A DNA stretch of 64,000 nucleotides from the NCBI RefSeq assembly GCF_003054225.1, contig NZ_QBKQ01000001.1, positions 434,001-498,000 of the forward strand, in the 5' to 3' direction. Each line of letters opens with the position of its first letter. Position 1 is the first letter of the stretch. Below the pieces are notes generated by a model that was given only the letters and a program-made list of their open reading frames with translations, was not told where the DNA came from and did not search any database. Positions 1-64,000 of the stretch are shown piece after piece. The position numbers and the translations under genes are program-made. Source of the DNA: Christiangramia gaetbulicola (GTDB taxonomy: Bacteria > Bacteroidota > Bacteroidia > Flavobacteriales > Flavobacteriaceae).

Positions 1-1572
1 TTACTGAACGTCCTGACTAAGAGTCACAGTTCCGTATGAACCAACATCTGCTTTAGGAACATTAGATCCATAAGTAGCGTTGATCTCTGTAATAATTTCA
101 TTAGCAATCACAGCATATCCACGCGGAGTTAAGTGAATTCCGTCTAAAGAAAAAGCACCACCCGTAACGAAGTCTGAAGTAATGACACCTCCGTCAAAAG
201 GAATTCCCTGATCTTTTAACTGAGATAGTGTTTCATTTACATCTACCAGTCCAAGACCTAAAGTTTCAGCATTTGCTTCAATAGCATCGTTGAAAAGGTT
301 TGTAGCCTGGCTGATATACTGAAGTTCTTCTGAATCTAAAGCATCTTTATCATCAATACCGCTAACTGCTCCAAATAAGATCTGAGCCTGCTCTGGAGTA
401 GGACTTCCGCCTGCCTGAAGAATAGCAAGAACTTCTCCAACTTCCTGAGTTAATTGCACAGAACCATATCCTCCAGCCAATGCTGTCTGGTCTATAGTTA
501 AAAGTAGAAGTTCATTTTCGGTCATTTGACGGAATCCAAGAGGATTTGCCTGAGTAACCGGAACATCTATAAGGAACCTGTTTGGACCTTCGTTAAACTG
601 AATTGCATATTGTGAAGCTAAAGCCTGTGCCTGCTCTGCAGGTACTCCCTGAGCCATCAATCCACCAGCGAACACTCCGGCAACAGCCTGGAAATATCCG
701 GTTAATTGAGCTGCAGTGGCAGCATCTAAAGCTAAGGCGTTATTAGGAACCGTTGTAAAATAAGGCGCCGATGTAACATCTGGAATAGTTAAAAGTACTC
801 CATCTGCAGTTTGAGCCAAGGCTCCAGCGATCTGACCGTATACCATTGAAAAAGCAGTAGGATCTGTAATGTCATTCGCTCCGTAAGAAGCGAAGTCTGT
901 ATTTCCTAACTGAAATTCACCAGTTCCACCTGAAGTAGCATATCCAAGAACATCATTATTACCGATCCATAAAGTAAAGAAAGTTGGATCCTGTGCTAAA
1001 GCATCAGCTAAAACCGTTGCATTATCTGCACTTGCAAATCTTGCAAAATATGGGTTTGCCAATCCTGAAGGCACTCCTGCAACATTTCCATAACCCGGAG
1101 CAACCAGGTGATAAGATTTTGCTCCCGGAACACCCATGTTGTTGAATGACCCAGAAAGTTTATTGGTAATATCTGTAGTAGGCGCAGCCCCACCATATCT
1201 GGCTGGACGTGGTTGACCGTTAGCTCCTACAGCAAGAACGAATCTGTTTTGAGTAATCTGGGTTCCACCTAATAATAGACCTCCAGCATTATCGTTCATT
1301 AAAGGCTGAGTAAAACCATCGGTTTGCTGAGTCACAGCAAATTTCTGAGCCAGGATATTAGGATAGGAATTTTCCTGTCCTGTAATATAAAGTGCTCCGT
1401 CTGCATACCCCGCAGTTAAAGAGTTACCAACAGCTACATAATTTGAGAAATCTGCCTGTCCATTGGAGTAAACTTCACCATCTTCGATGGCATTTTCTAA
1501 TTCAGGTTCGCAGGATACAACCCCTAAGGCTAATATTGCGATATATTTATAATAGTTCTTCATCGTTCTCAT
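1..1572 (-). CDS. SGNH/GDSL-type hydrolase, predicted lipoprotein
   Basis: A 523-residue protein with a lipoprotein signal ending in a lipobox-like VVSC (Cys21), so it is probably lipid-anchored in the envelope. SGNH landmarks are visible: the nucleophile block GNSLTAG (Ser51), an NMGVPG glycine block near 146-150, a GNND block at 204-207 and the final DGIH block with Asp477 and His480. It should be an esterase or lipase; the substrate cannot be read from sequence. Its ATG overlaps the TAA of the upstream FadL-like gene by one base (TAATG), so the two are translationally coupled. The pairing suggests it releases acyl chains that the porin imports, which is inference. The stop codon lies at the window edge, so what follows is unseen. 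Confidence 0.85.
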   Translation of the reverse strand: MRTMKNYYKYIAILALGVVSCEPELENAIEDGEVYSNGQADFSNYVAVGNSLTAGYADGALYITGQENSYPNILAQKFAVTQQTDGFTQPLMNDNAGGLLLGGTQITQNRFVLAVGANGQPRPARYGGAAPTTDITNKLSGSFNNMGVPGAKSYHLVAPGYGNVAGVPSGLANPYFARFASADNATVLADALAQDPTFFTLWIGNNDVLGYATSGGTGEFQLGNTDFASYGANDITDPTAFSMVYGQIAGALAQTADGVLLTIPDVTSAPYFTTVPNNALALDAATAAQLTGYFQAVAGVFAGGLMAQGVPAEQAQALASQYAIQFNEGPNRFLIDVPVTQANPLGFRQMTENELLLLTIDQTALAGGYGSVQLTQEVGEVLAILQAGGSPTPEQAQILFGAVSGIDDKDALDSEELQYISQATNLFNDAIEANAETLGLGLVDVNETLSQLKDQGIPFDGGVITSDFVTGGAFSLDGIHLTPRGYAVIANEIITEINATYGSNVPKADVGSYGTVTLSQDVQ

Positions 1573-2822
1573 TAAATTTTAATTGTTACACCTAGACCAG
1601 GAACAAATGCACTTGATTTGTAAGTTCCTTCAAAAGGCACATTCTGACCGTTCTCCTGATAGTAATCGTATGATTCATCTATATCCTTAAATCTACTGTA
1701 AAGGAAAGAAGCATCTATCGCAATTTTATCTGTTACATTTACGGTAAGACCTCCTGTAAAGTTGTTCGAATCATTTCTTGGGGTTTCAGGAGCAAAATAT
1801 CCTGATTGTACCGGAGACTCATCAAAATAATAACCGGCTCTTAAAACGAAAGTTTCATTCGCGGCATATTGAAGACCAAATCTGTAAATAGAAGCGTCTT
1901 TGTAATTTCTTGGGTTCTTAGAATCAGGAATGTTAGGGTTTGCCCAATCTACATCCAGAGACTCATAAACATCCCAGAAAGTACGGTTATAATCAAAAGC
2001 AAATAACCACTGGTCATTTAACTGGTAAGACGCACCAATAGTAAGTTCAGCCGGAAGCGGTAATGTAGCATCGAACTGAGTATCACTAAAAGGAGTTAAA
2101 GGAGAATTAGGGATATTTTCAAAATCTGCATCCCCGCTCTCAGCTTCTACCAGGATCTCTGAACGGTAGTTAACACCAATAGTCAAACTATCAATTGGTC
2201 TCCACATTGCTCCTGCAGACCATCCCCAGGCGCTAACACCAGAAGCATCGATAGTTACGTTGGCACGGTCACCATCAAGGTCGGTAAGAGTTCTGTTAAG
2301 GTTTCTATTGAAATTAACCGATCCACTTACGTAGATAGGTCCACCACCTACAGAAAGATTATCTGTAATCTTATAAGAAGCTAACGCCTGCACATAAATT
2401 GCAGCAAGCTCAATATCATTAACAAGGTGTGATCCTGCCCAGTCTTTTTCCCAGGCAACAGAGCTACCATAAGGAGTATAAGCGGCAAGTCCCACACTAA
2501 ATTTTTCGCTTAGTTTGTAAGAGAAGTAGGCGTAGAACGGGGTTCCCACAGGGCTATCTGTTCTAGCGGTTTGACCAAATTCTTCATTTTGCCAAACAAC
2601 ATCAGAAAATACGGCACTCGCACCAACTGCAACATTAATCTTGTTTTCAAGGAAAACCAGTCCGGCCGGGTTAAAAAAGGCCAATTCCGCATTATTTACC
2701 ACTGCCACTCCAGTGTGTCCCATAGCAAGTCCACGTTGACCTTGTAGACTTACCCTGTAACCACCGGCATAGGTTGTAGCCGTGGCCAATAAAACCAGGC
2801 CAAGTAAAAATAGTCTTTTCAT
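1572..2822 (-). CDS. OmpP1/FadL/TodX family outer-membrane transporter
   Basis: A 416-residue outer-membrane beta-barrel with a signal peptide (about residues 1-19). It carries the FadL-type mature N terminus: GGYRVSLQGQRGLAMG, then alternation leading to FFNPAGL, where the family has its N-terminal plug and NPA motif. The rest alternates aromatic and polar residues and ends in KI, as barrels do. FadL proteins take up long-chain fatty acids and other hydrophobic compounds; the real substrate here is unknown. It is first in a two-gene unit with the GDSL lipoprotein and has a well-formed promoter 45-75 bp upstream of its ATG. Confidence 0.85.
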   Translation of the reverse strand: MKRLFLLGLVLLATATTYAGGYRVSLQGQRGLAMGHTGVAVVNNAELAFFNPAGLVFLENKINVAVGASAVFSDVVWQNEEFGQTARTDSPVGTPFYAYFSYKLSEKFSVGLAAYTPYGSSVAWEKDWAGSHLVNDIELAAIYVQALASYKITDNLSVGGGPIYVSGSVNFNRNLNRTLTDLDGDRANVTIDASGVSAWGWSAGAMWRPIDSLTIGVNYRSEILVEAESGDADFENIPNSPLTPFSDTQFDATLPLPAELTIGASYQLNDQWLFAFDYNRTFWDVYESLDVDWANPNIPDSKNPRNYKDASIYRFGLQYAANETFVLRAGYYFDESPVQSGYFAPETPRNDSNNFTGGLTVNVTDKIAIDASFLYSRFKDIDESYDYYQENGQNVPFEGTYKSSAFVPGLGVTIKI

Positions 2823-2866
2823 AATTTAATTAGGATTATATTTAATATGTCTTAAAAAGCTTGCGC

Positions 2867-2896
2867 CAAAAATAGCATAAAATAGATATTATGCAA
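2867..2896 (-). promoter_or_regulatory. Bacteroidota-type promoter for the FadL-GDSL pair
   Basis: On the minus strand, TATTTTTG (2874-2867) fits the -7 consensus TAnnTTTG, and a TTG (2896-2894) lies 19 nt further upstream, the right spacing for the -33 element. Transcription would start near 2860, giving a leader of roughly 40 nt before the ATG at 2822. This is a consensus match only; no start site has been mapped. Confidence 0.5.
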
Positions 2897-2943
2897 CATT
2901 TCAACAGTATTTATTATGCATACATAATAAATTTAGAAAGATT

Positions 2944-3705
2944 TTAAACAAATCTCATTACTGCCTCGTAGAAGTCCTTCATATTTTCAGCGTGCACCCA
3001 GTGCCCGGCATTTTTAATTTCCTTGATTTTAGCTTTAGGAAACTGCTTTTTGATATCAGCTTCATCCTCTGGTCTTATATAATTGGAATTCTCTCCTTTT
3101 ATAAAAAGAGTATCACCATGGTAGGATCTATCTGCCGGCAGAGCCTCCCCTATGTTCTCGATATTTGCTTTTAGAGCATCAAGATTGAGCTTTAGAGACA
3201 ACTGCTCTTTGGTTTTCCAGTAAAGATTTTTGAGTAAAAATAATCTTACACCGGTTTCGGGTATATATTTTTTAAGAAAGTCCTCAGCATCTCCCCTGGA
3301 AGTGAGTTTGGCTTCATCCAGAGCGGTTAGACCTGCTAAGATCTCCTGGTGGTGTGGAGCGTAATATTTTGGGGCTATATCTACAATGATCAGTTTTTCC
3401 ACTAAGCCTTCATTTTCACAAGCGGTAAGCATTGCTGTCTTCCCTCCCATGGAATGCCCCAGAAGAATGATATTTTCTAAATTCTTCGATTCACAATATT
3501 CTTTCACATCCGCAGCCATTAATTCATAAGAAAACTCATCGCTATGCAAGCTTTTCCCATGATTACGAGCATCTATTAAATGTACCTGGAAACCATCTTT
3601 GGCGAATTGCTTGCCTAAGGTCTTCCAGTTATCACTCATTCCTAAAAAACCATGAAGGATGAGGAAGGGCTTACCTTCTCCAAGAACTGTAGAATGTAAT
3701 TCCAT
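2944..3705 (-). CDS. Alpha/beta-fold hydrolase (YbfF-like esterase)
   Basis: A 253-residue cytosolic alpha/beta hydrolase. Residues 18-26 (LHGFLGMSD) form the oxyanion loop. GHSMGG contains the nucleophile Ser85, and the late NAGHWVHAE supplies His235. Length and layout match the YbfF/acyl-CoA thioesterase-like esterases common in Bacteroidota. The physiological substrate cannot be told. Its ATG directly follows the TAG of pdxJ with no gap (TAGATG), so it is the second gene of a pdxJ operon, although no functional link to vitamin B6 is evident. The small AT-rich gap downstream holds the promoter of the next unit. Confidence 0.85.
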   Translation of the reverse strand: MELHSTVLGEGKPFLILHGFLGMSDNWKTLGKQFAKDGFQVHLIDARNHGKSLHSDEFSYELMAADVKEYCESKNLENIILLGHSMGGKTAMLTACENEGLVEKLIIVDIAPKYYAPHHQEILAGLTALDEAKLTSRGDAEDFLKKYIPETGVRLFLLKNLYWKTKEQLSLKLNLDALKANIENIGEALPADRSYHGDTLFIKGENSNYIRPEDEADIKKQFPKAKIKEIKNAGHWVHAENMKDFYEAVMRFV

Positions 3706-4419
3706 CTATTTTAAAAGTTTTAAATATTCGTGAATAGTTTTTTCAAGACCGAGGTAAAGAGCCTCCGATATCAAGGCATGACCTATAGAAACCTCCGCTA
3801 AATGAGGAACATTATCCTTAAAGAACTTTAAATTCTCCAAAGAAAGGTCGTGACCGGCATTCACTCCAAGCCCCAGTTTGTGAGCTAGTTCAGCACATTC
3901 GGCATATGGCTTAGCAGCATTTTTATCTCCTTTGGCATAATTAACTGCAAAGGCCTCGGTATATAATTCAATTCTATCTGCCCCCGTTTCAGCGGCGCCT
4001 TCAATGAATTTTTTCACCGGGTCCACAAAAATGGAAGTTCTTATTCCATGCGATTTGAATAGAGCGATCACATCTTTCAAATAATCCTTATGCTTTATAG
4101 TATCCCAGCCTGCATTAGAAGTTATAGCATCTTCAGCATCTGGCACTAGAGTAACCTGGGCAGGCTTAGCTTCCAGAACAAGATCTATGAATTGCTGAAT
4201 AGGTTTTCCTTCAATATTGAATTCGGTAGTAAGCACCGGTTTTAAGTCCTTAACATCGGCATACCTTATATGTCTTTCATCTGGCCGTGGATGTACTGTA
4301 ATCCCTTCAGCACCGAAAGATTCGATTTTTCTGGCCGCTTCTACCACATTTGGAACATCACCTCCACGAGCATTTCTCAAGGTGGCTATTTTATTGATAT
4401 TGACACTTAATTTAGTCAT
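3706..4419 (-). CDS. pdxJ: Pyridoxine 5'-phosphate synthase
   Basis: A 237-residue protein of standard PdxJ length. It condenses 1-deoxyxylulose 5-phosphate with 3-amino-2-oxopropyl phosphate to give pyridoxine 5'-phosphate, the last step of the DXP-dependent vitamin B6 route. Family signatures are intact: [16 protein letters not shown] at the N terminus, [20 protein letters not shown], the glycine-rich [12 protein letters not shown] phosphate-binding segment, and [12 protein letters not shown] near the end. It is a TIM-barrel cytosolic enzyme. It is the first gene of a two-gene unit with the downstream alpha/beta hydrolase and has a good consensus promoter immediately upstream. Identification is secure. 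Confidence 0.96.
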
Positions 4420-4438
4420 TTCTTCCTTGTTTTATTAA

Positions 4439-4466
4439 CAAAAATACAAAGTGCAGTCTGCTTCAA
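4439..4466 (-). promoter_or_regulatory. Bacteroidota-type promoter for pdxJ
   Basis: Minus-strand TATTTTTG (4446-4439) matches TAnnTTTG, and TTG (4466-4464) lies 17 nt upstream. The predicted start near 4432 leaves a leader of about 13 nt before the pdxJ ATG at 4419. The element lies in the 89-bp divergent gap shared with the CBS-domain gene on the other strand. It is a consensus match only. Confidence 0.5.
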
Positions 4467-4508
4467 TGAATTTTATTTTGATTAATTTGCAGAAAAGGAA
4501 ATGAAAAA

Positions 4509-5165
4509 ATGAGTTTGAAAAAACACATATTGAATGATGTAGGAATTTTAAGTGTTTCTGATAAGATCGGGGACGTCCAGGAATTATTTAATCAATTAAC
4601 CTACACACATCTGCCGGTAGAAAGCGAAGGCATTTATGTTGGTTGTATCTCTGAAAATGACATCAGATGCTTCGAAAATGATAAAACCCTGGATGATTAT
4701 CGCTATGCTCTAGAAGGCTTTTTTATGAGAGAAAGCAATTACTGGCTGGACAGCCTCGAGGCATTTGGGCAAAATAACTGCAATATCCTACCAGTCTTGG
4801 ATGATAATAACAATTACCTGGGCTATGTAGAATTGAACGAGATGATCTCCTTATTTAAGGAAACTCCGTTCTTACACGAGCCAGGAAATATCCTGGTAAT
4901 AGAAAAAGCATTTAAAGACTTTACTTTTGGAGAGGTTAGCCAGATCGTAGAATCCAATAACGCCCATTTATTAGGAGCCTTTGTTTCAAAAATGGAAGAT
5001 GACATGGCCGAGATCACAGTTAAAGTTACTCCGTCTGGAATGAACGAGATCATCCAGGCCTTTAGGAGATACGGCTACCTTATTATTTCTGAACATCAGG
5101 AAGACACCTTCAATAAAAATCTCAAGGATCGCTCACAATACCTTGACAAATACCTGAACATATAA
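4509..5165 (+). CDS. CBS-domain protein
   Basis: A 218-residue soluble protein with two CBS-like segments (roughly residues 5-60 and 75-125), for example LPVESEGIYVGCISENDI and ILPVLDDNNNYLGYVELNEMI. The C-terminal region from about 130 to 200 (VKVTPSGMNEIIQAFRRYGY) looks ACT-like. CBS pairs bind adenine nucleotides and regulate enzymes or channels, but no effector domain is present here. The gene sits 3 bp before nadK and almost certainly shares its transcript, so a nucleotide-sensing role beside NADP synthesis is an attractive but unproven idea. The ATG at 4501 opens only a three-codon frame that overlaps this start. Confidence 0.85.
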   Translation: MSLKKHILNDVGILSVSDKIGDVQELFNQLTYTHLPVESEGIYVGCISENDIRCFENDKTLDDYRYALEGFFMRESNYWLDSLEAFGQNNCNILPVLDDNNNYLGYVELNEMISLFKETPFLHEPGNILVIEKAFKDFTFGEVSQIVESNNAHLLGAFVSKMEDDMAEITVKVTPSGMNEIIQAFRRYGYLIISEHQEDTFNKNLKDRSQYLDKYLNI

Positions 5166-5168
5166 TTT

Positions 5169-6053
5169 ATGAAAATAGGCATTTACGGTCAGTTTTATCA
5201 TACCAATGCTGCAAAATACATAGGCCAGCTTCTGGAACTTTTAGATCAGAAAAATATTGAAGTTTTAATCGAAGAAGATTTCCTGAAATTAATCCACAGC
5301 AATAATAGCATTGAAAAAGACTACGACCACTTTAGTGCCTTTGAAGAGCTGGATAATTCGTACGACCTATTTTTCTGTATAGGAGGTGACGGGACCATTC
5401 TTAAATCCATTAATTATATCCGAAACCTTGATATCCCTATTGTCGGCATCAATACAGGTAGACTTGGCTTTCTTGCCACAATCCAGAAAGAACAGATAGA
5501 AAGTACCCTGGACGAAATACTGGAAAAGAAATTCACTTTATCTCCCAGATCTGTTCTAACTATCGAAACAAATCCGAAAAATTTTGATCCGGTTTTTTCA
5601 CATATCGCGCTCAATGAGATTGCCGTGAGCAGAAAAAACACCACTTCCATGATCACGGTAGACACCTGGCTGGACGATCAATTTTTAACATCTTACTGGG
5701 CCGATGGCCTTATAATTTCTACCCCTACCGGTTCCACCGGCTATTCGCTTAGCTGTGGAGGTCCTGTGATCACACCAGATGCAGACTCCATAGTAATTAC
5801 ACCTATCGCACCGCACAACCTTAATGCCAGGCCTCTGGTAATTAAAGATCACACCAGGATCAAGTTAAAAGTTTCCGGTCGCGAGAACACACATTTGGTA
5901 TCGATGGACTCGAGAATTGCCACCTTAGAAAACGATACCGAGATCATTATTACAAAAGCACCCTACACGATTAATTTTGTTGAATTAAGAGAAGATAGTT
6001 TTTTAAATACTCTTCGAAAAAAATTGCTTTGGGGTGAAGACAAGCGGAACTGA
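5169..6053 (+). CDS. nadK: NAD kinase
   Basis: A 294-residue ATP-NAD kinase that makes NADP+. The diagnostic GGDGT motif is at residues 72-76. It is followed by INTGRLGFLA (dinucleotide binding), ALNEIAVSR (NE motif) and the TPTGSTGYSLSCGGP loop that contacts NAD. Length is normal for bacterial PpnK/NadK. It begins 3 bp after the CBS-domain gene, so the two form an operon. Cytosolic. The 100-bp gap behind it holds the promoter of the next cluster. Confidence 0.95.
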   Translation: MKIGIYGQFYHTNAAKYIGQLLELLDQKNIEVLIEEDFLKLIHSNNSIEKDYDHFSAFEELDNSYDLFFCIGGDGTILKSINYIRNLDIPIVGINTGRLGFLATIQKEQIESTLDEILEKKFTLSPRSVLTIETNPKNFDPVFSHIALNEIAVSRKNTTSMITVDTWLDDQFLTSYWADGLIISTPTGSTGYSLSCGGPVITPDADSIVITPIAPHNLNARPLVIKDHTRIKLKVSGRENTHLVSMDSRIATLENDTEIIITKAPYTINFVELREDSFLNTLRKKLLWGEDKRN

Positions 6054-6107
6054 GCAATAAATACTTTCAAAAACTGTTTATTATTATGCACAAATCTGCT
6101 CAAATTA

Positions 6108-6136
6108 TTGCAGAGCAAACAGAATTGTTATATTTG
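6108..6136 (+). promoter_or_regulatory. Bacteroidota-type promoter for the DUF6089-uppS-bamA cluster
   Basis: TTG (6108-6110), an 18-nt spacer and TATATTTG (6129-6136) form a close fit to the sigma-A consensus of this phylum. Transcription is predicted to start near 6143, about 10 nt before the ATG at 6154. It would drive the DUF6089 gene and, since the following gaps are tiny, uppS and bamA as well. Confidence 0.55.
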
Positions 6137-6153
6137 CAAACTTTTGAAAACCT

Positions 6154-6852
6154 ATGAGGTACCTTATCGCATTTGTAGTGATGGCATTTTTTACAATAAC
6201 CACATACTCGCAAGAAGTCGAGGTTGGAGTTTTTGCCGGAGGTGCAAATTTTATTGGTGATGTGGGTCGAACTAATTATATTCTGCCAAATACACCGGTA
6301 GGAGGTTTGATCGCAAAATGGAATCGAAGCAGCAGGCATGCTTTAAGATTAACCTTGCTATATGCAGAGATCGCTGCAGATGACACAAAATCTTCAGACA
6401 CCAGAAGGCAACAGCGAGGCTACTCTTTTGAAAACACCATCGCCGAAGCTTCTTTAGGATTGGAATTCAATTTCTGGGATTTTGATCTTACCGACCCATT
6501 ACCCCAAAGTACGCCGTATCTTTACACCGGTATTACCTATTTCAGGGCAGACCACGTTTGGTTAAAGAACGGAAGAGCCAACAACCTGGTGAATGAAGGG
6601 TCTAACTTTGAATTTGCCATACCTATGGTTATGGGATACAAAGAGGCGGTCACCGAGCATATCATAGGTGCATTCGAAATTGGGGCAAGGTACACGCTTA
6701 CAGACAACCTGGATGGCAGCTGGCCAGAAGAGTACCTGGGGCGCAGAGAACCCTCCGCCGAGTTTGGAAATAGAAATACTAATGACTGGTATGTATTTAC
6801 CGGCATAACGTTCACATTTACCTTTGGCCGAAAGCCATGTTATTGCTTTTAA
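6154..6852 (+). CDS. DUF6089 family outer-membrane beta-barrel protein
   Basis: A 232-residue protein with a signal peptide (cleavage after about TTYSQ) and a small OmpA-like barrel pattern: alternating strands such as VEVGVFAGGANFIGDVG, ASLGLEFNFWDFDL and PYLYTGITYF. It matches the DUF6089 family, which in many Bacteroidota sits just upstream of uppS-bamA. No enzymatic residues are apparent. Its TAA abuts the uppS ATG (TAAATG), so the genes are coupled. The conserved position before bamA suggests a role in outer-membrane assembly or structure, but this is inference. Confidence 0.8.
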   Translation: MRYLIAFVVMAFFTITTYSQEVEVGVFAGGANFIGDVGRTNYILPNTPVGGLIAKWNRSSRHALRLTLLYAEIAADDTKSSDTRRQQRGYSFENTIAEASLGLEFNFWDFDLTDPLPQSTPYLYTGITYFRADHVWLKNGRANNLVNEGSNFEFAIPMVMGYKEAVTEHIIGAFEIGARYTLTDNLDGSWPEEYLGRREPSAEFGNRNTNDWYVFTGITFTFTFGRKPCYCF

Positions 6853-7593
6853 ATGAATTATAAAGACAATTTAAACCTTGATAAATTACCTGAGCACATT
6901 GCCATTATTATGGATGGTAATGGTCGCTGGGCTAAACAAAAAGGTTTCCTGAGAGCTTCTGGGCATAAAGAAGGCACAAAAGCGGTTAGGGATATTGTTG
7001 AAGGCTGCGCTGAAATTGGAGTGAAAAATCTTACTCTTTATGCCTTTTCTACGGAAAACTGGAATCGACCCAAATTAGAGGTAGATACCCTGATGAAACT
7101 CCTGGTTTCCTCTTTGAAAAAAGAAATGAAAACCCTGCAGGATAATGAGATCAAGCTAAATTCTATAGGAAACATTTCCAATTTACCCACGAAAGCAAAA
7201 AAAGAATTGTTAGATGTTATTGAAAAAACATCTGGCAACAAGCGCATGACCCTAACCCTCGCTTTAAGCTACGGTAGCAGGGAGGAAATCACGAATTGCA
7301 TCACTCAGATCGCTGCAAAAGTAAAAAGTGATGAATTAACCCTTGATGCAGTTGATGAATCCGTTATAAATGAGCATCTTTACACCCGAAATTTACCAGA
7401 TGTAGATCTTTTGATCCGCACTAGTGGTGAACAGCGCATTAGCAACTTCCTATTATGGCAGATTGCTTATGCCGAATTGTATTTTACGAAAATCTTATGG
7501 CCAGACTATAGAAGAGAGGACCTTTTTGAAGCCATATACAACTATCAAAACAGAGAAAGAAGATTTGGAAAAACAAGTGAGCAACTCAGTTAG
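6853..7593 (+). CDS. uppS: Isoprenyl (undecaprenyl) diphosphate synthase
   Basis: A 246-residue cis-prenyltransferase. The hallmark IAIIMDGNGRWAKQKG includes catalytic Asp21. Other conserved blocks are LTLYAFSTENWNRP, DVDLLIRTSGEQRISNFLLWQ and AYAELYFTKILWPD. It extends farnesyl diphosphate with isopentenyl diphosphate to the C55 lipid carrier used for peptidoglycan and surface polysaccharides. Start and stop adjoin its neighbours with gaps of 0 and 7 bp. A longer in-frame extension of bamA overlaps its 3' end, but I reject that longer start. Confidence 0.96.
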   Translation: MNYKDNLNLDKLPEHIAIIMDGNGRWAKQKGFLRASGHKEGTKAVRDIVEGCAEIGVKNLTLYAFSTENWNRPKLEVDTLMKLLVSSLKKEMKTLQDNEIKLNSIGNISNLPTKAKKELLDVIEKTSGNKRMTLTLALSYGSREEITNCITQIAAKVKSDELTLDAVDESVINEHLYTRNLPDVDLLIRTSGEQRISNFLLWQIAYAELYFTKILWPDYRREDLFEAIYNYQNRERRFGKTSEQLS

Positions 7594-7600
7594 TGCATTC

Positions 7601-10222
7601 ATGACGAAAAAGATATTTACGCTTTTTGCATTTTTTTTCATATTCAGTATAGCTGCCAAAGCACAGGACCTACCCCTTGGAGATTCTAAAAAATATACTA
7701 TTGGAGATATAAAAGTCACCGGAACCACCACTTATAACGAACAAACGGTGATTGCCTATACCGGTTTAAAAGAGGGTGAGGAGATCTATATTCCCGGAGA
7801 GAAATTAAGGGATGTGATCAACAAACTTTGGAAACTGGACCTGTTTAGTGATATCAACTTTTATATCACCAATGTAGAAGGTAATGTTGCCGATCTCGAA
7901 CTGGAGATCCAGGAAGTACCTGTTTTAAATAATGTAAGTTTCTCTGGAATCAAAAAGAAAAGCGAAAGAGAAGATCTTATAGATGAAAACAACCTAAAAC
8001 CAGGTATTAAGGTCACAGAAAACCTCATCACTACTTCCAAAAACTACATAGAAAACAAATACAAAAAAGAAGGATACTTCAACGCCAAAGTAGACATTAG
8101 AACTTCTGAGGTTTCAGATACTGCCAGTACTAATAAGGTGAACATGGTAGTAGATATCAAGCAAGGCGACAGGGTAAAGATCTCAGATATAGAATTCGTA
8201 GGAAACGAAGAATTATCTGATGCCAAGCTTAAGCGTAACATGAAGAACACCAAGCAAAAGAACCTTTTCAGGTTCTGGAAGCGTTCTAAGTTCGTAAGAA
8301 ATGATTACCAGGCAGACAAAGAATCTATTATAGACAAATACAAAGAAGAAGGTTTCAGAGATGCCCGAATAACTTCAGACACCCTTATCAAAAAGGACGA
8401 GGAAAATATCGCGCTTCAATTAAACATCGAAGAAGGAAACCAATACTATATTGGGGAAATAGATTTTCTTGGAAACAGTGCTTATACAGACTCTCAGCTT
8501 AACCGGTTCTTAGGAGTTAAGAAAGGTGATGTATATAATGGTGTTCTTCTGGATGAAAGAGTTCAGGGAAGAGAGCCTAATAAAACTTCTATCGCTAACG
8601 AATATCAGAACAACGGATACTTATTCTCTAATATCGACCTTGTAGAAACCAACGTTTACAACGATACTATCGATTTTGAGATCAGGATCGTTGAAGGTAA
8701 AGAGGCTTATTTCGATGAAATTAGAGTAACCGGAAACGACAAAACAAAAGATCACGTTATTTACCGTGAACTAAGAACCAAACCGGGACAAAAATACAGC
8801 CAGGAAGCTGTAGTAGCAACGGTTCGTGAACTTGGTGCCTTAGGTTTCTTTGATGCGGAGCAGTTAAATCCTGAATTCGTAGATCCAGATCCTAGAGAAG
8901 GTACTTTAAGTTTGGAATACCAGGTGGTAGAAGCAGGAGCCAGCCAAATCGAACTTCAGGGAGGTTACGGTGGTGGTGGTTTCATTGGAACCCTTGGTCT
9001 ATCGTTCAACAACTTCTCTATTCAGGGATTATTCGACAAAGATGCTTACAGACCAATCCCAATGGGAGATGGTCAAACGCTATCATTAAGAGCACAGGCC
9101 AGTACTTTCTACCAGACCTATAGCCTTTCCTTTAGAGAGCCATGGTTAGGAGGTAAAAGACCGGTAAGTCTTTCAACTTCATTTAGCTATACAAGACAAT
9201 TCCTGTATGATTATGTGGAAAGAGAAGCTGATAAATCCAGAAGCTTTGATATACTTGGAGTAAGTGTTGGACTAGCAAAAAGGCTAACCGCACCAGACCA
9301 GTATGTAACTGTTTCTAACGTGGTAGGTTTCCAGAGATACGACCTTAATAATTACAACACCGGGTTATTTACATTTGGTGATGGGCATTCAAACAACCTG
9401 TATTACCAATTAGGAATTACCAGAGACAACACAAGGGTAAACCCGATCTTCCCAACCGGAGGTTCTAAATTCGCCTTTACCGCTAAACTAACTCCACCTT
9501 ACTCCTTATGGAATGGAGTAGATTACGGAGATCTGGAGAACCAGGATGAGTATCAGTTAAGAGATGATAACGGAAATCTTATAGACCAGCAGGGTAACAG
9601 GGTAACTCCTGAAAACTCGGTTCCAGATCAGGAAAAAGTAGACCAGAAGAAATATAACTGGCTTGAATTCTATAAGATCAAATTCGCCGGAACCTGGTAT
9701 ACCAACCTTTTCAGCTTTGGCCCAAGTAGCAACCTTGTTTTAAGAACGCATGCTGAATACGGTTTCCTTGGAGCTTACAACAACGAAAGAGGTGTGCCTC
9801 CATTTGAAAGATACTATCTTGGTGGAGACGGTCTTGGAGCATTTAGCCTTGATGGTAGAGAAACCATACAGTTAAGAGGTTATCCAAACCAATCTGTAGT
9901 ACCAATAGACAGACCTGCAGATGATAGAGATGATGGTGCTACTATCTATAACAAATATTCACTGGAGTTAAGATTCCCAATTACTTTGAAGCCTGCTGCA
10001 TCGATTTATGCCCTATCGTTTTTAGAGGCCGGTGCTACCTATGACAATTTTAGAGACTATAATCCGTTTCAATTAAATAGATCTGCGGGAGTTGGACTAA
10101 GAATCTTTATGCCAACCTTCGGGTTATTAGGTATTGACTTTGGATATGGATTTGACGAAATTGTTGGTCAACCAGGTCCAAATGGATGGGAAACACATTT
10201 TATCATTGGCCAGCAATTTTAA
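7601..10222 (+). CDS. bamA: Outer-membrane protein assembly factor BamA
   Basis: An 873-residue Omp85 protein. I place the start at ATG 7601 because a textbook signal peptide begins there (MTKKIFTLFAFFFIFSIAAKAQ). The frame is open further upstream, but only inside uppS. Residues about 30-430 form POTRA repeats, with the typical VTGNDKTKDHVIYRELRTKPG in the fifth. From about 445 to the end is the 16-stranded barrel (LQGGYGGGGFIGTLGL), including an RLRGYP-like lid motif (QLRGYPNQ) and a terminal aromatic (GQQF). It inserts beta-barrel proteins into the outer membrane. The two chaperone genes downstream fit this role. Confidence 0.95.
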   Translation: MTKKIFTLFAFFFIFSIAAKAQDLPLGDSKKYTIGDIKVTGTTTYNEQTVIAYTGLKEGEEIYIPGEKLRDVINKLWKLDLFSDINFYITNVEGNVADLELEIQEVPVLNNVSFSGIKKKSEREDLIDENNLKPGIKVTENLITTSKNYIENKYKKEGYFNAKVDIRTSEVSDTASTNKVNMVVDIKQGDRVKISDIEFVGNEELSDAKLKRNMKNTKQKNLFRFWKRSKFVRNDYQADKESIIDKYKEEGFRDARITSDTLIKKDEENIALQLNIEEGNQYYIGEIDFLGNSAYTDSQLNRFLGVKKGDVYNGVLLDERVQGREPNKTSIANEYQNNGYLFSNIDLVETNVYNDTIDFEIRIVEGKEAYFDEIRVTGNDKTKDHVIYRELRTKPGQKYSQEAVVATVRELGALGFFDAEQLNPEFVDPDPREGTLSLEYQVVEAGASQIELQGGYGGGGFIGTLGLSFNNFSIQGLFDKDAYRPIPMGDGQTLSLRAQASTFYQTYSLSFREPWLGGKRPVSLSTSFSYTRQFLYDYVEREADKSRSFDILGVSVGLAKRLTAPDQYVTVSNVVGFQRYDLNNYNTGLFTFGDGHSNNLYYQLGITRDNTRVNPIFPTGGSKFAFTAKLTPPYSLWNGVDYGDLENQDEYQLRDDNGNLIDQQGNRVTPENSVPDQEKVDQKKYNWLEFYKIKFAGTWYTNLFSFGPSSNLVLRTHAEYGFLGAYNNERGVPPFERYYLGGDGLGAFSLDGRETIQLRGYPNQSVVPIDRPADDRDDGATIYNKYSLELRFPITLKPAASIYALSFLEAGATYDNFRDYNPFQLNRSAGVGLRIFMPTFGLLGIDFGYGFDEIVGQPGPNGWETHFIIGQQF

Positions 10223-10253
10223 TTTGGCATGATATTTTCTATATTCGATCTAG

Positions 10254-11063
10254 ATGAAAAAAAGAGTATTTACCATTTTAGCGATTGCAGCCTTCGGCCT
10301 TACATCGGTCACGGCGCAAAAAACCATTAGACTTGGTTACATCGACATGGAATATATTCTTGAAAATGTTCCGGAATATCAGGAAGCATCAAGACAATTA
10401 GACAACAGGGTTCAGGAATGGAAAGTTGAAGCTGAAGCAAGATTGCGCAAGGTTGAAGACATGAAGACCAGGCTGGACAATGAAAGAGCTTTGCTTACTA
10501 AGGAACTCATCGAAGAAAGAGAAAGTGAAATAGCCTATATGGAACAACAGGCTATGGAATATCAACAAAACAGGTTTGGCCCGAATGGTGATTATATGAT
10601 CCAGAAGAAACAACTGGTTAGGCCAATCCAGGATCAAGTGTTCACTGCCGTACAGCAGATCGCTGAAACCAGAAACCTTGATTTTGTTTTTGACAGAACT
10701 GCAGATATTGGAATGATATATGCAGATAAGCAATACGATGTTAGCGAAAGTGTTCTTAGAACCATTAAAAGAACCGCTAATCGTGAGCAGCTGGAAACAA
10801 AAGATGAGATCAAAGAACTTGAAAAAGCAGAAGACCGTACTGTAGAGCAGGATGCTGAGATCACCAAAAGAGAAGAATTGGTGGAACAGCGCAAATCAGA
10901 ACGAGAAGAATTTATAGAGGCCAAAAAAAGAGAAAGAGATTCTTTAAAGGCCGCAAGACAAAAAGAATTTGAGGAGCGGAGAGCTAAAATTCTCGCAGAA
11001 AGAGAAAGAAAAAGAGACTCCATCCTTAAAGCAAGAGAGAAAAAGAACGATACAATAAATTAA
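10254..11063 (+). CDS. OmpH/Skp-family periplasmic chaperone, long-tailed copy
   Basis: A 269-residue secreted protein with a signal peptide ending near SVTAQ, then the Skp/OmpH start (IRLGYIDMEYILENVPEYQEA), long coiled-coil helices and a C-terminal trimerisation strand region (LDFVFDRTADIGMIY). Unlike ordinary Skp it continues for about 85 residues as a highly charged Lys/Arg/Glu helix (repeats such as KKRERDSLKAARQKEFEERR). Skp holds unfolded outer-membrane proteins for BamA. It sits 31 bp after bamA and 36 bp before a second paralogue. The highly charged tail could bind envelope or nucleic acid polymers, but nothing in the sequence decides this. Confidence 0.88.
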   Translation: MKKRVFTILAIAAFGLTSVTAQKTIRLGYIDMEYILENVPEYQEASRQLDNRVQEWKVEAEARLRKVEDMKTRLDNERALLTKELIEERESEIAYMEQQAMEYQQNRFGPNGDYMIQKKQLVRPIQDQVFTAVQQIAETRNLDFVFDRTADIGMIYADKQYDVSESVLRTIKRTANREQLETKDEIKELEKAEDRTVEQDAEITKREELVEQRKSEREEFIEAKKRERDSLKAARQKEFEERRAKILAERERKRDSILKAREKKNDTIN

Positions 11064-11099
11064 ATTTTTAACCTTAAATTAAACTTAACGACGATTACA

Positions 11100-11609
11100 A
11101 TGAAACAATTCAGAACACTTTTTATAGCTTTAGCTTTGACGATTGGCGCTACTGCTTTTACAAATGCACAGTCTAAAGTTGCCCATATTGCTACTCAGGA
11201 GCTAGTACAGGATCTTCCAGAGTATAAAAGCGCGATGGATCAGCTTCAAAAACTTGAAAAGACTTATGATGCAGAAATAAAAGATATGTTATCTGAGGCT
11301 CAAAGCACTATGCAACGTTACGAAGCAGAAGCTAATACAAAGTCTGAAGAAGAGAACCAGAAGCGTGCTACAGAATTACAGGCTGCACAAAGAAGAATTC
11401 AGGAACACAGCGCTAAAGCAAGACAGGATCTTCAAAAGAAAGAAACTGACCTTCTTAAGCCAATCCTTGAAAAAGTTCGTACTGCGATCCAGAAGGTAGC
11501 AAGAGCAAAAGGATATGACTATGTTCTTGACTCTACTACAGGAACAGGGGTTCTTCTAGCTGATGGGTACAACCTTATGCCAGACGTAAAGAAAGAATTA
11601 GGAATGTAA
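11100..11609 (+). CDS. OmpH/Skp-family periplasmic chaperone, standard copy
   Basis: A 169-residue Skp-like protein of usual length. A signal peptide ends near AFTNAQ, followed by SKVAHIATQELVQDLPEY, long coiled-coil arms (residues about 45-115) and the trimer-forming end YDYVLDSTTGTGVLLADG. It is presumed to hold unfolded barrel proteins in the periplasm. It is the second of two tandem paralogues after bamA and lacks the charged tail of the first. A strong intrinsic terminator follows 26 bp after its stop, so it closes the uppS-bamA transcript. Confidence 0.9.
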   Translation: MKQFRTLFIALALTIGATAFTNAQSKVAHIATQELVQDLPEYKSAMDQLQKLEKTYDAEIKDMLSEAQSTMQRYEAEANTKSEEENQKRATELQAAQRRIQEHSAKARQDLQKKETDLLKPILEKVRTAIQKVARAKGYDYVLDSTTGTGVLLADGYNLMPDVKKELGM

Positions 11610-11635
11610 TTGATTCCTTTTATCAATAAATTTAG

Positions 11636-11665
11636 AAAACTGCGTACATATTTGTACGCAGTTTT
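11636..11665 (+). terminator. Intrinsic terminator after the second skp gene
   Basis: A perfect 12-bp stem (AAAACTGCGTAC / GTACGCAGTTTT) with a 6-nt loop (11648-11653) is followed by a T-rich run (tatttttac). It separates the bamA-skp unit from murI, which begins 16 bp after the stem. Confidence 0.8.
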
Positions 11666-11680
11666 TATTTTTACACCTAT

Positions 11681-12475
11681 ATGAACGATCCCAGACCTAT
11701 TGGCATTTTTGATTCGGGTGTTGGCGGCACCTCTATTTGGAAAGAGATCCACCAGTTATTACCTAATGAGAAAACCATTTACTTATCTGATAGTAAAAAT
11801 GCTCCTTACGGAATAAAAACTCAGGAGGAGATCATCGGGCTTTCCATAAAGAATACTGAAAAGCTCTTAGCGATGAATTGTAAGATCATCGTGGTTGCCT
11901 GCAACACTGCTACCACAAATGCGATAAAAGTGCTGCGATCGTCTTATAAGGTCCCTTTTATAGGGATTGAGCCCGCCATAAAACCTGCTGCACTCAAAAG
12001 CACCAATAAGGCAATAGGGATTCTTGCCACCAGAGGTACTCTTACAAGTGAACTTTTTACCCAGACTTCAGAAATTTATGCGCGTGACATCAATGTCATT
12101 GAAGTTGAAGGAAACGGACTGGTAGAATTGATTGAAAGTGGGAAAAAAGATTCTGAAGAAGCCGAAACCCTGGTGAAGCAATTATTGAAACCAATGCTAT
12201 CTGCCGAGATAGATTATCTCGTGCTTGGCTGCAGTCATTACCCCTACCTGATTCCTTTATTAAAAAAGATCCTACCAGAGAATGTAAAGATCATAGATTC
12301 TGGAGAAGCCGTAGCGAGGCAAACCAAAGCTATACTGCAGGAAAATGGATTATTAAATACAAATGAAGGGAATTACCAAATCCCGGAGTTTTACAGTAAT
12401 ATAGATCCTGAAGTATTGTCGGGAATAATTAGCGCTAAAGAAAACAACTATAAAGTTTCCAGACTGGACTTTTAG
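11681..12475 (+). CDS. murI: Glutamate racemase
   Basis: A 264-residue enzyme that makes D-glutamate for peptidoglycan. Both catalytic cysteines are present: Cys74 in VACNTATT and Cys184 in LGCSHYPYL. The N-terminal IGIFDSGVGG carries Asp11. It follows the skp terminator with only 15 bp between, so its promoter must lie in or before that hairpin, or it depends on read-through. Its TAG overlaps, tail to tail, the TAA of the convergent PorP/SprF-like gene (12472-12475). Cytosolic. Confidence 0.95.
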   Translation: MNDPRPIGIFDSGVGGTSIWKEIHQLLPNEKTIYLSDSKNAPYGIKTQEEIIGLSIKNTEKLLAMNCKIIVVACNTATTNAIKVLRSSYKVPFIGIEPAIKPAALKSTNKAIGILATRGTLTSELFTQTSEIYARDINVIEVEGNGLVELIESGKKDSEEAETLVKQLLKPMLSAEIDYLVLGCSHYPYLIPLLKKILPENVKIIDSGEAVARQTKAILQENGLLNTNEGNYQIPEFYSNIDPEVLSGIISAKENNYKVSRLDF

Positions 12476-13524
12476 TTATTAATGGCAGGACATTTACAGT
12501 CGTAACGTTCCCTGCTTTCCCCAAAATTATATCCTAGGGTTATCTGGTGGAAACCACCATTACTCAGAACCAGTGAATTCAGCTGGTAGCTATAGGTATA
12601 TCCTAAAACAAATTTCTTATAATTTACCCCGATGAATGGGGTAATATATCTTAATTGCTGGCGATTTACCTCTTCCCCACCTGTAGTGAACTCAGAACTC
12701 TCAAAACTATTCCTGTAAGACAAACCTCCCCAAATACTATTACCATCTTCAAGTTCATAATAGGCTTTCACATTTCCATCTATAGCCATTTCACTGGTAG
12801 CTTCCCTTGCCTGGAATAAAATAGAAGGCTCAAAGCTCCATGGATCGTTTGGATTCAAGGAAAATACATAACCTGCGGAGAAAAGATACTTTCTCATATT
12901 ACTGGGCACAGCATCTGAATAAAATAATTCACGATTTACCAGGAGAATATTTTTCACAGCAAAATGGAAATATAGATCACTTACGTAATAAGAGATCCCG
13001 AAATCCATGTTTCCGAAGATATCGGTATTGCTGTCCCCCAATAAAGGATCAAATTCCGTAAACCCGCTAGTGTCAAGCCTGTGCTGAATAGCTCCTATGC
13101 TCAAACCGAATGATAACTGATTGAGATCTGCAGTACTTCTTGAAAACATTAGGTGATAAGCGAAGGTCGCGTAAGCTCCGGTCTTGGAATAATTTCCGTT
13201 CTCATCTCTAAAAGCAATTCCGCCCAAACCTATCTTCTGCCCTACCCGGGTATTGTATGAAAGGGTTTGTAAGTTAGGAGCATCCTCCACGTCGAACCAC
13301 TGGAGTCTTCCGGTTAGCCGAATCTGGTCATAATTTGAAGCTCCTGCCATTGAAGGATGAAGCAAGTAAAGATTGTCGGTAAGATAGTCTGAATAGGTTG
13401 GAATGACCTCCTGAGCCTTTAATGCAGAATTATTAAAAAATAATATCGACACTAAAAACAAAATATACTTTAACCTGAAAAAATGAAAATTAAAGCAAGG
13501 ATTTAAATGTTTAGAACTAGTCAT
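12472..13524 (-). CDS. PorP/SprF-family type IX secretion membrane protein
   Basis: With the start at ATG 13524 the product has 350 residues and a plausible signal peptide (FFRLKYILFLVSILFFNNSALKAQ). The frame is open for 25 more codons, but that would overlap the NifU-like gene on the other strand and spoil the signal. The mature part begins with the family hallmark PTYSDYLTDNLYLLHPSMAGAS, followed by barrel-type strands and a C-terminal GYNFG-like end with a short CKCP tail. PorP/SprF proteins are outer-membrane barrels of type IX secretion, often helping a specific secreted adhesin. No partner adhesin gene adjoins it here. It converges on murI with a 4-bp overlap. Confidence 0.85.
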   Translation of the reverse strand: MTSSKHLNPCFNFHFFRLKYILFLVSILFFNNSALKAQEVIPTYSDYLTDNLYLLHPSMAGASNYDQIRLTGRLQWFDVEDAPNLQTLSYNTRVGQKIGLGGIAFRDENGNYSKTGAYATFAYHLMFSRSTADLNQLSFGLSIGAIQHRLDTSGFTEFDPLLGDSNTDIFGNMDFGISYYVSDLYFHFAVKNILLVNRELFYSDAVPSNMRKYLFSAGYVFSLNPNDPWSFEPSILFQAREATSEMAIDGNVKAYYELEDGNSIWGGLSYRNSFESSEFTTGGEEVNRQQLRYITPFIGVNYKKFVLGYTYSYQLNSLVLSNGGFHQITLGYNFGESRERYDCKCPAINN

Positions 13525-13585
13525 AAAGGCTGTAAATATATGTATTACCTTGATTTTCTTTAGTATTTTTGCCAAAAATTTTGAG

Positions 13586-14503
13586 ATGAAAGATTTCACT
13601 ATAAATATTGTTCCAACAACTACGGCGTCAATTGTAAAATTTGAAGCTGATAAATTCCTGACCCGTCACGAAAACTATGAATTCAAAAACATAGATGAAG
13701 CGGCGAAATCTCCCCTTGCCCAGCAATTGTTCTATCTTCCGTTTGTTAAAACGGTTTATATCGCTCAGAATTTCATAGCGATAGAAAAATATGATATTGT
13801 TGACTGGGCAGATGTACAGGAAGAAGTTGCCGAACAGATCAAAACCTACCTAAACAAAGGCGGTGAAGTTATAAAAGAAACCAAAGCTCAATCGGGAAAA
13901 GTACCGGTTACTGTTTACGCGGAAAGCACACCGAACCCTGCGGTAATGAAATTCGTTGCCAATAAGAAACTGGTTCTGCATGCAGCTGAATTCAAAAATA
14001 TTGATGACGCTAAAGATGCTCCCCTGGTTCAGAAACTTTTCCATTTCCCTTTTGTGAAAGAGGTATTTATAGACGAGAATTATGTTTCTATACAGAAATA
14101 CGATGTAGCTGGATGGGAAGAGATCACTATGGAATTACGTGAATTTATCAGGAATTACCTGGAAGAAGGAAACGAAGTTCTTACCAAGGAAAGTGTTGAA
14201 ACTTCAAAATCTGCTAATGCAGAGATCGCCGAAACCAAGAAGGTAGATTTCGAGAATATGGATGACACCTCACAACAGATCGTGGCTATCCTTGATGAAT
14301 ACATCAAACCGGCTGTAGCCAGTGATGGTGGTAACATCCTTTTTGACAGCTATAATGAAGAAAATAAAACCGTAAAGGTTATACTACAGGGAGCCTGCAG
14401 TGGTTGCCCATCTTCTACCATGACCTTAAAAAGTGGGATTGAAACCATGCTTAGGGACATGTTAAGAGGAAAAGTAGAATATGTGGAGGCTGTTAACGGC
14501 TAA
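13586..14503 (+). CDS. NifU/Nfu-type iron-sulfur scaffold with duplicated N domain
   Basis: A 305-residue protein starting at ATG 13586 (MKDFTINIVPTT). Two Nfu N-terminal domains stand in tandem: about 1-95 and 103-197. Each contains the matching motifs FKNIDEA / FKNIDDA and LPFVKTVYI / FPFVKEVFI. The second keeps the usual STPNPAVMKF, while the first has a degenerate TTTASIVKF. The C-terminal NifU domain (about 225-303) holds the cluster-binding GACSGCPSS, Cys271 and Cys274. It should assemble and deliver Fe-S clusters to enzymes in the cytosol. A perfect palindromic terminator follows. Confidence 0.9.
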   Translation: MKDFTINIVPTTTASIVKFEADKFLTRHENYEFKNIDEAAKSPLAQQLFYLPFVKTVYIAQNFIAIEKYDIVDWADVQEEVAEQIKTYLNKGGEVIKETKAQSGKVPVTVYAESTPNPAVMKFVANKKLVLHAAEFKNIDDAKDAPLVQKLFHFPFVKEVFIDENYVSIQKYDVAGWEEITMELREFIRNYLEEGNEVLTKESVETSKSANAEIAETKKVDFENMDDTSQQIVAILDEYIKPAVASDGGNILFDSYNEENKTVKVILQGACSGCPSSTMTLKSGIETMLRDMLRGKVEYVEAVNG

Positions 14504-14522
14504 GACTGACAAAAAATCCAAG

Positions 14523-14559
14523 AATAAAAAAATCCCTTTTTAAAAGGGATTTTTTTATT
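14523..14559. terminator. Bidirectional intrinsic terminator
   Basis: Two perfectly complementary 18-nt arms (14523-14540 and 14542-14559) around a single central base make a hairpin with a GGG/CCC core. It has A-runs on the left and T-runs on the right, so it reads as a terminator on both strands. It lies 19 bp after the NifU-like gene and abuts the end of the convergent phosphate transporter gene. Confidence 0.85.
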
Positions 14560-14560
14560 C

Positions 14561-16831
14561 CTAATAAGTCGTGGTTTTCGCTTCGTTATAGAATTCCTGG
14601 AAAAGCTGCAGCAGACTCATTGTTGAACCAATAAGGTCTTTTGTTTCCAACAGTATTCCAAAATATAATTTTGTATTCTTAGGGCTCGATTCTGAAGTCC
14701 GGATCCTTTGTATCTGTTTTTGAATAAGATCACTTACATATTCCATAAGATCCTGCTTCTCGCTAAGAAGATTATCTATATTCCCAAACTCATGATTATC
14801 GAAGGTTTCGGTGATCTCATCAAACAGGATCTGCATCTTGTCATCTACCTTTTTAAGATCCCGAATTTGATTGAATTTAAGATTCTTGTGGTTGTTATGC
14901 ACGTGGTTATAACTGTTCCTGGTAATAAAACCAATAGACTGCACCATATCCTGTAAATGGTCCAGCGTAAGTATATAGAATTTGCTCGCTTCTACCGAAT
15001 CTTCATCCAGCGATTTAATGAAATAGAAGATATTATCTTTTAATTCATCTACCTCTGTCTCCAGTTTTTCTATCCTCTTATAATTCTTCTTGAGTTTGCT
15101 CAGGTCATAATAACCTAGTTGATCTACGGTCCTGGAGTACATCTTATTAATACCTCCAATCACATTGGAAATATTTTCAGAGGTTTCTGAAGTTATCTCG
15201 TTAATCGTGATGATATCACTCTTTTTAAACTTCTTCCTGGTCTTCTCTTCTTTCGCCTTTCTGGAATGCAGGATTCCGCTTCTCACTACCAGAACAAGAG
15301 CAACGATGATTAGAACTGCCAGGGCAATGGTTCCTCCAAAATAAATGATACTGGCAAAGATCGCGGCGGCAGTGAAGGCAACGATTGCGGTTACAAACCA
15401 ACCGCCAATTACATTAAGAACACCGGCAACCCTGTAAACAGCACTTTCTCTATCCCAGGCTCTGTCTGCCAGTGAAGTACCCATCGCTACCATAAAAGTC
15501 ACGTAAGTTGTAGAAAGTGGAAGCTTCATGTTGGTACCAATAGAGATCAATACACTCGCCACCACCAGGTTTACTGAAGCCCTTACCATGTCGAAGGCGG
15601 GAGCATCAAATCTTTTGCTTCTGGAATGCGCTGAAGGTTTATCGAATTTGTTTTCGATCTTACTCCGCATTCTTTCTGGAAGTACCGTAGTTACGGCATT
15701 TCCAAAAAGAACTGAATATCTTACAATTCCACGGGATAACCAGTTAGGTTCAAATCTTTCTACCGCATCTCCTTGCCTGGAAAGATTGATCCCGGTATCT
15801 ACCACCGATCTTGCCTTACTGGAAAACCAAAGCGTAATTACCATCACCGCTCCAGCCGCGATAAGAAGAATTTCTGGCGTTGGCACGCTTCCGGAAAGAC
15901 CGGTCATGGAAAATTCTGATGGCAAAACTCCGGTAGCTGTATTAGCCGTTTGCCAGAGTTCGAAAGACTGCCAGGCGGCAATAGGAACTCCTATGAAGTT
16001 CACCAGGTCATTTCCGGCGAAAGCCAGAGCTAAAGCAAAGGTACCTATGATAATAATGGTTCTAAGGATATTGATCTTTAAAACGCTCATTAGAAATTGA
16101 GAAATTCCCGTAAATAAAACCAGACCTATTAGAACGATAATGACCGTATGTGTGTTCACATAATCCATGGTCTCCTGGGAGATATAAGGCACACTCTTCA
16201 TCCCCTTTATGAGAATAAAATAAAGGATCGCGGTAAGAGAAAGCCCTCCAAAAATAGAACCTACATATTTCATTTTTCTTTCGAACTGAAAGGAGAATAC
16301 AAGACGGGAAATATATTGCACGATCGCGCCCACGAGAAAAGCGATCACCACAGCCATAAGAATACCTACAATGATCTCGGTCGCTTTTGCTGTATTTATA
16401 TAATTGGTAAGAGCAGAAAGATTGCCATCTCCCTGGGTATAAATTTTAATCGCGGCCATACAAACGGCAGCACCAAGCAATTCAAAAACTATGGAAACGG
16501 TAGTTGAAGTTGGCAAGCCTAAAGAATTGAAGAAATCTAATAAGAGTACATCGGTGATCATAACTGCCATGAAGATGATCATGATCTCTTCGAAGTAAAA
16601 TTCGCCCGGTAAAAAAATACCCTTTCGGGCAACTTCCATTAACCCACTGGAAAATATCGCTCCAACTGCCACCCCAATACTTGCAACTATCATGATGGTT
16701 CGCATGGAAACTGCTTTTGAACCGATAGCAGAATTCAGAAAATTGATAGCGTCATTACTTACTCCAACAACTAAATCTGTGATCGCAAGGGCAAAAAGTG
16801 CCACGAGCATTACGATGTAAATATCTTCCAT
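14561..16831 (-). CDS. PiT-family inorganic phosphate transporter with PhoU-like tail
   Basis: A 756-residue protein started at ATG 16831 (MEDIYIVMLVALF); an upstream TTG would add only six residues. It is a sodium- or proton-coupled phosphate carrier of the PHO-4/PiT family. Paired family motifs are seen: GVSNDAINFLNSAIGSKA early and FAGNDLVNFIGVPIAAW in the middle, with about a dozen membrane helices up to residue 520. After a basic linker (KAKEEKTRKKFKKSD) comes a roughly 220-residue helical soluble domain resembling PhoU/DUF47, usually a separate protein. A hydrophilic stretch around 350-400 is the cytoplasmic loop. The fusion probably lets the regulator act directly on the channel. Confidence 0.88.
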   Translation of the reverse strand: MEDIYIVMLVALFALAITDLVVGVSNDAINFLNSAIGSKAVSMRTIMIVASIGVAVGAIFSSGLMEVARKGIFLPGEFYFEEIMIIFMAVMITDVLLLDFFNSLGLPTSTTVSIVFELLGAAVCMAAIKIYTQGDGNLSALTNYINTAKATEIIVGILMAVVIAFLVGAIVQYISRLVFSFQFERKMKYVGSIFGGLSLTAILYFILIKGMKSVPYISQETMDYVNTHTVIIVLIGLVLFTGISQFLMSVLKINILRTIIIIGTFALALAFAGNDLVNFIGVPIAAWQSFELWQTANTATGVLPSEFSMTGLSGSVPTPEILLIAAGAVMVITLWFSSKARSVVDTGINLSRQGDAVERFEPNWLSRGIVRYSVLFGNAVTTVLPERMRSKIENKFDKPSAHSRSKRFDAPAFDMVRASVNLVVASVLISIGTNMKLPLSTTYVTFMVAMGTSLADRAWDRESAVYRVAGVLNVIGGWFVTAIVAFTAAAIFASIIYFGGTIALAVLIIVALVLVVRSGILHSRKAKEEKTRKKFKKSDIITINEITSETSENISNVIGGINKMYSRTVDQLGYYDLSKLKKNYKRIEKLETEVDELKDNIFYFIKSLDEDSVEASKFYILTLDHLQDMVQSIGFITRNSYNHVHNNHKNLKFNQIRDLKKVDDKMQILFDEITETFDNHEFGNIDNLLSEKQDLMEYVSDLIQKQIQRIRTSESSPKNTKLYFGILLETKDLIGSTMSLLQLFQEFYNEAKTTTY

Positions 16832-17013
16832 AAACAGGTCAATTATCAACCGTTAAAATTGTTGTTTTTTTAATTAACTGGCTGAGCTTTAAAGTTATTA
16901 AAAGATTAATAATACAAAACGCATTTCAGATTACTTTGATATTATACTAATTTTAGGGTTTTAGGCTGGTTTTTGGCCTCTTTCCTCAATACCTTTAATT
17001 CTTAAAATTGCTT

Positions 17014-19062
17014 ATGGATCAAAAATCGGCTGAATATACCAATGACCTTATAAATGAGAGCAGTCCTTACCTGCTGCAGCATGCTCATAATCCCGTGAAC
17101 TGGAAGGCCTGGAATGATACTGCCCTGGAAAAGGCTCAGGAAGAGAACAAACTGTTGTTGATTAGTGTTGGCTACTCTGCCTGCCACTGGTGTCATGTGA
17201 TGGAGCATGAAAGTTTTGAAGATGAAGAAGTCGCCGGGGTGATGAATTCGAATTATATATGTATTAAGGTAGACCGGGAAGAAAGACCAGATATAGACCA
17301 GGTCTATATGAATGCTGTACAGGTGATGACGGGAGCCGGGGGCTGGCCCATGAACGTGGTTGCTTTACCAGATGGCCGGCCGGTTTGGGGAGGCACGTAC
17401 TTCAGGAAGGAACAATGGAAAGATGCCTTAAAACAGATCGCCCACCTTTACGAGACACAACCGGAGAAGCTTGTGGAATATGCCGAAAAACTCGAAAATG
17501 GCTTGAAGCAGATCCAGATAGTTGAACCTAACCAGGACTTTCATGGATTTCATCGGGACTTTTTTCTCCCGGTCATCGAAAAATGGAAACGCTCCTTTGA
17601 TCCTAAAAATGGAGGTTACCAGAGATCTCCAAAATTCATGATGCCGAATAACTTCGAGTTCCTAATGAGATATGCTCATCAGAATTCAGATAAAGAGCTA
17701 ATGGATCATTGTATTTTAACTTTGAACAAGATCTCCTGGGGTGGGGTCTATGATCCAATCGAAGGCGGATTTTCAAGATATTCTGTAGACGAAAGATGGC
17801 ATGTACCTCATTTTGAAAAGATGCTTTATGATAATGCCCAACTTGTTAGTTTATATTCTAAGGCTTATAAGATCACCCGGAATGAATGGTATAAAGAAGT
17901 GGTTGTAGACACTCTTAAATTCATAGCAAATGAAATGACGGACTCTTCCTATGCATTTTACTCAGCCCTTGATGCAGACAGTCTGAATGAAAAAGGAATA
18001 AAGGAAGAGGGAGCATATTACGTCTGGACCAAAGACCAATTACAGGAAATCCTTGGAGATGATTTCCCCCTATTTTCTGAATATTACAATATCAATAACT
18101 ACGGAAAATGGGAGGAGAAAAATTATGTTCTAATCAGGACCAAAGAGCTCGATACCATCGCCACAGAATTCAACATATCGTTAGATGAACTGAAAAGCAG
18201 CATCAAGGAATGCCATAAGAAACTCAGAGTACAGAAAGCTAAAAGGGAAAAACCTGGCCTCGACGATAAGTCGCTGACCTCATGGAATGCGATGATGATA
18301 AGCGGATATTACCAAGCATATAAAGCTTTTGGAAATGAGGATTACCTAGTGACAGCTGAAAAAAATGCTGATTTTATTTCGAATCAGCAATTTCAAAAGA
18401 ACGGTCGTTTATACCATAGTTATAAAAATGGGAAAAGCAGCATCAATGCCTATCTGGAAGATTACGCCTTCATGATATCTGCCTTTTTGGACCTTTATGA
18501 ATCTACTTTCGACCCAAAATACCTGCAAAAGTCTGAGGAGCTAATTGAAATAGTTGATCAGGATTTTTATGATGAAGCTTCCGAACTATACTTTTTTACT
18601 TCGGTAAAAGACCGGCCCTTGGTTACTAAGACCATCGAGATCAGTGATAATGTCATCCCGGCTTCGAATTCAGAAATGGCGAAAAACCTTTTTAGGTATG
18701 GTAAACTAATTGGTAAAACCAGTTATATCGATAGGGCAGAAAAGATGCTTCAGAATATCACAGATAAGATCCCTGAATATCCCCAATCTCATTCCAACTG
18801 GTTAAACCTGATGATGAATTTCTGTTATCCGTTCTATGAAATTGCGATAACCGGGGAAAATTTCAGAAATAAAGCTTCGTATTTCCAGCAAAAATATCTC
18901 CCCAATACGGTTCTCGCGGCAACGAATAAAGATACAGACCTGGCGCTTTTAAAAGACCGGTTAGTAAAAGGAAAAGATCTCATTTATATTTGTAAAGAAG
19001 GTAGTTGCCAGCTTCCGGTAGAATCAGAAACCGAGGCTACACAACTGATTTCGGAAGTTTAA
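17014..19062 (+). CDS. DUF255 (YyaL/SSP411-type) thioredoxin-fold protein
   Basis: A 682-residue protein; I chose ATG 17014 over an in-frame TTG two codons earlier. The N-terminal 170 residues form a thioredoxin-like DUF255 domain with the signature [17 protein letters not shown] and the motif SACHWC (Cys57, Cys60). The remainder is an (alpha/alpha)6 glycosidase-like region ([48 protein letters not shown]). The family is widespread, from bacteria to the mammalian spermatogenesis-associated protein 20, and its biochemical role is unsettled. No signal peptide. It is transcribed away from the phosphate transporter gene and followed by mscS. Confidence 0.9.
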
Positions 19063-19081
19063 CATAAATTAAACAAGAAAT

Positions 19082-19109
19082 AAGCTCTATTTTTTTAGAA
19101 TAGAGGCTT
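19082..19109 (+). terminator. Possible weak terminator after the DUF255 gene
   Basis: A stem of about 10 bp with one bulged G (AAGCTCTATT / AATAGAGGCTT) closes a 7-nt T-rich loop. Only a short T-run follows, so it may merely attenuate transcription into mscS. Confidence 0.35.
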
Positions 19110-19130
19110 TATAATTAACTAACACAAAAT

Positions 19131-19994
19131 ATGGAAAAGCTAAATGATTATAGCGATATCGCTAAGGAGTATGCAGGTAAATTCATAGATTACTTACCTA
19201 CACTTGTTGGTGCTATTGTTTTACTACTTGTAGGATTATGGGTTATAAAACTCATCGTAGGATACCTTAGAAAATTATTCGACAAGAAGGATTACGATCC
19301 TACCCTGGAAAAATTCACCTTGAACGCAGCAAGCTGGGGCTTAAAGATCATCTTATTTGTTCTGGTTATTACACAGCTAGGTGTTGAAAGTGCTTCCCTT
19401 GTGGCCGCAATTGGTGCCGCAGGTTTGGCTATTGGTCTTGCACTGCAGGGATCTCTCTCCAATTTAGCAGGAGGTGTGCTTATCATTGTCCTTAAACCTT
19501 TTAAAGTAGGTGATTGGATCGAAGCGCAGGGAGTTTCTGGTAGCGTGGTAGAGATCTCTTTGTTCTATACTAAAATAGATACTTTCGGAAACCAGCGAGT
19601 TGTTGTTCCTAACGGTCAGTTAAGCAATGATAATATCACTAACTACAGCTATAACAATACCAGAAAAGAAAACCTCACTTTTGGAATCTCCTATGATGAC
19701 GATATTAAGAAAGCGAAAGAAGTACTTACTAATATGGTAATGGAACAGGAAAATGTTTTGAAAGACCCTGCACCACAAATCATAGTGCATTCACTTGGTG
19801 ACAGCTCGGTAAATTTCTCTGTAAGATATTTTGCTGAATTGGCGAATTTCTGGGATCTGCACTGGTATATGATCGAGGAAGGTAAAATAAGACTGGAAGA
19901 AGCAGGAATGACCATTCCTTATCCTCAAAGAGATGTTTACTTATATGATCAAACAAAAATGAAAGGTACAGTTAGGGAAAAGCAATCTGAATAG
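19131..19994 (+). CDS. Small-conductance mechanosensitive channel (MscS family)
   Basis: A 287-residue inner-membrane channel that opens under membrane tension and protects against osmotic downshock. Three hydrophobic helices are visible: residues about 20-48, 66-85 and the pore helix near 90-120. The pore helix has the family's Gly/Ala packing pattern (AIGAAGLAIGLALQGSLSNLAGG), followed by VLIIVLKPFKVGDWI and the beta domain signature GNQRVVVPNGQLSNDNITNYS. Length is that of E. coli MscS. It converges on tsaB with a 4-bp gap, and its only terminator-like hairpin lies inside the tsaB coding region. Confidence 0.93.
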   Translation: MEKLNDYSDIAKEYAGKFIDYLPTLVGAIVLLLVGLWVIKLIVGYLRKLFDKKDYDPTLEKFTLNAASWGLKIILFVLVITQLGVESASLVAAIGAAGLAIGLALQGSLSNLAGGVLIIVLKPFKVGDWIEAQGVSGSVVEISLFYTKIDTFGNQRVVVPNGQLSNDNITNYSYNNTRKENLTFGISYDDDIKKAKEVLTNMVMEQENVLKDPAPQIIVHSLGDSSVNFSVRYFAELANFWDLHWYMIEEGKIRLEEAGMTIPYPQRDVYLYDQTKMKGTVREKQSE

Positions 19995-19998
19995 TTTG

Positions 19999-20658
19999 CT
20001 AACCGGCTATAAAGTCTTTTAAGTAATAAGGCTCAAAGTAAGCGACATCTTCGGTGTCGCTTTTTTGATGTTTTAATTCGGCTATTTCAGCCATTTCTTT
20101 AGCTGAAGGATATTGCTGAGTATGGAAAACGGCATTTGGATGTTTGCAGATTTCTTCAAATTTCGCTACCCCGTTTCCTATAAAATGAACTTTAGATTTC
20201 TCCAGGTATTCAACAAAGGCAGATTCATCCAGGATCTCAGCCTGAGTATCCCTTACCTGCTCCAGATTTGAATTATAAACTGCAGAATATACTTCCATCC
20301 TCCTGGCATCCAGCATGGAAATTATTATTCCATTTTCAGCTTTAAGTTTTGCGGCTAGAAGATCAAGAGTTGGCACTGAGATTAGAGGAAGATCCAGTGA
20401 GTAGCAGAGCCCCTTAGCAGATGAAACCCCAATTCGTAACCCTGTATAGGAGCCCGGCCCTTTGCTTATGGCAATTGCATCCAAATCTTTGGTGGTAACA
20501 CCAGCTTCCTGCAAAACTTCATTAATAAAAACATGAAGTTTTTCTGCATGAGAATAGTTCTTGCTGTTATCTTCTTTTAAAAACAACAGTTTACCATCCT
20601 TAGCTAAACCCACAGAACAATTTGTGGTCGCAGTTTCAAGACATAAGATAAGTGCCAA
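19999..20658 (-). CDS. tsaB: tRNA threonylcarbamoyladenosine biosynthesis protein TsaB
   Basis: A 219-residue ASKHA-fold protein that partners TsaD in making t6A37 on ANN-decoding tRNAs. Typical motifs: LILCLETATTNCSVGLA at the N terminus and ISKGPGSYTGLRIGVSSAKGL. The reading frame starts with TTG at 20658. No in-frame ATG lies close by, and the first beta strand of the fold begins only three residues in, so TTG is very likely the true start. Cytosolic. It lies 11 bp downstream of the efflux adaptor gene and may be the last gene of that transcript. Confidence 0.92.
   Translation of the reverse strand: MALILCLETATTNCSVGLAKDGKLLFLKEDNSKNYSHAEKLHVFINEVLQEAGVTTKDLDAIAISKGPGSYTGLRIGVSSAKGLCYSLDLPLISVPTLDLLAAKLKAENGIIISMLDARRMEVYSAVYNSNLEQVRDTQAEILDESAFVEYLEKSKVHFIGNGVAKFEEICKHPNAVFHTQQYPSAKEMAEIAELKHQKSDTEDVAYFEPYYLKDFIAG
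20040..20066 (+). terminator. Terminator of mscS embedded in the 3' end of tsaB
   Basis: AAGCGACA / TGTCGCTT forms an 8-bp stem with a 7-nt loop (20048-20054) that includes TTCGG, and the strand continues with T residues to 20066. It lies 46 bp past the mscS stop, in the correct orientation for mscS. The same bases encode KSDTEDVA near the end of TsaB on the other strand. Confidence 0.6.
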
Positions 20659-20669
20659 ATCGCCTAAAT

Positions 20670-21953
20670 TTATTCAGTTTCCTTTTCCTCTTTACCTTCT
20701 TCCTTAACCTCTATCTCGTCTCCAGAATCAAGGCTTTTGGTTACGGTACTGTATGGCCCGGTGATCACAACATCGCCATCTGCAAGACCTTTGGTGATCT
20801 CGATATGCGAATCATCCTGTATACCGGTTTCCACAACGCGAAGTTTAGCTTTTTTACCATCTTTTACAAATACACATTCAAACTTTTCTTCACTTTCGTC
20901 CTCCTGCTTAATTTCAAAAGGTTTTTTGGTTGAAGTCGTATCGCTTTTAATTACAATTGAACTAATCGGTACCCCGATAACGTTCATTCTTTTATTAGTA
21001 ATAATATCTACAGTAGCCGTCATTCCAGGTCTGAAGGGGGAATAATTCTCCGGTTTCCCTTCCATAAGATCTGCATAGGATTCTTTAAGGATCCTCACCT
21101 TTACTTTGAAATTGGTAACCTGGTCTGTAGTTAGTGTATTATCTGCTGTATTTGAAATTTCAGTTACGATACCCTTAAACTCCTTACCTAAATAGGCATC
21201 AACCTCAACAATGGTAGAATCACCTACCGATACCTTCACGATATCATTTTCATTTACATCTACCTCAACTTCCATGTTATCAAGGTTGGCAACACGAAGA
21301 ATTTCAGTACCTGCCATTTGCTGGGTTCCCACTACCCTTTCTCCCAGCTCGGCATCTAATTTAGAAATGGTCCCAGTCATAGGAGCATAGATATTGGTAC
21401 GGGCAAGGTTATCCTGTGCCTCGGTCACGGTCGCGGCACTACTCTGCATGCTGAAATAAGCAGATTCCTTGTTTGCCTCGGCCATTTCGTAATTAGAAAC
21501 GATCCCATCCCATTCGGCCTTAGAGATCACTCCTTTTTCAAAAAGCTTTTTATTTCTGTTATAATCTGCCTCAGCTTGTTTTAGATTCGCCTGGGTCTGG
21601 GCATAATTAGCTTTAGAATTCTGGTAACCTGCTCTCACTCTTTGCAGGCTTGACTGGTAAATATCAGGATTAATTCTAACCAAAAGATCACCTTTCTGTA
21701 CCGCCTGTCCTTCCACTACGGGAAGTTCTATGATCTCCCCGGAAACTTCAGAAGAAAGCTTTACCTCAACTTCGGGTTGAATTTTTCCGGTGGCTGAAAC
21801 AGTTTCAGTAATATTTATAGGTTCAACCTTGGTGATCTCAACATTCTTTACATTCGCCGAGCTACCAAACCAACCTGCTTTTTTACCTATTACCAATAAT
21901 ACAACCAAGGATACGATCACCCCAATGATGATGAATAGTGTCTTTTTTTTCAT
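20670..21953 (-). CDS. Efflux periplasmic adaptor subunit (HlyD/MacA type), distal copy
   Basis: A 427-residue membrane-fusion protein: an N-terminal anchor (residues about 4-23), then the lipoyl/barrel-sandwich start (SGEIIELPVVEGQAVQKGDLLVRI), a coiled-coil hairpin (about 95-190, QANLKQAEADYNRNKKLF), the second lipoyl half (IYAPMTGTISKLDAELGERV) and beta-barrel/MP domains. It ends in a Glu/Lys-rich tail (EGKEEKETE). It bridges an inner-membrane pump to TolC across the periplasm. It is the last efflux gene of a run that encodes an ATPase, two permeases, another adaptor and TolC. Confidence 0.88.
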   Translation of the reverse strand: MKKKTLFIIIGVIVSLVVLLVIGKKAGWFGSSANVKNVEITKVEPINITETVSATGKIQPEVEVKLSSEVSGEIIELPVVEGQAVQKGDLLVRINPDIYQSSLQRVRAGYQNSKANYAQTQANLKQAEADYNRNKKLFEKGVISKAEWDGIVSNYEMAEANKESAYFSMQSSAATVTEAQDNLARTNIYAPMTGTISKLDAELGERVVGTQQMAGTEILRVANLDNMEVEVDVNENDIVKVSVGDSTIVEVDAYLGKEFKGIVTEISNTADNTLTTDQVTNFKVKVRILKESYADLMEGKPENYSPFRPGMTATVDIITNKRMNVIGVPISSIVIKSDTTSTKKPFEIKQEDESEEKFECVFVKDGKKAKLRVVETGIQDDSHIEITKGLADGDVVITGPYSTVTKSLDSGDEIEVKEEGKEEKETE

Positions 21954-21957
21954 TTAA

Positions 21958-23394
21958 TTAGAATTTTAAATCCCTTACCGGAATTCCAAAATATAGTTCA
22001 ACTACTTTTAGTTTGAAAATATAATCATATTTAGCTCTTAGAGCTTCTCTTTGCGTATTTTCATATCTGATCTTAGCCTGGCTAAAATCGAAAGCATTCG
22101 TCAGGCCAACATCATAGCGCTCTGTAGCGTATTCAAAAGCTTTCGCCTGGGCTTCTGAAGCAACCAAAGCGGCTTCGTAAGCTTCAAAAGCTCCGTTAGC
22201 ATCTGTATACGCCTGGTATACATTTGCTTCCAGATCAAGCTCTGCCTGCTCTAATTGATATTCGGCACGTTTAACGTTCACTTCATTTCTACGAACTTGG
22301 TTTCTTGTGGCGAAACCATTCAGGATCGGCACGTTTAACTGGAAACCATAAGTAATACCGTCGTTGATATATAACTGATCAAAGAATGGACGAGCTGACC
22401 CCAAAACCGGGATCGTATTTCCCGTTAACACCTGTTGATTGGTACCTTCTACAAATCCAATGGTACGGGTTGGGTTATTAGGATCAACTTCAGAACCTAT
22501 AATTCTATCCTGCCCTGTTTCCCTGGTATTATAATTAAAGAATGCGTTCAGCGTAGGTAGGTATGCTCCTCTTGAGATTTCAACATCCTTTTCAGCCAAT
22601 TCCATATTTGCTTCGGCTATTTTGATCTCAGAACGTTCTTCTTTCGCCTTTTCGATCACATCATAAACCGAATTTGCAAGGATCTCATTTCCGAAGATAT
22701 CATAATCCCTGTCTACGATATCGAAATTCTGATAATCCTTGATCGCTAATGTTTGAGCTAGGCTGATCAAAGAAATCTGGATCTGGTTTTCGGCAAGGAT
22801 CATTCTTTGTTTTTCATCTGCCATGGTCGCTCTTATTTCAAGAAGGTCCCCTTCTGGCAAGACACCGGCATCTACAAGATCCTGGGTTCTTCCCAATTGT
22901 TCCTGAGTGATCTGGTTTTGAGCTTTTAATACTTCCAGGTTCTGCTTATTGAATAGAACCTGCAGGTAAGCATCTGCTACAAAAAGGGTGATATCATCCC
23001 TCATCTTATCCAATGAATATTGGTTTGAAAGTCTTGATATTTTCGCCCTTTGAAGCTGTTTAAAGTTTCTTAGACCATCAAAAAGAGTAAGCCCGGCAGT
23101 TACACCCGCAGAAAAGTTCCTAACGGTTTGATTTACCAGTATCCCTGTGGTAATACTTTGAGTTAAACCCGTGTTCCAGGCATTGGTCGCCTGTGCGTTT
23201 ATATTCGGAATAAAATTTCCGATGGCATCGCGTTTTTCTATGTCTGAAAGTTCGACATCCAGCTCAGTTTGTTTTACCTGGATGTTATTTTCTAACGCGT
23301 AATTCACGCATTCTTCCAGGGTCCATTCCTTCTGCTGCGCAGTAAGAACGCTGGAAAAAAGCAATAGTGTGGCTAGTAAGCAAAAATTCTTCAT
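21958..23394 (-). CDS. TolC-family outer-membrane efflux protein
   Basis: A 478-residue outer-membrane factor with a signal peptide (cleavage near VLTAQ). The mature start WTLEECVNYALENNIQVKQTELDVEL is typical of the family, and the two repeated halves of long helices are visible. It forms the trimeric exit duct of tripartite pumps. It is sandwiched between two adaptor genes, 4 bp before the distal one and 61 bp after the proximal one, which supports a dedicated ABC-type efflux complex. Confidence 0.9.
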   Translation of the reverse strand: MKNFCLLATLLLFSSVLTAQQKEWTLEECVNYALENNIQVKQTELDVELSDIEKRDAIGNFIPNINAQATNAWNTGLTQSITTGILVNQTVRNFSAGVTAGLTLFDGLRNFKQLQRAKISRLSNQYSLDKMRDDITLFVADAYLQVLFNKQNLEVLKAQNQITQEQLGRTQDLVDAGVLPEGDLLEIRATMADEKQRMILAENQIQISLISLAQTLAIKDYQNFDIVDRDYDIFGNEILANSVYDVIEKAKEERSEIKIAEANMELAEKDVEISRGAYLPTLNAFFNYNTRETGQDRIIGSEVDPNNPTRTIGFVEGTNQQVLTGNTIPVLGSARPFFDQLYINDGITYGFQLNVPILNGFATRNQVRRNEVNVKRAEYQLEQAELDLEANVYQAYTDANGAFEAYEAALVASEAQAKAFEYATERYDVGLTNAFDFSQAKIRYENTQREALRAKYDYIFKLKVVELYFGIPVRDLKF

Positions 23395-23455
23395 AATATA
23401 ATTCTGTAAGATATGTCTGTGAAATGTGCAGGTTGTTACACACTAAATAAAATTT

Positions 23456-24574
23456 CTAGTTTTGAGCGATGTTCATTGCAGGTTTGATCTGGTTCCAGAC
23501 CTTGATCTTATCTCCCATTTTCACCCCGCTTTTTACCTCAACATTAATCCCGTCGCTCACGCCAAGTTCAATCGGCTGCTTCTGGAATTCCTGGTCACCG
23601 GTCATCACCTCTACAAATGGTTCTTTGGTTTCTGGGTCAAACTGAACCAGTGCTTCCTTAATACCCAGCACATCATCTGCACGGGCAAGAATAATAGAAG
23701 CATTAGCACTTAAGCCTGCACGAATAAAAGTAGTATCGGCTTTATTAAGAGTTCCCTTGATCTCGAATTGAATGGCTCCATTATCTTCAACTCCTTTTGG
23801 AGCGATATAATCCAGCACAGCATCGAAAGTCTTATTTTCGATCGCTCCCACGGTAACCTGCAGCGGAAGGTCTTCCTTGATCTTTCCAACTTCGCTTTCG
23901 TCTACTTTACCTTCAAAGATCATTTCATTTACATCTGCCAGGGTAGCGATGGTAGTTCCATCGTTGAAGTTATTACTTTCTATTACCTGGTTTCCGGTTT
24001 TAACAGGTACGTCCAGCACCATACCTTCTACGGTAGAACGTATCAAGGTATTGGCGGCGCTACCAATCCCACTGGTAGTACCGGTTCTTACGATCTCATA
24101 ATTCTGTTGTGCAGATTTGTAATTCTGCTCAGCTCTTTTGTAGCTAACTTCAGCTGCATCAAAATCATTGGCAGAGATCACACCTTTATCATAAAGTTCC
24201 TTCTGTCTTTCAAAAACCTTTTTCTCATTATCAAGATTGATCTTCGCTGTAGCAACGGCATCTTTCGCACTTTGTAAAGACGATACATTCGGGATCACCC
24301 TTATCTTTGCGATAAGATCCCCGGCTTTGATGCGATCACCTGCTTCAATATATATTTCATCTATGATTCCTGAAATATTCGGTTTGATGAGAACCTCTTC
24401 TTTAGGAACGATCTTTCCAGTGGCCACGGTCTTTTTAATGATGGTTTGCTCAGAAGGCTCTTCAGTCTGATATACGACCGGGTCCTCCTGATTTTTCTGA
24501 TATAAATAGTATAATGCCCCGACGAATGTGACGGCGATAAATACTAAAATTCCGATGGTTACAAATTTTTTCAT
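23456..24574 (-). CDS. Efflux periplasmic adaptor subunit (HlyD/MacA type), proximal copy
   Basis: A 372-residue membrane-fusion protein with one N-terminal membrane anchor (residues 5-24), the lipoyl half ISGIIDEIYIEAGDRIKAGD, a coiled-coil hairpin (about 80-145), the return lipoyl strand (STVEGMVLDVPVKTGNQVI) and beta-barrel domains. It lies 25 bp after the second permease gene, so it is the adaptor most directly tied to the ABC pump. It differs substantially from the other adaptor in the same operon; whether the two form mixed rings or serve different pumps cannot be told. Confidence 0.88.
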   Translation of the reverse strand: MKKFVTIGILVFIAVTFVGALYYLYQKNQEDPVVYQTEEPSEQTIIKKTVATGKIVPKEEVLIKPNISGIIDEIYIEAGDRIKAGDLIAKIRVIPNVSSLQSAKDAVATAKINLDNEKKVFERQKELYDKGVISANDFDAAEVSYKRAEQNYKSAQQNYEIVRTGTTSGIGSAANTLIRSTVEGMVLDVPVKTGNQVIESNNFNDGTTIATLADVNEMIFEGKVDESEVGKIKEDLPLQVTVGAIENKTFDAVLDYIAPKGVEDNGAIQFEIKGTLNKADTTFIRAGLSANASIILARADDVLGIKEALVQFDPETKEPFVEVMTGDQEFQKQPIELGVSDGINVEVKSGVKMGDKIKVWNQIKPAMNIAQN

Positions 24575-24599
24575 TTTTTGATTGTATTAGCGTTAAATA

Positions 24600-25862
24600 T
24601 TACTCAGTTCTCAAGGCGTCTACAGGCTTCACTTTTATGGCCTGTTGCGCCGGGATCAATCCGGCCAGTAAACCGGAAATGATTAAAATTGATAAAGCGA
24701 CCATTACTACTCCCAGGTTCACCGAAGGATTTAGGAACATCATTTCTGAAGTATCCATCTGGCTAAGCTGAAAATTCACCAGCCAGATCACTGCCGTGGC
24801 CAGGATAATTCCCGCCATACCAGAAATAATGGTTAGAAAAATGGATTCCATAAGGATCTGGCCTCTAATAGACCAGGGTGTTGCCCCAAGGGCACGCCGT
24901 ACTCCAATTTCATTAGTTCGTTCTTTTACTACGATCAGCATGATATTACTAATCCCGATGATCCCGGAAAGCAGCACCAGAACCCCCACAAAATAAGCAA
25001 CTCCTTTCAGGGCAATAAAGAGTCCGTTTACTTTGGAAAATTCCTGATAAAGATCAAAATTACCCACCGCGCGGTCATCATCTGGATGAATGGTGTGGCG
25101 GCTTTTAATAATTTCTATAATATCTCCTTTTAAATTGGTAATAGAGTATCCATCTTTTGCGGTAATAGCCATCCAGCCTACTTTATTCCCTCGGTTAAAA
25201 GCTTGTGAGAAAGCAGTAAAAGGAACATAAATTTCTTTCTGACCTTCTTCAGCATCTCCACCACGACTCTTCTTTTTATAGGTTCCTATGACCATGAAAT
25301 TAACCCCATTGATTTTTATATAGGTTCCAAGGGGATCTTCGTTAATATCGTACAATGCAGATTGAACTCCATTACCTATAATGGCCACCTTTCTTTTCTC
25401 ATTTATATCTGAATAATTCAAAAACCGTCCGGAAGTAATATCCATAGGTTCCTGTTGAATGATTTCAGGGTAATCTCCATACACGTTGAAAGCACCTGTA
25501 TTCAATCCACGAACTACGTTGTTAGCTCCTCCAAAACCTCCCAGCTGATTCCTTGGAGATACAAACCGCAACCCGGGAACCTGACCTTTAATAGCGGTCA
25601 CATCTTCAACTTCGAAACTGTAACGCCTGCCTTTAGGCATTCCTTTATATGGCTTAGAAGCAACCTGGGTCCACATAAACATAGTGTTAGTAGCTATTCC
25701 ACTAAAACCCTGTTTAACGCCATTTTCCAGGCCCTTACCTGCAGCAAGGAGTATCACAAGGATAAAGATCCCCCAAAGTACTCCGAAAGCAGTAAGAATT
25801 GTTCTAAACCAATTTGAGGTCAATGCCTCTATTATTTCACTCCAGCGATCTCTACTAAACAT
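24600..25862 (-). CDS. MacB-type ABC transporter permease (second)
   Basis: A 420-residue inner-membrane protein of the MacB/FtsX fold: one N-terminal helix (about 18-40), a large periplasmic MacB_PCD domain (about 45-270), and three C-terminal helices in the FtsX region (ISNIMLIVVKERTNEIGVRRALGATP). The ending QAIKVKPVDALRTE is typical. It lacks an ATPase domain, unlike E. coli MacB, so it must use the separate ATPase two genes upstream. It lies 1 bp from the first permease and probably forms a heterodimer with it. Confidence 0.9.
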   Translation of the reverse strand: MFSRDRWSEIIEALTSNWFRTILTAFGVLWGIFILVILLAAGKGLENGVKQGFSGIATNTMFMWTQVASKPYKGMPKGRRYSFEVEDVTAIKGQVPGLRFVSPRNQLGGFGGANNVVRGLNTGAFNVYGDYPEIIQQEPMDITSGRFLNYSDINEKRKVAIIGNGVQSALYDINEDPLGTYIKINGVNFMVIGTYKKKSRGGDAEEGQKEIYVPFTAFSQAFNRGNKVGWMAITAKDGYSITNLKGDIIEIIKSRHTIHPDDDRAVGNFDLYQEFSKVNGLFIALKGVAYFVGVLVLLSGIIGISNIMLIVVKERTNEIGVRRALGATPWSIRGQILMESIFLTIISGMAGIILATAVIWLVNFQLSQMDTSEMMFLNPSVNLGVVMVALSILIISGLLAGLIPAQQAIKVKPVDALRTE

Positions 25863-25863
25863 A

Positions 25864-27108
25864 TTATTCGTCTCTTAAAGCGGTTATTGGTTTAATTCTG
25901 GCAGCACGCCAAGCGGGAAAAAATCCGGCAAGGGCTCCGGCTATCACAAGGATCACAACTGTATTTATAGCTACAGTAAAGTTCACGGTTGGATTATATA
26001 TATATTGTGTTTCGATCATTGGTCCAATAAACTCCAGTAGGGTAAGACTAAAGATCAATCCCAGGAAACCTGCGATAGCTGTAACGAATATAGATTCGTG
26101 GAGGATCATCCCTATTATGGAAAGTGGTTGAGCTCCTAAAGCCTTTCTTATCCCAATTTCGCGTGTCCTTTCTTTGACGATGATCAGCATAATATTACTA
26201 ACCCCAACAACTCCAGCTATAATGGTACAAATACCTACTCCCCAAAAGAACAGCCTTATCATATCCATTAAAGTGAAAAATCTTTTAGCATTTTCCAGGT
26301 AGTTATTAATATGGATTGCACTATTGTCATCTGGCGCCACTGTATGTTGCTCTTTCAGAAAATCCTCCAGTTGCGCTGAGAACTGATTAGAGGCAGCAAC
26401 TGCTGCATCAAAATTATCTTCTGGCTTCATGGTAAGATAAAGGCGCTCAATATTATTCGCGCCTCCAAACGCCTTTTGTGCTGTAGTAATAGGCACCACT
26501 GCCCTGGCCTCATCTCTTTCGCCTCCTGGATCTGTAAAAACACCTACTACCTTAAAGTTCACTCCAGAAACCTGAACCATTTTACCTATTGGATCCTCTC
26601 CTTTAAAAAGATCTAGTTTCACCCTATGCCCAATGACCATTGCTTTTTCAGAATTCTCCAGATCATGAAGATCTATAAAGCGACCAGAAGTAAGGCTCAT
26701 ATTTTCCAATTCCTGATATGCAGGGAAAGTTCCATGCACAGCATAGGAACCAGATTCCTTACCATAATTTAATACCTGTCCCCAATTTTGGTAAAGTGAA
26801 GCGCTCTTATCCAGCTTATCGCCATATAAACGCAGTATCTGATCGTAATCCTGATTTTTAAGCTGAATTCTACGACCTGGATTCAATCCTTTATATTCCT
26901 TTGAAGTTACTCCTGGAAATACAAAGATCAAATTAGAGGCGTCCTGTTCAAATTCACGGGCAATGCCATTGCGCATGCCTTCGCCTATCCCAAGCAACAC
27001 AACCAGGATAAATATCCCGGATGCTACAGAAAGACCTGTTAGAAACGTACGTAGTTTGTTCTTGCGAATGGTTTCAAAGATCTCGTCCCATCTATCTAAA
27101 TCAAACAT
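25864..27108 (-). CDS. MacB-type ABC transporter permease (first)
   Basis: A 414-residue MacB/FtsX permease with the same plan as its neighbour: an N-terminal helix, a periplasmic domain at about 45-270, the FtsX motif VSNIMLIIVKERTREIGIRKALGAQP and the end ARIKPITALRDE. It overlaps the ATPase gene by 8 bp, indicating translational coupling. The two permeases are paralogues that most likely pair on a dimer of the ATPase, giving a four-helix-per-subunit MacB-like mechanotransmitter rather than a classic importer. Confidence 0.9.
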   Translation of the reverse strand: MFDLDRWDEIFETIRKNKLRTFLTGLSVASGIFILVVLLGIGEGMRNGIAREFEQDASNLIFVFPGVTSKEYKGLNPGRRIQLKNQDYDQILRLYGDKLDKSASLYQNWGQVLNYGKESGSYAVHGTFPAYQELENMSLTSGRFIDLHDLENSEKAMVIGHRVKLDLFKGEDPIGKMVQVSGVNFKVVGVFTDPGGERDEARAVVPITTAQKAFGGANNIERLYLTMKPEDNFDAAVAASNQFSAQLEDFLKEQHTVAPDDNSAIHINNYLENAKRFFTLMDMIRLFFWGVGICTIIAGVVGVSNIMLIIVKERTREIGIRKALGAQPLSIIGMILHESIFVTAIAGFLGLIFSLTLLEFIGPMIETQYIYNPTVNFTVAINTVVILVIAGALAGFFPAWRAARIKPITALRDE

Positions 27109-27802
27109 TTTCTAACGCTCTAACCTGTGAAACTACGGTATCCTCTATTATAACTCCATCTTTAAGATTAACGATCCTTTTCGTCATCTGAGCGATGTCG
27201 TGTTCGTGCGTAACCACTAGAATGGTACGTCCTTCATCATTGATCTCCTGTATGAGATCCATCACTTCGTAAGAAGTCTTTGTATCCAGAGCTCCTGTGG
27301 GCTCATCTGCCAGCAGGACTTTAGGATCACTCGCCAGCGCTCTGGCTATGGCTACTCTTTGTTTTTGCCCTCCCGAAAGTTCATTAGGCAAATGTCCAGA
27401 CCAGTCGGCAAGACCAACTTTTTCAAGATAGCTCATTGCCCTGTCTGTTCTTTCACCGCGGGATAAGCCTTGATAATACAAAGGCAAGGCTACATTATCC
27501 AAAGCATTCTTGTATCCAATAAGGTTGAATGACTGAAAAATAAAGCCAAGAAATTTATTTCTATATTTAGCTGCAATCTTCTCATTAAGATTTTTGATGG
27601 GTACACCGTCCAGCACATAAGAACCTTCGTCTGCTTCATCGAGCATTCCAAGGATGTTCAGCAAGGTTGATTTCCCGGATCCTGAAGAACCCATAATGGA
27701 AAGTAATTCGCCTTCGGCGACCTTTAAATTGATGCCCTTCAATACGTGCAATGAATTGGCACCCATTTTATAGGACTTGTGAAGGTTTGAAATTTCAATC
27801 AT
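27101..27802 (-). CDS. ABC transporter ATP-binding protein (MacB/LolD type)
   Basis: A 233-residue ATPase with a complete motif set: Walker A GSSGSGKST (38-46), signature LSGGQ (142-146), Walker B LLADE (163-167) and the switch histidine (His199). It is in the MacB/LolD/FtsE-like class by its SLHVLKGINLKVAEGE start. It powers the two permeases downstream. It is the first gene of the efflux operon. The 187-bp gap upstream is AT-rich and shared with a divergent gene; I found no convincing consensus promoter in it. Confidence 0.93.
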   Translation of the reverse strand: MIEISNLHKSYKMGANSLHVLKGINLKVAEGELLSIMGSSGSGKSTLLNILGMLDEADEGSYVLDGVPIKNLNEKIAAKYRNKFLGFIFQSFNLIGYKNALDNVALPLYYQGLSRGERTDRAMSYLEKVGLADWSGHLPNELSGGQKQRVAIARALASDPKVLLADEPTGALDTKTSYEVMDLIQEINDEGRTILVVTHEHDIAQMTKRIVNLKDGVIIEDTVVSQVRALENV

Positions 27803-27989
27803 GATTGATGGTTATTAAAGAGGGAAAATGACTCCCTATTAAATAAGACTGCTTAAAAATTAAATTGTTACATTAATCACATAAAAAATACAAAATCATT
27901 AGATAAAATCTCGTGATTTATATTTTAAGATTATATCAAATAACTTTTTCCAATATTATTTCCGGTCAAATAAGACCCCTTCCTGATCT

Positions 27990-29183
27990 ATGCAAAAAGC
28001 TTTTTCTCTACTTTTTTTGATATTAGGTTTTAATTTATGTTTTGCTTTTCAAGAGGCAGAAAAAAATAATTCTATTGAAAACCTATATCTATCGGCCAGT
28101 TTCGGTGCTATTAATTATGATTACTCTAGCGAATTATTAAATGATAATTTTCAAACTACAGGAATTACAGGCACTAATACCTTTGCAGCCAGGTTCTCGG
28201 TTGGCTACCACCTTACAAGGAAATGGGATATTGAATTCAGCGTAATGCGTCCCAGAGCATGGGTGCAATATAATTTTGAATCACCTAATAAATTTGATAA
28301 GTCTGTTTGGACAAATATCTGGGCAATAAGCAGCAGAAGGAATTTTAAATTATTTGAAAGGACTACCCTTTATTTAGAGGGAGGGGTTAGCAATGTAGCT
28401 AGAAAAGGCTTTAACCTAAATGATGAAGTGGCTGTGCCTTCAGTTAGATATATATACCCAATCTTATCTACGGGGATATTACATCCTATTTCCTCTAAAA
28501 TAGATGCCGCCGTAAATTTTACATTTTCACCAGCTAACAGCAATTATAAGCAACCTGCGACCCATTTTTTCGCCACGGGAATTGTATACCATGTTAGAGA
28601 ACCTTCAGAACAGGTTAAAAAATCATATTCTAATACATCCCATTATTTCCCGAATCACTTATTCAACATAGGCTATGCTTCAGATTATGTAGGCTTTGAT
28701 GCAAACAGGCAATTTTCGAAGGGATTAGACACAAGCATCCCTATCTTCTGGCTAGGAGACGTCTATGTAGAAGACGGATTTAATGCCTCCTATCAAAAAA
28801 ATATCTTTCATACCAGGAAAAATTTCTCTCTGGACGCTGGAGCAAATATTTCCTATTACAACACGCAGGAGGACGAATCGTTTTTTGCTATTTCAGTATT
28901 TCCAGTTATCAAATGGTGGTTCTTAAGGACTAAGCCCGCTGACGTATATTTCAACTACTCCATCATAGGCCCGGCATATATTTCCTCCAGCGTTTTAGAC
29001 AACCTGGACACAGGGGAAGAGTTTACTTTTCAGGATTTTATGGGAATAGGGTTTATATTCGGAAAAGAAAGAAATTATAACCTGGATCTAAAGATCGCAC
29101 ACTACTCCAATGGAAACATTTTTACGCAAAATCCAGGAGTTGCGGTACCTTTAAGTATCAATTTTGGGTATGCTATTTATTAA
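27990..29183 (+). CDS. PagL-like (lipid A deacylase family) outer-membrane protein with extra barrel domain
   Basis: A 397-residue secreted protein with a signal peptide ending near FCFAF. The C-terminal half (about 215-397) resembles the PagL lipid A 3-O-deacylase family: an acidic-to-aromatic barrel pattern ending in the motif HYSNGNIFTQNPGV, which aligns with the family's His-x-Ser centre (His371, Ser373). Ala385 stands where the family's third catalytic residue, Glu, is expected. The N-terminal half (about 25-210) is another set of beta strands (FAARFSVGYHLTRKWDIEF) not found in ordinary 150-190-residue PagL. It could be an active deacylase, a sensor or a degenerate copy. It is flanked by unrelated units. 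Confidence 0.65.
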   Translation: MQKAFSLLFLILGFNLCFAFQEAEKNNSIENLYLSASFGAINYDYSSELLNDNFQTTGITGTNTFAARFSVGYHLTRKWDIEFSVMRPRAWVQYNFESPNKFDKSVWTNIWAISSRRNFKLFERTTLYLEGGVSNVARKGFNLNDEVAVPSVRYIYPILSTGILHPISSKIDAAVNFTFSPANSNYKQPATHFFATGIVYHVREPSEQVKKSYSNTSHYFPNHLFNIGYASDYVGFDANRQFSKGLDTSIPIFWLGDVYVEDGFNASYQKNIFHTRKNFSLDAGANISYYNTQEDESFFAISVFPVIKWWFLRTKPADVYFNYSIIGPAYISSSVLDNLDTGEEFTFQDFMGIGFIFGKERNYNLDLKIAHYSNGNIFTQNPGVAVPLSINFGYAIY

Positions 29184-29189
29184 GAGATA

Positions 29190-29444
29190 TCAGTTCTCTG
29201 AAGCTGATCCAGGCTTATTTTTTCTAGATCTGTAAATAAAGTAGCCAACACCCCCAATCAACAAATAAGGGAATATCATTAGATAGATAATGCCGTCATT
29301 AATCCCTTTCGCAGTACTTTGATCTGCTTCACTTTCCAAGACGGCCCTGCACATTGAGCATTGAGCTTCGGCAAGTTCAGGCACGAACAAAAGAATTAAA
29401 AGGATTAATCCCGCATATTTTAAATTCTCTCTCTTCATTTCCAT
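29190..29444 (-). CDS. Small CxxC membrane protein of the oxidase-assembly cluster
   Basis: An 84-residue protein with an N-terminal signal or anchor (about 8-26), an exported CSMC motif (Cys29, Cys32) just after the likely cleavage site AEAQ, and one membrane helix (about 52-72) followed by a basic tail. I do not recognise a named family. It lies 40 bp downstream of the DUF420 and SCO genes and is probably co-transcribed. The paired cysteines on the outside of the membrane suggest thiol redox or copper handling for the oxidase, which is inference from context. A second possible ATG lies two codons in. Confidence 0.75.
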   Translation of the reverse strand: MEMKRENLKYAGLILLILLFVPELAEAQCSMCRAVLESEADQSTAKGINDGIIYLMIFPYLLIGGVGYFIYRSRKNKPGSASEN

Positions 29445-29484
29445 CTAATTTAACCGACTCAAAATTAATCAATTATGACGAATT

Positions 29485-30024
29485 TTAATAATAAGGCATC
29501 ATAAATAAAAATACCAGAACCCCCGTAACGGCAACATACAACCAAATTGGGAAGGTCCACCTGGCGATTTTAGCGTGTTTCCTATACTCGCCGCTTAAGC
29601 CTCTATACATGGTGAAAAGCACCAAAGGCACGATAATGCCCGATAATACAATATGGGTAATAAGAATAAAGAAATATACATATCTAAGCGTCCCTTCACC
29701 ACCATAAGGAACCGGCTCATTACTTATTTTTGAAAGCACGTAACTCACCAGGAATATAGCAGATAGACCAAATGCCGCTATCATAGTATTTCTATGCTGA
29801 ACATATTTTTCAGCTTTCATAAAGAAATAACCAAGGATCAATAAGATCGCCGTTAGAAAATTCAGGACGCCATGAAACAATGGAAAAGTCATGGAATCTG
29901 TACCAAAAATATTATATCGTTCTGGTAATAACATAAGCACCAAAACGATCACAGGAACGGCAATAGACAAGGCAATGATCACCGGCACTGCAACCTTATC
30001 CGAACTTTTTAAAGCTGTCTTCAC
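29485..30024 (-). CDS. DUF420 membrane protein (CtaM-like oxidase assembly)
   Basis: A 179-residue inner-membrane protein with five hydrophobic helices and the conserved histidines of DUF420 (FHGVLNFLTA, YVQHRNTMIAAFGLS, ITHIVLSGIIVPL, KHAKIARWTFPIWLYV). DUF420/CtaM proteins are needed for maturation of haem-copper oxidases in some bacteria. Translation starts at GTG 30024, which overlaps the TGA of the SCO gene in a GTGA junction, so it is coupled to SCO. The context (SCO, oxidase subunits) strongly supports an assembly role. Confidence 0.85.
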   Translation of the reverse strand: MKTALKSSDKVAVPVIIALSIAVPVIVLVLMLLPERYNIFGTDSMTFPLFHGVLNFLTAILLILGYFFMKAEKYVQHRNTMIAAFGLSAIFLVSYVLSKISNEPVPYGGEGTLRYVYFFILITHIVLSGIIVPLVLFTMYRGLSGEYRKHAKIARWTFPIWLYVAVTGVLVFLFMMPYY

Positions 30025-30755
30025 AGTAATTTATTTATATCTTCTATTAATATCTCTATCTGTGGCCCTTCTTCTCCCTTAGCCACACTCTTGTTCTTTT
30101 CTACTGAACCGCGGTAATAGATCATAGGATTTCCAAACTGATCTTTTCTGGACCTTATATAACCTTCCTGATCTATCAGTGCAAACATGCCCTGATGAGC
30201 AAATCCACCTGCAGCATTGGCATCCTCCCCTGCATACAAACCAAAGCCCTGGTTCGCCAAAGCATAGATCTTTTCCCGGTCTCCCGTCATCAGGTTCCAG
30301 TTAGAACCATCAATCCCATAATTCTTAGCGTATTCAGCCAAAACTTCAGGAGTATCGTGGGTAGGATCTATCGTAAAGGAAGCGATAGCAAAATCGTCCT
30401 CTCCCTTGAATTCTTCCTGTATCTCTACAAGATTTTTATTCATGATAGGGCAAATTGTTGGGCAGGTAGTAAAAAAGAACTCTACCAGGTAAACTTTCCC
30501 TTTATAATCCTCATTAGAAATAGTATCTCCTTCCTGATTTACAAACTCGAATTGCGGAGCCTTTTTCTTTTCACCATCCAAAACTATATACGAAAGTGGT
30601 TCGCCTTTGTCTTTTGCAGAGTTTTCCCTTTTCTGATTAAGCCTGTCTGAAGTAACAACTTCATTATCGCTTATTCGGTCTACGATCTTTGGAATAAAGA
30701 TGATCCCGAAGATCAGGATGACCAGAGAGATTCCTACGTATGAATAATTTTTCAT
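30021..30755 (-). CDS. SCO1/SenC family copper chaperone
   Basis: A 244-residue protein anchored by an N-terminal helix (about 5-25), with a periplasmic thioredoxin fold. The copper-binding CPTIC (Cys98, Cys102) lies in VEFFFTTCPTICPIMNK, with a later FAHQG supplying the expected histidine ligand. SCO proteins deliver copper to or reduce the CuA site of oxidase subunit II. It precedes DUF420 with a 4-bp overlap and follows a cysteine-free SCO-like paralogue by 5 bp. Confidence 0.92.
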   Translation of the reverse strand: MKNYSYVGISLVILIFGIIFIPKIVDRISDNEVVTSDRLNQKRENSAKDKGEPLSYIVLDGEKKKAPQFEFVNQEGDTISNEDYKGKVYLVEFFFTTCPTICPIMNKNLVEIQEEFKGEDDFAIASFTIDPTHDTPEVLAEYAKNYGIDGSNWNLMTGDREKIYALANQGFGLYAGEDANAAGGFAHQGMFALIDQEGYIRSRKDQFGNPMIYYRGSVEKNKSVAKGEEGPQIEILIEDINKLL

Positions 30756-30760
30756 TTCTA

Positions 30761-31405
30761 TTATTTCTTTCGTTCAGGATTATTCCTTTTCAAGGCAAGA
30801 CGATATTCGGCCAATATCACCTTGACATCATCATTCATTTTATTATTAAGCTCTGCTACATCCCTGGAATCATATCCATAAAGTTTCCCATACTCCTCAT
30901 CATCATCCCTGCCACGAAGATTAGCATCTTTGTCAACTATAAACACATAAGGTGTATGACCACTTTCATCTAGTTTATGTGGAGTTTTAAAGCTTTCGAA
31001 TACTTCCTGGATATTATCAATATCTGAATAAGCTATTTTCCACTTAGAAGATTCACTTATCTTTTTAAATTCCTCAACAAAAGCACTAGTTTCATCTTTC
31101 GCATCTTTTGGAAGAATGATCACGAATTGAAAATCATCAAAATCGTAATATTTCTCCAGTATCTTTTTATCGAGGTTAAAGGTATTGCCTTTGATGTTTT
31201 CAAGATCTGAACCAAAGAAGGCTACAACACTTATATGATCTTTAAAGCTAATAGGATCGCCCGTGTTGGATTCAAAGGCGGTGATATCCTGTACATTTTC
31301 AGTTAGCACAGGTAGCTTGGCAAAATTGTTCTTTCCAGAAGCAAAAAACAAGTATGCAGTGATAGGCAGAGCAAACAGTATTCCTAGTACCAGAAACTTT
31401 TTCAT
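30761..31405 (-). CDS. Cysteine-free SCO/thioredoxin-like membrane-anchored protein
   Basis: A 214-residue protein with an N-terminal anchor (about 4-22) and a thioredoxin-like domain. It seems to parallel the SCO protein encoded next to it. VVAFFGSDLENIKGN stands where SCO has VEFFFTTCPTICPIM, and TPYVFIVDKDANLRGR where SCO has MFALIDQEGYIRSR. I find no cysteine anywhere in the sequence, so it cannot bind copper through the SCO site. It may be a structural partner, a chaperone-like pseudo-SCO or something different. First gene of the unit SCO-DUF420-CxxC protein, preceded by a terminator. Confidence 0.75.
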   Translation of the reverse strand: MKKFLVLGILFALPITAYLFFASGKNNFAKLPVLTENVQDITAFESNTGDPISFKDHISVVAFFGSDLENIKGNTFNLDKKILEKYYDFDDFQFVIILPKDAKDETSAFVEEFKKISESSKWKIAYSDIDNIQEVFESFKTPHKLDESGHTPYVFIVDKDANLRGRDDDEEYGKLYGYDSRDVAELNNKMNDDVKVILAEYRLALKRNNPERKK

Positions 31406-31443
31406 AAGCAGAAAAACCAGTTTTACAGGGGGCTACAAAAATA

Positions 31444-31471
31444 AAAAGACGGTTTAACAAAACCGTCTTTT
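31444..31471 (-). terminator. Intrinsic terminator after oxidase subunit IV
   Basis: A perfect 12-bp stem (AAAAGACGGTTT / AAACCGTCTTTT) with a 4-nt loop is followed on the minus strand by TATTTTTG, a T-rich tail. It lies 19 bp after the subunit IV stop and divides the oxidase subunit genes from the SCO-like unit. The T-rich tail also fits a -7 promoter element for the next gene. Confidence 0.82.
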
Positions 31472-31490
31472 CCAATGCTTTTAACTTTTG

Positions 31491-31853
31491 TTAAAAATCC
31501 CAGGCAACGTGGCCGGTCTGGTAAATATCGTGTATATATCCACCTTCAGTAAGAAGGATAAAGATCAAGTAAGAAATCAAAAAGATCGATGTCCAAACGA
31601 TCGCTCTTCTTAGACCTTTTGTTTCATGCTCAAGGTGCATGAAAGCCCAGGCAATATAATAAGCTTTGTAAATAGTTAAGATTATAAAGATCCAGTTAAG
31701 CAATCTCATTCCTAAAAGATAAGTATCTGTTAAGAATGCTGGTTTAAGTATACCAAAGACAACCTCTACAATTGTTACTACCGAAAGTATTGCGAAAACT
31801 GTCCAGATCCTTTTAGTTGCTGATCCGTGTTGATGCGTAGTATCGTGAGCCAT
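31491..31853 (-). CDS. Cytochrome c oxidase subunit IV family protein
   Basis: A 120-residue inner-membrane protein with three hydrophobic helices (about 17-37, 50-70, 85-105) and the short histidine-containing N terminus (HDTTHQHGS). It resembles the prokaryotic subunit IV (CtaF/CyoD-like) that stabilises the catalytic core. It follows the longer subunit III gene by 17 bp and ends the oxidase subunit unit before a strong terminator. Confidence 0.88.
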   Translation of the reverse strand: MAHDTTHQHGSATKRIWTVFAILSVVTIVEVVFGILKPAFLTDTYLLGMRLLNWIFIILTIYKAYYIAWAFMHLEHETKGLRRAIVWTSIFLISYLIFILLTEGGYIHDIYQTGHVAWDF

Positions 31854-31870
31854 AATAGTTTATTTCTGAA

Positions 31871-32851
31871 TTATACCAGGTAAAAGAATGTAAATACAAA
31901 TACCCATACAAGGTCTACAAAGTGCCAGTAAAGTCCAACTTTTTCAACCATCTCATAACTTCCACGTCTCTCATAGGTCCCTATGATCACGTTAAAGAAG
32001 ATAATGATGTTGATGATCACACCAGAAAATACGTGGAATCCGTGGAAACCTGTAATAAAGAAAAAGAAGTCTGCGAATAAAGGAGCTCCGTATTCATTCT
32101 GTACAAGGTTTGCACCTTCAACTGTACCAACAGCTTCGTTATTAAGTTTCATTAAGGATTCTTCACGGGAGAGAATTGTCTTCTGCCCGTCCTCTGTTAA
32201 CTTCTGAGTTCTTATAAGAAGATCTTCATTCTGAATAAATCCTGCTTTAACTTCTTCAAGGCTGTATGTTGGAAGATCTTTCCCGGCATCAAACCAGATA
32301 CCGTTATTAGCTTCATGCTCTACTCGCTCACCAGCAATAGGCACCGCGATCTCTGAAAGAGCTACGCGCTCGCCTTCAGCATCGATGAACTGAAGAATAT
32401 TTCCTCCCTTGGTTGTTACAGCTCCATATTCTCCGCTAATGAAGTTTTTCCACTCCCAGGCTTGAGATCCTACGAAAACAAGACCACCAAGAATGGTAAG
32501 GAACATATAGATTGTAACTTTTCCTTTCTTCATATGATGACCTGCATCTACTGCAAGTACCATAGTTACCGAAGAAAAAATAAGGATAAATGTCATCAAC
32601 GCCACATAGTACATAGGAGCATCTACTCCATGCAGAAATGGGAAGTGAGTAAACACCTCATCGGCAATTGGCCATGAATCGATGAATTTAAATCTTGAAA
32701 AACCGTAAGCTGCAAGGAATCCTGAAAATGTTAAAGCATCGGAAAGGATGAAAAACCACATCATCATTTTTCCGTAACTTGCTTTTAGTGGTTCATTACC
32801 ACCACCCCAGGTTTTCCCTTCTGTGCCTGTTCTAACGACAGTCGCCTCCAT
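31871..32851 (-). CDS. Haem-copper oxidase subunit III, long form
   Basis: A 326-residue membrane protein of the subunit III family: MMMWFFILSDALTFSGFL at the start, a central AGHHMKKG segment, and ITGFHGFHVFSGVIINI with WHFVDLVWVFVFTFFYLV at the end. Between the helix near 125-140 and the late helices lies a soluble insert of about 95 residues (roughly 145-240), not present in the short form encoded beside it. Subunit III stabilises proton uptake in the oxidase. It lies 45 bp after the short subunit III gene. Confidence 0.88.
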   Translation of the reverse strand: MEATVVRTGTEGKTWGGGNEPLKASYGKMMMWFFILSDALTFSGFLAAYGFSRFKFIDSWPIADEVFTHFPFLHGVDAPMYYVALMTFILIFSSVTMVLAVDAGHHMKKGKVTIYMFLTILGGLVFVGSQAWEWKNFISGEYGAVTTKGGNILQFIDAEGERVALSEIAVPIAGERVEHEANNGIWFDAGKDLPTYSLEEVKAGFIQNEDLLIRTQKLTEDGQKTILSREESLMKLNNEAVGTVEGANLVQNEYGAPLFADFFFFITGFHGFHVFSGVIINIIIFFNVIIGTYERRGSYEMVEKVGLYWHFVDLVWVFVFTFFYLV

Positions 32852-32896
32852 AGAAGTATTTTAATGTTAAAGGATGCGCAAAAATACGCAATTTTA

Positions 32897-33478
32897 TTAT
32901 CTATAGAAATAGAAAAACAAAATCAAAAATATCCAAAGCGCATCTACAAAATGCCAGAATGTCTCACCGAGCTCAAACCCAAGCATTTGCCCCGCTTTGT
33001 AACGTTGTTTAAAATGGTTATAAATTAGCACCAAAAGCACTATAATACCTGCGAATAGGTGCGCTAAGTGCACACAAACAAGGATATATATAAAAGATGT
33101 AGTTACTGTACTTTCTGCCCCGGTAAACCAATATCCCTGGCTAAGTATATCACTAAACCCGTAAAATTGAAAAACAATAAAAAGTATCGCCAGGATCAAT
33201 GTTCCTATTAAAAATGCACTGGCATTCTTCCTATTCCCGGCTAAGATCATTCGTTTGCTCAAAAAAAGCGTAACACTGCTGGCAATGATCACGATCGTAC
33301 TCCAAAGGAATGCCATAGGAAGCTCAAAATCGTTCAGCCAGTCTGGCCTGTTCTTACTCACCACATAAGCACTGGTAAGACCAGCGAAGGTCATGGTCAT
33401 ACTTATAATCCCGAACCAGAGCATCATTTTCTTAGCCCGGCCATATTTCTTTTCGTCAGATCCCTGAGTTAAATCCAT
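32897..33478 (-). CDS. Haem-copper oxidase subunit III, short form
   Basis: A 193-residue five-helix subunit III homologue with the typical ends: KMMLWFGIISMTMTFAGLTSAYVV, VCVHLAHLFAGIIVLL and ETFWHFVDALWIFLILFFYFYR. It is the shorter of two adjacent subunit III paralogues. It overlaps the haem O synthase gene by 10 bp, pointing to coupled translation. Whether both copies enter one oxidase is unknown. Confidence 0.88.
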   Translation of the reverse strand: MDLTQGSDEKKYGRAKKMMLWFGIISMTMTFAGLTSAYVVSKNRPDWLNDFELPMAFLWSTIVIIASSVTLFLSKRMILAGNRKNASAFLIGTLILAILFIVFQFYGFSDILSQGYWFTGAESTVTTSFIYILVCVHLAHLFAGIIVLLVLIYNHFKQRYKAGQMLGFELGETFWHFVDALWIFLILFFYFYR

Positions 33479-34371
33479 TGTCTAATAAATTTATCTAATA
33501 CGTATACTATTTGCAGCAGCGTGATATAGGAAACACTGGCAAACATTAATTTTTTAGCAGCCTCGGCTGTCTTTTCTTTAAATAATCTTATCGCGTAATA
33601 AAGCATCCCCAATCCTAAAAGCAGGATGATAAGACCAGATACCGGTGTGAGATAAAGTTTCCCGGTAACTCCAAATACTGGGATCAGTGAAACCAGGATC
33701 GTCCAGCAGGTGTATAAAATTATCTGAATCGCAGTCCCACGGTCTCTTTTTCCTGTTGGCAACATAAAGAATCCGCCCTTTTTATAATCATCGAACAGCC
33801 ACCAGCCAATAGCCCAGAAATGTGGGAATTGCCAGAAGAACTGTATCATGAATAAAGTTCCGGGTTCTATACTGAAGGTTCCCGTTGCCGCTACCCATCC
33901 TAACATGAAAGGAATAGCTCCAGGGAAGGCTCCCACAAAAACTGAAAGGGGAGTTTTTGTTTTTAGCGGAGTGTATATACTTACGTATAAAAATATGCTG
34001 ATCGCCCCGAACATCGCTGTTTTTGGATTGATCACATAAAGCACCACCAAACCTAAAACGGTAAAGATACTTGCTATGGTAAAGGCCACTGTATTGGTCA
34101 TTCGACCGGCAGGCAAAGGCCTGTTCTTGGTCCTGTCCATTAAGGCATCGAGATTCTTTTCGATGATCTGGTTATAGGCATTAGATGCTCCTACCATGAG
34201 GTAACCTCCAATTGCCAGCAAAGTAACCACTACGAAATCTATATTGTCTGCCCCCAGAAAATAACCCGCGACAGATGAAAAGACTACGCTAATAGCAAGC
34301 CTCATCTTGGTTATTTCCTTAAAATCTGACAGAATGGAAGCGCTGGAAGTATGTACGCGAGTGTTGCTCAA
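33469..34371 (-). CDS. ctaB: Protohaem IX farnesyltransferase (haem O synthase)
   Basis: A 300-residue UbiA-family membrane prenyltransferase that attaches a farnesyl group to haem b to give haem O for the oxidase. The Asp-rich site is clear: SNAYNQIIEKNLDALMDRTKNRPLP (about 63-87), with the usual later helices. Translation starts at TTG 34371 (MSNTRVHTSS); the next Met is residue 23, inside the conserved ITKMRL segment, so TTG is preferred. It opens the unit of oxidase subunit III, III and IV genes and has a good consensus promoter. The symbols cyoE and ctaB are synonyms. Confidence 0.93.
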   Translation of the reverse strand: MSNTRVHTSSASILSDFKEITKMRLAISVVFSSVAGYFLGADNIDFVVVTLLAIGGYLMVGASNAYNQIIEKNLDALMDRTKNRPLPAGRMTNTVAFTIASIFTVLGLVVLYVINPKTAMFGAISIFLYVSIYTPLKTKTPLSVFVGAFPGAIPFMLGWVAATGTFSIEPGTLFMIQFFWQFPHFWAIGWWLFDDYKKGGFFMLPTGKRDRGTAIQIILYTCWTILVSLIPVFGVTGKLYLTPVSGLIILLLGLGMLYYAIRLFKEKTAEAAKKLMFASVSYITLLQIVYVLDKFIRQWI

Positions 34372-34394
34372 AAAAAGCTTTTTTTTAACTGGCG

Positions 34395-34424
34395 CAAAGA
34401 TACTTCTTAATTAGGTTTTAACAA
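34395..34424 (-). promoter_or_regulatory. Bacteroidota-type promoter for the haem O synthase/oxidase unit
   Basis: Minus-strand TATCTTTG (34402-34395) fits TAnnTTTG, and TTG (34424-34422) lies 19 nt upstream. The predicted start near 34388 gives a leader of about 17 nt before the TTG start codon. Confidence 0.55.
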
Positions 34425-34460
34425 GGAAGGCAATGTGTTAATTTTCAGAGATAAAAATCA

Positions 34461-36581
34461 CTAATAATCAAAGTACCAGTTAAAAATGTCGGTTCTCAAG
34501 CCAAAATTGATCCAGGTAGTGGAATTATCAAAGTTTGCCGTGGTTTTGGTCTGCACGTCAAAATCGCGATAAATAAAACTTGCGAACAACTTCAGGTTTG
34601 TGGTTGGATTAACTATATAACCTGCCTCTAATTCAGTATAAATTGAATTGGTTGTATTCCCCTGACCAATCTTCACCCCTGTATCGAAAGGACGATCCTC
34701 TTCATTTCTATAAATATCCTGACCGTAATAATCACCGGTTTCAGAAAAATCGAAACCACGTTCACCAAAGATCAGTTTTGCTGAACCATACATTCTGTCC
34801 TGCTTATACCGGGCAACACCAATGAACTCTCTGAAATTCGCACCCCAGAAATGAGCCATGGACTGGTTGTTATGCCCGTAATTAAGAGTGATAGAGTTAT
34901 GTGAATAGGTATATGGCCTCACCTGATTATACTCTGCCTGTAAAAACAGATTCTCCACATTAAAGGCATTAAAATATTTTAAACCTGCCTGAAAGCCCAG
35001 TTTGTTTTTCCAGCTGCCTTCACCGCCAAAAACATCTCCCGATGAAAATTCATCGATAAGCCATTGCCCGTAAGCATACATTTGATTGGAGAACTTATAC
35101 TTCCCGGTAAGACCTATAATAGCGTTACCCCCATCTGCTCCGGTGGCGAATTCGATCGCGCGGTAGAAAATAACCGGATTCAGATAATTGATATCAAAAC
35201 CACGATCATTGTCATTTTCCCACATCACAGACTCAAAGAATCCTAAATTCAGTCTCTTGGTGACATTCAGGCTTAAGTAATGGTTTGCGATATATTTTGT
35301 TCTATATGAACCGCTATTAACCACCGCTGGCCTCACATCCCGCAAAGACATCCAGGTATTGGTGTATTTTAATTTCCAGAAATTAGTGTTCAGCTTTAAA
35401 TAAGGATAAGGCGAAGCATTGTCACTTAAGATCAAAGACCTGTATCCATCTCCTATAAAATTTTTGCCATGTCCAAATTGAATATTTATAAATTCAGCGG
35501 GGGTAAATGACAAATATCCCTCGGCTACAGGATAATCGTAACCTTCATCCATAAAGGTTTTCGCCACTCCTCTTCCCGGAACAATCGCCGGATCACCGCC
35601 GGCCGGTCTTATCGATTCAGCATACCGGTTATAATATTCAGCAAATCTCCCCTGGCTTTCGTAGACCACAGAGTAAAAATTGAATTTTTTACCCAGTCCT
35701 CCCTGAACTATGAACTGACGACCATTGTTATAGGTAAAATCATGCTCTGTCTGCTCAAAATCTTTCCCGATCTGAAGGTCGAAACCAGGATCTATGGCAA
35801 ACCAGTATTTATCTGTTTGAAATCTTACCAAATGCTCATTCCAGAGTTTTCTGCCTGCCCAGGTAGACCTGTCCTGCAACAATTCATCTCGCTGCTCCTC
35901 AAAATCGTAATACCTGTTCACTTCACTATAAATCAATGGCTTGGAAGCAGAATGTGTATTGGTCCCTATCTGGTTGAATTGAGCATCGAACCTGGCATAA
36001 TATTCATGAGATAACGGAATATTTAGCTCACTGGAATATTCGGGACTGGTAAATTTATCTGATTTAATTTTTTCGTATTCGGTTAGGATATTTTCTTCTT
36101 CCGTCACTTCTACGGAAGAGCCTTCAACTTTAAGGGCAATCTCCTCTTCCTTCTCAAGGGGCTGCAAAACGACATTATCTTGCAGCGGAATCCTTAATGG
36201 CATTTTGAACTGCATATGGATGGGACGACCATTGTAAGTAGCCGGCTTAATAATTGGAAGACTTTCAAAGACTCTTTTTACCTCCTCTTTAAGCTCCTCA
36301 TAGGCCGCGTCCAGATAAATTAACTGAAACTCACCTTCTTCATCTACCTCGAAAATGATCGTAAGCTGCCCTTTGTAGTTTTCGGTTATAACAATTTCAG
36401 GTAACTGAAAATTAGAAGTTATATAACTGATAAGGGTTCTGTCGAAACATTGCGCCTGATCCTGATAATCTACATTTTCACATTCAGGAAATTCAGGATA
36501 TATCTCTGAAGATAAATTAACATCCTGTGCGGTGATCTGAAAACTTACATTTATAAAAAGAAGAAGTAAGATATACTTCAT
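34461..36581 (-). CDS. RemB-like gliding motility outer-membrane protein with TonB-C-like N domain
   Basis: A 706-residue secreted protein (signal peptide ending near FQITAQ). Residues about 25-135 resemble the TonB C-terminal domain of the two TonB proteins encoded next door: FPECENVDYQDQAQCF, then LTIIFEVDEEGEFQ and LPIIKPATYNGRPI. From about 190 to the end it is a large beta-barrel with motifs like GNKFIGDG-type strands (FGHGKNFIGDGYRSLILSD), as in Wzi-like and RemB proteins. RemB is a mobile cell-surface protein aiding gliding in Flavobacterium johnsoniae. I assign this by overall layout and size, not by alignment. It follows the tonB terminator and is a separate unit. Confidence 0.72.
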   Translation of the reverse strand: MKYILLLLFINVSFQITAQDVNLSSEIYPEFPECENVDYQDQAQCFDRTLISYITSNFQLPEIVITENYKGQLTIIFEVDEEGEFQLIYLDAAYEELKEEVKRVFESLPIIKPATYNGRPIHMQFKMPLRIPLQDNVVLQPLEKEEEIALKVEGSSVEVTEEENILTEYEKIKSDKFTSPEYSSELNIPLSHEYYARFDAQFNQIGTNTHSASKPLIYSEVNRYYDFEEQRDELLQDRSTWAGRKLWNEHLVRFQTDKYWFAIDPGFDLQIGKDFEQTEHDFTYNNGRQFIVQGGLGKKFNFYSVVYESQGRFAEYYNRYAESIRPAGGDPAIVPGRGVAKTFMDEGYDYPVAEGYLSFTPAEFINIQFGHGKNFIGDGYRSLILSDNASPYPYLKLNTNFWKLKYTNTWMSLRDVRPAVVNSGSYRTKYIANHYLSLNVTKRLNLGFFESVMWENDNDRGFDINYLNPVIFYRAIEFATGADGGNAIIGLTGKYKFSNQMYAYGQWLIDEFSSGDVFGGEGSWKNKLGFQAGLKYFNAFNVENLFLQAEYNQVRPYTYSHNSITLNYGHNNQSMAHFWGANFREFIGVARYKQDRMYGSAKLIFGERGFDFSETGDYYGQDIYRNEEDRPFDTGVKIGQGNTTNSIYTELEAGYIVNPTTNLKLFASFIYRDFDVQTKTTANFDNSTTWINFGLRTDIFNWYFDY

Positions 36582-36645
36582 ACGTTCGGGGGCCTATTAT
36601 TTATTGGTGTAATATACAGTTTTTCAGAAAGTGAATTTACACAAA

Positions 36646-36680
36646 ATAAAAAATCCCGACCAATTAATGGTCGGGATTTA
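36646..36680 (-). terminator. Intrinsic terminator after the first tonB gene
   Basis: A 12-bp perfect stem (AAATCCCGACCA / TGGTCGGGATTT; 36651-36662 and 36668-36679) with a 5-nt loop is followed on the minus strand by TTTATTTTG. It lies about 20 bp past the tonB stop and ends the gcvH-vanZ-tonB-tonB run before the remB-like gene. Confidence 0.82.
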
Positions 36681-36699
36681 AATATTATAATAAGGAAAC

Positions 36700-37422
36700 C
36701 TAGTCCTGCACTTTGAAGGCAATAGGAAGAGAGTACATAACTCCTACCGGCTTACCACGCTGCTTACCTGGTTTCATTTTAGGCAGACTGTTGATCACTC
36801 TCGCAGCTTCCTGCTCAAGTCTAGGGTGTGGAGCACGAGCTCTTACCTGACCAATATTACCTTTTTCATCAATTCTAAACTGAACGATCACACGGTTAAT
36901 TCCGCTTAATCCAAGTTCGGCTCCAAGATCTGTATCGAACTCTTTGTTCACATACTTAGAGATCTTTTCACTCATACACTTTTTACGCTCGTCATTATTT
37001 CTAAGATTCTCACAACCTGGGAAGATCGGCACATCTTCGATCACCGCGAACGGTACATCTGCAACCTCTTCTTCTTCAGGAGCCTCAACAACTTCTTCCA
37101 CTTCCACGATCTCGTCAAGATTAGTTTCAGTAGACTGAATTTCGTCTTCTTCAACCTCTTCTTCATCTTCCACTACCTCGATAACCTCTGGTGCTGGTGG
37201 TGGTGGCGGTGGCGGTGGTGGCGTATTCTGCATTTCAGTAATCGGCACATCCTCTTCATCAAGGGCGTCCATATTTACCTGTCCTATATCTATATTGTCT
37301 GGGTCATAAGTTTTCCACTCAATCGCCCTCCAGGTAATAAATAGAACTACTACAAGACCAAGTTGAAGAAACAATACTCTGTTTCTATTCAAATTAGCCT
37401 TTGGATTTTTCTTAGGTTCCAT
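36700..37422 (-). CDS. TonB-family energy transducer (first paralogue)
   Basis: A 240-residue inner-membrane protein with one helix (about 15-33), a proline-rich periplasmic spacer (TPPPPPPPPPAPEV near 67-80), an acidic stretch rich in Glu/Val, and a TonB C-terminal domain (about 128-238, FPGCENL to GVMYSLPIAFKVQD). The C-terminal domain has the Bacteroidota-specific FPGCE and KKCMSEKISKYVNKEF motifs. It couples the proton-motive force from ExbB/ExbD to outer-membrane transporters. A close paralogue is encoded 110 bp upstream. Confidence 0.9.
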   Translation of the reverse strand: MEPKKNPKANLNRNRVLFLQLGLVVVLFITWRAIEWKTYDPDNIDIGQVNMDALDEEDVPITEMQNTPPPPPPPPPAPEVIEVVEDEEEVEEDEIQSTETNLDEIVEVEEVVEAPEEEEVADVPFAVIEDVPIFPGCENLRNNDERKKCMSEKISKYVNKEFDTDLGAELGLSGINRVIVQFRIDEKGNIGQVRARAPHPRLEQEAARVINSLPKMKPGKQRGKPVGVMYSLPIAFKVQD

Positions 37423-37532
37423 AATACGTTATATTGTTAAGGGTTGCTAAAATAAAGATTTTTTCCAAAAAACTAAATTTATCTGGAATAATAAGTAATT
37501 AAAACTACGGTAAATTTCTAAACCTCTCACAA

Positions 37533-38252
37533 TCATTCCTGAACTTTAAACCGAATAGGTATGGTATAAGATACAGGAACAGCCATTCCACCCTGTTTAC
37601 CCGGTTTCATTTCGGGTAATTTCCCAATAACTCTTCTGGCTTCCTCTTCGAGTTTAGGGTGAGATGCTCTGGTTTGAATATTTTCAACCAGGCCATGCTT
37701 ATTAACTACAAACATTACAAGCACAAGATTCGTACCAGTAAGACCAAGTTCAGCGCCTAATCCAGTATCGAACTCTCTATTTACAAAGTTACTGATTTTT
37801 GAACTCATGCATTTTTTACGCTCACTATTCCCGTTTAGATCTTCACAACCGGGAAACAAAGGCACTTCTTCTATAAAGTCGAAAGGAACATCTACAGGTT
37901 CCTCGGGTCTCTCCGGCTCCACGATATCATCGGGTTCGGGCAGGTCCTCGAGATCAAAATCTGTTGGAGCCACCGCATCTTCTATAATTTCCTTATCATC
38001 TGGAACCTCATCGATCTTATCTACGATGGTTTTTGGTGGTGGCGGAGGTGTTATTTCGGGAATAATAGTTATAGGTGGAGTCTCTTCTTCCAGGTTATCT
38101 ACAACGATCTTATCATCTTCTGATGGTTTTGCATCATAGGTTTTCCACTGAAAGGCCTGGAACGTTAAAAATAGTACAAGGATAAGTCCGATTTGAAGAA
38201 AAAGGACCCATTTCCGGCGAAGGTCTGCCTTCGGGTTTTTCTTAGGTTTCAT
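37533..38252 (-). CDS. TonB-family energy transducer (second paralogue)
   Basis: A 239-residue protein built like its neighbour: helix at about 15-33, a shorter proline run (TPPPPK), an acidic Asp/Glu/Pro spacer (DIVEPERPEEPVD) and the C-terminal domain with FPGCEDL, KKCMSSKISNFVNREF and VSYTIPIRFKVQE. The two proteins share nearly the same first 15 residues after the start (PKKNPKA) and C-terminal domain, but the spacers have diverged, which suggests a tandem duplication. It lies 32 bp after vanZ and may be in its transcript. Confidence 0.9.
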   Translation of the reverse strand: MKPKKNPKADLRRKWVLFLQIGLILVLFLTFQAFQWKTYDAKPSEDDKIVVDNLEEETPPITIIPEITPPPPPKTIVDKIDEVPDDKEIIEDAVAPTDFDLEDLPEPDDIVEPERPEEPVDVPFDFIEEVPLFPGCEDLNGNSERKKCMSSKISNFVNREFDTGLGAELGLTGTNLVLVMFVVNKHGLVENIQTRASHPKLEEEARRVIGKLPEMKPGKQGGMAVPVSYTIPIRFKVQE

Positions 38253-38284
38253 AAATTAGATAGTTAATAAAGGTTATAATTTAG

Positions 38285-38683
38285 CTAGGCAACTTTCTGT
38301 TTTAGCTTTTTCACCGTCGGCGCCATGACCATGAAAAATAAAACAGCAAGTACTACACCAGTAGAATTTGCCAGAACATCCCACCAATCGGGTGTCCTGT
38401 AACTGGTTAGGGTTCCCTGCAAAACCTCAATTAACATACCAAAAAGAAAAGAAGCGAATGCCACCCATAATAAATTAGAGGTATATCGCTGAAAATCAGA
38501 GTTCTTAAATAAGAAATATAGCTTCCACAAGAAAGCTAAAAACAAATATGCTCCGGCATGGAGCATTTTGTCTGTTGGATCAAATCCAGCTACACTAACC
38601 TTAAAGTCCATTACAATCAAAGAGAAATACGTAATGGCACTGGTATAGATCAGCGCAATAAAAAGTAAAATCTTAGCTACCAA
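38285..38683 (-). CDS. VanZ-family membrane protein
   Basis: A 132-residue membrane protein with four hydrophobic helices and the VanZ core ([53 protein letters not shown]). VanZ proteins are of unclear biochemical role; some affect teicoplanin resistance, others sit in envelope operons. It uses a TTG start at 38683, overlapping the end of gcvH by 11 bp; the next Met is 24 residues in, so TTG is preferred. No functional link to gcvH is known. Confidence 0.85.
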
Positions 38684-39053
38684 CTACTTCTTTATATTCG
38701 TCTGCAGATAAAAGATCTTCTACTTCTGAAGTATCTGAAAGTTTGATTTTGATCATCCAGCCTTCACCATAAGGATCGTTATTAACTTTTTCCGGCTCGT
38801 CTTCCAGGCTGTCGTTAAATTCGATGATCTCTCCTGAAAGCGGCATATATAGATCTGAAACTGTTTTTACAGCCTCTACCGTTCCAAAAACTTCTTCTTT
38901 CTCAAGGGTCTCATCAAGAGTTTCTACCTCAACATATACGATATCCCCAAGCTCACCCTGGGCAAAATCTGTAACTCCAATAATTGCGGTATCGCCTTCT
39001 ACTTTAACCCACTCGTGGTCTTTTGTGTATTTTAATTCTTGTGGAATATTCAT
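38673..39053 (-). CDS. gcvH: Glycine cleavage system H protein
   Basis: A 126-residue lipoyl carrier of the glycine cleavage complex. The lipoylated lysine is Lys63 in [20 protein letters not shown], and the family start [18 protein letters not shown] is intact. It shuttles the aminomethyl group between the P, T and L proteins, none of which are encoded in this window. It lies between sprA and vanZ, an arrangement I recall in related genomes. It has its own well-spaced promoter. Confidence 0.95.
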
Positions 39054-39075
39054 TAGTATAGTTTTAATAAGACCG

Positions 39076-39106
39076 CAAAGTTAGTTTTTTAGACGGATTG
39101 TTCAAA
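39076..39106 (-). promoter_or_regulatory. Bacteroidota-type promoter for gcvH
   Basis: Minus-strand TAACTTTG (39083-39076) matches TAnnTTTG, with TTTG (39106-39103) 19 nt upstream. Predicted start near 39069, about 16 nt before the gcvH ATG at 39053. It lies in the 63-bp gap after sprA and is the best consensus match in the window. Confidence 0.6.
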
Positions 39107-39116
39107 TAGGGCGTGA

Positions 39117-42100
39117 TTAATTTCCGAAATTATATATAAGCGTAAAACCAGATCTTATAGTTGTTTGAGGAAATGCGGTTGAAACTGCATATTCAGAGAA
39201 GGTATGATCATAATAGAACCTGGCTGTTAGATTCCTGGTAAAGGCATAATCTGCCTTGAAATTAATAGACCAGATATCCTGCCCCGATATAGTTTGCGCA
39301 TTGGCCAGGTCCAGATATCTTACTATGGTGCGGTTCTTCCGGTAAGAAACATCTGCCCTGAAATTAAGATCACTACTCAATACTCTTCTTCTACCTCCCA
39401 GAGCCGTGGCGATTTTAAGATCCTTGATCCTGTATCCCGTCCCCAGGGTATATTCATTTCCGCTGTATTCGGTTAAAAGGTTATTGTCAAAACTAAATGC
39501 CAGCGAACGGTCTTTTTGCATTTCAGCCAGGATCTGGATATTTCCTTTAGTCTCGAAATCGATCCTCGCTAAAGGTGTGAAAAGTTCTGTAAGCACAAGA
39601 TTCGAAAAGAGCACAGGATTTTTAAAATCTCCAGCCTGGTTCAGCTCTTCCGGATTCTCCGGATCATAATCCAGGTTGGTCTGGAACTGGTTCAAAGTAT
39701 AATCTGATCTATAACCGTGATTAAGCGAAAATCTTCTGAAATTCTCTCGGAACCATTCGATCCTCATTAGCCCGGTATACTTGATGTTCCAGTTAGGAAC
39801 CGGGAAATCCCTAAATGCTCCTAATTTCACTTTTCCGGCATCCTTACCGGAATATGCCGCAATGAATGCAGGCAGCAATACCGCCTGATTGGTTTTACCA
39901 ATACCACGCGGATATCCTTCCTCATCCACATCTGTTGGATCCAGTCCTCTATCTGCAGCTACTCTTCGAGCTACTTCCAGCCTGTTTTCCCTGAATCTTT
40001 CAAAGGTTTCTGAACTGGCTTCCGTAGAATTATTAAAGGCCGTTCCTATAAGAATAGTGGAAATATTAAAATTCCCGTAAGTATATGGTGTTAGTGACTG
40101 ATACTCCAGAGTGTTTGGGTCTACCCTATAGTTTTCAGAGTAATTCTCTGAAAAATTCTTTCTACCCGTTAGTTCTATCGTAAGATCTGGAAGGAAATCG
40201 AGTCCTGCCTGGTAATCCAGCTGTTCGTTTTTAAGAGCGGTATACTGCTGGTTAAAATTCTGAAAAAGGGTTAACCAGCCTCTTTCTGCCGCCATATACC
40301 TTATATCATCCTGGAAACCGAAAGTAAAACCTGCAGTTGGTTTAAAAGTCCCCATAAAACCAATACTTTCAGTATATCCCGGTAAGAAAATTCCGCGGGT
40401 GTTCCTGTAGTTCATTTGAAGGGTCTTAACCCCGGTGACTATATTCACGAAAGTATTATAACCCTTATTGGTTTTTACCTTAACCTCTGTTTCCTGCTTT
40501 TCATTATTTGCATCTGGCGGACCAAGTGTTGGAACTCCCTGACTTCTCTCCTGAATACTTTTGCCCTTATCTTCAGATTTCTTTTCAACCAGACCTACAT
40601 AATTATACAGATCCTGCATATTTAAACTGGCATTTATCTGGTGGGTATTTGAGTTCTGTACGCTGTTACCAATGGCCGGTATGCCTTCGAGTTGTTGAAA
40701 GATCCTTGAACCACGTTGCCACTGGAAATCACCGGTGTAAGAATAGGTAGCGTTTACAAAACGCAATACCGGTATCTTCTCAAAAGGTAACTGGTAATTT
40801 ACCTGCAGGGTTTGGAAATGAAGGTTTGGATCTCCAACATTAAAAAAGTCGTCCCATAGACCTATGCTATTATCGGCGAATCCTTCTTCATCTATATAAT
40901 TCCTGATGATCCTGTTATTACTGGCGTTAAAGGAAAAATTCAAGGACCTAGTAAGATTATAATTTACTCCGTATTGCCAGTCGAAAAGATAATTGCGCTG
41001 ATACAAAGTTGGTATCCCTATATCATTTTCACTAAGGTCCAGCGACCTGAACTTTTGTTCATTATACTGCCTGAAAATATTTGAACTGGCATTGATATTA
41101 GATGGCAGTATATTAAAATTGAAATCTCTGAAAAGCGCGAAGTAATCACTGCTATCCAGCACCGCGACGTTCTTTAATGGCTCCACAGTTTTTTCAGGAA
41201 AATTGAACTCATAGGTTCCACCCACCCTTACGCTTTGGTCCAGGCTTTCTTCAACTTCAAAATCCCTGTGATCTATCTGATTATAAGAAGTAGAAAATGC
41301 GAAATTCTCAATATCATATGGCATTGGTTTTTTCTCACCAACTCTTTCCTTACGCAAGCCGATTACGTTAATACTTTGTCTTTTGGTATAAGACTGGGAT
41401 TGCTTTTTAATTCGGTCTTTTTCTTCCGGGTCCTGGATATTTGCCAGCCTCGTATCGAGGTCGACATCTAAAAACTCCTGGTCGAATTTAGGAGTTATCA
41501 GTTCTTCGCCCCTACTATAATTCACGGGAACCTTTACTCCCCATGTTTTTGGTAATAACTGACCCATATTAACATTGGTCACGACGTCATACTGCTGAAG
41601 ATCCTCACGGCTTCTCTGATTAGGCCCCTGCTCTATACCTCCAAATCCTACGGTACTTCTTCTTCCGGTAGCCGATACATTGGCAAAATCTGCCAGGTTG
41701 CTATCCATACTAACCACTCCGGCCCAACCGCCTTCATTTTTAAGGTCTGATAATCTAAGTTCGTTGAACCATACTTCACCGCAAAGATCTGCGACTCCGT
41801 CTACCCTGGTTCCGTTTTTCACACCTACCATCAATAACCTGATGTTACCAAAACTTGGATTACCCTTTACCCCCAGCCTAAGCCTACCCAAATCGTAAGG
41901 AGCTTCGGCATCTACCTGTGCTAGCTCCTCTGTAAAGAAATTAAGCTCTGTAGCATTCAGCGTTGGGTCGCCAAGAACTGCGGTCTTTATCTGTTGCAGC
42001 AGGTCCAGCTCAAGGTTTAATCTGTTCACTTCTGGCCAGATCTCTTCTGGAGTTGTTGCTCCAAATAAGGTAGTGGCAAGCGGGATCTCTATCTGATAAA

Positions 42101-45100
42101 AGTTATCGCTAAAATCTGTCCCCATCCTTATAAACGCCACCAACTGACCATCTTTTAACGGAGGTTTGTTCACCCAGGATTCGGCATGCAGGAACATTTC
42201 CAGGTTTTTATACTGGCGCATATCGATCTGGAAGTTCTTATAAACTGCACGAGCGTCCTGTGGTTCCAGCTCACAAACTCTTAAAGATAAAGACTGCTCA
42301 TTCTGCCTGATGTTGGAGTTGGTCTGGAATAATTCTTCACGCTCAACTCCCGGAGGCAATACATATGGGATCGGCTGGCGGTTTTCATTCTCTTCGATAT
42401 TCACCGCGTTTACTTCAAACAAAGTATTTGGGTTCTCTATTTGCCCTTCATCTTCAAACAGGCTCTGGTTATATCTTCTGTAATCACCTCTTACCAGGTC
42501 CATGGTTCCAAATCTCAATACGGTTGGATCCTGAAAACCTGTAAGGAACATTCTAATGAATCTTATAGATCGAAAATCTGCTATTCCGCCGACAGCCCTG
42601 GTAGGTTCAAAAATAGGTATTTTGAACTGCAGCCATCTTACCGGAAGCTCCTGCCCGTTTCTAAGTGTGGTGGTAAGCTCCTTAACATCTGTGATATACT
42701 GGTTATTATCAATATTCATTCCCTGGAAGAAAGGAATCTCATATTCAAAATAACTATTAATGGTGTTCATGGTATTATCACGGTTCATATCCTCTGCGGT
42801 TGGCAGAGTAGTGTTCCCGCGATTGGTATCTGTAACATCTGTAGGAGAGTTACCTTCGGTACCGTTGTAGTTGCGGTAACGCTGAAGAACACTTCCTTCA
42901 GTATTCAGGAAATACTCATAGTTATCTGCAGATGGATCTGGAAGATTCGCGAAATCACTGAATTTTGCAGCTTCTGCCTGATCCTGGAGACCATCGAAAC
43001 CTACATCCTGCAAGGCTCTTGCCGCACCTTCAGTATCGAATGCGTAAACCAGCGAGTTATCTGCCGGTACAGATCCAAAGGCAGTGTTAATGGTATTGGC
43101 CTCTCCCTCGCCTTCGGGAAGTCCGTTCTCGTATTGCTTTCGACCATCTTTTAGAACATCCTCAGAAATATTACCAAGGTTAAAATTGATGCTACCACCT
43201 GCCCTTCCAGAATTCTCGGGATAGATATAAGGGTCCATCACCCAAAATTGAATGTACTCCACATTGGATTGTTCAAAATTGGTGGTATTGATGGATCTCA
43301 TGATACCTCCAAAATTACTTGCCGGATTTGGTAAATTATTACCACCTGCCGCCGCAGGATTATAATTATAAGGTCCTCTTTCAGCCGGGTTATAGGCCAC
43401 ATCCATGGTATACACTACCTGCGGCTGCCCCTGAACCACATCTATGTTCGGGAATATCTCATTTAGGGCTACCCGTCTCGCCGCATAGGTAGAAATATCT
43501 GAATCACTGATGCCGGCAGGACGATTATTACTGTAAAAGATAGGATCTATGGTATACCAGGCCATTTTCGCCCTTTTGTAACCTGCTCCAAGATCCCCGT
43601 TAGACAATTCCCCACCATAACCAATTGGCACACTGGAAAGCTCCCAGCTCAAAGGGTTATTAATATCTATCGCTGTTTGTGCAGCTTCAAAGTCATCGAT
43701 ATAAGTAGTCGCTTTTCCTCCAAAATCATCTGAAGCCGGGGAGCCCGGAATTAAATAAGCGAATTCACCACGAACCGAAACATTCGATTTTACGTCGGTA
43801 TCAATATTCGGTAGTTTATTGACCAGTCTGGTTAGGAAAGGAACCTCTGTACTGTAATTGAAATTAAGACCGAGAATAGTGTTATTTATAGGCTCGTATC
43901 CATAATTCGCCTTCTGGGTAAGCGGGCGTTCTTTTAGATTCAGAAATGTACCTCCGATTAAAAAGTTTTCATTGAACTGGTGTTCTACATTGATACCGGT
44001 AAACCTCTTTGTTTGCTGACCAAACAGCGCGTTATTCTCCGTATTTACCTGAATAGGGATATCTGAAGCCAGTAAAGCCTCGTCCAGGATCTGCACCCTT
44101 CCCAATTCATAATTCACCACGTAATCAACCCCTTCCTGAAGAATTCTACCACCAGCAGTTACGGTAACCGATCCCGGAGGAAGATTGAATCCAATTGGAA
44201 TTCCTTCCACCTCAGCCGATTTATACCTTCCTTTTAATTGAAATTTATTCTTGTCTGCCTCTTCCTGTTCTGCCTGTATCTTGGTAGTTCGATACATCGC
44301 CCGGAAAACATATCTCTGCTGATTCTCATTCCAGGTTTCCGGAATATTATAATCTTCTGTTCCACTGTTTGGTGTCTCATCCAGTTTTCTGAATAAATGA
44401 CTACCAAAAGGTTCCACCGTAGTAAAAATGATATTCCCGTTCTGAGGATCTATGGTCATTTGAGGGACATAATCAAAAAATCCATCTCCTCCATTGATCG
44501 GGTCGCCGTTCACGTTAAGGTTATCCAGGTTAAAAACTCGAAGTAAAGGAGTCTCAAGAACATCATCTGGAAATGTAGTCCCTTCAACGGGTCTTATATA
44601 GTTAAGCGGCTGAGGATCTGTATAAAGAATATTCATTCTGAAATCCTGTCGCTCCAATTGGTATGCACCCAGGCTGTAAATGTTCTTCATCATAAGATCC
44701 CAGATAGGCTCATTTACATTTATCACCGTACTTCTTAGAAGCTTTACTATCAGGTTCTGACTCGCTCTCGTATTTGTACCGGTATTGGGATCTTCGTTTT
44801 GATTCTCATTGATGGCATTTACTCCATCATTGGCAAATTCTCCTACCTGATAAACTTCTCCATTGATGGTATATTGAAAAGCCACCCCAAGAACTTCGTC
44901 GTTACTTAACCTCTGGTTCAGGGTAATATATCCTAACTGCGTATTGACGGTATATTCATTAGGTTTTAATTGCCTCGCATTCTCCAGCTTGGCATAATCT
45001 GTACCTTCAGAAACGGTCACACCGCCAAATCCCTGATCAACGGTTGAAATATCACGAATGGCTGGCGTAAGCACAGATTCGGCAGGACCGGTAATTCCAA

Positions 45101-46271
45101 AAGGGTTAAAATCGTTATTCGGGTTATCTGGGAAAGCTCCCGGAGGTTGATTAAAAAATCCTGCCGGCGGGGTATCCAGACCTATATTTCCCTGGATGTT
45201 GGTTTCCCCAAGGTCCTGGATCGCTACAATATTTCTTGTATCCTGGATATTCTGAACATTATTGGTACGGTTAGTAACCCAAACCTGAATTCGCTTTACC
45301 TGAATATTGGTATTTATAAAGGGATAGTTCTCCAGGGCTTCGTCATAGGTATCACGAAAATAATGCGCGAGGAAGAAGTGTTTATCCTGATCGTAATCCA
45401 GGGCGAATTTTTCAAAATCTTCTACAGTAGCTCCACCTTCAACATTCACGGTCCGTCTTTCTGATCTCTGCTCAGAAAAAACACCGGTAATCCTGGTCTT
45501 CCCAAACTGAAGTTCCGTTTTAAAACCAAACAACGTCTGGGCTCCCTGGATGAGGGAGTTATTAAGCGCCATATTCACATTACCCACCTCGATCTTTTGA
45601 ACAATATCGTCTTCGTTGGGAGTATATTCCAGTTTTAACTGGTTTTGAAAATCGAAAGTAGATTCAGTATCATAATTTGCGATGATCTGCAGCCGTTCAC
45701 CTACCTGCCCCAATAAGCTCAGACTTATTCGCTGGTCGAAATCGAAGGAATAATTCTGTCTGTTCCTGGGAGATAGTGCGGGATTATCCTGTTTTGTATA
45801 TAATAACCCCAGGTCCATTTCTACTGAACCCTGCGGAACAATATTGATCTCTGAGCCGCCAAAAATGGTCTCAAAGAAATTACTGTTTACATAAAAGTCA
45901 GGTAAAAGATCCTTTTGTATATCTTCTGCTCCCTCTTTCCTGCCCGAAAGGGCATCATTCTTCAGTTTGAAATAATTCCGCATCTCTTCCTGAAGCACCA
46001 GGTCTTCAAATTCCTTTGGAGTAAGCACCAGAGGTAACCCCAAATTTATTTCACCCAGATTTTGCTTATAGAAATAACGGTTAAGAACAGGATCGTATTC
46101 GTATTTAGAGATTATACTTTCGGGATCGGGAAGACTTATTTCGCCGAGGGCAAATCCTGTTGCCGTGGTATCCTGAGGCGTCTCCTGCGCCAATGAATCC
46201 ACTGAAAACACCAGTATCATCAGGCAGGTAAGACATACCGGTACAGACAATTTTAAGTAATTGTTCCTCAA
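39117..46271 (-). CDS. sprA: SprA, type IX secretion translocon barrel
   Basis: A 2384-residue secreted protein with a signal peptide ending near SVDSLAQ. SprA is the giant outer-membrane barrel that forms the type IX secretion pore and is required for gliding. Length agrees with the roughly 2400-residue family. Typical stretches include the early DPESIISKYEYDPVLNRYF, FETIFGGSEINIVPQGSVEMDLG, and the barrel-type end TIRSGFTLIYNFGN. The first codon is TTG at 46271, 5 bp after the ruvA stop; the next Met (residue 17) would cut the signal, so TTG is retained. Translation is probably linked to ruvA. Confidence 0.96.
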   Translation of the reverse strand: MRNNYLKLSVPVCLTCLMILVFSVDSLAQETPQDTTATGFALGEISLPDPESIISKYEYDPVLNRYFYKQNLGEINLGLPLVLTPKEFEDLVLQEEMRNYFKLKNDALSGRKEGAEDIQKDLLPDFYVNSNFFETIFGGSEINIVPQGSVEMDLGLLYTKQDNPALSPRNRQNYSFDFDQRISLSLLGQVGERLQIIANYDTESTFDFQNQLKLEYTPNEDDIVQKIEVGNVNMALNNSLIQGAQTLFGFKTELQFGKTRITGVFSEQRSERRTVNVEGGATVEDFEKFALDYDQDKHFFLAHYFRDTYDEALENYPFINTNIQVKRIQVWVTNRTNNVQNIQDTRNIVAIQDLGETNIQGNIGLDTPPAGFFNQPPGAFPDNPNNDFNPFGITGPAESVLTPAIRDISTVDQGFGGVTVSEGTDYAKLENARQLKPNEYTVNTQLGYITLNQRLSNDEVLGVAFQYTINGEVYQVGEFANDGVNAINENQNEDPNTGTNTRASQNLIVKLLRSTVINVNEPIWDLMMKNIYSLGAYQLERQDFRMNILYTDPQPLNYIRPVEGTTFPDDVLETPLLRVFNLDNLNVNGDPINGGDGFFDYVPQMTIDPQNGNIIFTTVEPFGSHLFRKLDETPNSGTEDYNIPETWNENQQRYVFRAMYRTTKIQAEQEEADKNKFQLKGRYKSAEVEGIPIGFNLPPGSVTVTAGGRILQEGVDYVVNYELGRVQILDEALLASDIPIQVNTENNALFGQQTKRFTGINVEHQFNENFLIGGTFLNLKERPLTQKANYGYEPINNTILGLNFNYSTEVPFLTRLVNKLPNIDTDVKSNVSVRGEFAYLIPGSPASDDFGGKATTYIDDFEAAQTAIDINNPLSWELSSVPIGYGGELSNGDLGAGYKRAKMAWYTIDPIFYSNNRPAGISDSDISTYAARRVALNEIFPNIDVVQGQPQVVYTMDVAYNPAERGPYNYNPAAAGGNNLPNPASNFGGIMRSINTTNFEQSNVEYIQFWVMDPYIYPENSGRAGGSINFNLGNISEDVLKDGRKQYENGLPEGEGEANTINTAFGSVPADNSLVYAFDTEGAARALQDVGFDGLQDQAEAAKFSDFANLPDPSADNYEYFLNTEGSVLQRYRNYNGTEGNSPTDVTDTNRGNTTLPTAEDMNRDNTMNTINSYFEYEIPFFQGMNIDNNQYITDVKELTTTLRNGQELPVRWLQFKIPIFEPTRAVGGIADFRSIRFIRMFLTGFQDPTVLRFGTMDLVRGDYRRYNQSLFEDEGQIENPNTLFEVNAVNIEENENRQPIPYVLPPGVEREELFQTNSNIRQNEQSLSLRVCELEPQDARAVYKNFQIDMRQYKNLEMFLHAESWVNKPPLKDGQLVAFIRMGTDFSDNFYQIEIPLATTLFGATTPEEIWPEVNRLNLELDLLQQIKTAVLGDPTLNATELNFFTEELAQVDAEAPYDLGRLRLGVKGNPSFGNIRLLMVGVKNGTRVDGVADLCGEVWFNELRLSDLKNEGGWAGVVSMDSNLADFANVSATGRRSTVGFGGIEQGPNQRSREDLQQYDVVTNVNMGQLLPKTWGVKVPVNYSRGEELITPKFDQEFLDVDLDTRLANIQDPEEKDRIKKQSQSYTKRQSINVIGLRKERVGEKKPMPYDIENFAFSTSYNQIDHRDFEVEESLDQSVRVGGTYEFNFPEKTVEPLKNVAVLDSSDYFALFRDFNFNILPSNINASSNIFRQYNEQKFRSLDLSENDIGIPTLYQRNYLFDWQYGVNYNLTRSLNFSFNASNNRIIRNYIDEEGFADNSIGLWDDFFNVGDPNLHFQTLQVNYQLPFEKIPVLRFVNATYSYTGDFQWQRGSRIFQQLEGIPAIGNSVQNSNTHQINASLNMQDLYNYVGLVEKKSEDKGKSIQERSQGVPTLGPPDANNEKQETEVKVKTNKGYNTFVNIVTGVKTLQMNYRNTRGIFLPGYTESIGFMGTFKPTAGFTFGFQDDIRYMAAERGWLTLFQNFNQQYTALKNEQLDYQAGLDFLPDLTIELTGRKNFSENYSENYRVDPNTLEYQSLTPYTYGNFNISTILIGTAFNNSTEASSETFERFRENRLEVARRVAADRGLDPTDVDEEGYPRGIGKTNQAVLLPAFIAAYSGKDAGKVKLGAFRDFPVPNWNIKYTGLMRIEWFRENFRRFSLNHGYRSDYTLNQFQTNLDYDPENPEELNQAGDFKNPVLFSNLVLTELFTPLARIDFETKGNIQILAEMQKDRSLAFSFDNNLLTEYSGNEYTLGTGYRIKDLKIATALGGRRRVLSSDLNFRADVSYRKNRTIVRYLDLANAQTISGQDIWSINFKADYAFTRNLTARFYYDHTFSEYAVSTAFPQTTIRSGFTLIYNFGN

Positions 46272-46276
46272 TTTAC

Positions 46277-46858
46277 TTATAGCTTTTTAAGAGCCAGTTT
46301 GATTATAGCTTCAACGGTGGAATCAGGATCATCTTTAAGGATCTTTTCAACAACTTTGCCGGCCTGGCGCCTGTTATATCCCAAGATCTCTAATGCTGAT
46401 AACGCTTCTTCCTTATTTGTATTGTTCTGTGAGATGAAAACTTCATCGTCACCAAGGACTTTCAGTACCTTATCTTTAAGGTCTAAAATTACTCTTTGAG
46501 CTGTTTTTGCACCAATCCCCTTAACGCTCTGAATGGTTGGAACATCACCCGATGCGATCGCATCTATAACCTCTCTTGGCTGCAGCGATGACAACATCAT
46601 CCTGGCTGTACTTGTACCCACCCCTGAAACAGAGATCAGCAATTTAAAGATCTCCCTTTCAGACTTTTCAACAAAACCATATAGCGTATGCGAATCTTCC
46701 TTTACCTGGAGATAAGTAAACAAACTTATAGCTTCAGATTCCGGAATAAGCGAAAATGTATGCAGTGAAATATTTACGGTATATCCAATTCCGTTGCATT
46801 CGATAACAACGTAAGTTGGATTTTTTTCAATTAATTGCCCCTTTAAGTGATGGATCAT
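46277..46858 (-). CDS. ruvA: Holliday junction DNA helicase subunit RuvA
   Basis: A 193-residue protein that binds four-way DNA junctions and recruits RuvB. Domain I runs from MIHHLKGQLIEK to about 65 and domain II contains two helix-hairpin-helix motifs (LISVSGVGTSTARMMLS and IQSVKGIGAKTAQRVILDL). Domain III (about 145-193) ends in IIKLALKKL. The partner ruvB is encoded 7 kb away on the same strand, so the ruv genes are split. It lies directly before sprA (5 bp). Confidence 0.95.
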   Translation of the reverse strand: MIHHLKGQLIEKNPTYVVIECNGIGYTVNISLHTFSLIPESEAISLFTYLQVKEDSHTLYGFVEKSEREIFKLLISVSGVGTSTARMMLSSLQPREVIDAIASGDVPTIQSVKGIGAKTAQRVILDLKDKVLKVLGDDEVFISQNNTNKEEALSALEILGYNRRQAGKVVEKILKDDPDSTVEAIIKLALKKL

Positions 46859-46900
46859 GAAAAAAACTTGTGTTCGAACTCAAATGTAATAAAATAAAGT

Positions 46901-46927
46901 AAAGGCAGAAATTGACCTTCTGCCTTT
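46901..46927 (-). terminator. Intrinsic terminator after maeB
   Basis: AAAGGCAGAA / TTCTGCCTTT forms a perfect 10-bp stem with a 7-nt loop. On the minus strand it is followed by an AT-rich run (ACTTTATTTTATTAC). It lies 22 bp past the maeB stop and before ruvA. Confidence 0.7.
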
Positions 46928-46948
46928 TGATTTGAGCGTATTTAATAA

Positions 46949-49237
46949 TTATTTTTTGAGCTTCTTTTCTTTTTCCTGTGCATCTACAACCGCTACAGCC
47001 GCCATGTTCACCATCTCCTCTACACTCGCCCCGAGCTGTAAAATATGAACTGGTTTCTTCATCCCCATCATGATTGGACCAATTGAATCTACATCATTCA
47101 GCTCCTTGATAAGCTTATAAGTACTGTTCGCAGAATCAAGATCTGGATAAATTAAAGTATTCACCTTTTTACCAGCTAGTTTAGAGAAAGGGAATTTCCC
47201 CTGAAGCATTTCCCGGTTTAACGCGAAATCTACCTGTAGCTCTCCATCTACGCTTAATTCTGGATGGAACCTGTGTAAATAAGAAACCGCATCCTTAACC
47301 TTTCTTGCCCTTGGATCTTTTGATGAGCCAAAGTTGGCGTATGAGATCATTGCGATCACCGGCTCCATTCCAAATAGCTGTACTGTTCTAGCCGTCATTT
47401 GAGCGATCTTAGCCAGATCTTTCGCCGGCGGATCTATATTTATGGAGGTATCACTAATAAATAGGGGTCCTCTTGAAGTATTCATTACGTTGGTTGCAGC
47501 CACCCTGGTAACGCCTTTAGCCATTCCAACTAGCTCCAGCATTGGTTTCACCACTGTTGGGTAGGCGCGGGAATATCCCGAAAGTAAGGCATCTGCATCT
47601 CCTTCATTTACCATCATTGCCGCGAAATAATTACGCTCACGCATTAATTTTTCCGCATCGTATTTGGTAACTCCGCTTCTATGCCTGGTCTCCCAGTATT
47701 TATGAGCATAATTTTTACGGTGCTCTTCTTCCTCGTCAGATTTTGGATCGATGATCAAAACATCTTCGTCTTCAAAATCTATTTCACCCATTAATTCGAT
47801 GATCACCTCTCTTCTTCCCAAAAGAATTGGAGTCCCTATTCCTTCATCTTTTACGATCTGCGCAGCCTTAAGCACATCAAGGTGATCTGCTTCAGCAAAC
47901 ACGATACGTTTAGGATTCGTCTTGGCACGGTTAATCAACAATCGGGTAATCTTATTTTCATTACCCATTCTTTCTAGAAGTTCTTCTTCATACTTCTGCC
48001 AGTCCTGAATATCCTGCCTGGCTACACCGCTATCCATGGCAGCTTTGGCAACTGCAGGTGGTACTTTTGCGATAAGTCTTGGATCGAATGGCTTCGGAAT
48101 AATATAATCTGGCCCGAAATTAAGACGGGTTTCACCATAAGCGATATTAACCTGTTCTGGCACTGCCTCTTTTGCAAGTTCAGCAAGAGCCTTTACCGCG
48201 GCCTTCTTCATTTCCTCATTGATCTTTGAAGCTCTTACATCTAAAGCTCCACGGAAGATGAATGGAAAACCAAGCACATTATTCACCTGGTTAGGATGGT
48301 CACTACGACCGGTAGCCATAATGATATCTTTCCTGGTTTTCATGGCCAGGTCGTAATCTATTTCAGGGTTTGGATTAGCCATAGCGAAGACGATAGGCCT
48401 CTTGGCCATACTCTTAAGCATCTCTGGAGAAACGATATTGGCAATAGAAAGTCCAACGAATACGTCGGCATTTTTCATTGCCTCCTCCAGGGTATCGATT
48501 TTCCTGGCTGTAGCAAATTCTTCTTTTTCTTCGGAAAGGTTATCCCTGTCCTTTCTAATAACGCCTTTACTATCCAGCATTACTATATTTTCAGCCTTGG
48601 CGCCAAATGCCTTATAAAGCTTAGTACAGGAAACTGCGGCAGCACCGGCTCCACTGATCACTATTTTAACCTTTTCGATCTTCTTTTTTGCCAGTTCAAG
48701 GGCATTTAGCAATGCCGCTGCAGAAATGATCGCGGTTCCATGCTGATCATCGTGCATAACAGGAATATCCAGTTCAGCCTTTAAACGTTGTTCGATCTCA
48801 AAAGCTTCGGGAGCTTTAATATCTTCAAGGTTAATACCTCCAAAAGTAGGAGCGATATTTTTTACCGTTTCTATGAATTTATCTACATCTTTAGTGTCCA
48901 CCTCAATATCGAAAACATCGATATCGGCGAAAATCTTAAAGAGCAGACCTTTACCTTCCATAACCGGTTTTGAAGCCTCGGGACCAATATCCCCAAGTCC
49001 CAAAACAGCAGTTCCATTGGAGATCACGGCAACAAGATTTCCCTTGGTAGTATACTTATATGCGTTCTCTTTATCCTTTTCAATTTCCAGACAGGGCTCG
49101 GCTACACCGGGAGAATATGCCAGAGAGAGATCTCTTTGGGTGGCGTATTTTTTTGTTGGTACAACTTCAATTTTTCCAGGCTTAGGTTTTGCATGATAAA
49201 CCAGTGCCTCTCTTCTCTTTCTGGAAGTGTTACTCAT
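46949..49237 (-). CDS. maeB: NADP-dependent malic enzyme (MaeB type, with phosphotransacetylase-like tail)
   Basis: A 762-residue enzyme that decarboxylates malate to pyruvate with NADPH. The N-terminal malic domain holds [15 protein letters not shown] and [20 protein letters not shown]; the HDDQHGTAI metal site and a Rossmann segment ([14 protein letters not shown]) follow. From about 430 to the end is the phosphotransacetylase-like domain ([26 protein letters not shown]) that in MaeB is thought to be regulatory, sensing acetyl-CoA. Size matches the hybrid MaeB class. Transcribed as its own unit with a terminator downstream; CAAAGGTA at 49261-49268 may be its -7 element. Confidence 0.94.
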
Positions 49238-49291
49238 AATTCAATTTTTTGGCTGAGTAGCAAAGGTAGTAAGCTAACTTTAAATAAGAAT

Positions 49292-50218
49292 CTATTCTTT
49301 TAAAAAGCTGATATTTCTTTTTAAACCTTCAAATTTAGTCCGCTTCACCGCAGATTTCCGGAATATCTCATTGAAAGTCTCACGGGTGATCTCTTCCCAG
49401 TCCTTTTTCTCATTAGAGAGAAGGTCTGGATGTGGATTAAATAATGGTTCGTTATGGGGTTTAGAAAAGCGGTTCCAGGGACAAACATCCTGGCAAACAT
49501 CGCAGCCAAACATCCAGTCGTCAAACTTATCTTTATAGGAATTCGGCAATTCGTCCTTTAACTCTATAGTGAAATAAGATATGCATTTGCTGCCATCAAC
49601 CTTATAAGGCTCTACGATCGCATTCGTAGGGCAGGCATCTATGCAGGCGGTGCAACTACCACAATGATCGGTTACCGGGGTATCATATTCCAGGTCAAGA
49701 TCTACGATCAATTCTGCGATAAAATAGAAGGAGCCGGTTTGCTTTGAGAGTAAATTTGAATGCTTGCCAATCCAGCCGAGTCCGCTTTTCGCAGCCCAGG
49801 CTTTATCCAGAACGGGCGCGGAATCTACAAAAGCCCGTCCATGAAAATCTCCAATTTCATCCTGAAGAGTAGATAATAATTCTTTTAGTTTATCCTTGAT
49901 CACAAAATGGTAATCCCGGCCATAGGCATATTTACTGATCTTGTATGAATCCTGATTCTGAAATTCATGGGGATAATAATTAAACAAAAGGGAGATCACA
50001 CTTTTTGAACCGGGAACCAGCTTGGTGGGATCGAGGCGCTTATCGAAATAGTTTTCCATATAGCGCATTTCCCCATGCATATTATTGTTTAGCCAGCTCT
50101 CCAGTCTTGGTGCTTCTTCTTCTAGAAATTCAGCTTTGGAGATACCGCATGAAAGAAAACCGAGGCGTTTAGCTTCAGCTTTAATTAATTCTGTATTTGA
50201 ACGTTTATTCCCATTCAT
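49292..50218 (-). CDS. queG: Epoxyqueuosine reductase
   Basis: A 308-residue cobalamin and 4Fe-4S enzyme completing queuosine on tRNA. The active-site region includes [24 protein letters not shown]. Two cluster motifs follow: [18 protein letters not shown] and [14 protein letters not shown]. It ends soon after the second cluster, without the HEAT-like C-terminal domain of longer QueG proteins, a size I associate with Bacteroidota. Cytosolic. The start (ATG 50218) gives [20 protein letters not shown], a natural N terminus. Confidence 0.94.
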
Positions 50219-50280
50219 TATAGCAGCAAAGATATAGGAATAGTGAATACAGGAAAATCTAACTCAATTGTTTTAAAATA

Positions 50281-50304
50281 GAAAGCCCGCTGAAGCAGGC
50301 TTTC
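50281..50304 (-). terminator. Intrinsic terminator after the ScyD-like gene
   Basis: GAAAGCC / GGCTTTC with inner GCT/AGC pairs makes a 24-nt hairpin, followed on the minus strand by TATTTTAAAAC. It lies 26 bp past the ScyD-like stop. Confidence 0.6.
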
Positions 50305-50329
50305 CAACAAAATTCTGGTTGGTTAGGTT

Positions 50330-51391
50330 CTAATTCTTTCCATATGGAGGTGCACTAATATTATCTACGGTCCAGATATCACCCATAAGAGTCACGATAT
50401 AAGCCTTATTATGAACGATCTCCATGGAGGTAGGCCTGTCCAGACCATCGGCTACTATACTAAAGGTTCCATCATCCTGTACCTGAACTAGAGATCCTGT
50501 ATCGGGAAATGCTGGCGATCCTTCACCTTCTTCATTCCAGATTCCCTGGGAAAGTGCAAAAAGACTTCTGCCTCTACCAAATTCAACATCTACTAATAAT
50601 CGAGCACCTGATGCGATTGTTGTGACGTCAGATGAATTCGGACCAAAAGCAACTACCTTTCCATCTTCAGGATTATGTGGAACCGGTCCTGCTTCTGCCA
50701 TATAAACTGTATGTCCTAAAACATCAAGACCCGTAGGAACTATATTTCCAAATTCCTGAAATACTGAGATATCTCCCTCAGTCGTGACTTCTAAAACGCG
50801 ATTATGATGGCCATCTGCCACAAGGAAGCCACCTCTATAGAATTCGATAGAATACTGCACTCCCATAGTAACGAAGAAATCGGTTTTTGGTGGGTTCTCA
50901 ACGGAGAATGCTCCGATATCAGCTATTACAGTGAAGGTCTCGGGTCCATCTATACGGTAAATACCTACGATATCTTCAGTTCCAAATTGAGGTCCAACTA
51001 GCGTTACAATCACGTAAGCTGTATCGTCTATAAAAACAATATCATTTGCACCACCTATACCTATGATCGATGGTGGTAATCCGGTGGCAAAGGTTGAAAT
51101 ATCCCCTGTTTTAAGATCTACTCTGGAAATAGTTCCAGTTGCACCTTCAGTCACAAATAGATCACCTCCGGGACCAATGGTGCTACCTGATGCACCCTGA
51201 AAACCGGATAAAAATAATTCCGGTTCTCCCGGTTCTGAAAGTTTAGCGCTGGCATTTACCAGGTATTCAGAAGGTAACTCTCCCAAGCCCGGCTCCGGGC
51301 TACAAGATGTAAACATCAAAAAAATCAAAAAGATTGCTGATGTCAGGAACTTTAAGGGGGCAGCATGAATTGGATGGTTGATTTTTTTCAT
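50330..51391 (-). CDS. ScyD/ScyE-like beta-propeller lipoprotein
   Basis: A 353-residue exported lipoprotein (lipobox LMFTSC, Cys30). The mature part repeats short propeller blades of the NHL/SMP-30 type: GPGGDLFVTEGATGTISRVDLKTGDISTFATGLP, ADGHHNRVLEVTTEGDISVF and GRGRSLFALSQGIWNEE, among others. It resembles the ScyD/ScyE family named from cyanobacterial scytonemin clusters, but no scytonemin genes lie nearby, so the substrate is unknown. It might bind a ligand or act as a lactonase-like enzyme. It is transcribed alone, with a terminator behind it and a 384-bp gene-free gap ahead. Confidence 0.7.
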   Translation of the reverse strand: MKKINHPIHAAPLKFLTSAIFLIFLMFTSCSPEPGLGELPSEYLVNASAKLSEPGEPELFLSGFQGASGSTIGPGGDLFVTEGATGTISRVDLKTGDISTFATGLPPSIIGIGGANDIVFIDDTAYVIVTLVGPQFGTEDIVGIYRIDGPETFTVIADIGAFSVENPPKTDFFVTMGVQYSIEFYRGGFLVADGHHNRVLEVTTEGDISVFQEFGNIVPTGLDVLGHTVYMAEAGPVPHNPEDGKVVAFGPNSSDVTTIASGARLLVDVEFGRGRSLFALSQGIWNEEGEGSPAFPDTGSLVQVQDDGTFSIVADGLDRPTSMEIVHNKAYIVTLMGDIWTVDNISAPPYGKN

Positions 51392-51775
51392 AATAAAGAG
51401 ATTAAAAATTTCAATTATTAAAAAATAAGCCAGGTTCTGGAATGGTTTACCAGTTCAGATTCTCATGCTACTCAGTATTTTTTTAAAGAACAAAAATAAA
51501 ACCTGGTAAATCAAAGGAAGAATAAGGGCGAGGAGGGTGCTAAAAAATCTAACAAATCGCTTTTAAATGAAGCCAGTATGAAAATAAAGTGACCTTTAAA
51601 ATTAGAAAATAATTCTAAGGTAGTAACAAAGGGAAATCCCTACTTATTTCTTTTGGAAAAGGATAAGCGGTAACAAAAATGGAATAATTAAACTACCTGT
51701 AATGATTTTAATTATAAATCGTGGCAGGACTAATCATTTCTGAAACCACCACTATTGAATTAATTTGAAAAGCTC
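51392..51775. other. Gene-free stretch upstream of the ScyD-like gene
   Basis: This 384-bp AT-rich stretch has no open frame that I would accept as a gene and no convincing RNA fold. TATTTTTG (minus strand, 51498-51491) matches the -7 element, about 100 bp before the ScyD-like ATG, but no -33 partner is at the expected spacing. It probably holds the ScyD promoter and the 3' end of the P450 transcript. Confidence 0.4.
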
Positions 51776-53113
51776 CTATTCTGTTCTTTTCTCAAATTTC
51801 AATATTGCATTCTTGGGTTTCAGGGTAATGAGAGGTTTTATTTCAATTGGCGTGGTGACCTTTGAGATCTTATATTGAGACATTAGTTCGGTAATGGCAA
51901 TGATCATCTCGAACATGGCGAAATTGTTCCCTATGCATTTCCTGGGACCGGCACCAAAGGGAAAATATTGCGAAGAATACTTCCTGCTGTTTCCTTCAAA
52001 TCTCTCCGGTTTAAAATCCTCGGGGTCTTCCCAAAGATCTGGATGGCGATGAATTTCAAATAATGAGAACAACAAATTAGAACCTGGTTCAAAATTCTTT
52101 CCATCGAATTCATCTGCCTCTACATTCACGCGGTCTATAAAATAAGCCGGCGGATAAAGACGCATAGACTCTTCTATTACCTGCTGGGTAATTTCAGTTT
52201 TGGTCACAATCGCCATAAGATCATCATGCTCTTTATTAAGCGATGTGATCTCCTGAAATATCTTCTCCTGCCATTCTGGATTCCTGGCTAAAAGTTCACA
52301 GGTAAAAGTAAGCGCATTGGAGGTCGTCTCATGACCCGCAGTGAAAAGGATCAGGATCTCATCTATCAATTGCTCCTCATCCATAAAATTACCATCATCA
52401 TATTTCGACTCCAGCAACATATCCAGAAGATCATCGAATCTCTCCTGTGACTCTCTTCTTTCCTTTACAATGCCTTTAAGGATCTCTCTGGCTTCCGCGG
52501 TTAGTTCCAGGTAACTATCTATTTTCCCACTAGCCTTGAACCACCAACCTAAATATGGCTGCCTAAGTTCCTTTACCAGCATTTTCTGGGTCTCCTCTGT
52601 GATGAACTGAAGCCTGTTGATCTCTTCCTGGTTCGCCGCGCTGCTGAAAAGTGATTTCACCACGGTTTGAAAAGCAAGGTCATTAAAGATTGGAAATATG
52701 TCTATTTCCTTGCCAGGAGTGATCTTTTCATATTCCAGAAGTATTGCTTCTTTAATGGCATCGAGCAAATTGGCGAGTTGCTTTTTATGGAATGCCGGCT
52801 GAATAAGTTTACGCTGTTTCTTCCAGTGTTCGCCTTCTGAAGTTAGTAAACCTTCTCCAACGTATTTCACGAGATCCTTGGTCTGTATCTCTGACTTAAC
52901 AAAATTCTTCTGGTTCTTTTGAAGAGCATATTCCAAAAGACCTGCATCCCTTGAAAATATAACCGATTTACTGAAGCCGATATTCAGTCGGAAAGTATCT
53001 CCTTTTTCCTCGAAATTCCGGGAATGAAAAGGCAACGGATTCTTAAGAATATTAGCGGAATGCTTTAGAAATTTCAATAGGGAAACTTCAGGGATATTTG
53101 TATTCTTACTCAT
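51776..53113 (-). CDS. Cytochrome P450
   Basis: A 445-residue P450 monooxygenase without a membrane anchor. The oxygen-activating I-helix motif is FTAGHETTS, the EESMRLYPP carries the ExxR salt bridge, and the haem loop FPFGAGPRKCIGNNFAM includes the axial Cys393. It needs a ferredoxin/reductase or similar redox partner, and none is encoded beside it. The substrate cannot be inferred; class-level similarity is to bacterial CYP102/CYP4-like fatty-acid or terpenoid hydroxylases. It is flanked by the ScyD-like gene and by the GIY-YIG repeat element. Confidence 0.92.
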   Translation of the reverse strand: MSKNTNIPEVSLLKFLKHSANILKNPLPFHSRNFEEKGDTFRLNIGFSKSVIFSRDAGLLEYALQKNQKNFVKSEIQTKDLVKYVGEGLLTSEGEHWKKQRKLIQPAFHKKQLANLLDAIKEAILLEYEKITPGKEIDIFPIFNDLAFQTVVKSLFSSAANQEEINRLQFITEETQKMLVKELRQPYLGWWFKASGKIDSYLELTAEAREILKGIVKERRESQERFDDLLDMLLESKYDDGNFMDEEQLIDEILILFTAGHETTSNALTFTCELLARNPEWQEKIFQEITSLNKEHDDLMAIVTKTEITQQVIEESMRLYPPAYFIDRVNVEADEFDGKNFEPGSNLLFSLFEIHRHPDLWEDPEDFKPERFEGNSRKYSSQYFPFGAGPRKCIGNNFAMFEMIIAITELMSQYKISKVTTPIEIKPLITLKPKNAILKFEKRTE

Positions 53114-53235
53114 GTTGCTTTTTCTTTTTTATTCTGTATTCCTGGGCTTAATACCGATGGTCTTTGACATAAAAATTATTCAGAAATCAAAATCTGTATT
53201 TTAAATAAATATCTCAATTCTCAAAACTAACCATT

Positions 53236-53260
53236 GTCACACTGAGCGCAGTCGAAGTGT
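53236..53260 (-). repeat. Hairpin repeat R1, downstream of the GIY-YIG gene
   Basis: On the minus strand this reads ACACTTCGACTGCGCTCAGTGT. It has the 16-nt core CTTCGACTGCGCTCAG (53257-53242) shared with R2 and R3. Outer arms ACACT/AGTGT give five base pairs. It directly abuts the TAG stop of the GIY-YIG gene and is inverted relative to R2 and R3. Confidence 0.85.
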
Positions 53261-53578
53261 CTATTTATCTGGCTTGTATTTATAATGGGTAGCATTTCTG
53301 CATTCTGATAAAATCTTTAATCTATCAAAATCACCATTGATCAATGCTTCTTTCTTGGATCTGGACCATCCTTTTAACTTCTTTTCAAAATATATAGCCT
53401 GCAATACATCATTGAATTCCTGACTAAATTTTAATTCAATGGGTCTCCGCTGGAATGTATAACATTCTTTATTAATTCCTCTGAGATGCTCCCACACTCT
53501 TCTTTCCAAATCATTGGTTATTCCCACGTAGTAGGAATTGTCTGAGCATTCAAGAACATATACAAAATAAAAAAACAT
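53261..53578 (-). CDS. GIY-YIG domain nuclease, small standalone (YhbQ/UPF0213-like)
   Basis: A 105-residue single-domain endonuclease-like protein. The core motifs are FVYVLECSDNSYYVGIT, where FVY and YVG (residues 17-19) replace GIY and YIG; ERRVWEH with Arg26; and a downstream IYFEKKLKGWSRSKK with Glu65, the expected metal ligand. No DNA-binding domain is attached. Its stop codon touches repeat R1, and repeat R2 begins 14 bp before its ATG, so the gene is bracketed by inverted hairpin repeats; R3 lies 58 bp beyond R2. Such genes are common in Flavobacteriaceae with uncertain function; the repeat context suggests that it may act on, or be mobilised with, these repeats. Confidence 0.85.
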   Translation of the reverse strand: MFFYFVYVLECSDNSYYVGITNDLERRVWEHLRGINKECYTFQRRPIELKFSQEFNDVLQAIYFEKKLKGWSRSKKEALINGDFDRLKILSECRNATHYKYKPDK

Positions 53579-53592
53579 ACTCCGCTATTATG

Positions 53593-53612
53593 GGCTTCGA
53601 CTGCGCTCAGCC
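53593..53612 (+). repeat. Hairpin repeat R2, upstream of the GIY-YIG gene
   Basis: Core CTTCGACTGCGCTCAG (53595-53610) with outer arms GGCT/AGCC (four base pairs). Compared with R1, two of the arm pairs change together (A-T to G-C and C-G to G-C), so pairing is kept. It is inverted relative to R1. Confidence 0.85.
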
Positions 53613-53669
53613 GGACATCCCTTTCAAATCAAACTCCAAATTGTGCCTGGATTTTTTTTCAATTTAAAG

Positions 53670-53685
53670 CTTCGACTGCGCTCAG
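53670..53685 (+). repeat. Hairpin repeat R3 (solo copy)
   Basis: The identical 16-nt core again, in the same orientation as R2, 75 bp downstream. Its arms (GCT/AGC) are shorter, and it is not next to a gene end. A GACA sequence follows 3-4 nt after the core in R2 and R3, and shortly after the core in R1. Confidence 0.8.
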
Positions 53686-53817
53686 CCTGACATTTTCTAA
53701 GCGATGAATTCCGCGAATAGTTTCCATCAAAATTCCCGATGATAATATCATTGAAATCCTGAAACATGGCCAGTCCAAAATTTAGGATACTAATCGTAAT
53801 CTCTCCAGAAACTAAAC

Positions 53818-54843
53818 TTAAAACAGTCCTCCCTGGGTGCTACCTTTGATCCTGCCAAGATGCTTATAGGCATGTTCGGTTACTTCCCTACCTCGAGGAG
53901 TTCTATAAATAAATCCTTGCTGAATAAGGAATGGTTCATACACCTCCTCGATGGTTTCGGCACTTTCGCTTACAGCGGTGGCCAGAGTAGTAATACCAAC
54001 CGGTCCTCCCTTGAATTTATCTATGATCGTAGCCAGGATCTTATTATCCATTTCATCAAGACCATGCGCGTCCACATTCAGAGCCTTTAGTCCAAACCTG
54101 GCAATTTCGATATCTATTTTTCCATTTCCCTTTATCTGAGCGAAATCACGAACTCTCCTTAAAAGCGCATTGGCAATTCTGGGAGTACCACGGCTTCTAC
54201 CGGCAATTTCGATTGCCGCATCCTGGGTAATTGGAACTTTTAGAATATCTGAACTACGCTCCACAATTCCTGATAGCAATTCGGTTGTATAATATTGCAG
54301 CCTGCTGGAGATACCAAACCTCGCCCTCATAGGAGCTGTTAGGAGTCCAGACCTGGTAGTTGCACCTATCAGTGTGAAAGGATTCAAATTGATCTGTACC
54401 GTACGCGCATTTGGCCCGGTTTCGATCATAATGTCTATACGGTAATCTTCCATAGCAGAATACAGGTACTCCTCTACGATGGGGCTTAATCTATGTATCT
54501 CGTCTATAAAAAGTATATCTCTCTCGTCCAGGTTGGTCAAAAGACCGGCAAGATCTCCTGGTTTATCCAGAACGGGACCCGAAGTGATCTTGATGCCGAC
54601 ATTAAGTTCATTGGCCAAAATATGTGCTAATGTAGTTTTACCTAATCCCGGAGGGCCATGAAACAAAGTATGATCCAGCGCCTCTCCCCTTAGGTTAGCC
54701 GCCTGTACGAATACCTGAAGATTTTCAAGGACCTGCTCCTGCCCCGCAAAGTCATCAAAACTAAGCGGTCTTAAAGCTCTTTCTATATCAAATTCTTCCG
54801 GAGAAAAACTATCTCCACTGGCATCAAGGTTTTCGTTCATCAT
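53818..54843 (-). CDS. ruvB: Holliday junction branch-migration ATPase RuvB
   Basis: A 341-residue AAA+ motor that drives branch migration with RuvA. It has Walker [13 protein letters not shown], Walker [11 protein letters not shown], sensor-type [21 protein letters not shown], arginine-finger region [18 protein letters not shown], and the C-terminal winged helix with [16 protein letters not shown]. The family start [14 protein letters not shown] is present. A second ATG one codon in is equally possible. It is on the same strand as ruvA but 7 kb away. Confidence 0.96.
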
Positions 54844-54913
54844 AAGATCTGTTGTACGGAATAATATAAGGAAAAATACACTGAAATTCCGGTATAATAT
54901 GAACTCAAAGATA

Positions 54914-54951
54914 ATTAAAAAAGCCTCTTCCGGTTGGGAAAAGGCTTTTGA
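54914..54951 (-). terminator. Intrinsic terminator after ctaD
   Basis: AAAAGCCT and AGGCTTTT plus inner TTCC/GGAA pairs, with one mismatch, build a long stem. The minus strand continues TTTTTTAATTATC. It lies 26 bp past the ctaD stop and closes the act-cox run. Confidence 0.78.
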
Positions 54952-54976
54952 AAAATCTTATATGTTAAGGTCTTGC

Positions 54977-56800
54977 TTAATGATTGAGCTCTTCCTCTCC
55001 TTCTTGCAGAGGTGTGATCTGCGAAACAAAATCCTGTCCCTTGATCACATACTCTCCATCTTCACCAGTCTTAGAGTAATCGTAAGCCCAACGGTATACT
55101 GCTGGAATCTTACCAGGCCAGTTTCCGTGGATGTGTTCTACCGGGGTAGTCCACTCTAGAGTATTCGATTTCCATGGGTTCTGAACTGCTTTCTTTCCGA
55201 AGAAAATAGAGTTGAAGAAGTTATAAAGGAATACCAACTGAACCAATGCAGTGATGATCGCGGCAACCGTAATAATTACGTTCACATCTGCATAATCATC
55301 AAAGTATGGGAAGTTCGTATTTGTGTAATAACGTCTTGGAAGACCCGCAATACCAATAAAGTGCATTGGGAAGAAAACCCCGTAAGCACCCACGGCAGTT
55401 ACCCAGAAGTGAACATAACCAAGGTTCTTGTTCATCATTCTTCCAAACATTTTTGGGAACCAGTGATACACCCCGGCGAATAGTCCATAAAGTGCAGAGA
55501 TACCCATTACAAGGTGGAAGTGAGCAACCACGAAGTAAGTATCGTGTACGTTAATATCCAGGGTAGAATCCCCAAGGATAATACCTGTAAGACCACCAGT
55601 GATGAAAGTTGAAACCAGACCTATCGAGAACAACATTCCAGGGTTCATCTGCAGGTTACCCTTCCATAAAGTGGTGATATAGTTAAATGATTTTACTGCT
55701 GAAGGGATCGCGATCAATAATGTAGTAAAGGTAAACACAGATCCAAGGAATGGGTTCATTCCTGAAATAAACATGTGGTGACCCCAAACAATTGTTGAAA
55801 GGAAAGCGATCGCTAATATAGATGCAACCATCGCACGGTAACCAAAAATTGGTTTACGTGAGTTAGTAGCAATAACTTCTGATGTGATACCTAGGGCCGG
55901 AAGAAGTACAATATATACCTCTGGGTGACCAAGGAACCAGAATAGGTGTTCGAATAATACCGGAGAACCTCCCTGGTGACTTAAAACCTCTCCTTTGATG
56001 AAGATATCACTAAGGAAGAATGAAGTACCAAAACTACGGTCCATGATCAATAGTAAAGCTGCAGATAATAGTACCGGGAAAGATACCACACCAATAATAG
56101 CGGTTACAAAGAATGCCCAGATAGTTAGCGGAAGTCTGGTCATTGACATTCCTTCAGTTCTTAGGTTTATTACAGTTACAATGTAGTTAAGAGATCCAAG
56201 CAAAGAAGATGCGATAAAGATAGCCATAGAAACCAACCAAAGCGTCATCCCAGTTCCTGAACCACTAATAGCTTCAGGCAGGGCACTCAATGGAGGGTAG
56301 ATCGTCCAACCGGCCATTGCAGGACCAGATTCAACGAAAAGAGAAGCTAACATGATCACACTAGATAAGAAAAACAACCAGTAAGAAACCATGTTAAGGA
56401 ATCCAGAGGCCATATCTCGTGCACCAATTTGCAACGGAATCAGTAAGTTTGAGAACGTACCACTTAACCCAGCGGTAAGCACAAAGAATACCATGATTGT
56501 ACCGTGAATGGTCACCAATGCAAGGTAAATACTTGGAGACATTACTCCATCTGGAGCCCATCTGTCACCCAATAATGCTTCAAATACCCAGAAAGATTGT
56601 TCCGGCCAGGCAAGCTGGATACGGAACAGGATCGACATTGCGATACCTATAATCCCCATAATAAGCCCGGTAATAAGATATTGCTTAGCAATCATCTTAT
56701 GATCCTGACTAAAGATATATTTCGTTATAAAAGTCTCCTTATGATGATGTCCGTGATCATCATGGTGATCGTGTGCCGGTGCGTTTGCAATTGCTGACAT
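54977..56800 (-). CDS. ctaD: Cytochrome c oxidase subunit I
   Basis: A 607-residue membrane protein with twelve or more helices. It reduces oxygen at its haem-CuB centre. Key blocks: GTIMVFFVLTAGLSG early (haem a site region); FWFLGHPEVYIVLLPALG, with the CuB-ligating histidine and the crosslinked tyrosine; HHMFISGMNPF; and DTYFVVAHFHLVMG (haem ligands). A short histidine-rich N terminus (AHDHHDDHGHHHK) is unusual and may bind metal. It follows coxB by 26 bp and ends the cluster before a terminator. Confidence 0.95.
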   Translation of the reverse strand: MSAIANAPAHDHHDDHGHHHKETFITKYIFSQDHKMIAKQYLITGLIMGIIGIAMSILFRIQLAWPEQSFWVFEALLGDRWAPDGVMSPSIYLALVTIHGTIMVFFVLTAGLSGTFSNLLIPLQIGARDMASGFLNMVSYWLFFLSSVIMLASLFVESGPAMAGWTIYPPLSALPEAISGSGTGMTLWLVSMAIFIASSLLGSLNYIVTVINLRTEGMSMTRLPLTIWAFFVTAIIGVVSFPVLLSAALLLIMDRSFGTSFFLSDIFIKGEVLSHQGGSPVLFEHLFWFLGHPEVYIVLLPALGITSEVIATNSRKPIFGYRAMVASILAIAFLSTIVWGHHMFISGMNPFLGSVFTFTTLLIAIPSAVKSFNYITTLWKGNLQMNPGMLFSIGLVSTFITGGLTGIILGDSTLDINVHDTYFVVAHFHLVMGISALYGLFAGVYHWFPKMFGRMMNKNLGYVHFWVTAVGAYGVFFPMHFIGIAGLPRRYYTNTNFPYFDDYADVNVIITVAAIITALVQLVFLYNFFNSIFFGKKAVQNPWKSNTLEWTTPVEHIHGNWPGKIPAVYRWAYDYSKTGEDGEYVIKGQDFVSQITPLQEGEEELNH

Positions 56801-56826
56801 ATCTCTTATTCTTTAGCTTATTTTTT

Positions 56827-57987
56827 TTATTCTTTATCTAGTACAGCCACCGCTTCACTCTCCTGTGGCTCTTCTGTTTCATTTCCATCCTCTGCCGGAG
56901 CTTCTTCAGTCTCTGCAGGGGCATTGCTATCTTCTATCGTGCTGCCAAAAGTAGGCTGCTCTTCTAACCATGCGTTGAAATCTTCTTCAGACTCCACGAT
57001 GATTTTCATTTGCATGTTATAGTGTGCCTGTCCGCAGATCTTATTACATAGAAGGAAATAGTCGAATTCATAACTATCCAGAGTAGGTTCTCCCTGGGCA
57101 ATTAGATCTTCATTTCTTTCTTTTCTTACATCATTTACACTTTCTACCTTGTCTACCATGTACTCGCTAGCACGCATCTCTTCAGTAGTAATCGTTGGAG
57201 TGAATCCAAACTGGGTGATCATACCTGGTACAACGTTCATCTGTGCTCTAAAGAATGGGAAGTATGCCGAGTGCAATACATCCTGAGAACGGAACTTGAA
57301 CAATACCGGTTTACCAACAGGTAAGTGTAATTCTGTTACGATCTTGTCATCTTCACCATAAGAATCAGATTCATCTACTCCTAACTGGTTAACACCTTCG
57401 ATAAAACGAACATTCGCTTTACCTAAAGTATTATCTTCTCCAGAATATCTCGCTCTCCAGTCGAACTGATAAGCGTAGATCTCGATAACCATAGGATCTT
57501 CTTCCTCGTTGATATTCATAATATCACTCCAGGTGAATAATCCGTAGATAATAAGACCGGCAAGAGTGATCACCGGGATAATGGTCCAGATGAATTCAAG
57601 TTTATCATTATCTGCGTAGAATAAAGCCTTCTGAGTCTTCTTCCCTTTGTATTTAAAGGCAAAGTAATGAAGTAATCCCTGGGTAATGATCTGTACGAAC
57701 ATGATCAAACCAATAGAGATAAACATTAAAGTATCATATTCTCCTCCATGTTCTGAAGCAGCTTCAGGCAGGTAAAATCTTCCATATTCCCAGAAGCAGT
57801 AAACGGTAATTACATAAATGAAAATTACGAAAGCTAACATCAGGATTCCGTTGGACTTGTTATCCTTATCGTTTGCAATCTGAGAAGTATCGGCATCGGA
57901 CCTCTGAGACAATTGAAATATCTTAGAGATCTGCCAACCTGTAACGGCCAGAAGTGCTAGTACTATGATTACTAAAAATACGGTCAT
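56827..57987 (-). CDS. coxB: Cytochrome c oxidase subunit II (CuA)
   Basis: A 386-residue subunit with four predicted helices: two extra ones at about 1-22 and 45-66, then the usual pair at 85-108 and 126-147. The periplasmic cupredoxin domain has the CuA ligands in VLHSAYFPFFRAQM, LCNKICGQAHYNM (Cys-x3-Cys and His, Met). The C-terminal 40 residues are acidic (TEEAPAEDGNETEEPQ). It carries no fused cytochrome c domain, so electrons must come from a separate cytochrome, probably ActE or ActA. It follows actF by 33 bp. Confidence 0.93.
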   Translation of the reverse strand: MTVFLVIIVLALLAVTGWQISKIFQLSQRSDADTSQIANDKDNKSNGILMLAFVIFIYVITVYCFWEYGRFYLPEAASEHGGEYDTLMFISIGLIMFVQIITQGLLHYFAFKYKGKKTQKALFYADNDKLEFIWTIIPVITLAGLIIYGLFTWSDIMNINEEEDPMVIEIYAYQFDWRARYSGEDNTLGKANVRFIEGVNQLGVDESDSYGEDDKIVTELHLPVGKPVLFKFRSQDVLHSAYFPFFRAQMNVVPGMITQFGFTPTITTEEMRASEYMVDKVESVNDVRKERNEDLIAQGEPTLDSYEFDYFLLCNKICGQAHYNMQMKIIVESEEDFNAWLEEQPTFGSTIEDSNAPAETEEAPAEDGNETEEPQESEAVAVLDKE

Positions 57988-58020
57988 TTTATAAGTTCTT
58001 CTTTAAACAATCAATCTTAA

Positions 58021-59412
58021 TTAATAATGGTAATGCTTACTCTCCTTGATAAAAGGATTCCCTTTCACCAGTAAAGGTGCCTTTGTAAGCGCATTAAATA
58101 CTATGAAGGTGAACAATCCACCAAACAACAATACTGCACTTATCTCAGGGATTCCAATGAACCATGACTCTCCTACCGTAGCCGGCATCACCATCACATA
58201 TACATTCAGGTAATGACCACATAAGATAACAATTCCTGTCATGATTACGAACCAGTTCACTCTCTTATAATCACTATTCATTAATAGCAATACAGGGAAC
58301 AGGAAGTTAGTGATCAGCATTCCGAAGAATGGCAATTGATAATCTTCTATTCTCTGGATGAAGTATACCACCTCTTCAGGAATATTGGAGTACCAGATCA
58401 ACATGAACTGAGAGAACCATAAGTAGGTCCAGAAAATACTGATCCCAAACATGAACTTCGCAAGGTCATGAATATGGCTGTCGTTCACGAATTCAAGATA
58501 TCCTCTTGACTTAAGGTAGATACTGATAATTGCAATTGTAGTAATACCAGATACGAACAAACTCGCAAATACGAACCATCCAAATAAAGTACTAAACCAG
58601 TGCGGATCTAAACTCATGATCCAGTCCCATGACATCATAGATTCAGTCACGATAAAGAACACAAGAAATCCTGCAGAAAGTTTAAAGTTCTTTTTAAAGA
58701 TCTTATTATCGGTTGCACTATCCATCTTGATAGAGTTCTTTCTAAGAAGTTGTCTGAATAGCATCCAACCACCTAAATAGATCGCAGCTCTAATAAGGAA
58801 GAATGGCACATTTAGGTATGCTGTTTTATTCTGAATGATCTCATCATGTGCAACTACTTCAGGATCCATCCACACGAAAAGGTGGTTTAAATGCAGACCT
58901 GAAAGTACAAGCAACACAAATACAATGATCCCACCAGGAACCAGGTAAGCAGTAATCGCTTCCATTACTCTAAAAAGCACCGGAGACCATCCAGCCTGCG
59001 CTGCATATTGAATAGCATAGAAAGCCAAAACTCCAAGAGATATCATAAAGAAAAAGAAAGCAGCTACATAAAGTGCAGCCCAGGGCTTATTCTGCAACTG
59101 GTGCAGGATGTGCTCATAATGCTCATCTCCGTGACCAGCCTCTTCACCATGTCCTGCTTCGGCATGAGCCTCATCCCCATGAGCGGTTTCACTTTCGTAT
59201 CCTTCTATATTTTCAACGGTTACATTCTCACCAGGAAGCTGTTCTACATTAATTTCTTCTCCATGCTCTTCACCATGATGTTCTGAGGCCATCATTTCCT
59301 TAACATCCTCAACAGTTTCTGGTGCAGCGATGAATCCATAAATGAGACCTACAGCCCCAACAATCATAAAAATGATTGCTGTTAATTTTAATTTACTGGA
59401 TAGCGTATACAT
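58021..59412 (-). CDS. actF: Alternative complex III subunit ActF (quinone-binding membrane subunit)
   Basis: A 463-residue membrane protein related to ActC/NrfD, with about ten helices. In ActF it pairs with ActC as a second quinone-site subunit. The first helix (about 8-28) is followed by a roughly 75-residue periplasmic loop very rich in His and Glu (HHGEEHGEE and GHGDEHYEH segments). Later helices carry HLFVWMDPEVVAHDEIIQN and MSWDWIMSLDPHWFSTLF, typical for the family. It lies 18 bp after actE and 33 bp before coxB. Confidence 0.9.
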   Translation of the reverse strand: MYTLSSKLKLTAIIFMIVGAVGLIYGFIAAPETVEDVKEMMASEHHGEEHGEEINVEQLPGENVTVENIEGYESETAHGDEAHAEAGHGEEAGHGDEHYEHILHQLQNKPWAALYVAAFFFFMISLGVLAFYAIQYAAQAGWSPVLFRVMEAITAYLVPGGIIVFVLLVLSGLHLNHLFVWMDPEVVAHDEIIQNKTAYLNVPFFLIRAAIYLGGWMLFRQLLRKNSIKMDSATDNKIFKKNFKLSAGFLVFFIVTESMMSWDWIMSLDPHWFSTLFGWFVFASLFVSGITTIAIISIYLKSRGYLEFVNDSHIHDLAKFMFGISIFWTYLWFSQFMLIWYSNIPEEVVYFIQRIEDYQLPFFGMLITNFLFPVLLLMNSDYKRVNWFVIMTGIVILCGHYLNVYVMVMPATVGESWFIGIPEISAVLLFGGLFTFIVFNALTKAPLLVKGNPFIKESKHYHY

Positions 59413-59430
59413 ATCGATAGATCTAAATCT

Positions 59431-60132
59431 TTATTCTTGAGTTTCGGTTTGGTTGTTTTCGTTAGCCTGCTCAGACTCCACATCATCTGCGTCGTCATAT
59501 AGATTTGCATCAGCTCTTGAAGGCAGTAAACTTGTCTGCACTTCAGATTCTTCTTCAAATTCTCTTTCAGGCTTACCTTCCAACTTATTTTTCAGGTTCA
59601 TCACATAGTGATCTATCTGCCAACGTTCCTTAATGGTCGTTTGAGAAGCATAAGACCCCATGTTATTGATTCCGTAATACATTACGTGGTATACACTACC
59701 TTCAGTGATCGCACGTCCAGCATCATCATAAGATGGAACACCAAGAATCTTTTCTCTTTCAACCAGGATTCCTTTACCTGCACCTTTGTCTCCGTGGCAA
59801 ACCGCGCAATAAATAGTGTAAAGGGCTTTTCCTTCTGCAAGGTTCTCCTCTGTATAAGGAATTGGATTGTTCAGGTTAGCTTTTGCCGCCTGATATCCCT
59901 GAGGGTTATTCTCGTAGTCGTAAGGCAACCATCCGCGAGGAACAGATCCTTCTACAGGCAATTTGGCCTCCTGACCATTTTCGAATACCTCGTACTCACC
60001 ATAGGCTTCGTAACCAACCGGCTCATACATATCTGGCATGTACTGATAGTTTGGATCCCCCTTGTCATGGCAGGAAACAACTGCAAATCCAAGCAGACAA
60101 AATCCTATAGTTTTATGGAACAAACTTCTCAT
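59431..60132 (-). CDS. actE: Alternative complex III monohaem cytochrome c (ActE), lipoprotein
   Basis: A 233-residue lipoprotein started at ATG 60132 (MRSLFHKTIGFCLLGF, lipobox VVSC, Cys21); a GTG two codons earlier is less likely. One haem site, CAVCH (Cys109, Cys112, His113), is followed by GDKGAGKG, and a YGINNMGSY region supplies the methionine ligand. It transfers electrons from the complex towards the oxidase. The C-terminal 40 residues are acidic and hydrophilic. The gene lies between actD (6 bp) and actF. Confidence 0.91.
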   Translation of the reverse strand: MRSLFHKTIGFCLLGFAVVSCHDKGDPNYQYMPDMYEPVGYEAYGEYEVFENGQEAKLPVEGSVPRGWLPYDYENNPQGYQAAKANLNNPIPYTEENLAEGKALYTIYCAVCHGDKGAGKGILVEREKILGVPSYDDAGRAITEGSVYHVMYYGINNMGSYASQTTIKERWQIDHYVMNLKNKLEGKPEREFEEESEVQTSLLPSRADANLYDDADDVESEQANENNQTETQE

Positions 60133-60144
60133 TATCACTATTTA

Positions 60145-60666
60145 TTATTCTATTAATTTAATTTCTGATGCTCCGGTCTTGTATAAGAAATCCGTTAAGT
60201 CATCTATATTATGATTGGCGGCATCAACCTCCATTAAGAACAGGTCATCTGTTGTTCTTACATCTGGATTTTCAGCTTTCTTGAATGGCCATAATTTACT
60301 TCTCATATAGAAAGTAATAACCATAAGGTGAGCCGCAAAGAATACAGTTAATTCGAACATAATTGGCACAAATGCCGGCATGTTCTCTATAAAACTGAAA
60401 CTTGGTTTACCACCAATATCCTGTGGCCAGTCTTCTATCATGATGAAATTCATCATAGCTACTGCTACAGATAGACCTACTAAACCATACAAGAAAGATG
60501 TGATGGCTAATCTGGTTGGAGCAAGTCCCATTGCTTTATCAAGTCCGTGAACCGGGAATGGGCAATAGATCTCACCAATGTGATAGCGTGCCTCGCGAAT
60601 TTGCTTTACAGCCTGTAAAAGCAAATCGTCATCTCGGTAAATAGCGTGTAATACTTTAGATGCCAT
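60145..60666 (-). CDS. actD: Alternative complex III subunit ActD (DUF3341)
   Basis: A 173-residue membrane subunit with the DUF3341 start HAIYRDDDLLLQAVKQI, then YCPFPVHGLDKAMGL and two helices (about 55-78 and 95-118). ActD packs against ActC and ActF; its own function is structural or unknown. It lies 6 bp from actE and 5 bp from actC, in the standard act order. Confidence 0.92.
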   Translation of the reverse strand: MASKVLHAIYRDDDLLLQAVKQIREARYHIGEIYCPFPVHGLDKAMGLAPTRLAITSFLYGLVGLSVAVAMMNFIMIEDWPQDIGGKPSFSFIENMPAFVPIMFELTVFFAAHLMVITFYMRSKLWPFKKAENPDVRTTDDLFLMEVDAANHNIDDLTDFLYKTGASEIKLIE

Positions 60667-60671
60667 CCTGA

Positions 60672-62486
60672 TTATTTATTTTTTAGTTTGTTTGCCTGCT
60701 CAACCCATCCTTCTCTATTCTCCTGGATAGGGAAATTTTCGATCACTTCATCAAGCAATTCAAAATCCTGTTCTGTTAATTTACTTACCTGATCGAACAA
60801 GTAGATACCTACCTGATGTAAATGCTGCTGAAGTAGCGGTCCTACATTCTTCAATTTGGTAAGATCTGATGCTTCCTGAGTCTTAGGATCATAAGTTCCA
60901 ATTCTAGACAACATCTCATCGATACGATCTTTCATCACTTCAGAAACCACCATACCATCTGCATTCACAGTATCCTCATGAGGATGATCTGCTTCTTTCT
61001 TCTTAGTATGCTCGGTATCTTCAATTTTATGGTGTACTCCCTCTTCTTCATTACGAACAGGGTTTCTACCTACTGTTTCAGGGTTATAATGCAATACATC
61101 ATCACCGTGCTCAGCTCTTAGTTTCTTATATTTTTCTCCGGAAGCCTTCAGGATTGTCTTTACCTCTGCCTGAGCGATCACTGGGAACGAACGTGCATAA
61201 AGAAGGAACAACACAAAGAAGAATCCAATAGTACCAATGAAGATCCCGATATCTACAAATGTTGGAGAGAACATCGTCCATGAAGATGGAAGGTAATCAC
61301 GGTGAAGCGAAGTCACGATAATTACAAAACGCTCGAACCACATCCCGATGTTTACCACGATCGAAATAAAGAAAGAGAACATGATACTTGTACGAAGCTT
61401 CTTGAACCACATGAACTGTGGAGAGAACACGTTACAGGTCATCATACTCCAGTATGCCCACCAGTAAGGTCCGGTAGCCCTGTTAAGGAATGCATACTGT
61501 TCGTATTCTACACCAGAATACCATGCGATCACCAACTCGGTAATATAAGCAGTACCTACGATAGACCCCGTGATCATGATCACGATGTTCATCAATTCGA
61601 TATGCTGAATAGTAATATAGTCTTCAAGATTAGAAACCTTTCTCATGATGATAAGCAAGGTGTTAACCATGGCAAATCCAGAGAAGATCGCACCCGCAAC
61701 GAAGTAAGGAGGGAAAATGGTGGTATGCCATCCCGGGATTACCGAAGTTGCGAAGTCAAAAGATACGATGGTGTGTACAGAAAGTACAAGTGGTGTTGCC
61801 AAACCGGCAAGTACCAGAGATACCTCTTCAAAACGCTGCCAGTCTTTAGCACGTCCACTCCATCCAAATGATAATATTCCGTAAACTCTTTTTGTGAAAG
61901 GAGTAATTGCCCTGTCACGTATCATCGCGAAATCTGGTAACAATCCAGTCCACCAGAAAACAAGTGAAACCGAAAGATAAGTCGAGATCGCAAATACATC
62001 CCATAGAAGCGGTGAGTTAAAGTTCACCCAAAGAGATCCAAACTGGTTAGGGATTGGAAGTACCCAATATGCCAACCATGGACGCCCCATGTGAATTAAA
62101 GGGAAAAGACCCGCCTGCATAACCGAGAAGATCGTCATAGCCTCTGCAGACCTGTTGATCGCCATTCTCCATTTTTGGCGGAATAAAAGTAATACGGCAG
62201 AAATTAGCGTACCGGCGTGACCAATACCTACCCACCATACGAAGTTGGTAATATCCCAGGCCCAACCTACTGTTTTGTTTAATCCCCAGGTACCTATACC
62301 TGTAGAAATTGTGTAAACTATACATCCAACACCCCAAAGAAAGGCCACAAGGGAGATAGCAAAAACTATCCACCAGGTTTTATTCGCCCTTCCTTCCACC
62401 GGAGCAGCAACATCCACAGTCACATCGTGATAGCTTTTGTTCCCGGTAACTAGAGGCTTTCGTATAGGTGCTTCGTAATGAGACAT
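60672..62486 (-). CDS. actC: Alternative complex III subunit ActC (NrfD/PsrC-like), with extra C-terminal domain
   Basis: A 604-residue NrfD-family menaquinol-binding subunit with about ten helices up to residue 435 (for example WWVGIGHAGTLISAVLLLF and YWAYWSMMTCNVFSPQFMWF). After a charged, His/Glu-rich linker (about 440-530) it ends in a roughly 65-residue helical segment, LTKLKNVGPLLQQHLHQVGI, resembling a helix-hairpin-helix fold. That segment is absent from the basic ActC fold as I know it. It lies between actB (35 bp) and actD (5 bp). Confidence 0.9.
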   Translation of the reverse strand: MSHYEAPIRKPLVTGNKSYHDVTVDVAAPVEGRANKTWWIVFAISLVAFLWGVGCIVYTISTGIGTWGLNKTVGWAWDITNFVWWVGIGHAGTLISAVLLLFRQKWRMAINRSAEAMTIFSVMQAGLFPLIHMGRPWLAYWVLPIPNQFGSLWVNFNSPLLWDVFAISTYLSVSLVFWWTGLLPDFAMIRDRAITPFTKRVYGILSFGWSGRAKDWQRFEEVSLVLAGLATPLVLSVHTIVSFDFATSVIPGWHTTIFPPYFVAGAIFSGFAMVNTLLIIMRKVSNLEDYITIQHIELMNIVIMITGSIVGTAYITELVIAWYSGVEYEQYAFLNRATGPYWWAYWSMMTCNVFSPQFMWFKKLRTSIMFSFFISIVVNIGMWFERFVIIVTSLHRDYLPSSWTMFSPTFVDIGIFIGTIGFFFVLFLLYARSFPVIAQAEVKTILKASGEKYKKLRAEHGDDVLHYNPETVGRNPVRNEEEGVHHKIEDTEHTKKKEADHPHEDTVNADGMVVSEVMKDRIDEMLSRIGTYDPKTQEASDLTKLKNVGPLLQQHLHQVGIYLFDQVSKLTEQDFELLDEVIENFPIQENREGWVEQANKLKNK

Positions 62487-62521
62487 ATCCTTATCTGATT
62501 GATTCTTAGTTATTCGTTATT

Positions 62522-64000
62522 TTAAGCTTCGGTTGTATTTCTAACTTTTGTCTGGTACATCACATTTGGTTTTGTACCTACATACTCAAGCAGATGATAC
62601 ATCCTGTCATCATTTTTCTTTTCAAGAATTTTTGATTCCTTGTCGTTTACATCTCCAAAGACCATCGCTCCTTTATCACAAGCTGCAGAACAGGCAGTAT
62701 GGAATTCACCATCCTTGATCGTTCTACCTTCACGCTTAGCATCAAGGATCGTTTTCTGAGTCTTCTGGATACACATAGAACATTTTTCCATAACCCCTCT
62801 TGAACGTACAGTAACATCTGGGTTAAGTACCATTCTTCCAAGGTCATTGTTCAAGTGGTAATCGAATTCATCGTTCTGTGCATAGTTGAACCAGTTGAAA
62901 CGACGAACTTTGTAAGGACAGTTGTTAGCACAATATCTCGTACCAACACATCTGTTATAGATCATCTGGTTTTGTCCCTGTCTACCGTGTGAAGTTGCCG
63001 CTACAGGACATACAGTTTCACAAGGCGCATGGTTACAATGCTGACACATTACAGGCTGGAATACAACCTGAGGATTGTCTGCAGGCTCTTCTAACTCTCC
63101 AAATTCTGAAAGAGAGCTTCCAAGACCACCAATATTTTCTTTTTTCTCAAGATCGTTCGTGAAGGTATCTTCAGAAGAGAAATAACGGTCTATACGCAAC
63201 CAGTGCATATCTCTAGATTTTCTCACTTCATCTTTACCTACTACAGGAACGTTATTTTCTGAATGACAAGCGATCACACAAGCTCCACAACCAGTACAGG
63301 CGTTAAGGTCTATACTTAAGTTGAAGTGTGGCCCGGTAGTCCTGTCGAAGCTTTCCCAGATATCAACCTCTGGAGAAGTTACAGGAGTTTCCTGGTGATC
63401 TAATGAAACTTCAGGAGTAGAGTTCCAGACATGAGCGTCTTTTGTATTAAATACCTCAAGGCTTGTTTCCTTGATGATATCACCTCTACCCATTAAGGTA
63501 TTATGAAGCTGAACACATGCAAATTCATGCACTCCAGCAACCTTTTCAATTTTTACTTTCTGTACCGAGCTAAAGTTCTTATACAAAGGATAAGCATTTA
63601 CCCCTGTTTGCATTTCTTCCTGAACTCCAGCCTTTCTACCATAACCAAGCGCAAGACCAACAGATCCTTTAGCCTGACCAGGCATAATGTAAACCGGTAC
63701 ACTCTTAACTACAGTATCACCAACAGTTAGATTCACATAACTTCCGTTAAGCCCACCATTAGCAACATTCTCATTTTCCAATCCTAGCTCTTCAGCATCG
63801 GCTTTAGAAACTGTTACGTAGTTATCCCAGCTCGCTCTTGTAAGCGGATCTGGCATTTCCTGCAACCATGGGTTATTAGCCTGCTGGCCGTCACCAATTG
63901 CAGTGTTGGTATAAAGAGTTAATTCATAACCTTCACCTTCCAGCTCATCCATATTGAATGAAATTGAAGAAGAGCTTGAATTATTAGAAGCTGGCAGAGC
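62522..64000 (-). CDS. actB: Alternative complex III subunit ActB (partial, N-terminal part beyond window)
   Basis: The open frame continues past position 64000 without a stop, so at least 492 residues are the C-terminal part of a larger protein. ActB fuses a molybdopterin-oxidoreductase-like domain to a ferredoxin-type tail. The tail is visible in full with its four Fe-S cluster motifs: NACTGCGACVIACH, CQHCNHAPCETVCP, CVGTRYCANNCPYKVRR and CSMCIQKTQ. Upstream of the first Met in the window (63952) the same frame reads a Ser/Asn-rich linker. It transfers electrons within the complex. The gene start, and any actA, lie outside. Confidence 0.92.
   Translation of the reverse strand, partial: ALPASNNSSSSSISFNMDELEGEGYELTLYTNTAIGDGQQANNPWLQEMPDPLTRASWDNYVTVSKADAEELGLENENVANGGLNGSYVNLTVGDTVVKSVPVYIMPGQAKGSVGLALGYGRKAGVQEEMQTGVNAYPLYKNFSSVQKVKIEKVAGVHEFACVQLHNTLMGRGDIIKETSLEVFNTKDAHVWNSTPEVSLDHQETPVTSPEVDIWESFDRTTGPHFNLSIDLNACTGCGACVIACHSENNVPVVGKDEVRKSRDMHWLRIDRYFSSEDTFTNDLEKKENIGGLGSSLSEFGELEEPADNPQVVFQPVMCQHCNHAPCETVCPVAATSHGRQGQNQMIYNRCVGTRYCANNCPYKVRRFNWFNYAQNDEFDYHLNNDLGRMVLNPDVTVRSRGVMEKCSMCIQKTQKTILDAKREGRTIKDGEFHTACSAACDKGAMVFGDVNDKESKILEKKNDDRMYHLLEYVGTKPNVMYQTKVRNTTEA

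Follow-up and report, generated by a model that had tools for sequence, protein, structure and literature searches.

Probable partnership between a small GIY-YIG nuclease and TGTCA-tagged hairpin repeats in Christiangramia gaetbulicola

In the marine bacterium Christiangramia gaetbulicola, the gene for a small GIY-YIG protein, a probable DNA-cutting nuclease, lies between two inverted copies of a short hairpin repeat, each carrying an unpaired tag, TGTCA or a one-letter variant of it, that faces away from the gene. The enzyme and the tagged hairpins are very probably partners, a reading well supported by their linkage, their orientation, covariation in the hairpin stem, the matching of hairpin class to protein clade, the conservation of catalytic residues, and an association with copy number. 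It also appears fairly probable that the CGTC/TGTCA REPs have their dedicated enzymes in small GIY-YIG nucleases, working like the RAYT/REPIN systems with an unrelated enzyme. Judged from sequence, the likeliest reading is that the enzyme would act on hairpin DNA and drive its spread; hairpin binding, the cut site, and cutting as the driver of spread are steps that we infer.

The window gene and its framing hairpins

The window, a 64,000-nucleotide stretch of contig NZ_QBKQ01000001.1, comes from a genome of 3.64 Mb and contains the features listed in Table 1. The exact 16-mer CTTCGACTGCGCTCAG occurs there three times, at 53242-53257 (-), 53595-53610 (+), and 53670-53685 (+); at up to three mismatches, 0.22 copies are expected, and three or more copies arose in none of 100 shuffles. 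The hairpins R1 and R2 frame the ORF as inverted copies, as the earlier note had described, with their tags outward, and the note's placement of R1 against the stop codon and of R2 before the ATG holds. Its inventory of repeats was right for these two and overlooked the third copy, R3, which is also found in a close relative (G001). Read along the gene, the elements follow one another as R3>, R2>, gene, <R1. R1 reads TGTC-ACACT-GAGCGCAGTCGA-AGTGT, and R2 reads TGTCC-GGCT-GAGCGCAGTCGA-AGCC, with TGTCC for TGTCA as its single tag change. Under a strict rule (GTCA plus a 4-bp arm), R1 alone passes in the window because the tag of R2 has changed and R3 has lost its outermost pair. Another GTCA-tagged hairpin-like match, at 63227-63267 (-), may be due to chance.

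Table 1. Features in and around the hairpin-framed unit (window coordinates)
Feature	Position	Strand	Description
Cytochrome P450 gene	51776..53113	-	Other neighbor; ORF, named by the earlier note and by sequence recognition, without family search
R1	53235..53260	+	TGTCA-tagged hairpin, arms ACACT/AGTGT, core GAGCGCAGTCGA; bounds the unit downstream with an outward tag and abuts stop codon
Small GIY-YIG nuclease gene	53261..53578	-	ORF of 105 aa; Pfam PF01541, E 3.5e-18
R2	53593..53617	-	Tagged hairpin, arms GGCT/AGCC, tag altered to TGTCC and facing outward; bounds the unit upstream, 14 bp from ATG
R3	53668..53692	-	Third copy, tag TGTCA, outermost stem pair gone (GGCT/AGCT); oriented as R2
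ruvB	53818..54843	-	Neighbor; ORF, named by sequence recognition and the earlier note, without family search

Across the relatives of the window gene (the best 80 of 545 found in the scan), 217 core matches comprising 199 distinct 36-mers yield the consensus TGTCA, four bases, GAGCGCAGTCGA, and the four partner bases, usually followed by C or T. Each letter of the tag is conserved in 173-195 of the 199 copies. Stem pairs 1, 2, 3, and 4 are Watson-Crick in 195, 192, 186, and 176 of the 199, versus 128, 103, 61, and 82 expected from independent columns, and all four pair types occur at position 3; at pairs 5-7, the Watson-Crick count is not above expectation. This covariation bears out the compensatory changes that had been proposed from the window copies. 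Pairing is maintained while letters vary in pairs 1-4 only, and the paired part therefore consists of four bases. Inside it, the GA...GA of the core could presumably adopt sheared pairing, with a small loop of the GNA type. The loop in the 30 host copies examined is GCA, GTA, GAA, or GGA, ACA and TCA each being seen a single time, a variation that is only suggestive of a GNA-type loop because the copies were found with the GCA form at up to two mismatches. Window-class hairpins located after ruvB in two congeners (L136 of G014 and L139 of G007) carry an insertion in the core that partly forms a nested stem, as though the inner loop were free to expand with the tag, arms, and GA ends unchanged.

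Under DNA energy rules, the isolated class-1 hairpin folds with -2.1 and -2.7 kcal/mol (z 0.2-0.4), a weak stability by which a stable isolated hairpin was rejected for this class; a third sequence folded, of the class S3 design, is stable (z -3.9). An Rfam scan of 53000-53900 returned nothing above the gathering score (best E 0.53), and a structured RNA family at the locus was rejected.

That the hairpins act in RNA, as signals for terminating or processing the nuclease mRNA, with the protein regulating or processing transcripts, is very unlikely. Among the A-set loci that have a downstream hairpin, about half do have it starting no more than ~10 bp from the stop codon, and many REPs are thought to be transcribed, according to the accessible part of PMC3733652. 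Against a role in RNA, the tag is unpaired and faces outward on both sides, the upstream side included, and no Rfam family reaches its gathering score. In addition, a GNA loop and sheared G.A pairs, both possible in the core, are DNA-like features, and GIY-YIG enzymes, to our knowledge, act on DNA as a rule.

The nearest named relative of the window gene, among the best 80 of 545, is that of Christiangramia aestuarii (91% identity). Residues Y7, Y17, G19, R27, H31, and E65, which we take to be the GIY-YIG catalytic set, are retained in 75-77 of 77 aligned homologues. The fold predicted with an alignment of 43 sequences (L134, which has a stop codon, was left out) has a pLDDT of 90.3 and is nearest to UPF0213 structures, with Slx1 next (Foldseek ranks 3-12, E 0.0035-0.043). 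A PDB profile search at E <=0.1 matched solely the UPF0213 proteins BH0048 (1zg2, 3.8e-17) and EF2693 (1ywl, 3.9e-14). By its GIY-YIG fold and catalytic residues, the window protein is classed as a UPF0213-like GIY-YIG nuclease; it has the fold and size of UPF0213 proteins, for which the literature searched mentions no repeat partner. Unlike the window gene, three homologues from the phage collection have no framing hairpins (0/3 with an outward GTCA hairpin within 250 bp). Slx1, a structure-selective nuclease, similarly has a GIY-YIG fold and acts on branched DNA; it is eukaryotic, larger, and works with Slx4, and we know of no repeat partner for it. The window protein found no family in an NCBIfam search, and PADLOC and PHROGs searches (E 0.001) gave no match, that is, no anti-phage defense or phage family. 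The phage collection holds 20 records that match it, none covering more than 80% of the query, and carriage by phage was rejected.

Linkage, orientation, and class matching among relatives

The core is linked to relatives of the window gene across genera, in the orientation that the earlier note had stated. In 77 of the 80 relatives, a core 10-mer lies no farther than 200 bp from the gene; beyond 400 bp, in about 12 times more DNA, one is present in 13 of the 80. The relatives are non-independent samples, a caveat on these and the other locus counts. Core copies occur upstream in 68 loci and downstream in 67, with 58 loci having both; in these two-sided loci the nearest pair is outward in 50 of 58, with the other orders seen 6 and 2 times. 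The arms differ between the two sides, CACT being found in 2/58 upstream versus 34/57 downstream (Fisher 1e-11), as for distinct left and right ends.

The hairpin design can also be followed without reference to its sequence. In the sequence-blind search, the pattern was GTCA, 4 bases, GA, 5-45 bases, GA, and 4 partners, and it was applied to sets of 79, 30, 30, and 30 loci; L112, which has a broken frame, was dropped from the 80 loci for this search as well as for the arm/spacing and class counts and the site clustering. Within 250 bp of the gene (83 kb), 281 outward and 119 inward matches were found, compared with 63 in the far flank (536 kb). Set by set, there are 143, 31, 45, and 62 outward matches, 32, 15, 31, and 41 inward matches, and, in much more DNA, 26, 15, 7, and 15 far matches, and none of 23 permuted tags exceeds two outward matches per set. 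At least one outward match is present in 69/79, 15/30, 23/30, and 28/30 loci, and matches on both sides in 46/79, 7/30, 16/30, and 20/30; the strict rule finds no outward hairpin in the remaining 10/79, 15/30, 7/30, and 2/30. For the A set, the density is 3.70 outward matches per kb near the gene versus 0.071 per kb far from it (both orientations). Eight other GIY-YIG genes of the host, some longer and multi-domain, show no outward GTCA hairpin within 250 bp (0/8); with a looser tag ([GA]TC[AC]), four of these control genes (L017-L020) give a one-sided outward match and none a two-sided one.

Hairpin class follows protein subfamily. By subfamily, the cores are GAGCGNAGTCGA, GAGCYTGTCGA, and GAGTG...TATCGA, the last of which includes an inner hairpin that varies; a further, mixed group has arms resembling TTTC or TTCC. 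When hairpin class is mapped onto a tree of 74 proteins, it changes 3 times, the minimum for four classes, versus 31-41 times in 300 shuffles, where the labels S1-S4 were drawn up after inspecting the flanks, S4 is loosely defined, and the tree has few columns and many unresolved forks. The rows of the tree take every fourth A locus and exclude loci with an unlabelled hairpin class or a peptide of <60 residues. With class S4 omitted (55 proteins), 2 changes are counted versus at least 16 in shuffles. The split of the first three classes arises within loci retrieved by one query, and in 71 of the 73 loci labelled on both sides, the two labels agree.

The host genome alone contains three GIY-YIG genes of different subfamilies, framed by three hairpin classes. 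The gene at C1:649611 is framed by GTCA-NNN-TGAACTNGTTTCA, of which the genome has 43 tagged copies, and that at C1:85764 (locus L016) by TGAGCYTGTCGA, with 14 core copies; the latter locus fails the strict rule because its tags have decayed to TGTTG. A short tandem repeat with a GACGTTA unit is seen near this paralogous GIY-YIG unit, at about 1220-1280 of L016.

These comparisons bear on a passive neighborhood, in which an unrelated factor spreads the hairpins and they gather in gaps that also house a dispensable gene. REP-like copies do cluster, and inward copies near the gene are common too, as the inward total above and a Neisseria locus illustrate. The class-clade matching, the outward orientation and tight spacing, the absence of outward GTCA hairpins from all eight other host GIY-YIG genes, and the near versus far density in the A set all speak against passive gathering, which is disfavored and in our estimation scarcely credible.

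Copy number and residence within the genus

The over-representation of the 16-mer in the genome, a check that had been called for, was found: 13 exact copies are present versus 0 in a reversed control, and a 15-mer at up to two mismatches has 34 sites versus 3 in the control. Among 24 congeners, the six gene-bearing genomes contain 12, 3, 46, 1, 5, and 14 exact tagged core copies, more than the 18 without the gene (0-9, mean 1.9; p 0.004). The sister core GAGCGGAGTCGA has 13, 13, 28, and 2 copies in the four genomes with the sister gene, one of which carries an in-frame stop, and 0-11 copies in the other 20 (p 0.001). Neither core occurs in exact form in the six congeners that lack any match to the family; one of them, G018, retains one decayed copy. 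Three genomes without a close gene (G002, G003, and G021) have 7, 9, and 7 core copies all the same. In G008, the window-type gene is framed by sister core copies, and one core letter therefore does not define specificity.

The gene itself is sedentary by comparison with its repeats. A ruvB homologue adjoins the small GIY-YIG gene in 28 of the 80 relatives, in several genera, and a P450 homologue in 14 of the 80, and the 68 loci with long enough flanks fall into 18 both-flank site clusters, the largest with 24 and 11 members. The comparison of ruvB intervals within the genus that had been suggested did reveal presence and absence: among the 23 congeners with the locus obtained, the interval after ruvB contains an intact gene in 6, a remnant in 1 (G005), and no GIY-YIG gene in 16. 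From the ruvB adjacency, the few site clusters, and the presence/absence within the genus, it follows that the gene has long been resident and is polymorphic for presence or absence at the ruvB site, and the gene-less hairpin is the dispersed item. RAYT genes behave similarly in their gain and loss as residents. The REP/RAYT-like character claimed in the earlier note accordingly stands as an arrangement, given the over-representation, linkage, and orientation and the lack of a detected Y1 enzyme, and is not supported as a recently mobile cassette of ~380 bp, given the ruvB adjacency and the 18 site clusters. As a side observation, ruvB, a Holliday-junction motor gene, recurs as the neighbor in 28 of the loci L055-L133, with the P450 gene intervening in some.

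Five host hairpin sites could be aligned with G001 and/or G018; the hairpin is absent there at three, where the flanks are too diverged for a junction or target duplication to be read, and shared at two (one decayed). Opposite copies within 50 bp, judged by eye, are arranged head-to-head 6 times and tail-to-tail once for the host class TGAACT; for class 1, the counts are 5 and 0 in G007 and 0 and 1 in G014. In G012 (C1:1374364-1375704, L171/L184), the sister gene and its hairpins are present in three tandem copies about 520 bp apart; these near-identical copies lie close together and may therefore be tandem duplications.

A free-standing homing endonuclease, whose gene would enter cut sites through copying in double-strand-break repair and whose targets or scars would be the hairpins, is highly improbable. 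GIY-YIG is a classic homing-nuclease domain, and the presence/absence at the ruvB site within the genus fits such a gene. It is the gene-less hairpins, however, that are dispersed, no single target gene is seen, and hairpins frame the gene in several unrelated contexts.

A cognate pair kept for upkeep, in which a host nuclease resolves or trims repeat hairpins and cruciforms and the framing copies are its own sensing or control sites, is unlikely. It draws on the old residence beside ruvB, on the fold nearest to UPF0213 and then to the branched-DNA nuclease Slx1, and on the host genome having one gene per hairpin class. On the other side, the congeners without the family show no exact hairpin copies and no accumulation of them, and the distinct left and right arms and head-to-head dimers resemble the ends of an element.

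Known repeat systems and a proposed mechanism

The arrangement is reminiscent of the RAYT (TnpA-REP)/REPIN "REPtrons." Similar to these, short tagged hairpins lie outward around an enzyme gene, inverted relative to each other, gene-less head-to-head dimers occur elsewhere, and enzyme clade is matched to hairpin class. The main differences are the enzyme, a GIY-YIG protein of ~100 residues here and a Y1 HUH transposase there, and the tag, TGTCA/CGTCA here and GTAG there. A search of the whole host genome with PF01797 (Y1 HUH) at E 0.001 gave no match, and a Y1 (RAYT) transposase was rejected as the mobilizer. With neither the Y1 enzyme nor the GTAG tag found where both were looked for, the system would work like RAYT/REPIN but is not a member of that family.

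A second comparison is with the CGTC-tagged REPs. In the accessible part of PMC3733652, these are described as hairpins with a CGTC or TGTC tag, mostly in head-to-head dimers, reported in 2013 from five phyla and including Neisseria dRS3 and Rickettsia RPE-4/6; A. lipoferum, S. meliloti, and G. forsetii are among the positive species named. The same text states that they "apparently lack a dedicated transposase," are not associated with transposase genes, and leaves their mobilizer open. Set against that written description, proteobacterial hairpins beside GIY-YIG genes fit, with a CGTCA tag, an 8-9 bp stem, and a CCA end, most often ATCCA. The window class shares the unpaired tag at one end (TGTCA) and the predominance of head-to-head dimers; where the description has an 8-9 bp stem, a 4-5 nt loop, and a CCA tail, it has four Watson-Crick pairs, a GA...GA core, and a tail of mostly C/T and then T/A/C.

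In a search of open PMC full text, with preprints and most subscription journals outside its scope, no paper linking GIY-YIG with REPs was found among the matches listed. The words Neisseria, dRS3, and GIY do not occur in PMC8049555, and the accessible parts of PMC12306157 and PMC6006769 name no enzyme for CGTC REPs. Searched as a literal string, the core gave matches that, among those listed, have titles suggesting unrelated primers.

Beyond the Bacteroidota, matching records in a plasmid collection numbered 33, of which 18 were fetched; Spirosoma (Bacteroidota) was left out, giving 17 loci, several of which look near-orthologous (L285/L291/L292 and L277/L288). An outward GTCA hairpin is present on at least one side in 13, of which two (L279 and L289) look like chance matches, and on both sides in 11, all proteobacterial; with the best permuted tag, 5 loci have an outward match on at least one side. 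In total, 25 outward, 13 inward, and 41 far GTCA matches are counted. The two-sided loci are from Rhizobium, Shinella (3), Neorhizobium, Sphingobium (3, near-orthologues), Azospirillum, Aeromonas, and Neisseria; two-sided framing is lacking in six of the 17, the cyanobacterial one among them. The copies nearest to the gene in the Azospirillum and Neisseria loci are inward, with the outward copies farther out.

As a working model of the favored partnership, the small GIY-YIG protein would serve the TGTCA/CGTC-tagged hairpin family, its own gene being framed by two inverted, outward-tagged copies, and would extend its action in trans to gene-less copies elsewhere, a role ascribed to RAYT transposases at GTAG REPs. 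The hairpin may arise on single-stranded DNA, for instance on the lagging strand, or as a cruciform. A UPF0213/Slx1-like structure-selective nuclease would then recognize the tag, the paired 4-bp arm (with its letters free), and the class-specific core, and would place a nick at or near the tag. Host repair might copy or re-insert the segment between two outward tags, yielding head-to-head dimers.

More tentatively, these loci may represent a phylum-crossing class of minimal mobile element, composed of a stand-alone GIY-YIG nuclease with paired TGTCA/CGTCA hairpins as ends, whose enzyme of ~100 residues would cut without a covalent protein-DNA step and from which CGTC REPs could derive, among them Neisseria dRS3 and the abundant GTCATTCC-type repeats of proteobacteria. 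The enzyme proposed here would fill the place of the dedicated transposase that, according to the accessible part of PMC3733652, CGTC REPs have been said since 2013 to lack. Matched enzyme-hairpin pairs of several classes are offered, three of them within one genome, and specificity is therefore testable by swapping. If true, the proposal would suggest a function for many small GIY-YIG proteins that are named by domain only.

In Planktothrix agardhii plasmid p1 (L275), the GIY-YIG gene has an MmeI-type restriction gene on one side and the DISARM gene drmA on the other, and the surrounding GTCATTCTGAG repeats escape the strict hairpin rule. In Azospirillum lipoferum 4B plasmid AZO_p3 (L280, about 1850-2450), the GIY-YIG gene and its tagged hairpins lie between sufB and sufC, normally a tight operon.
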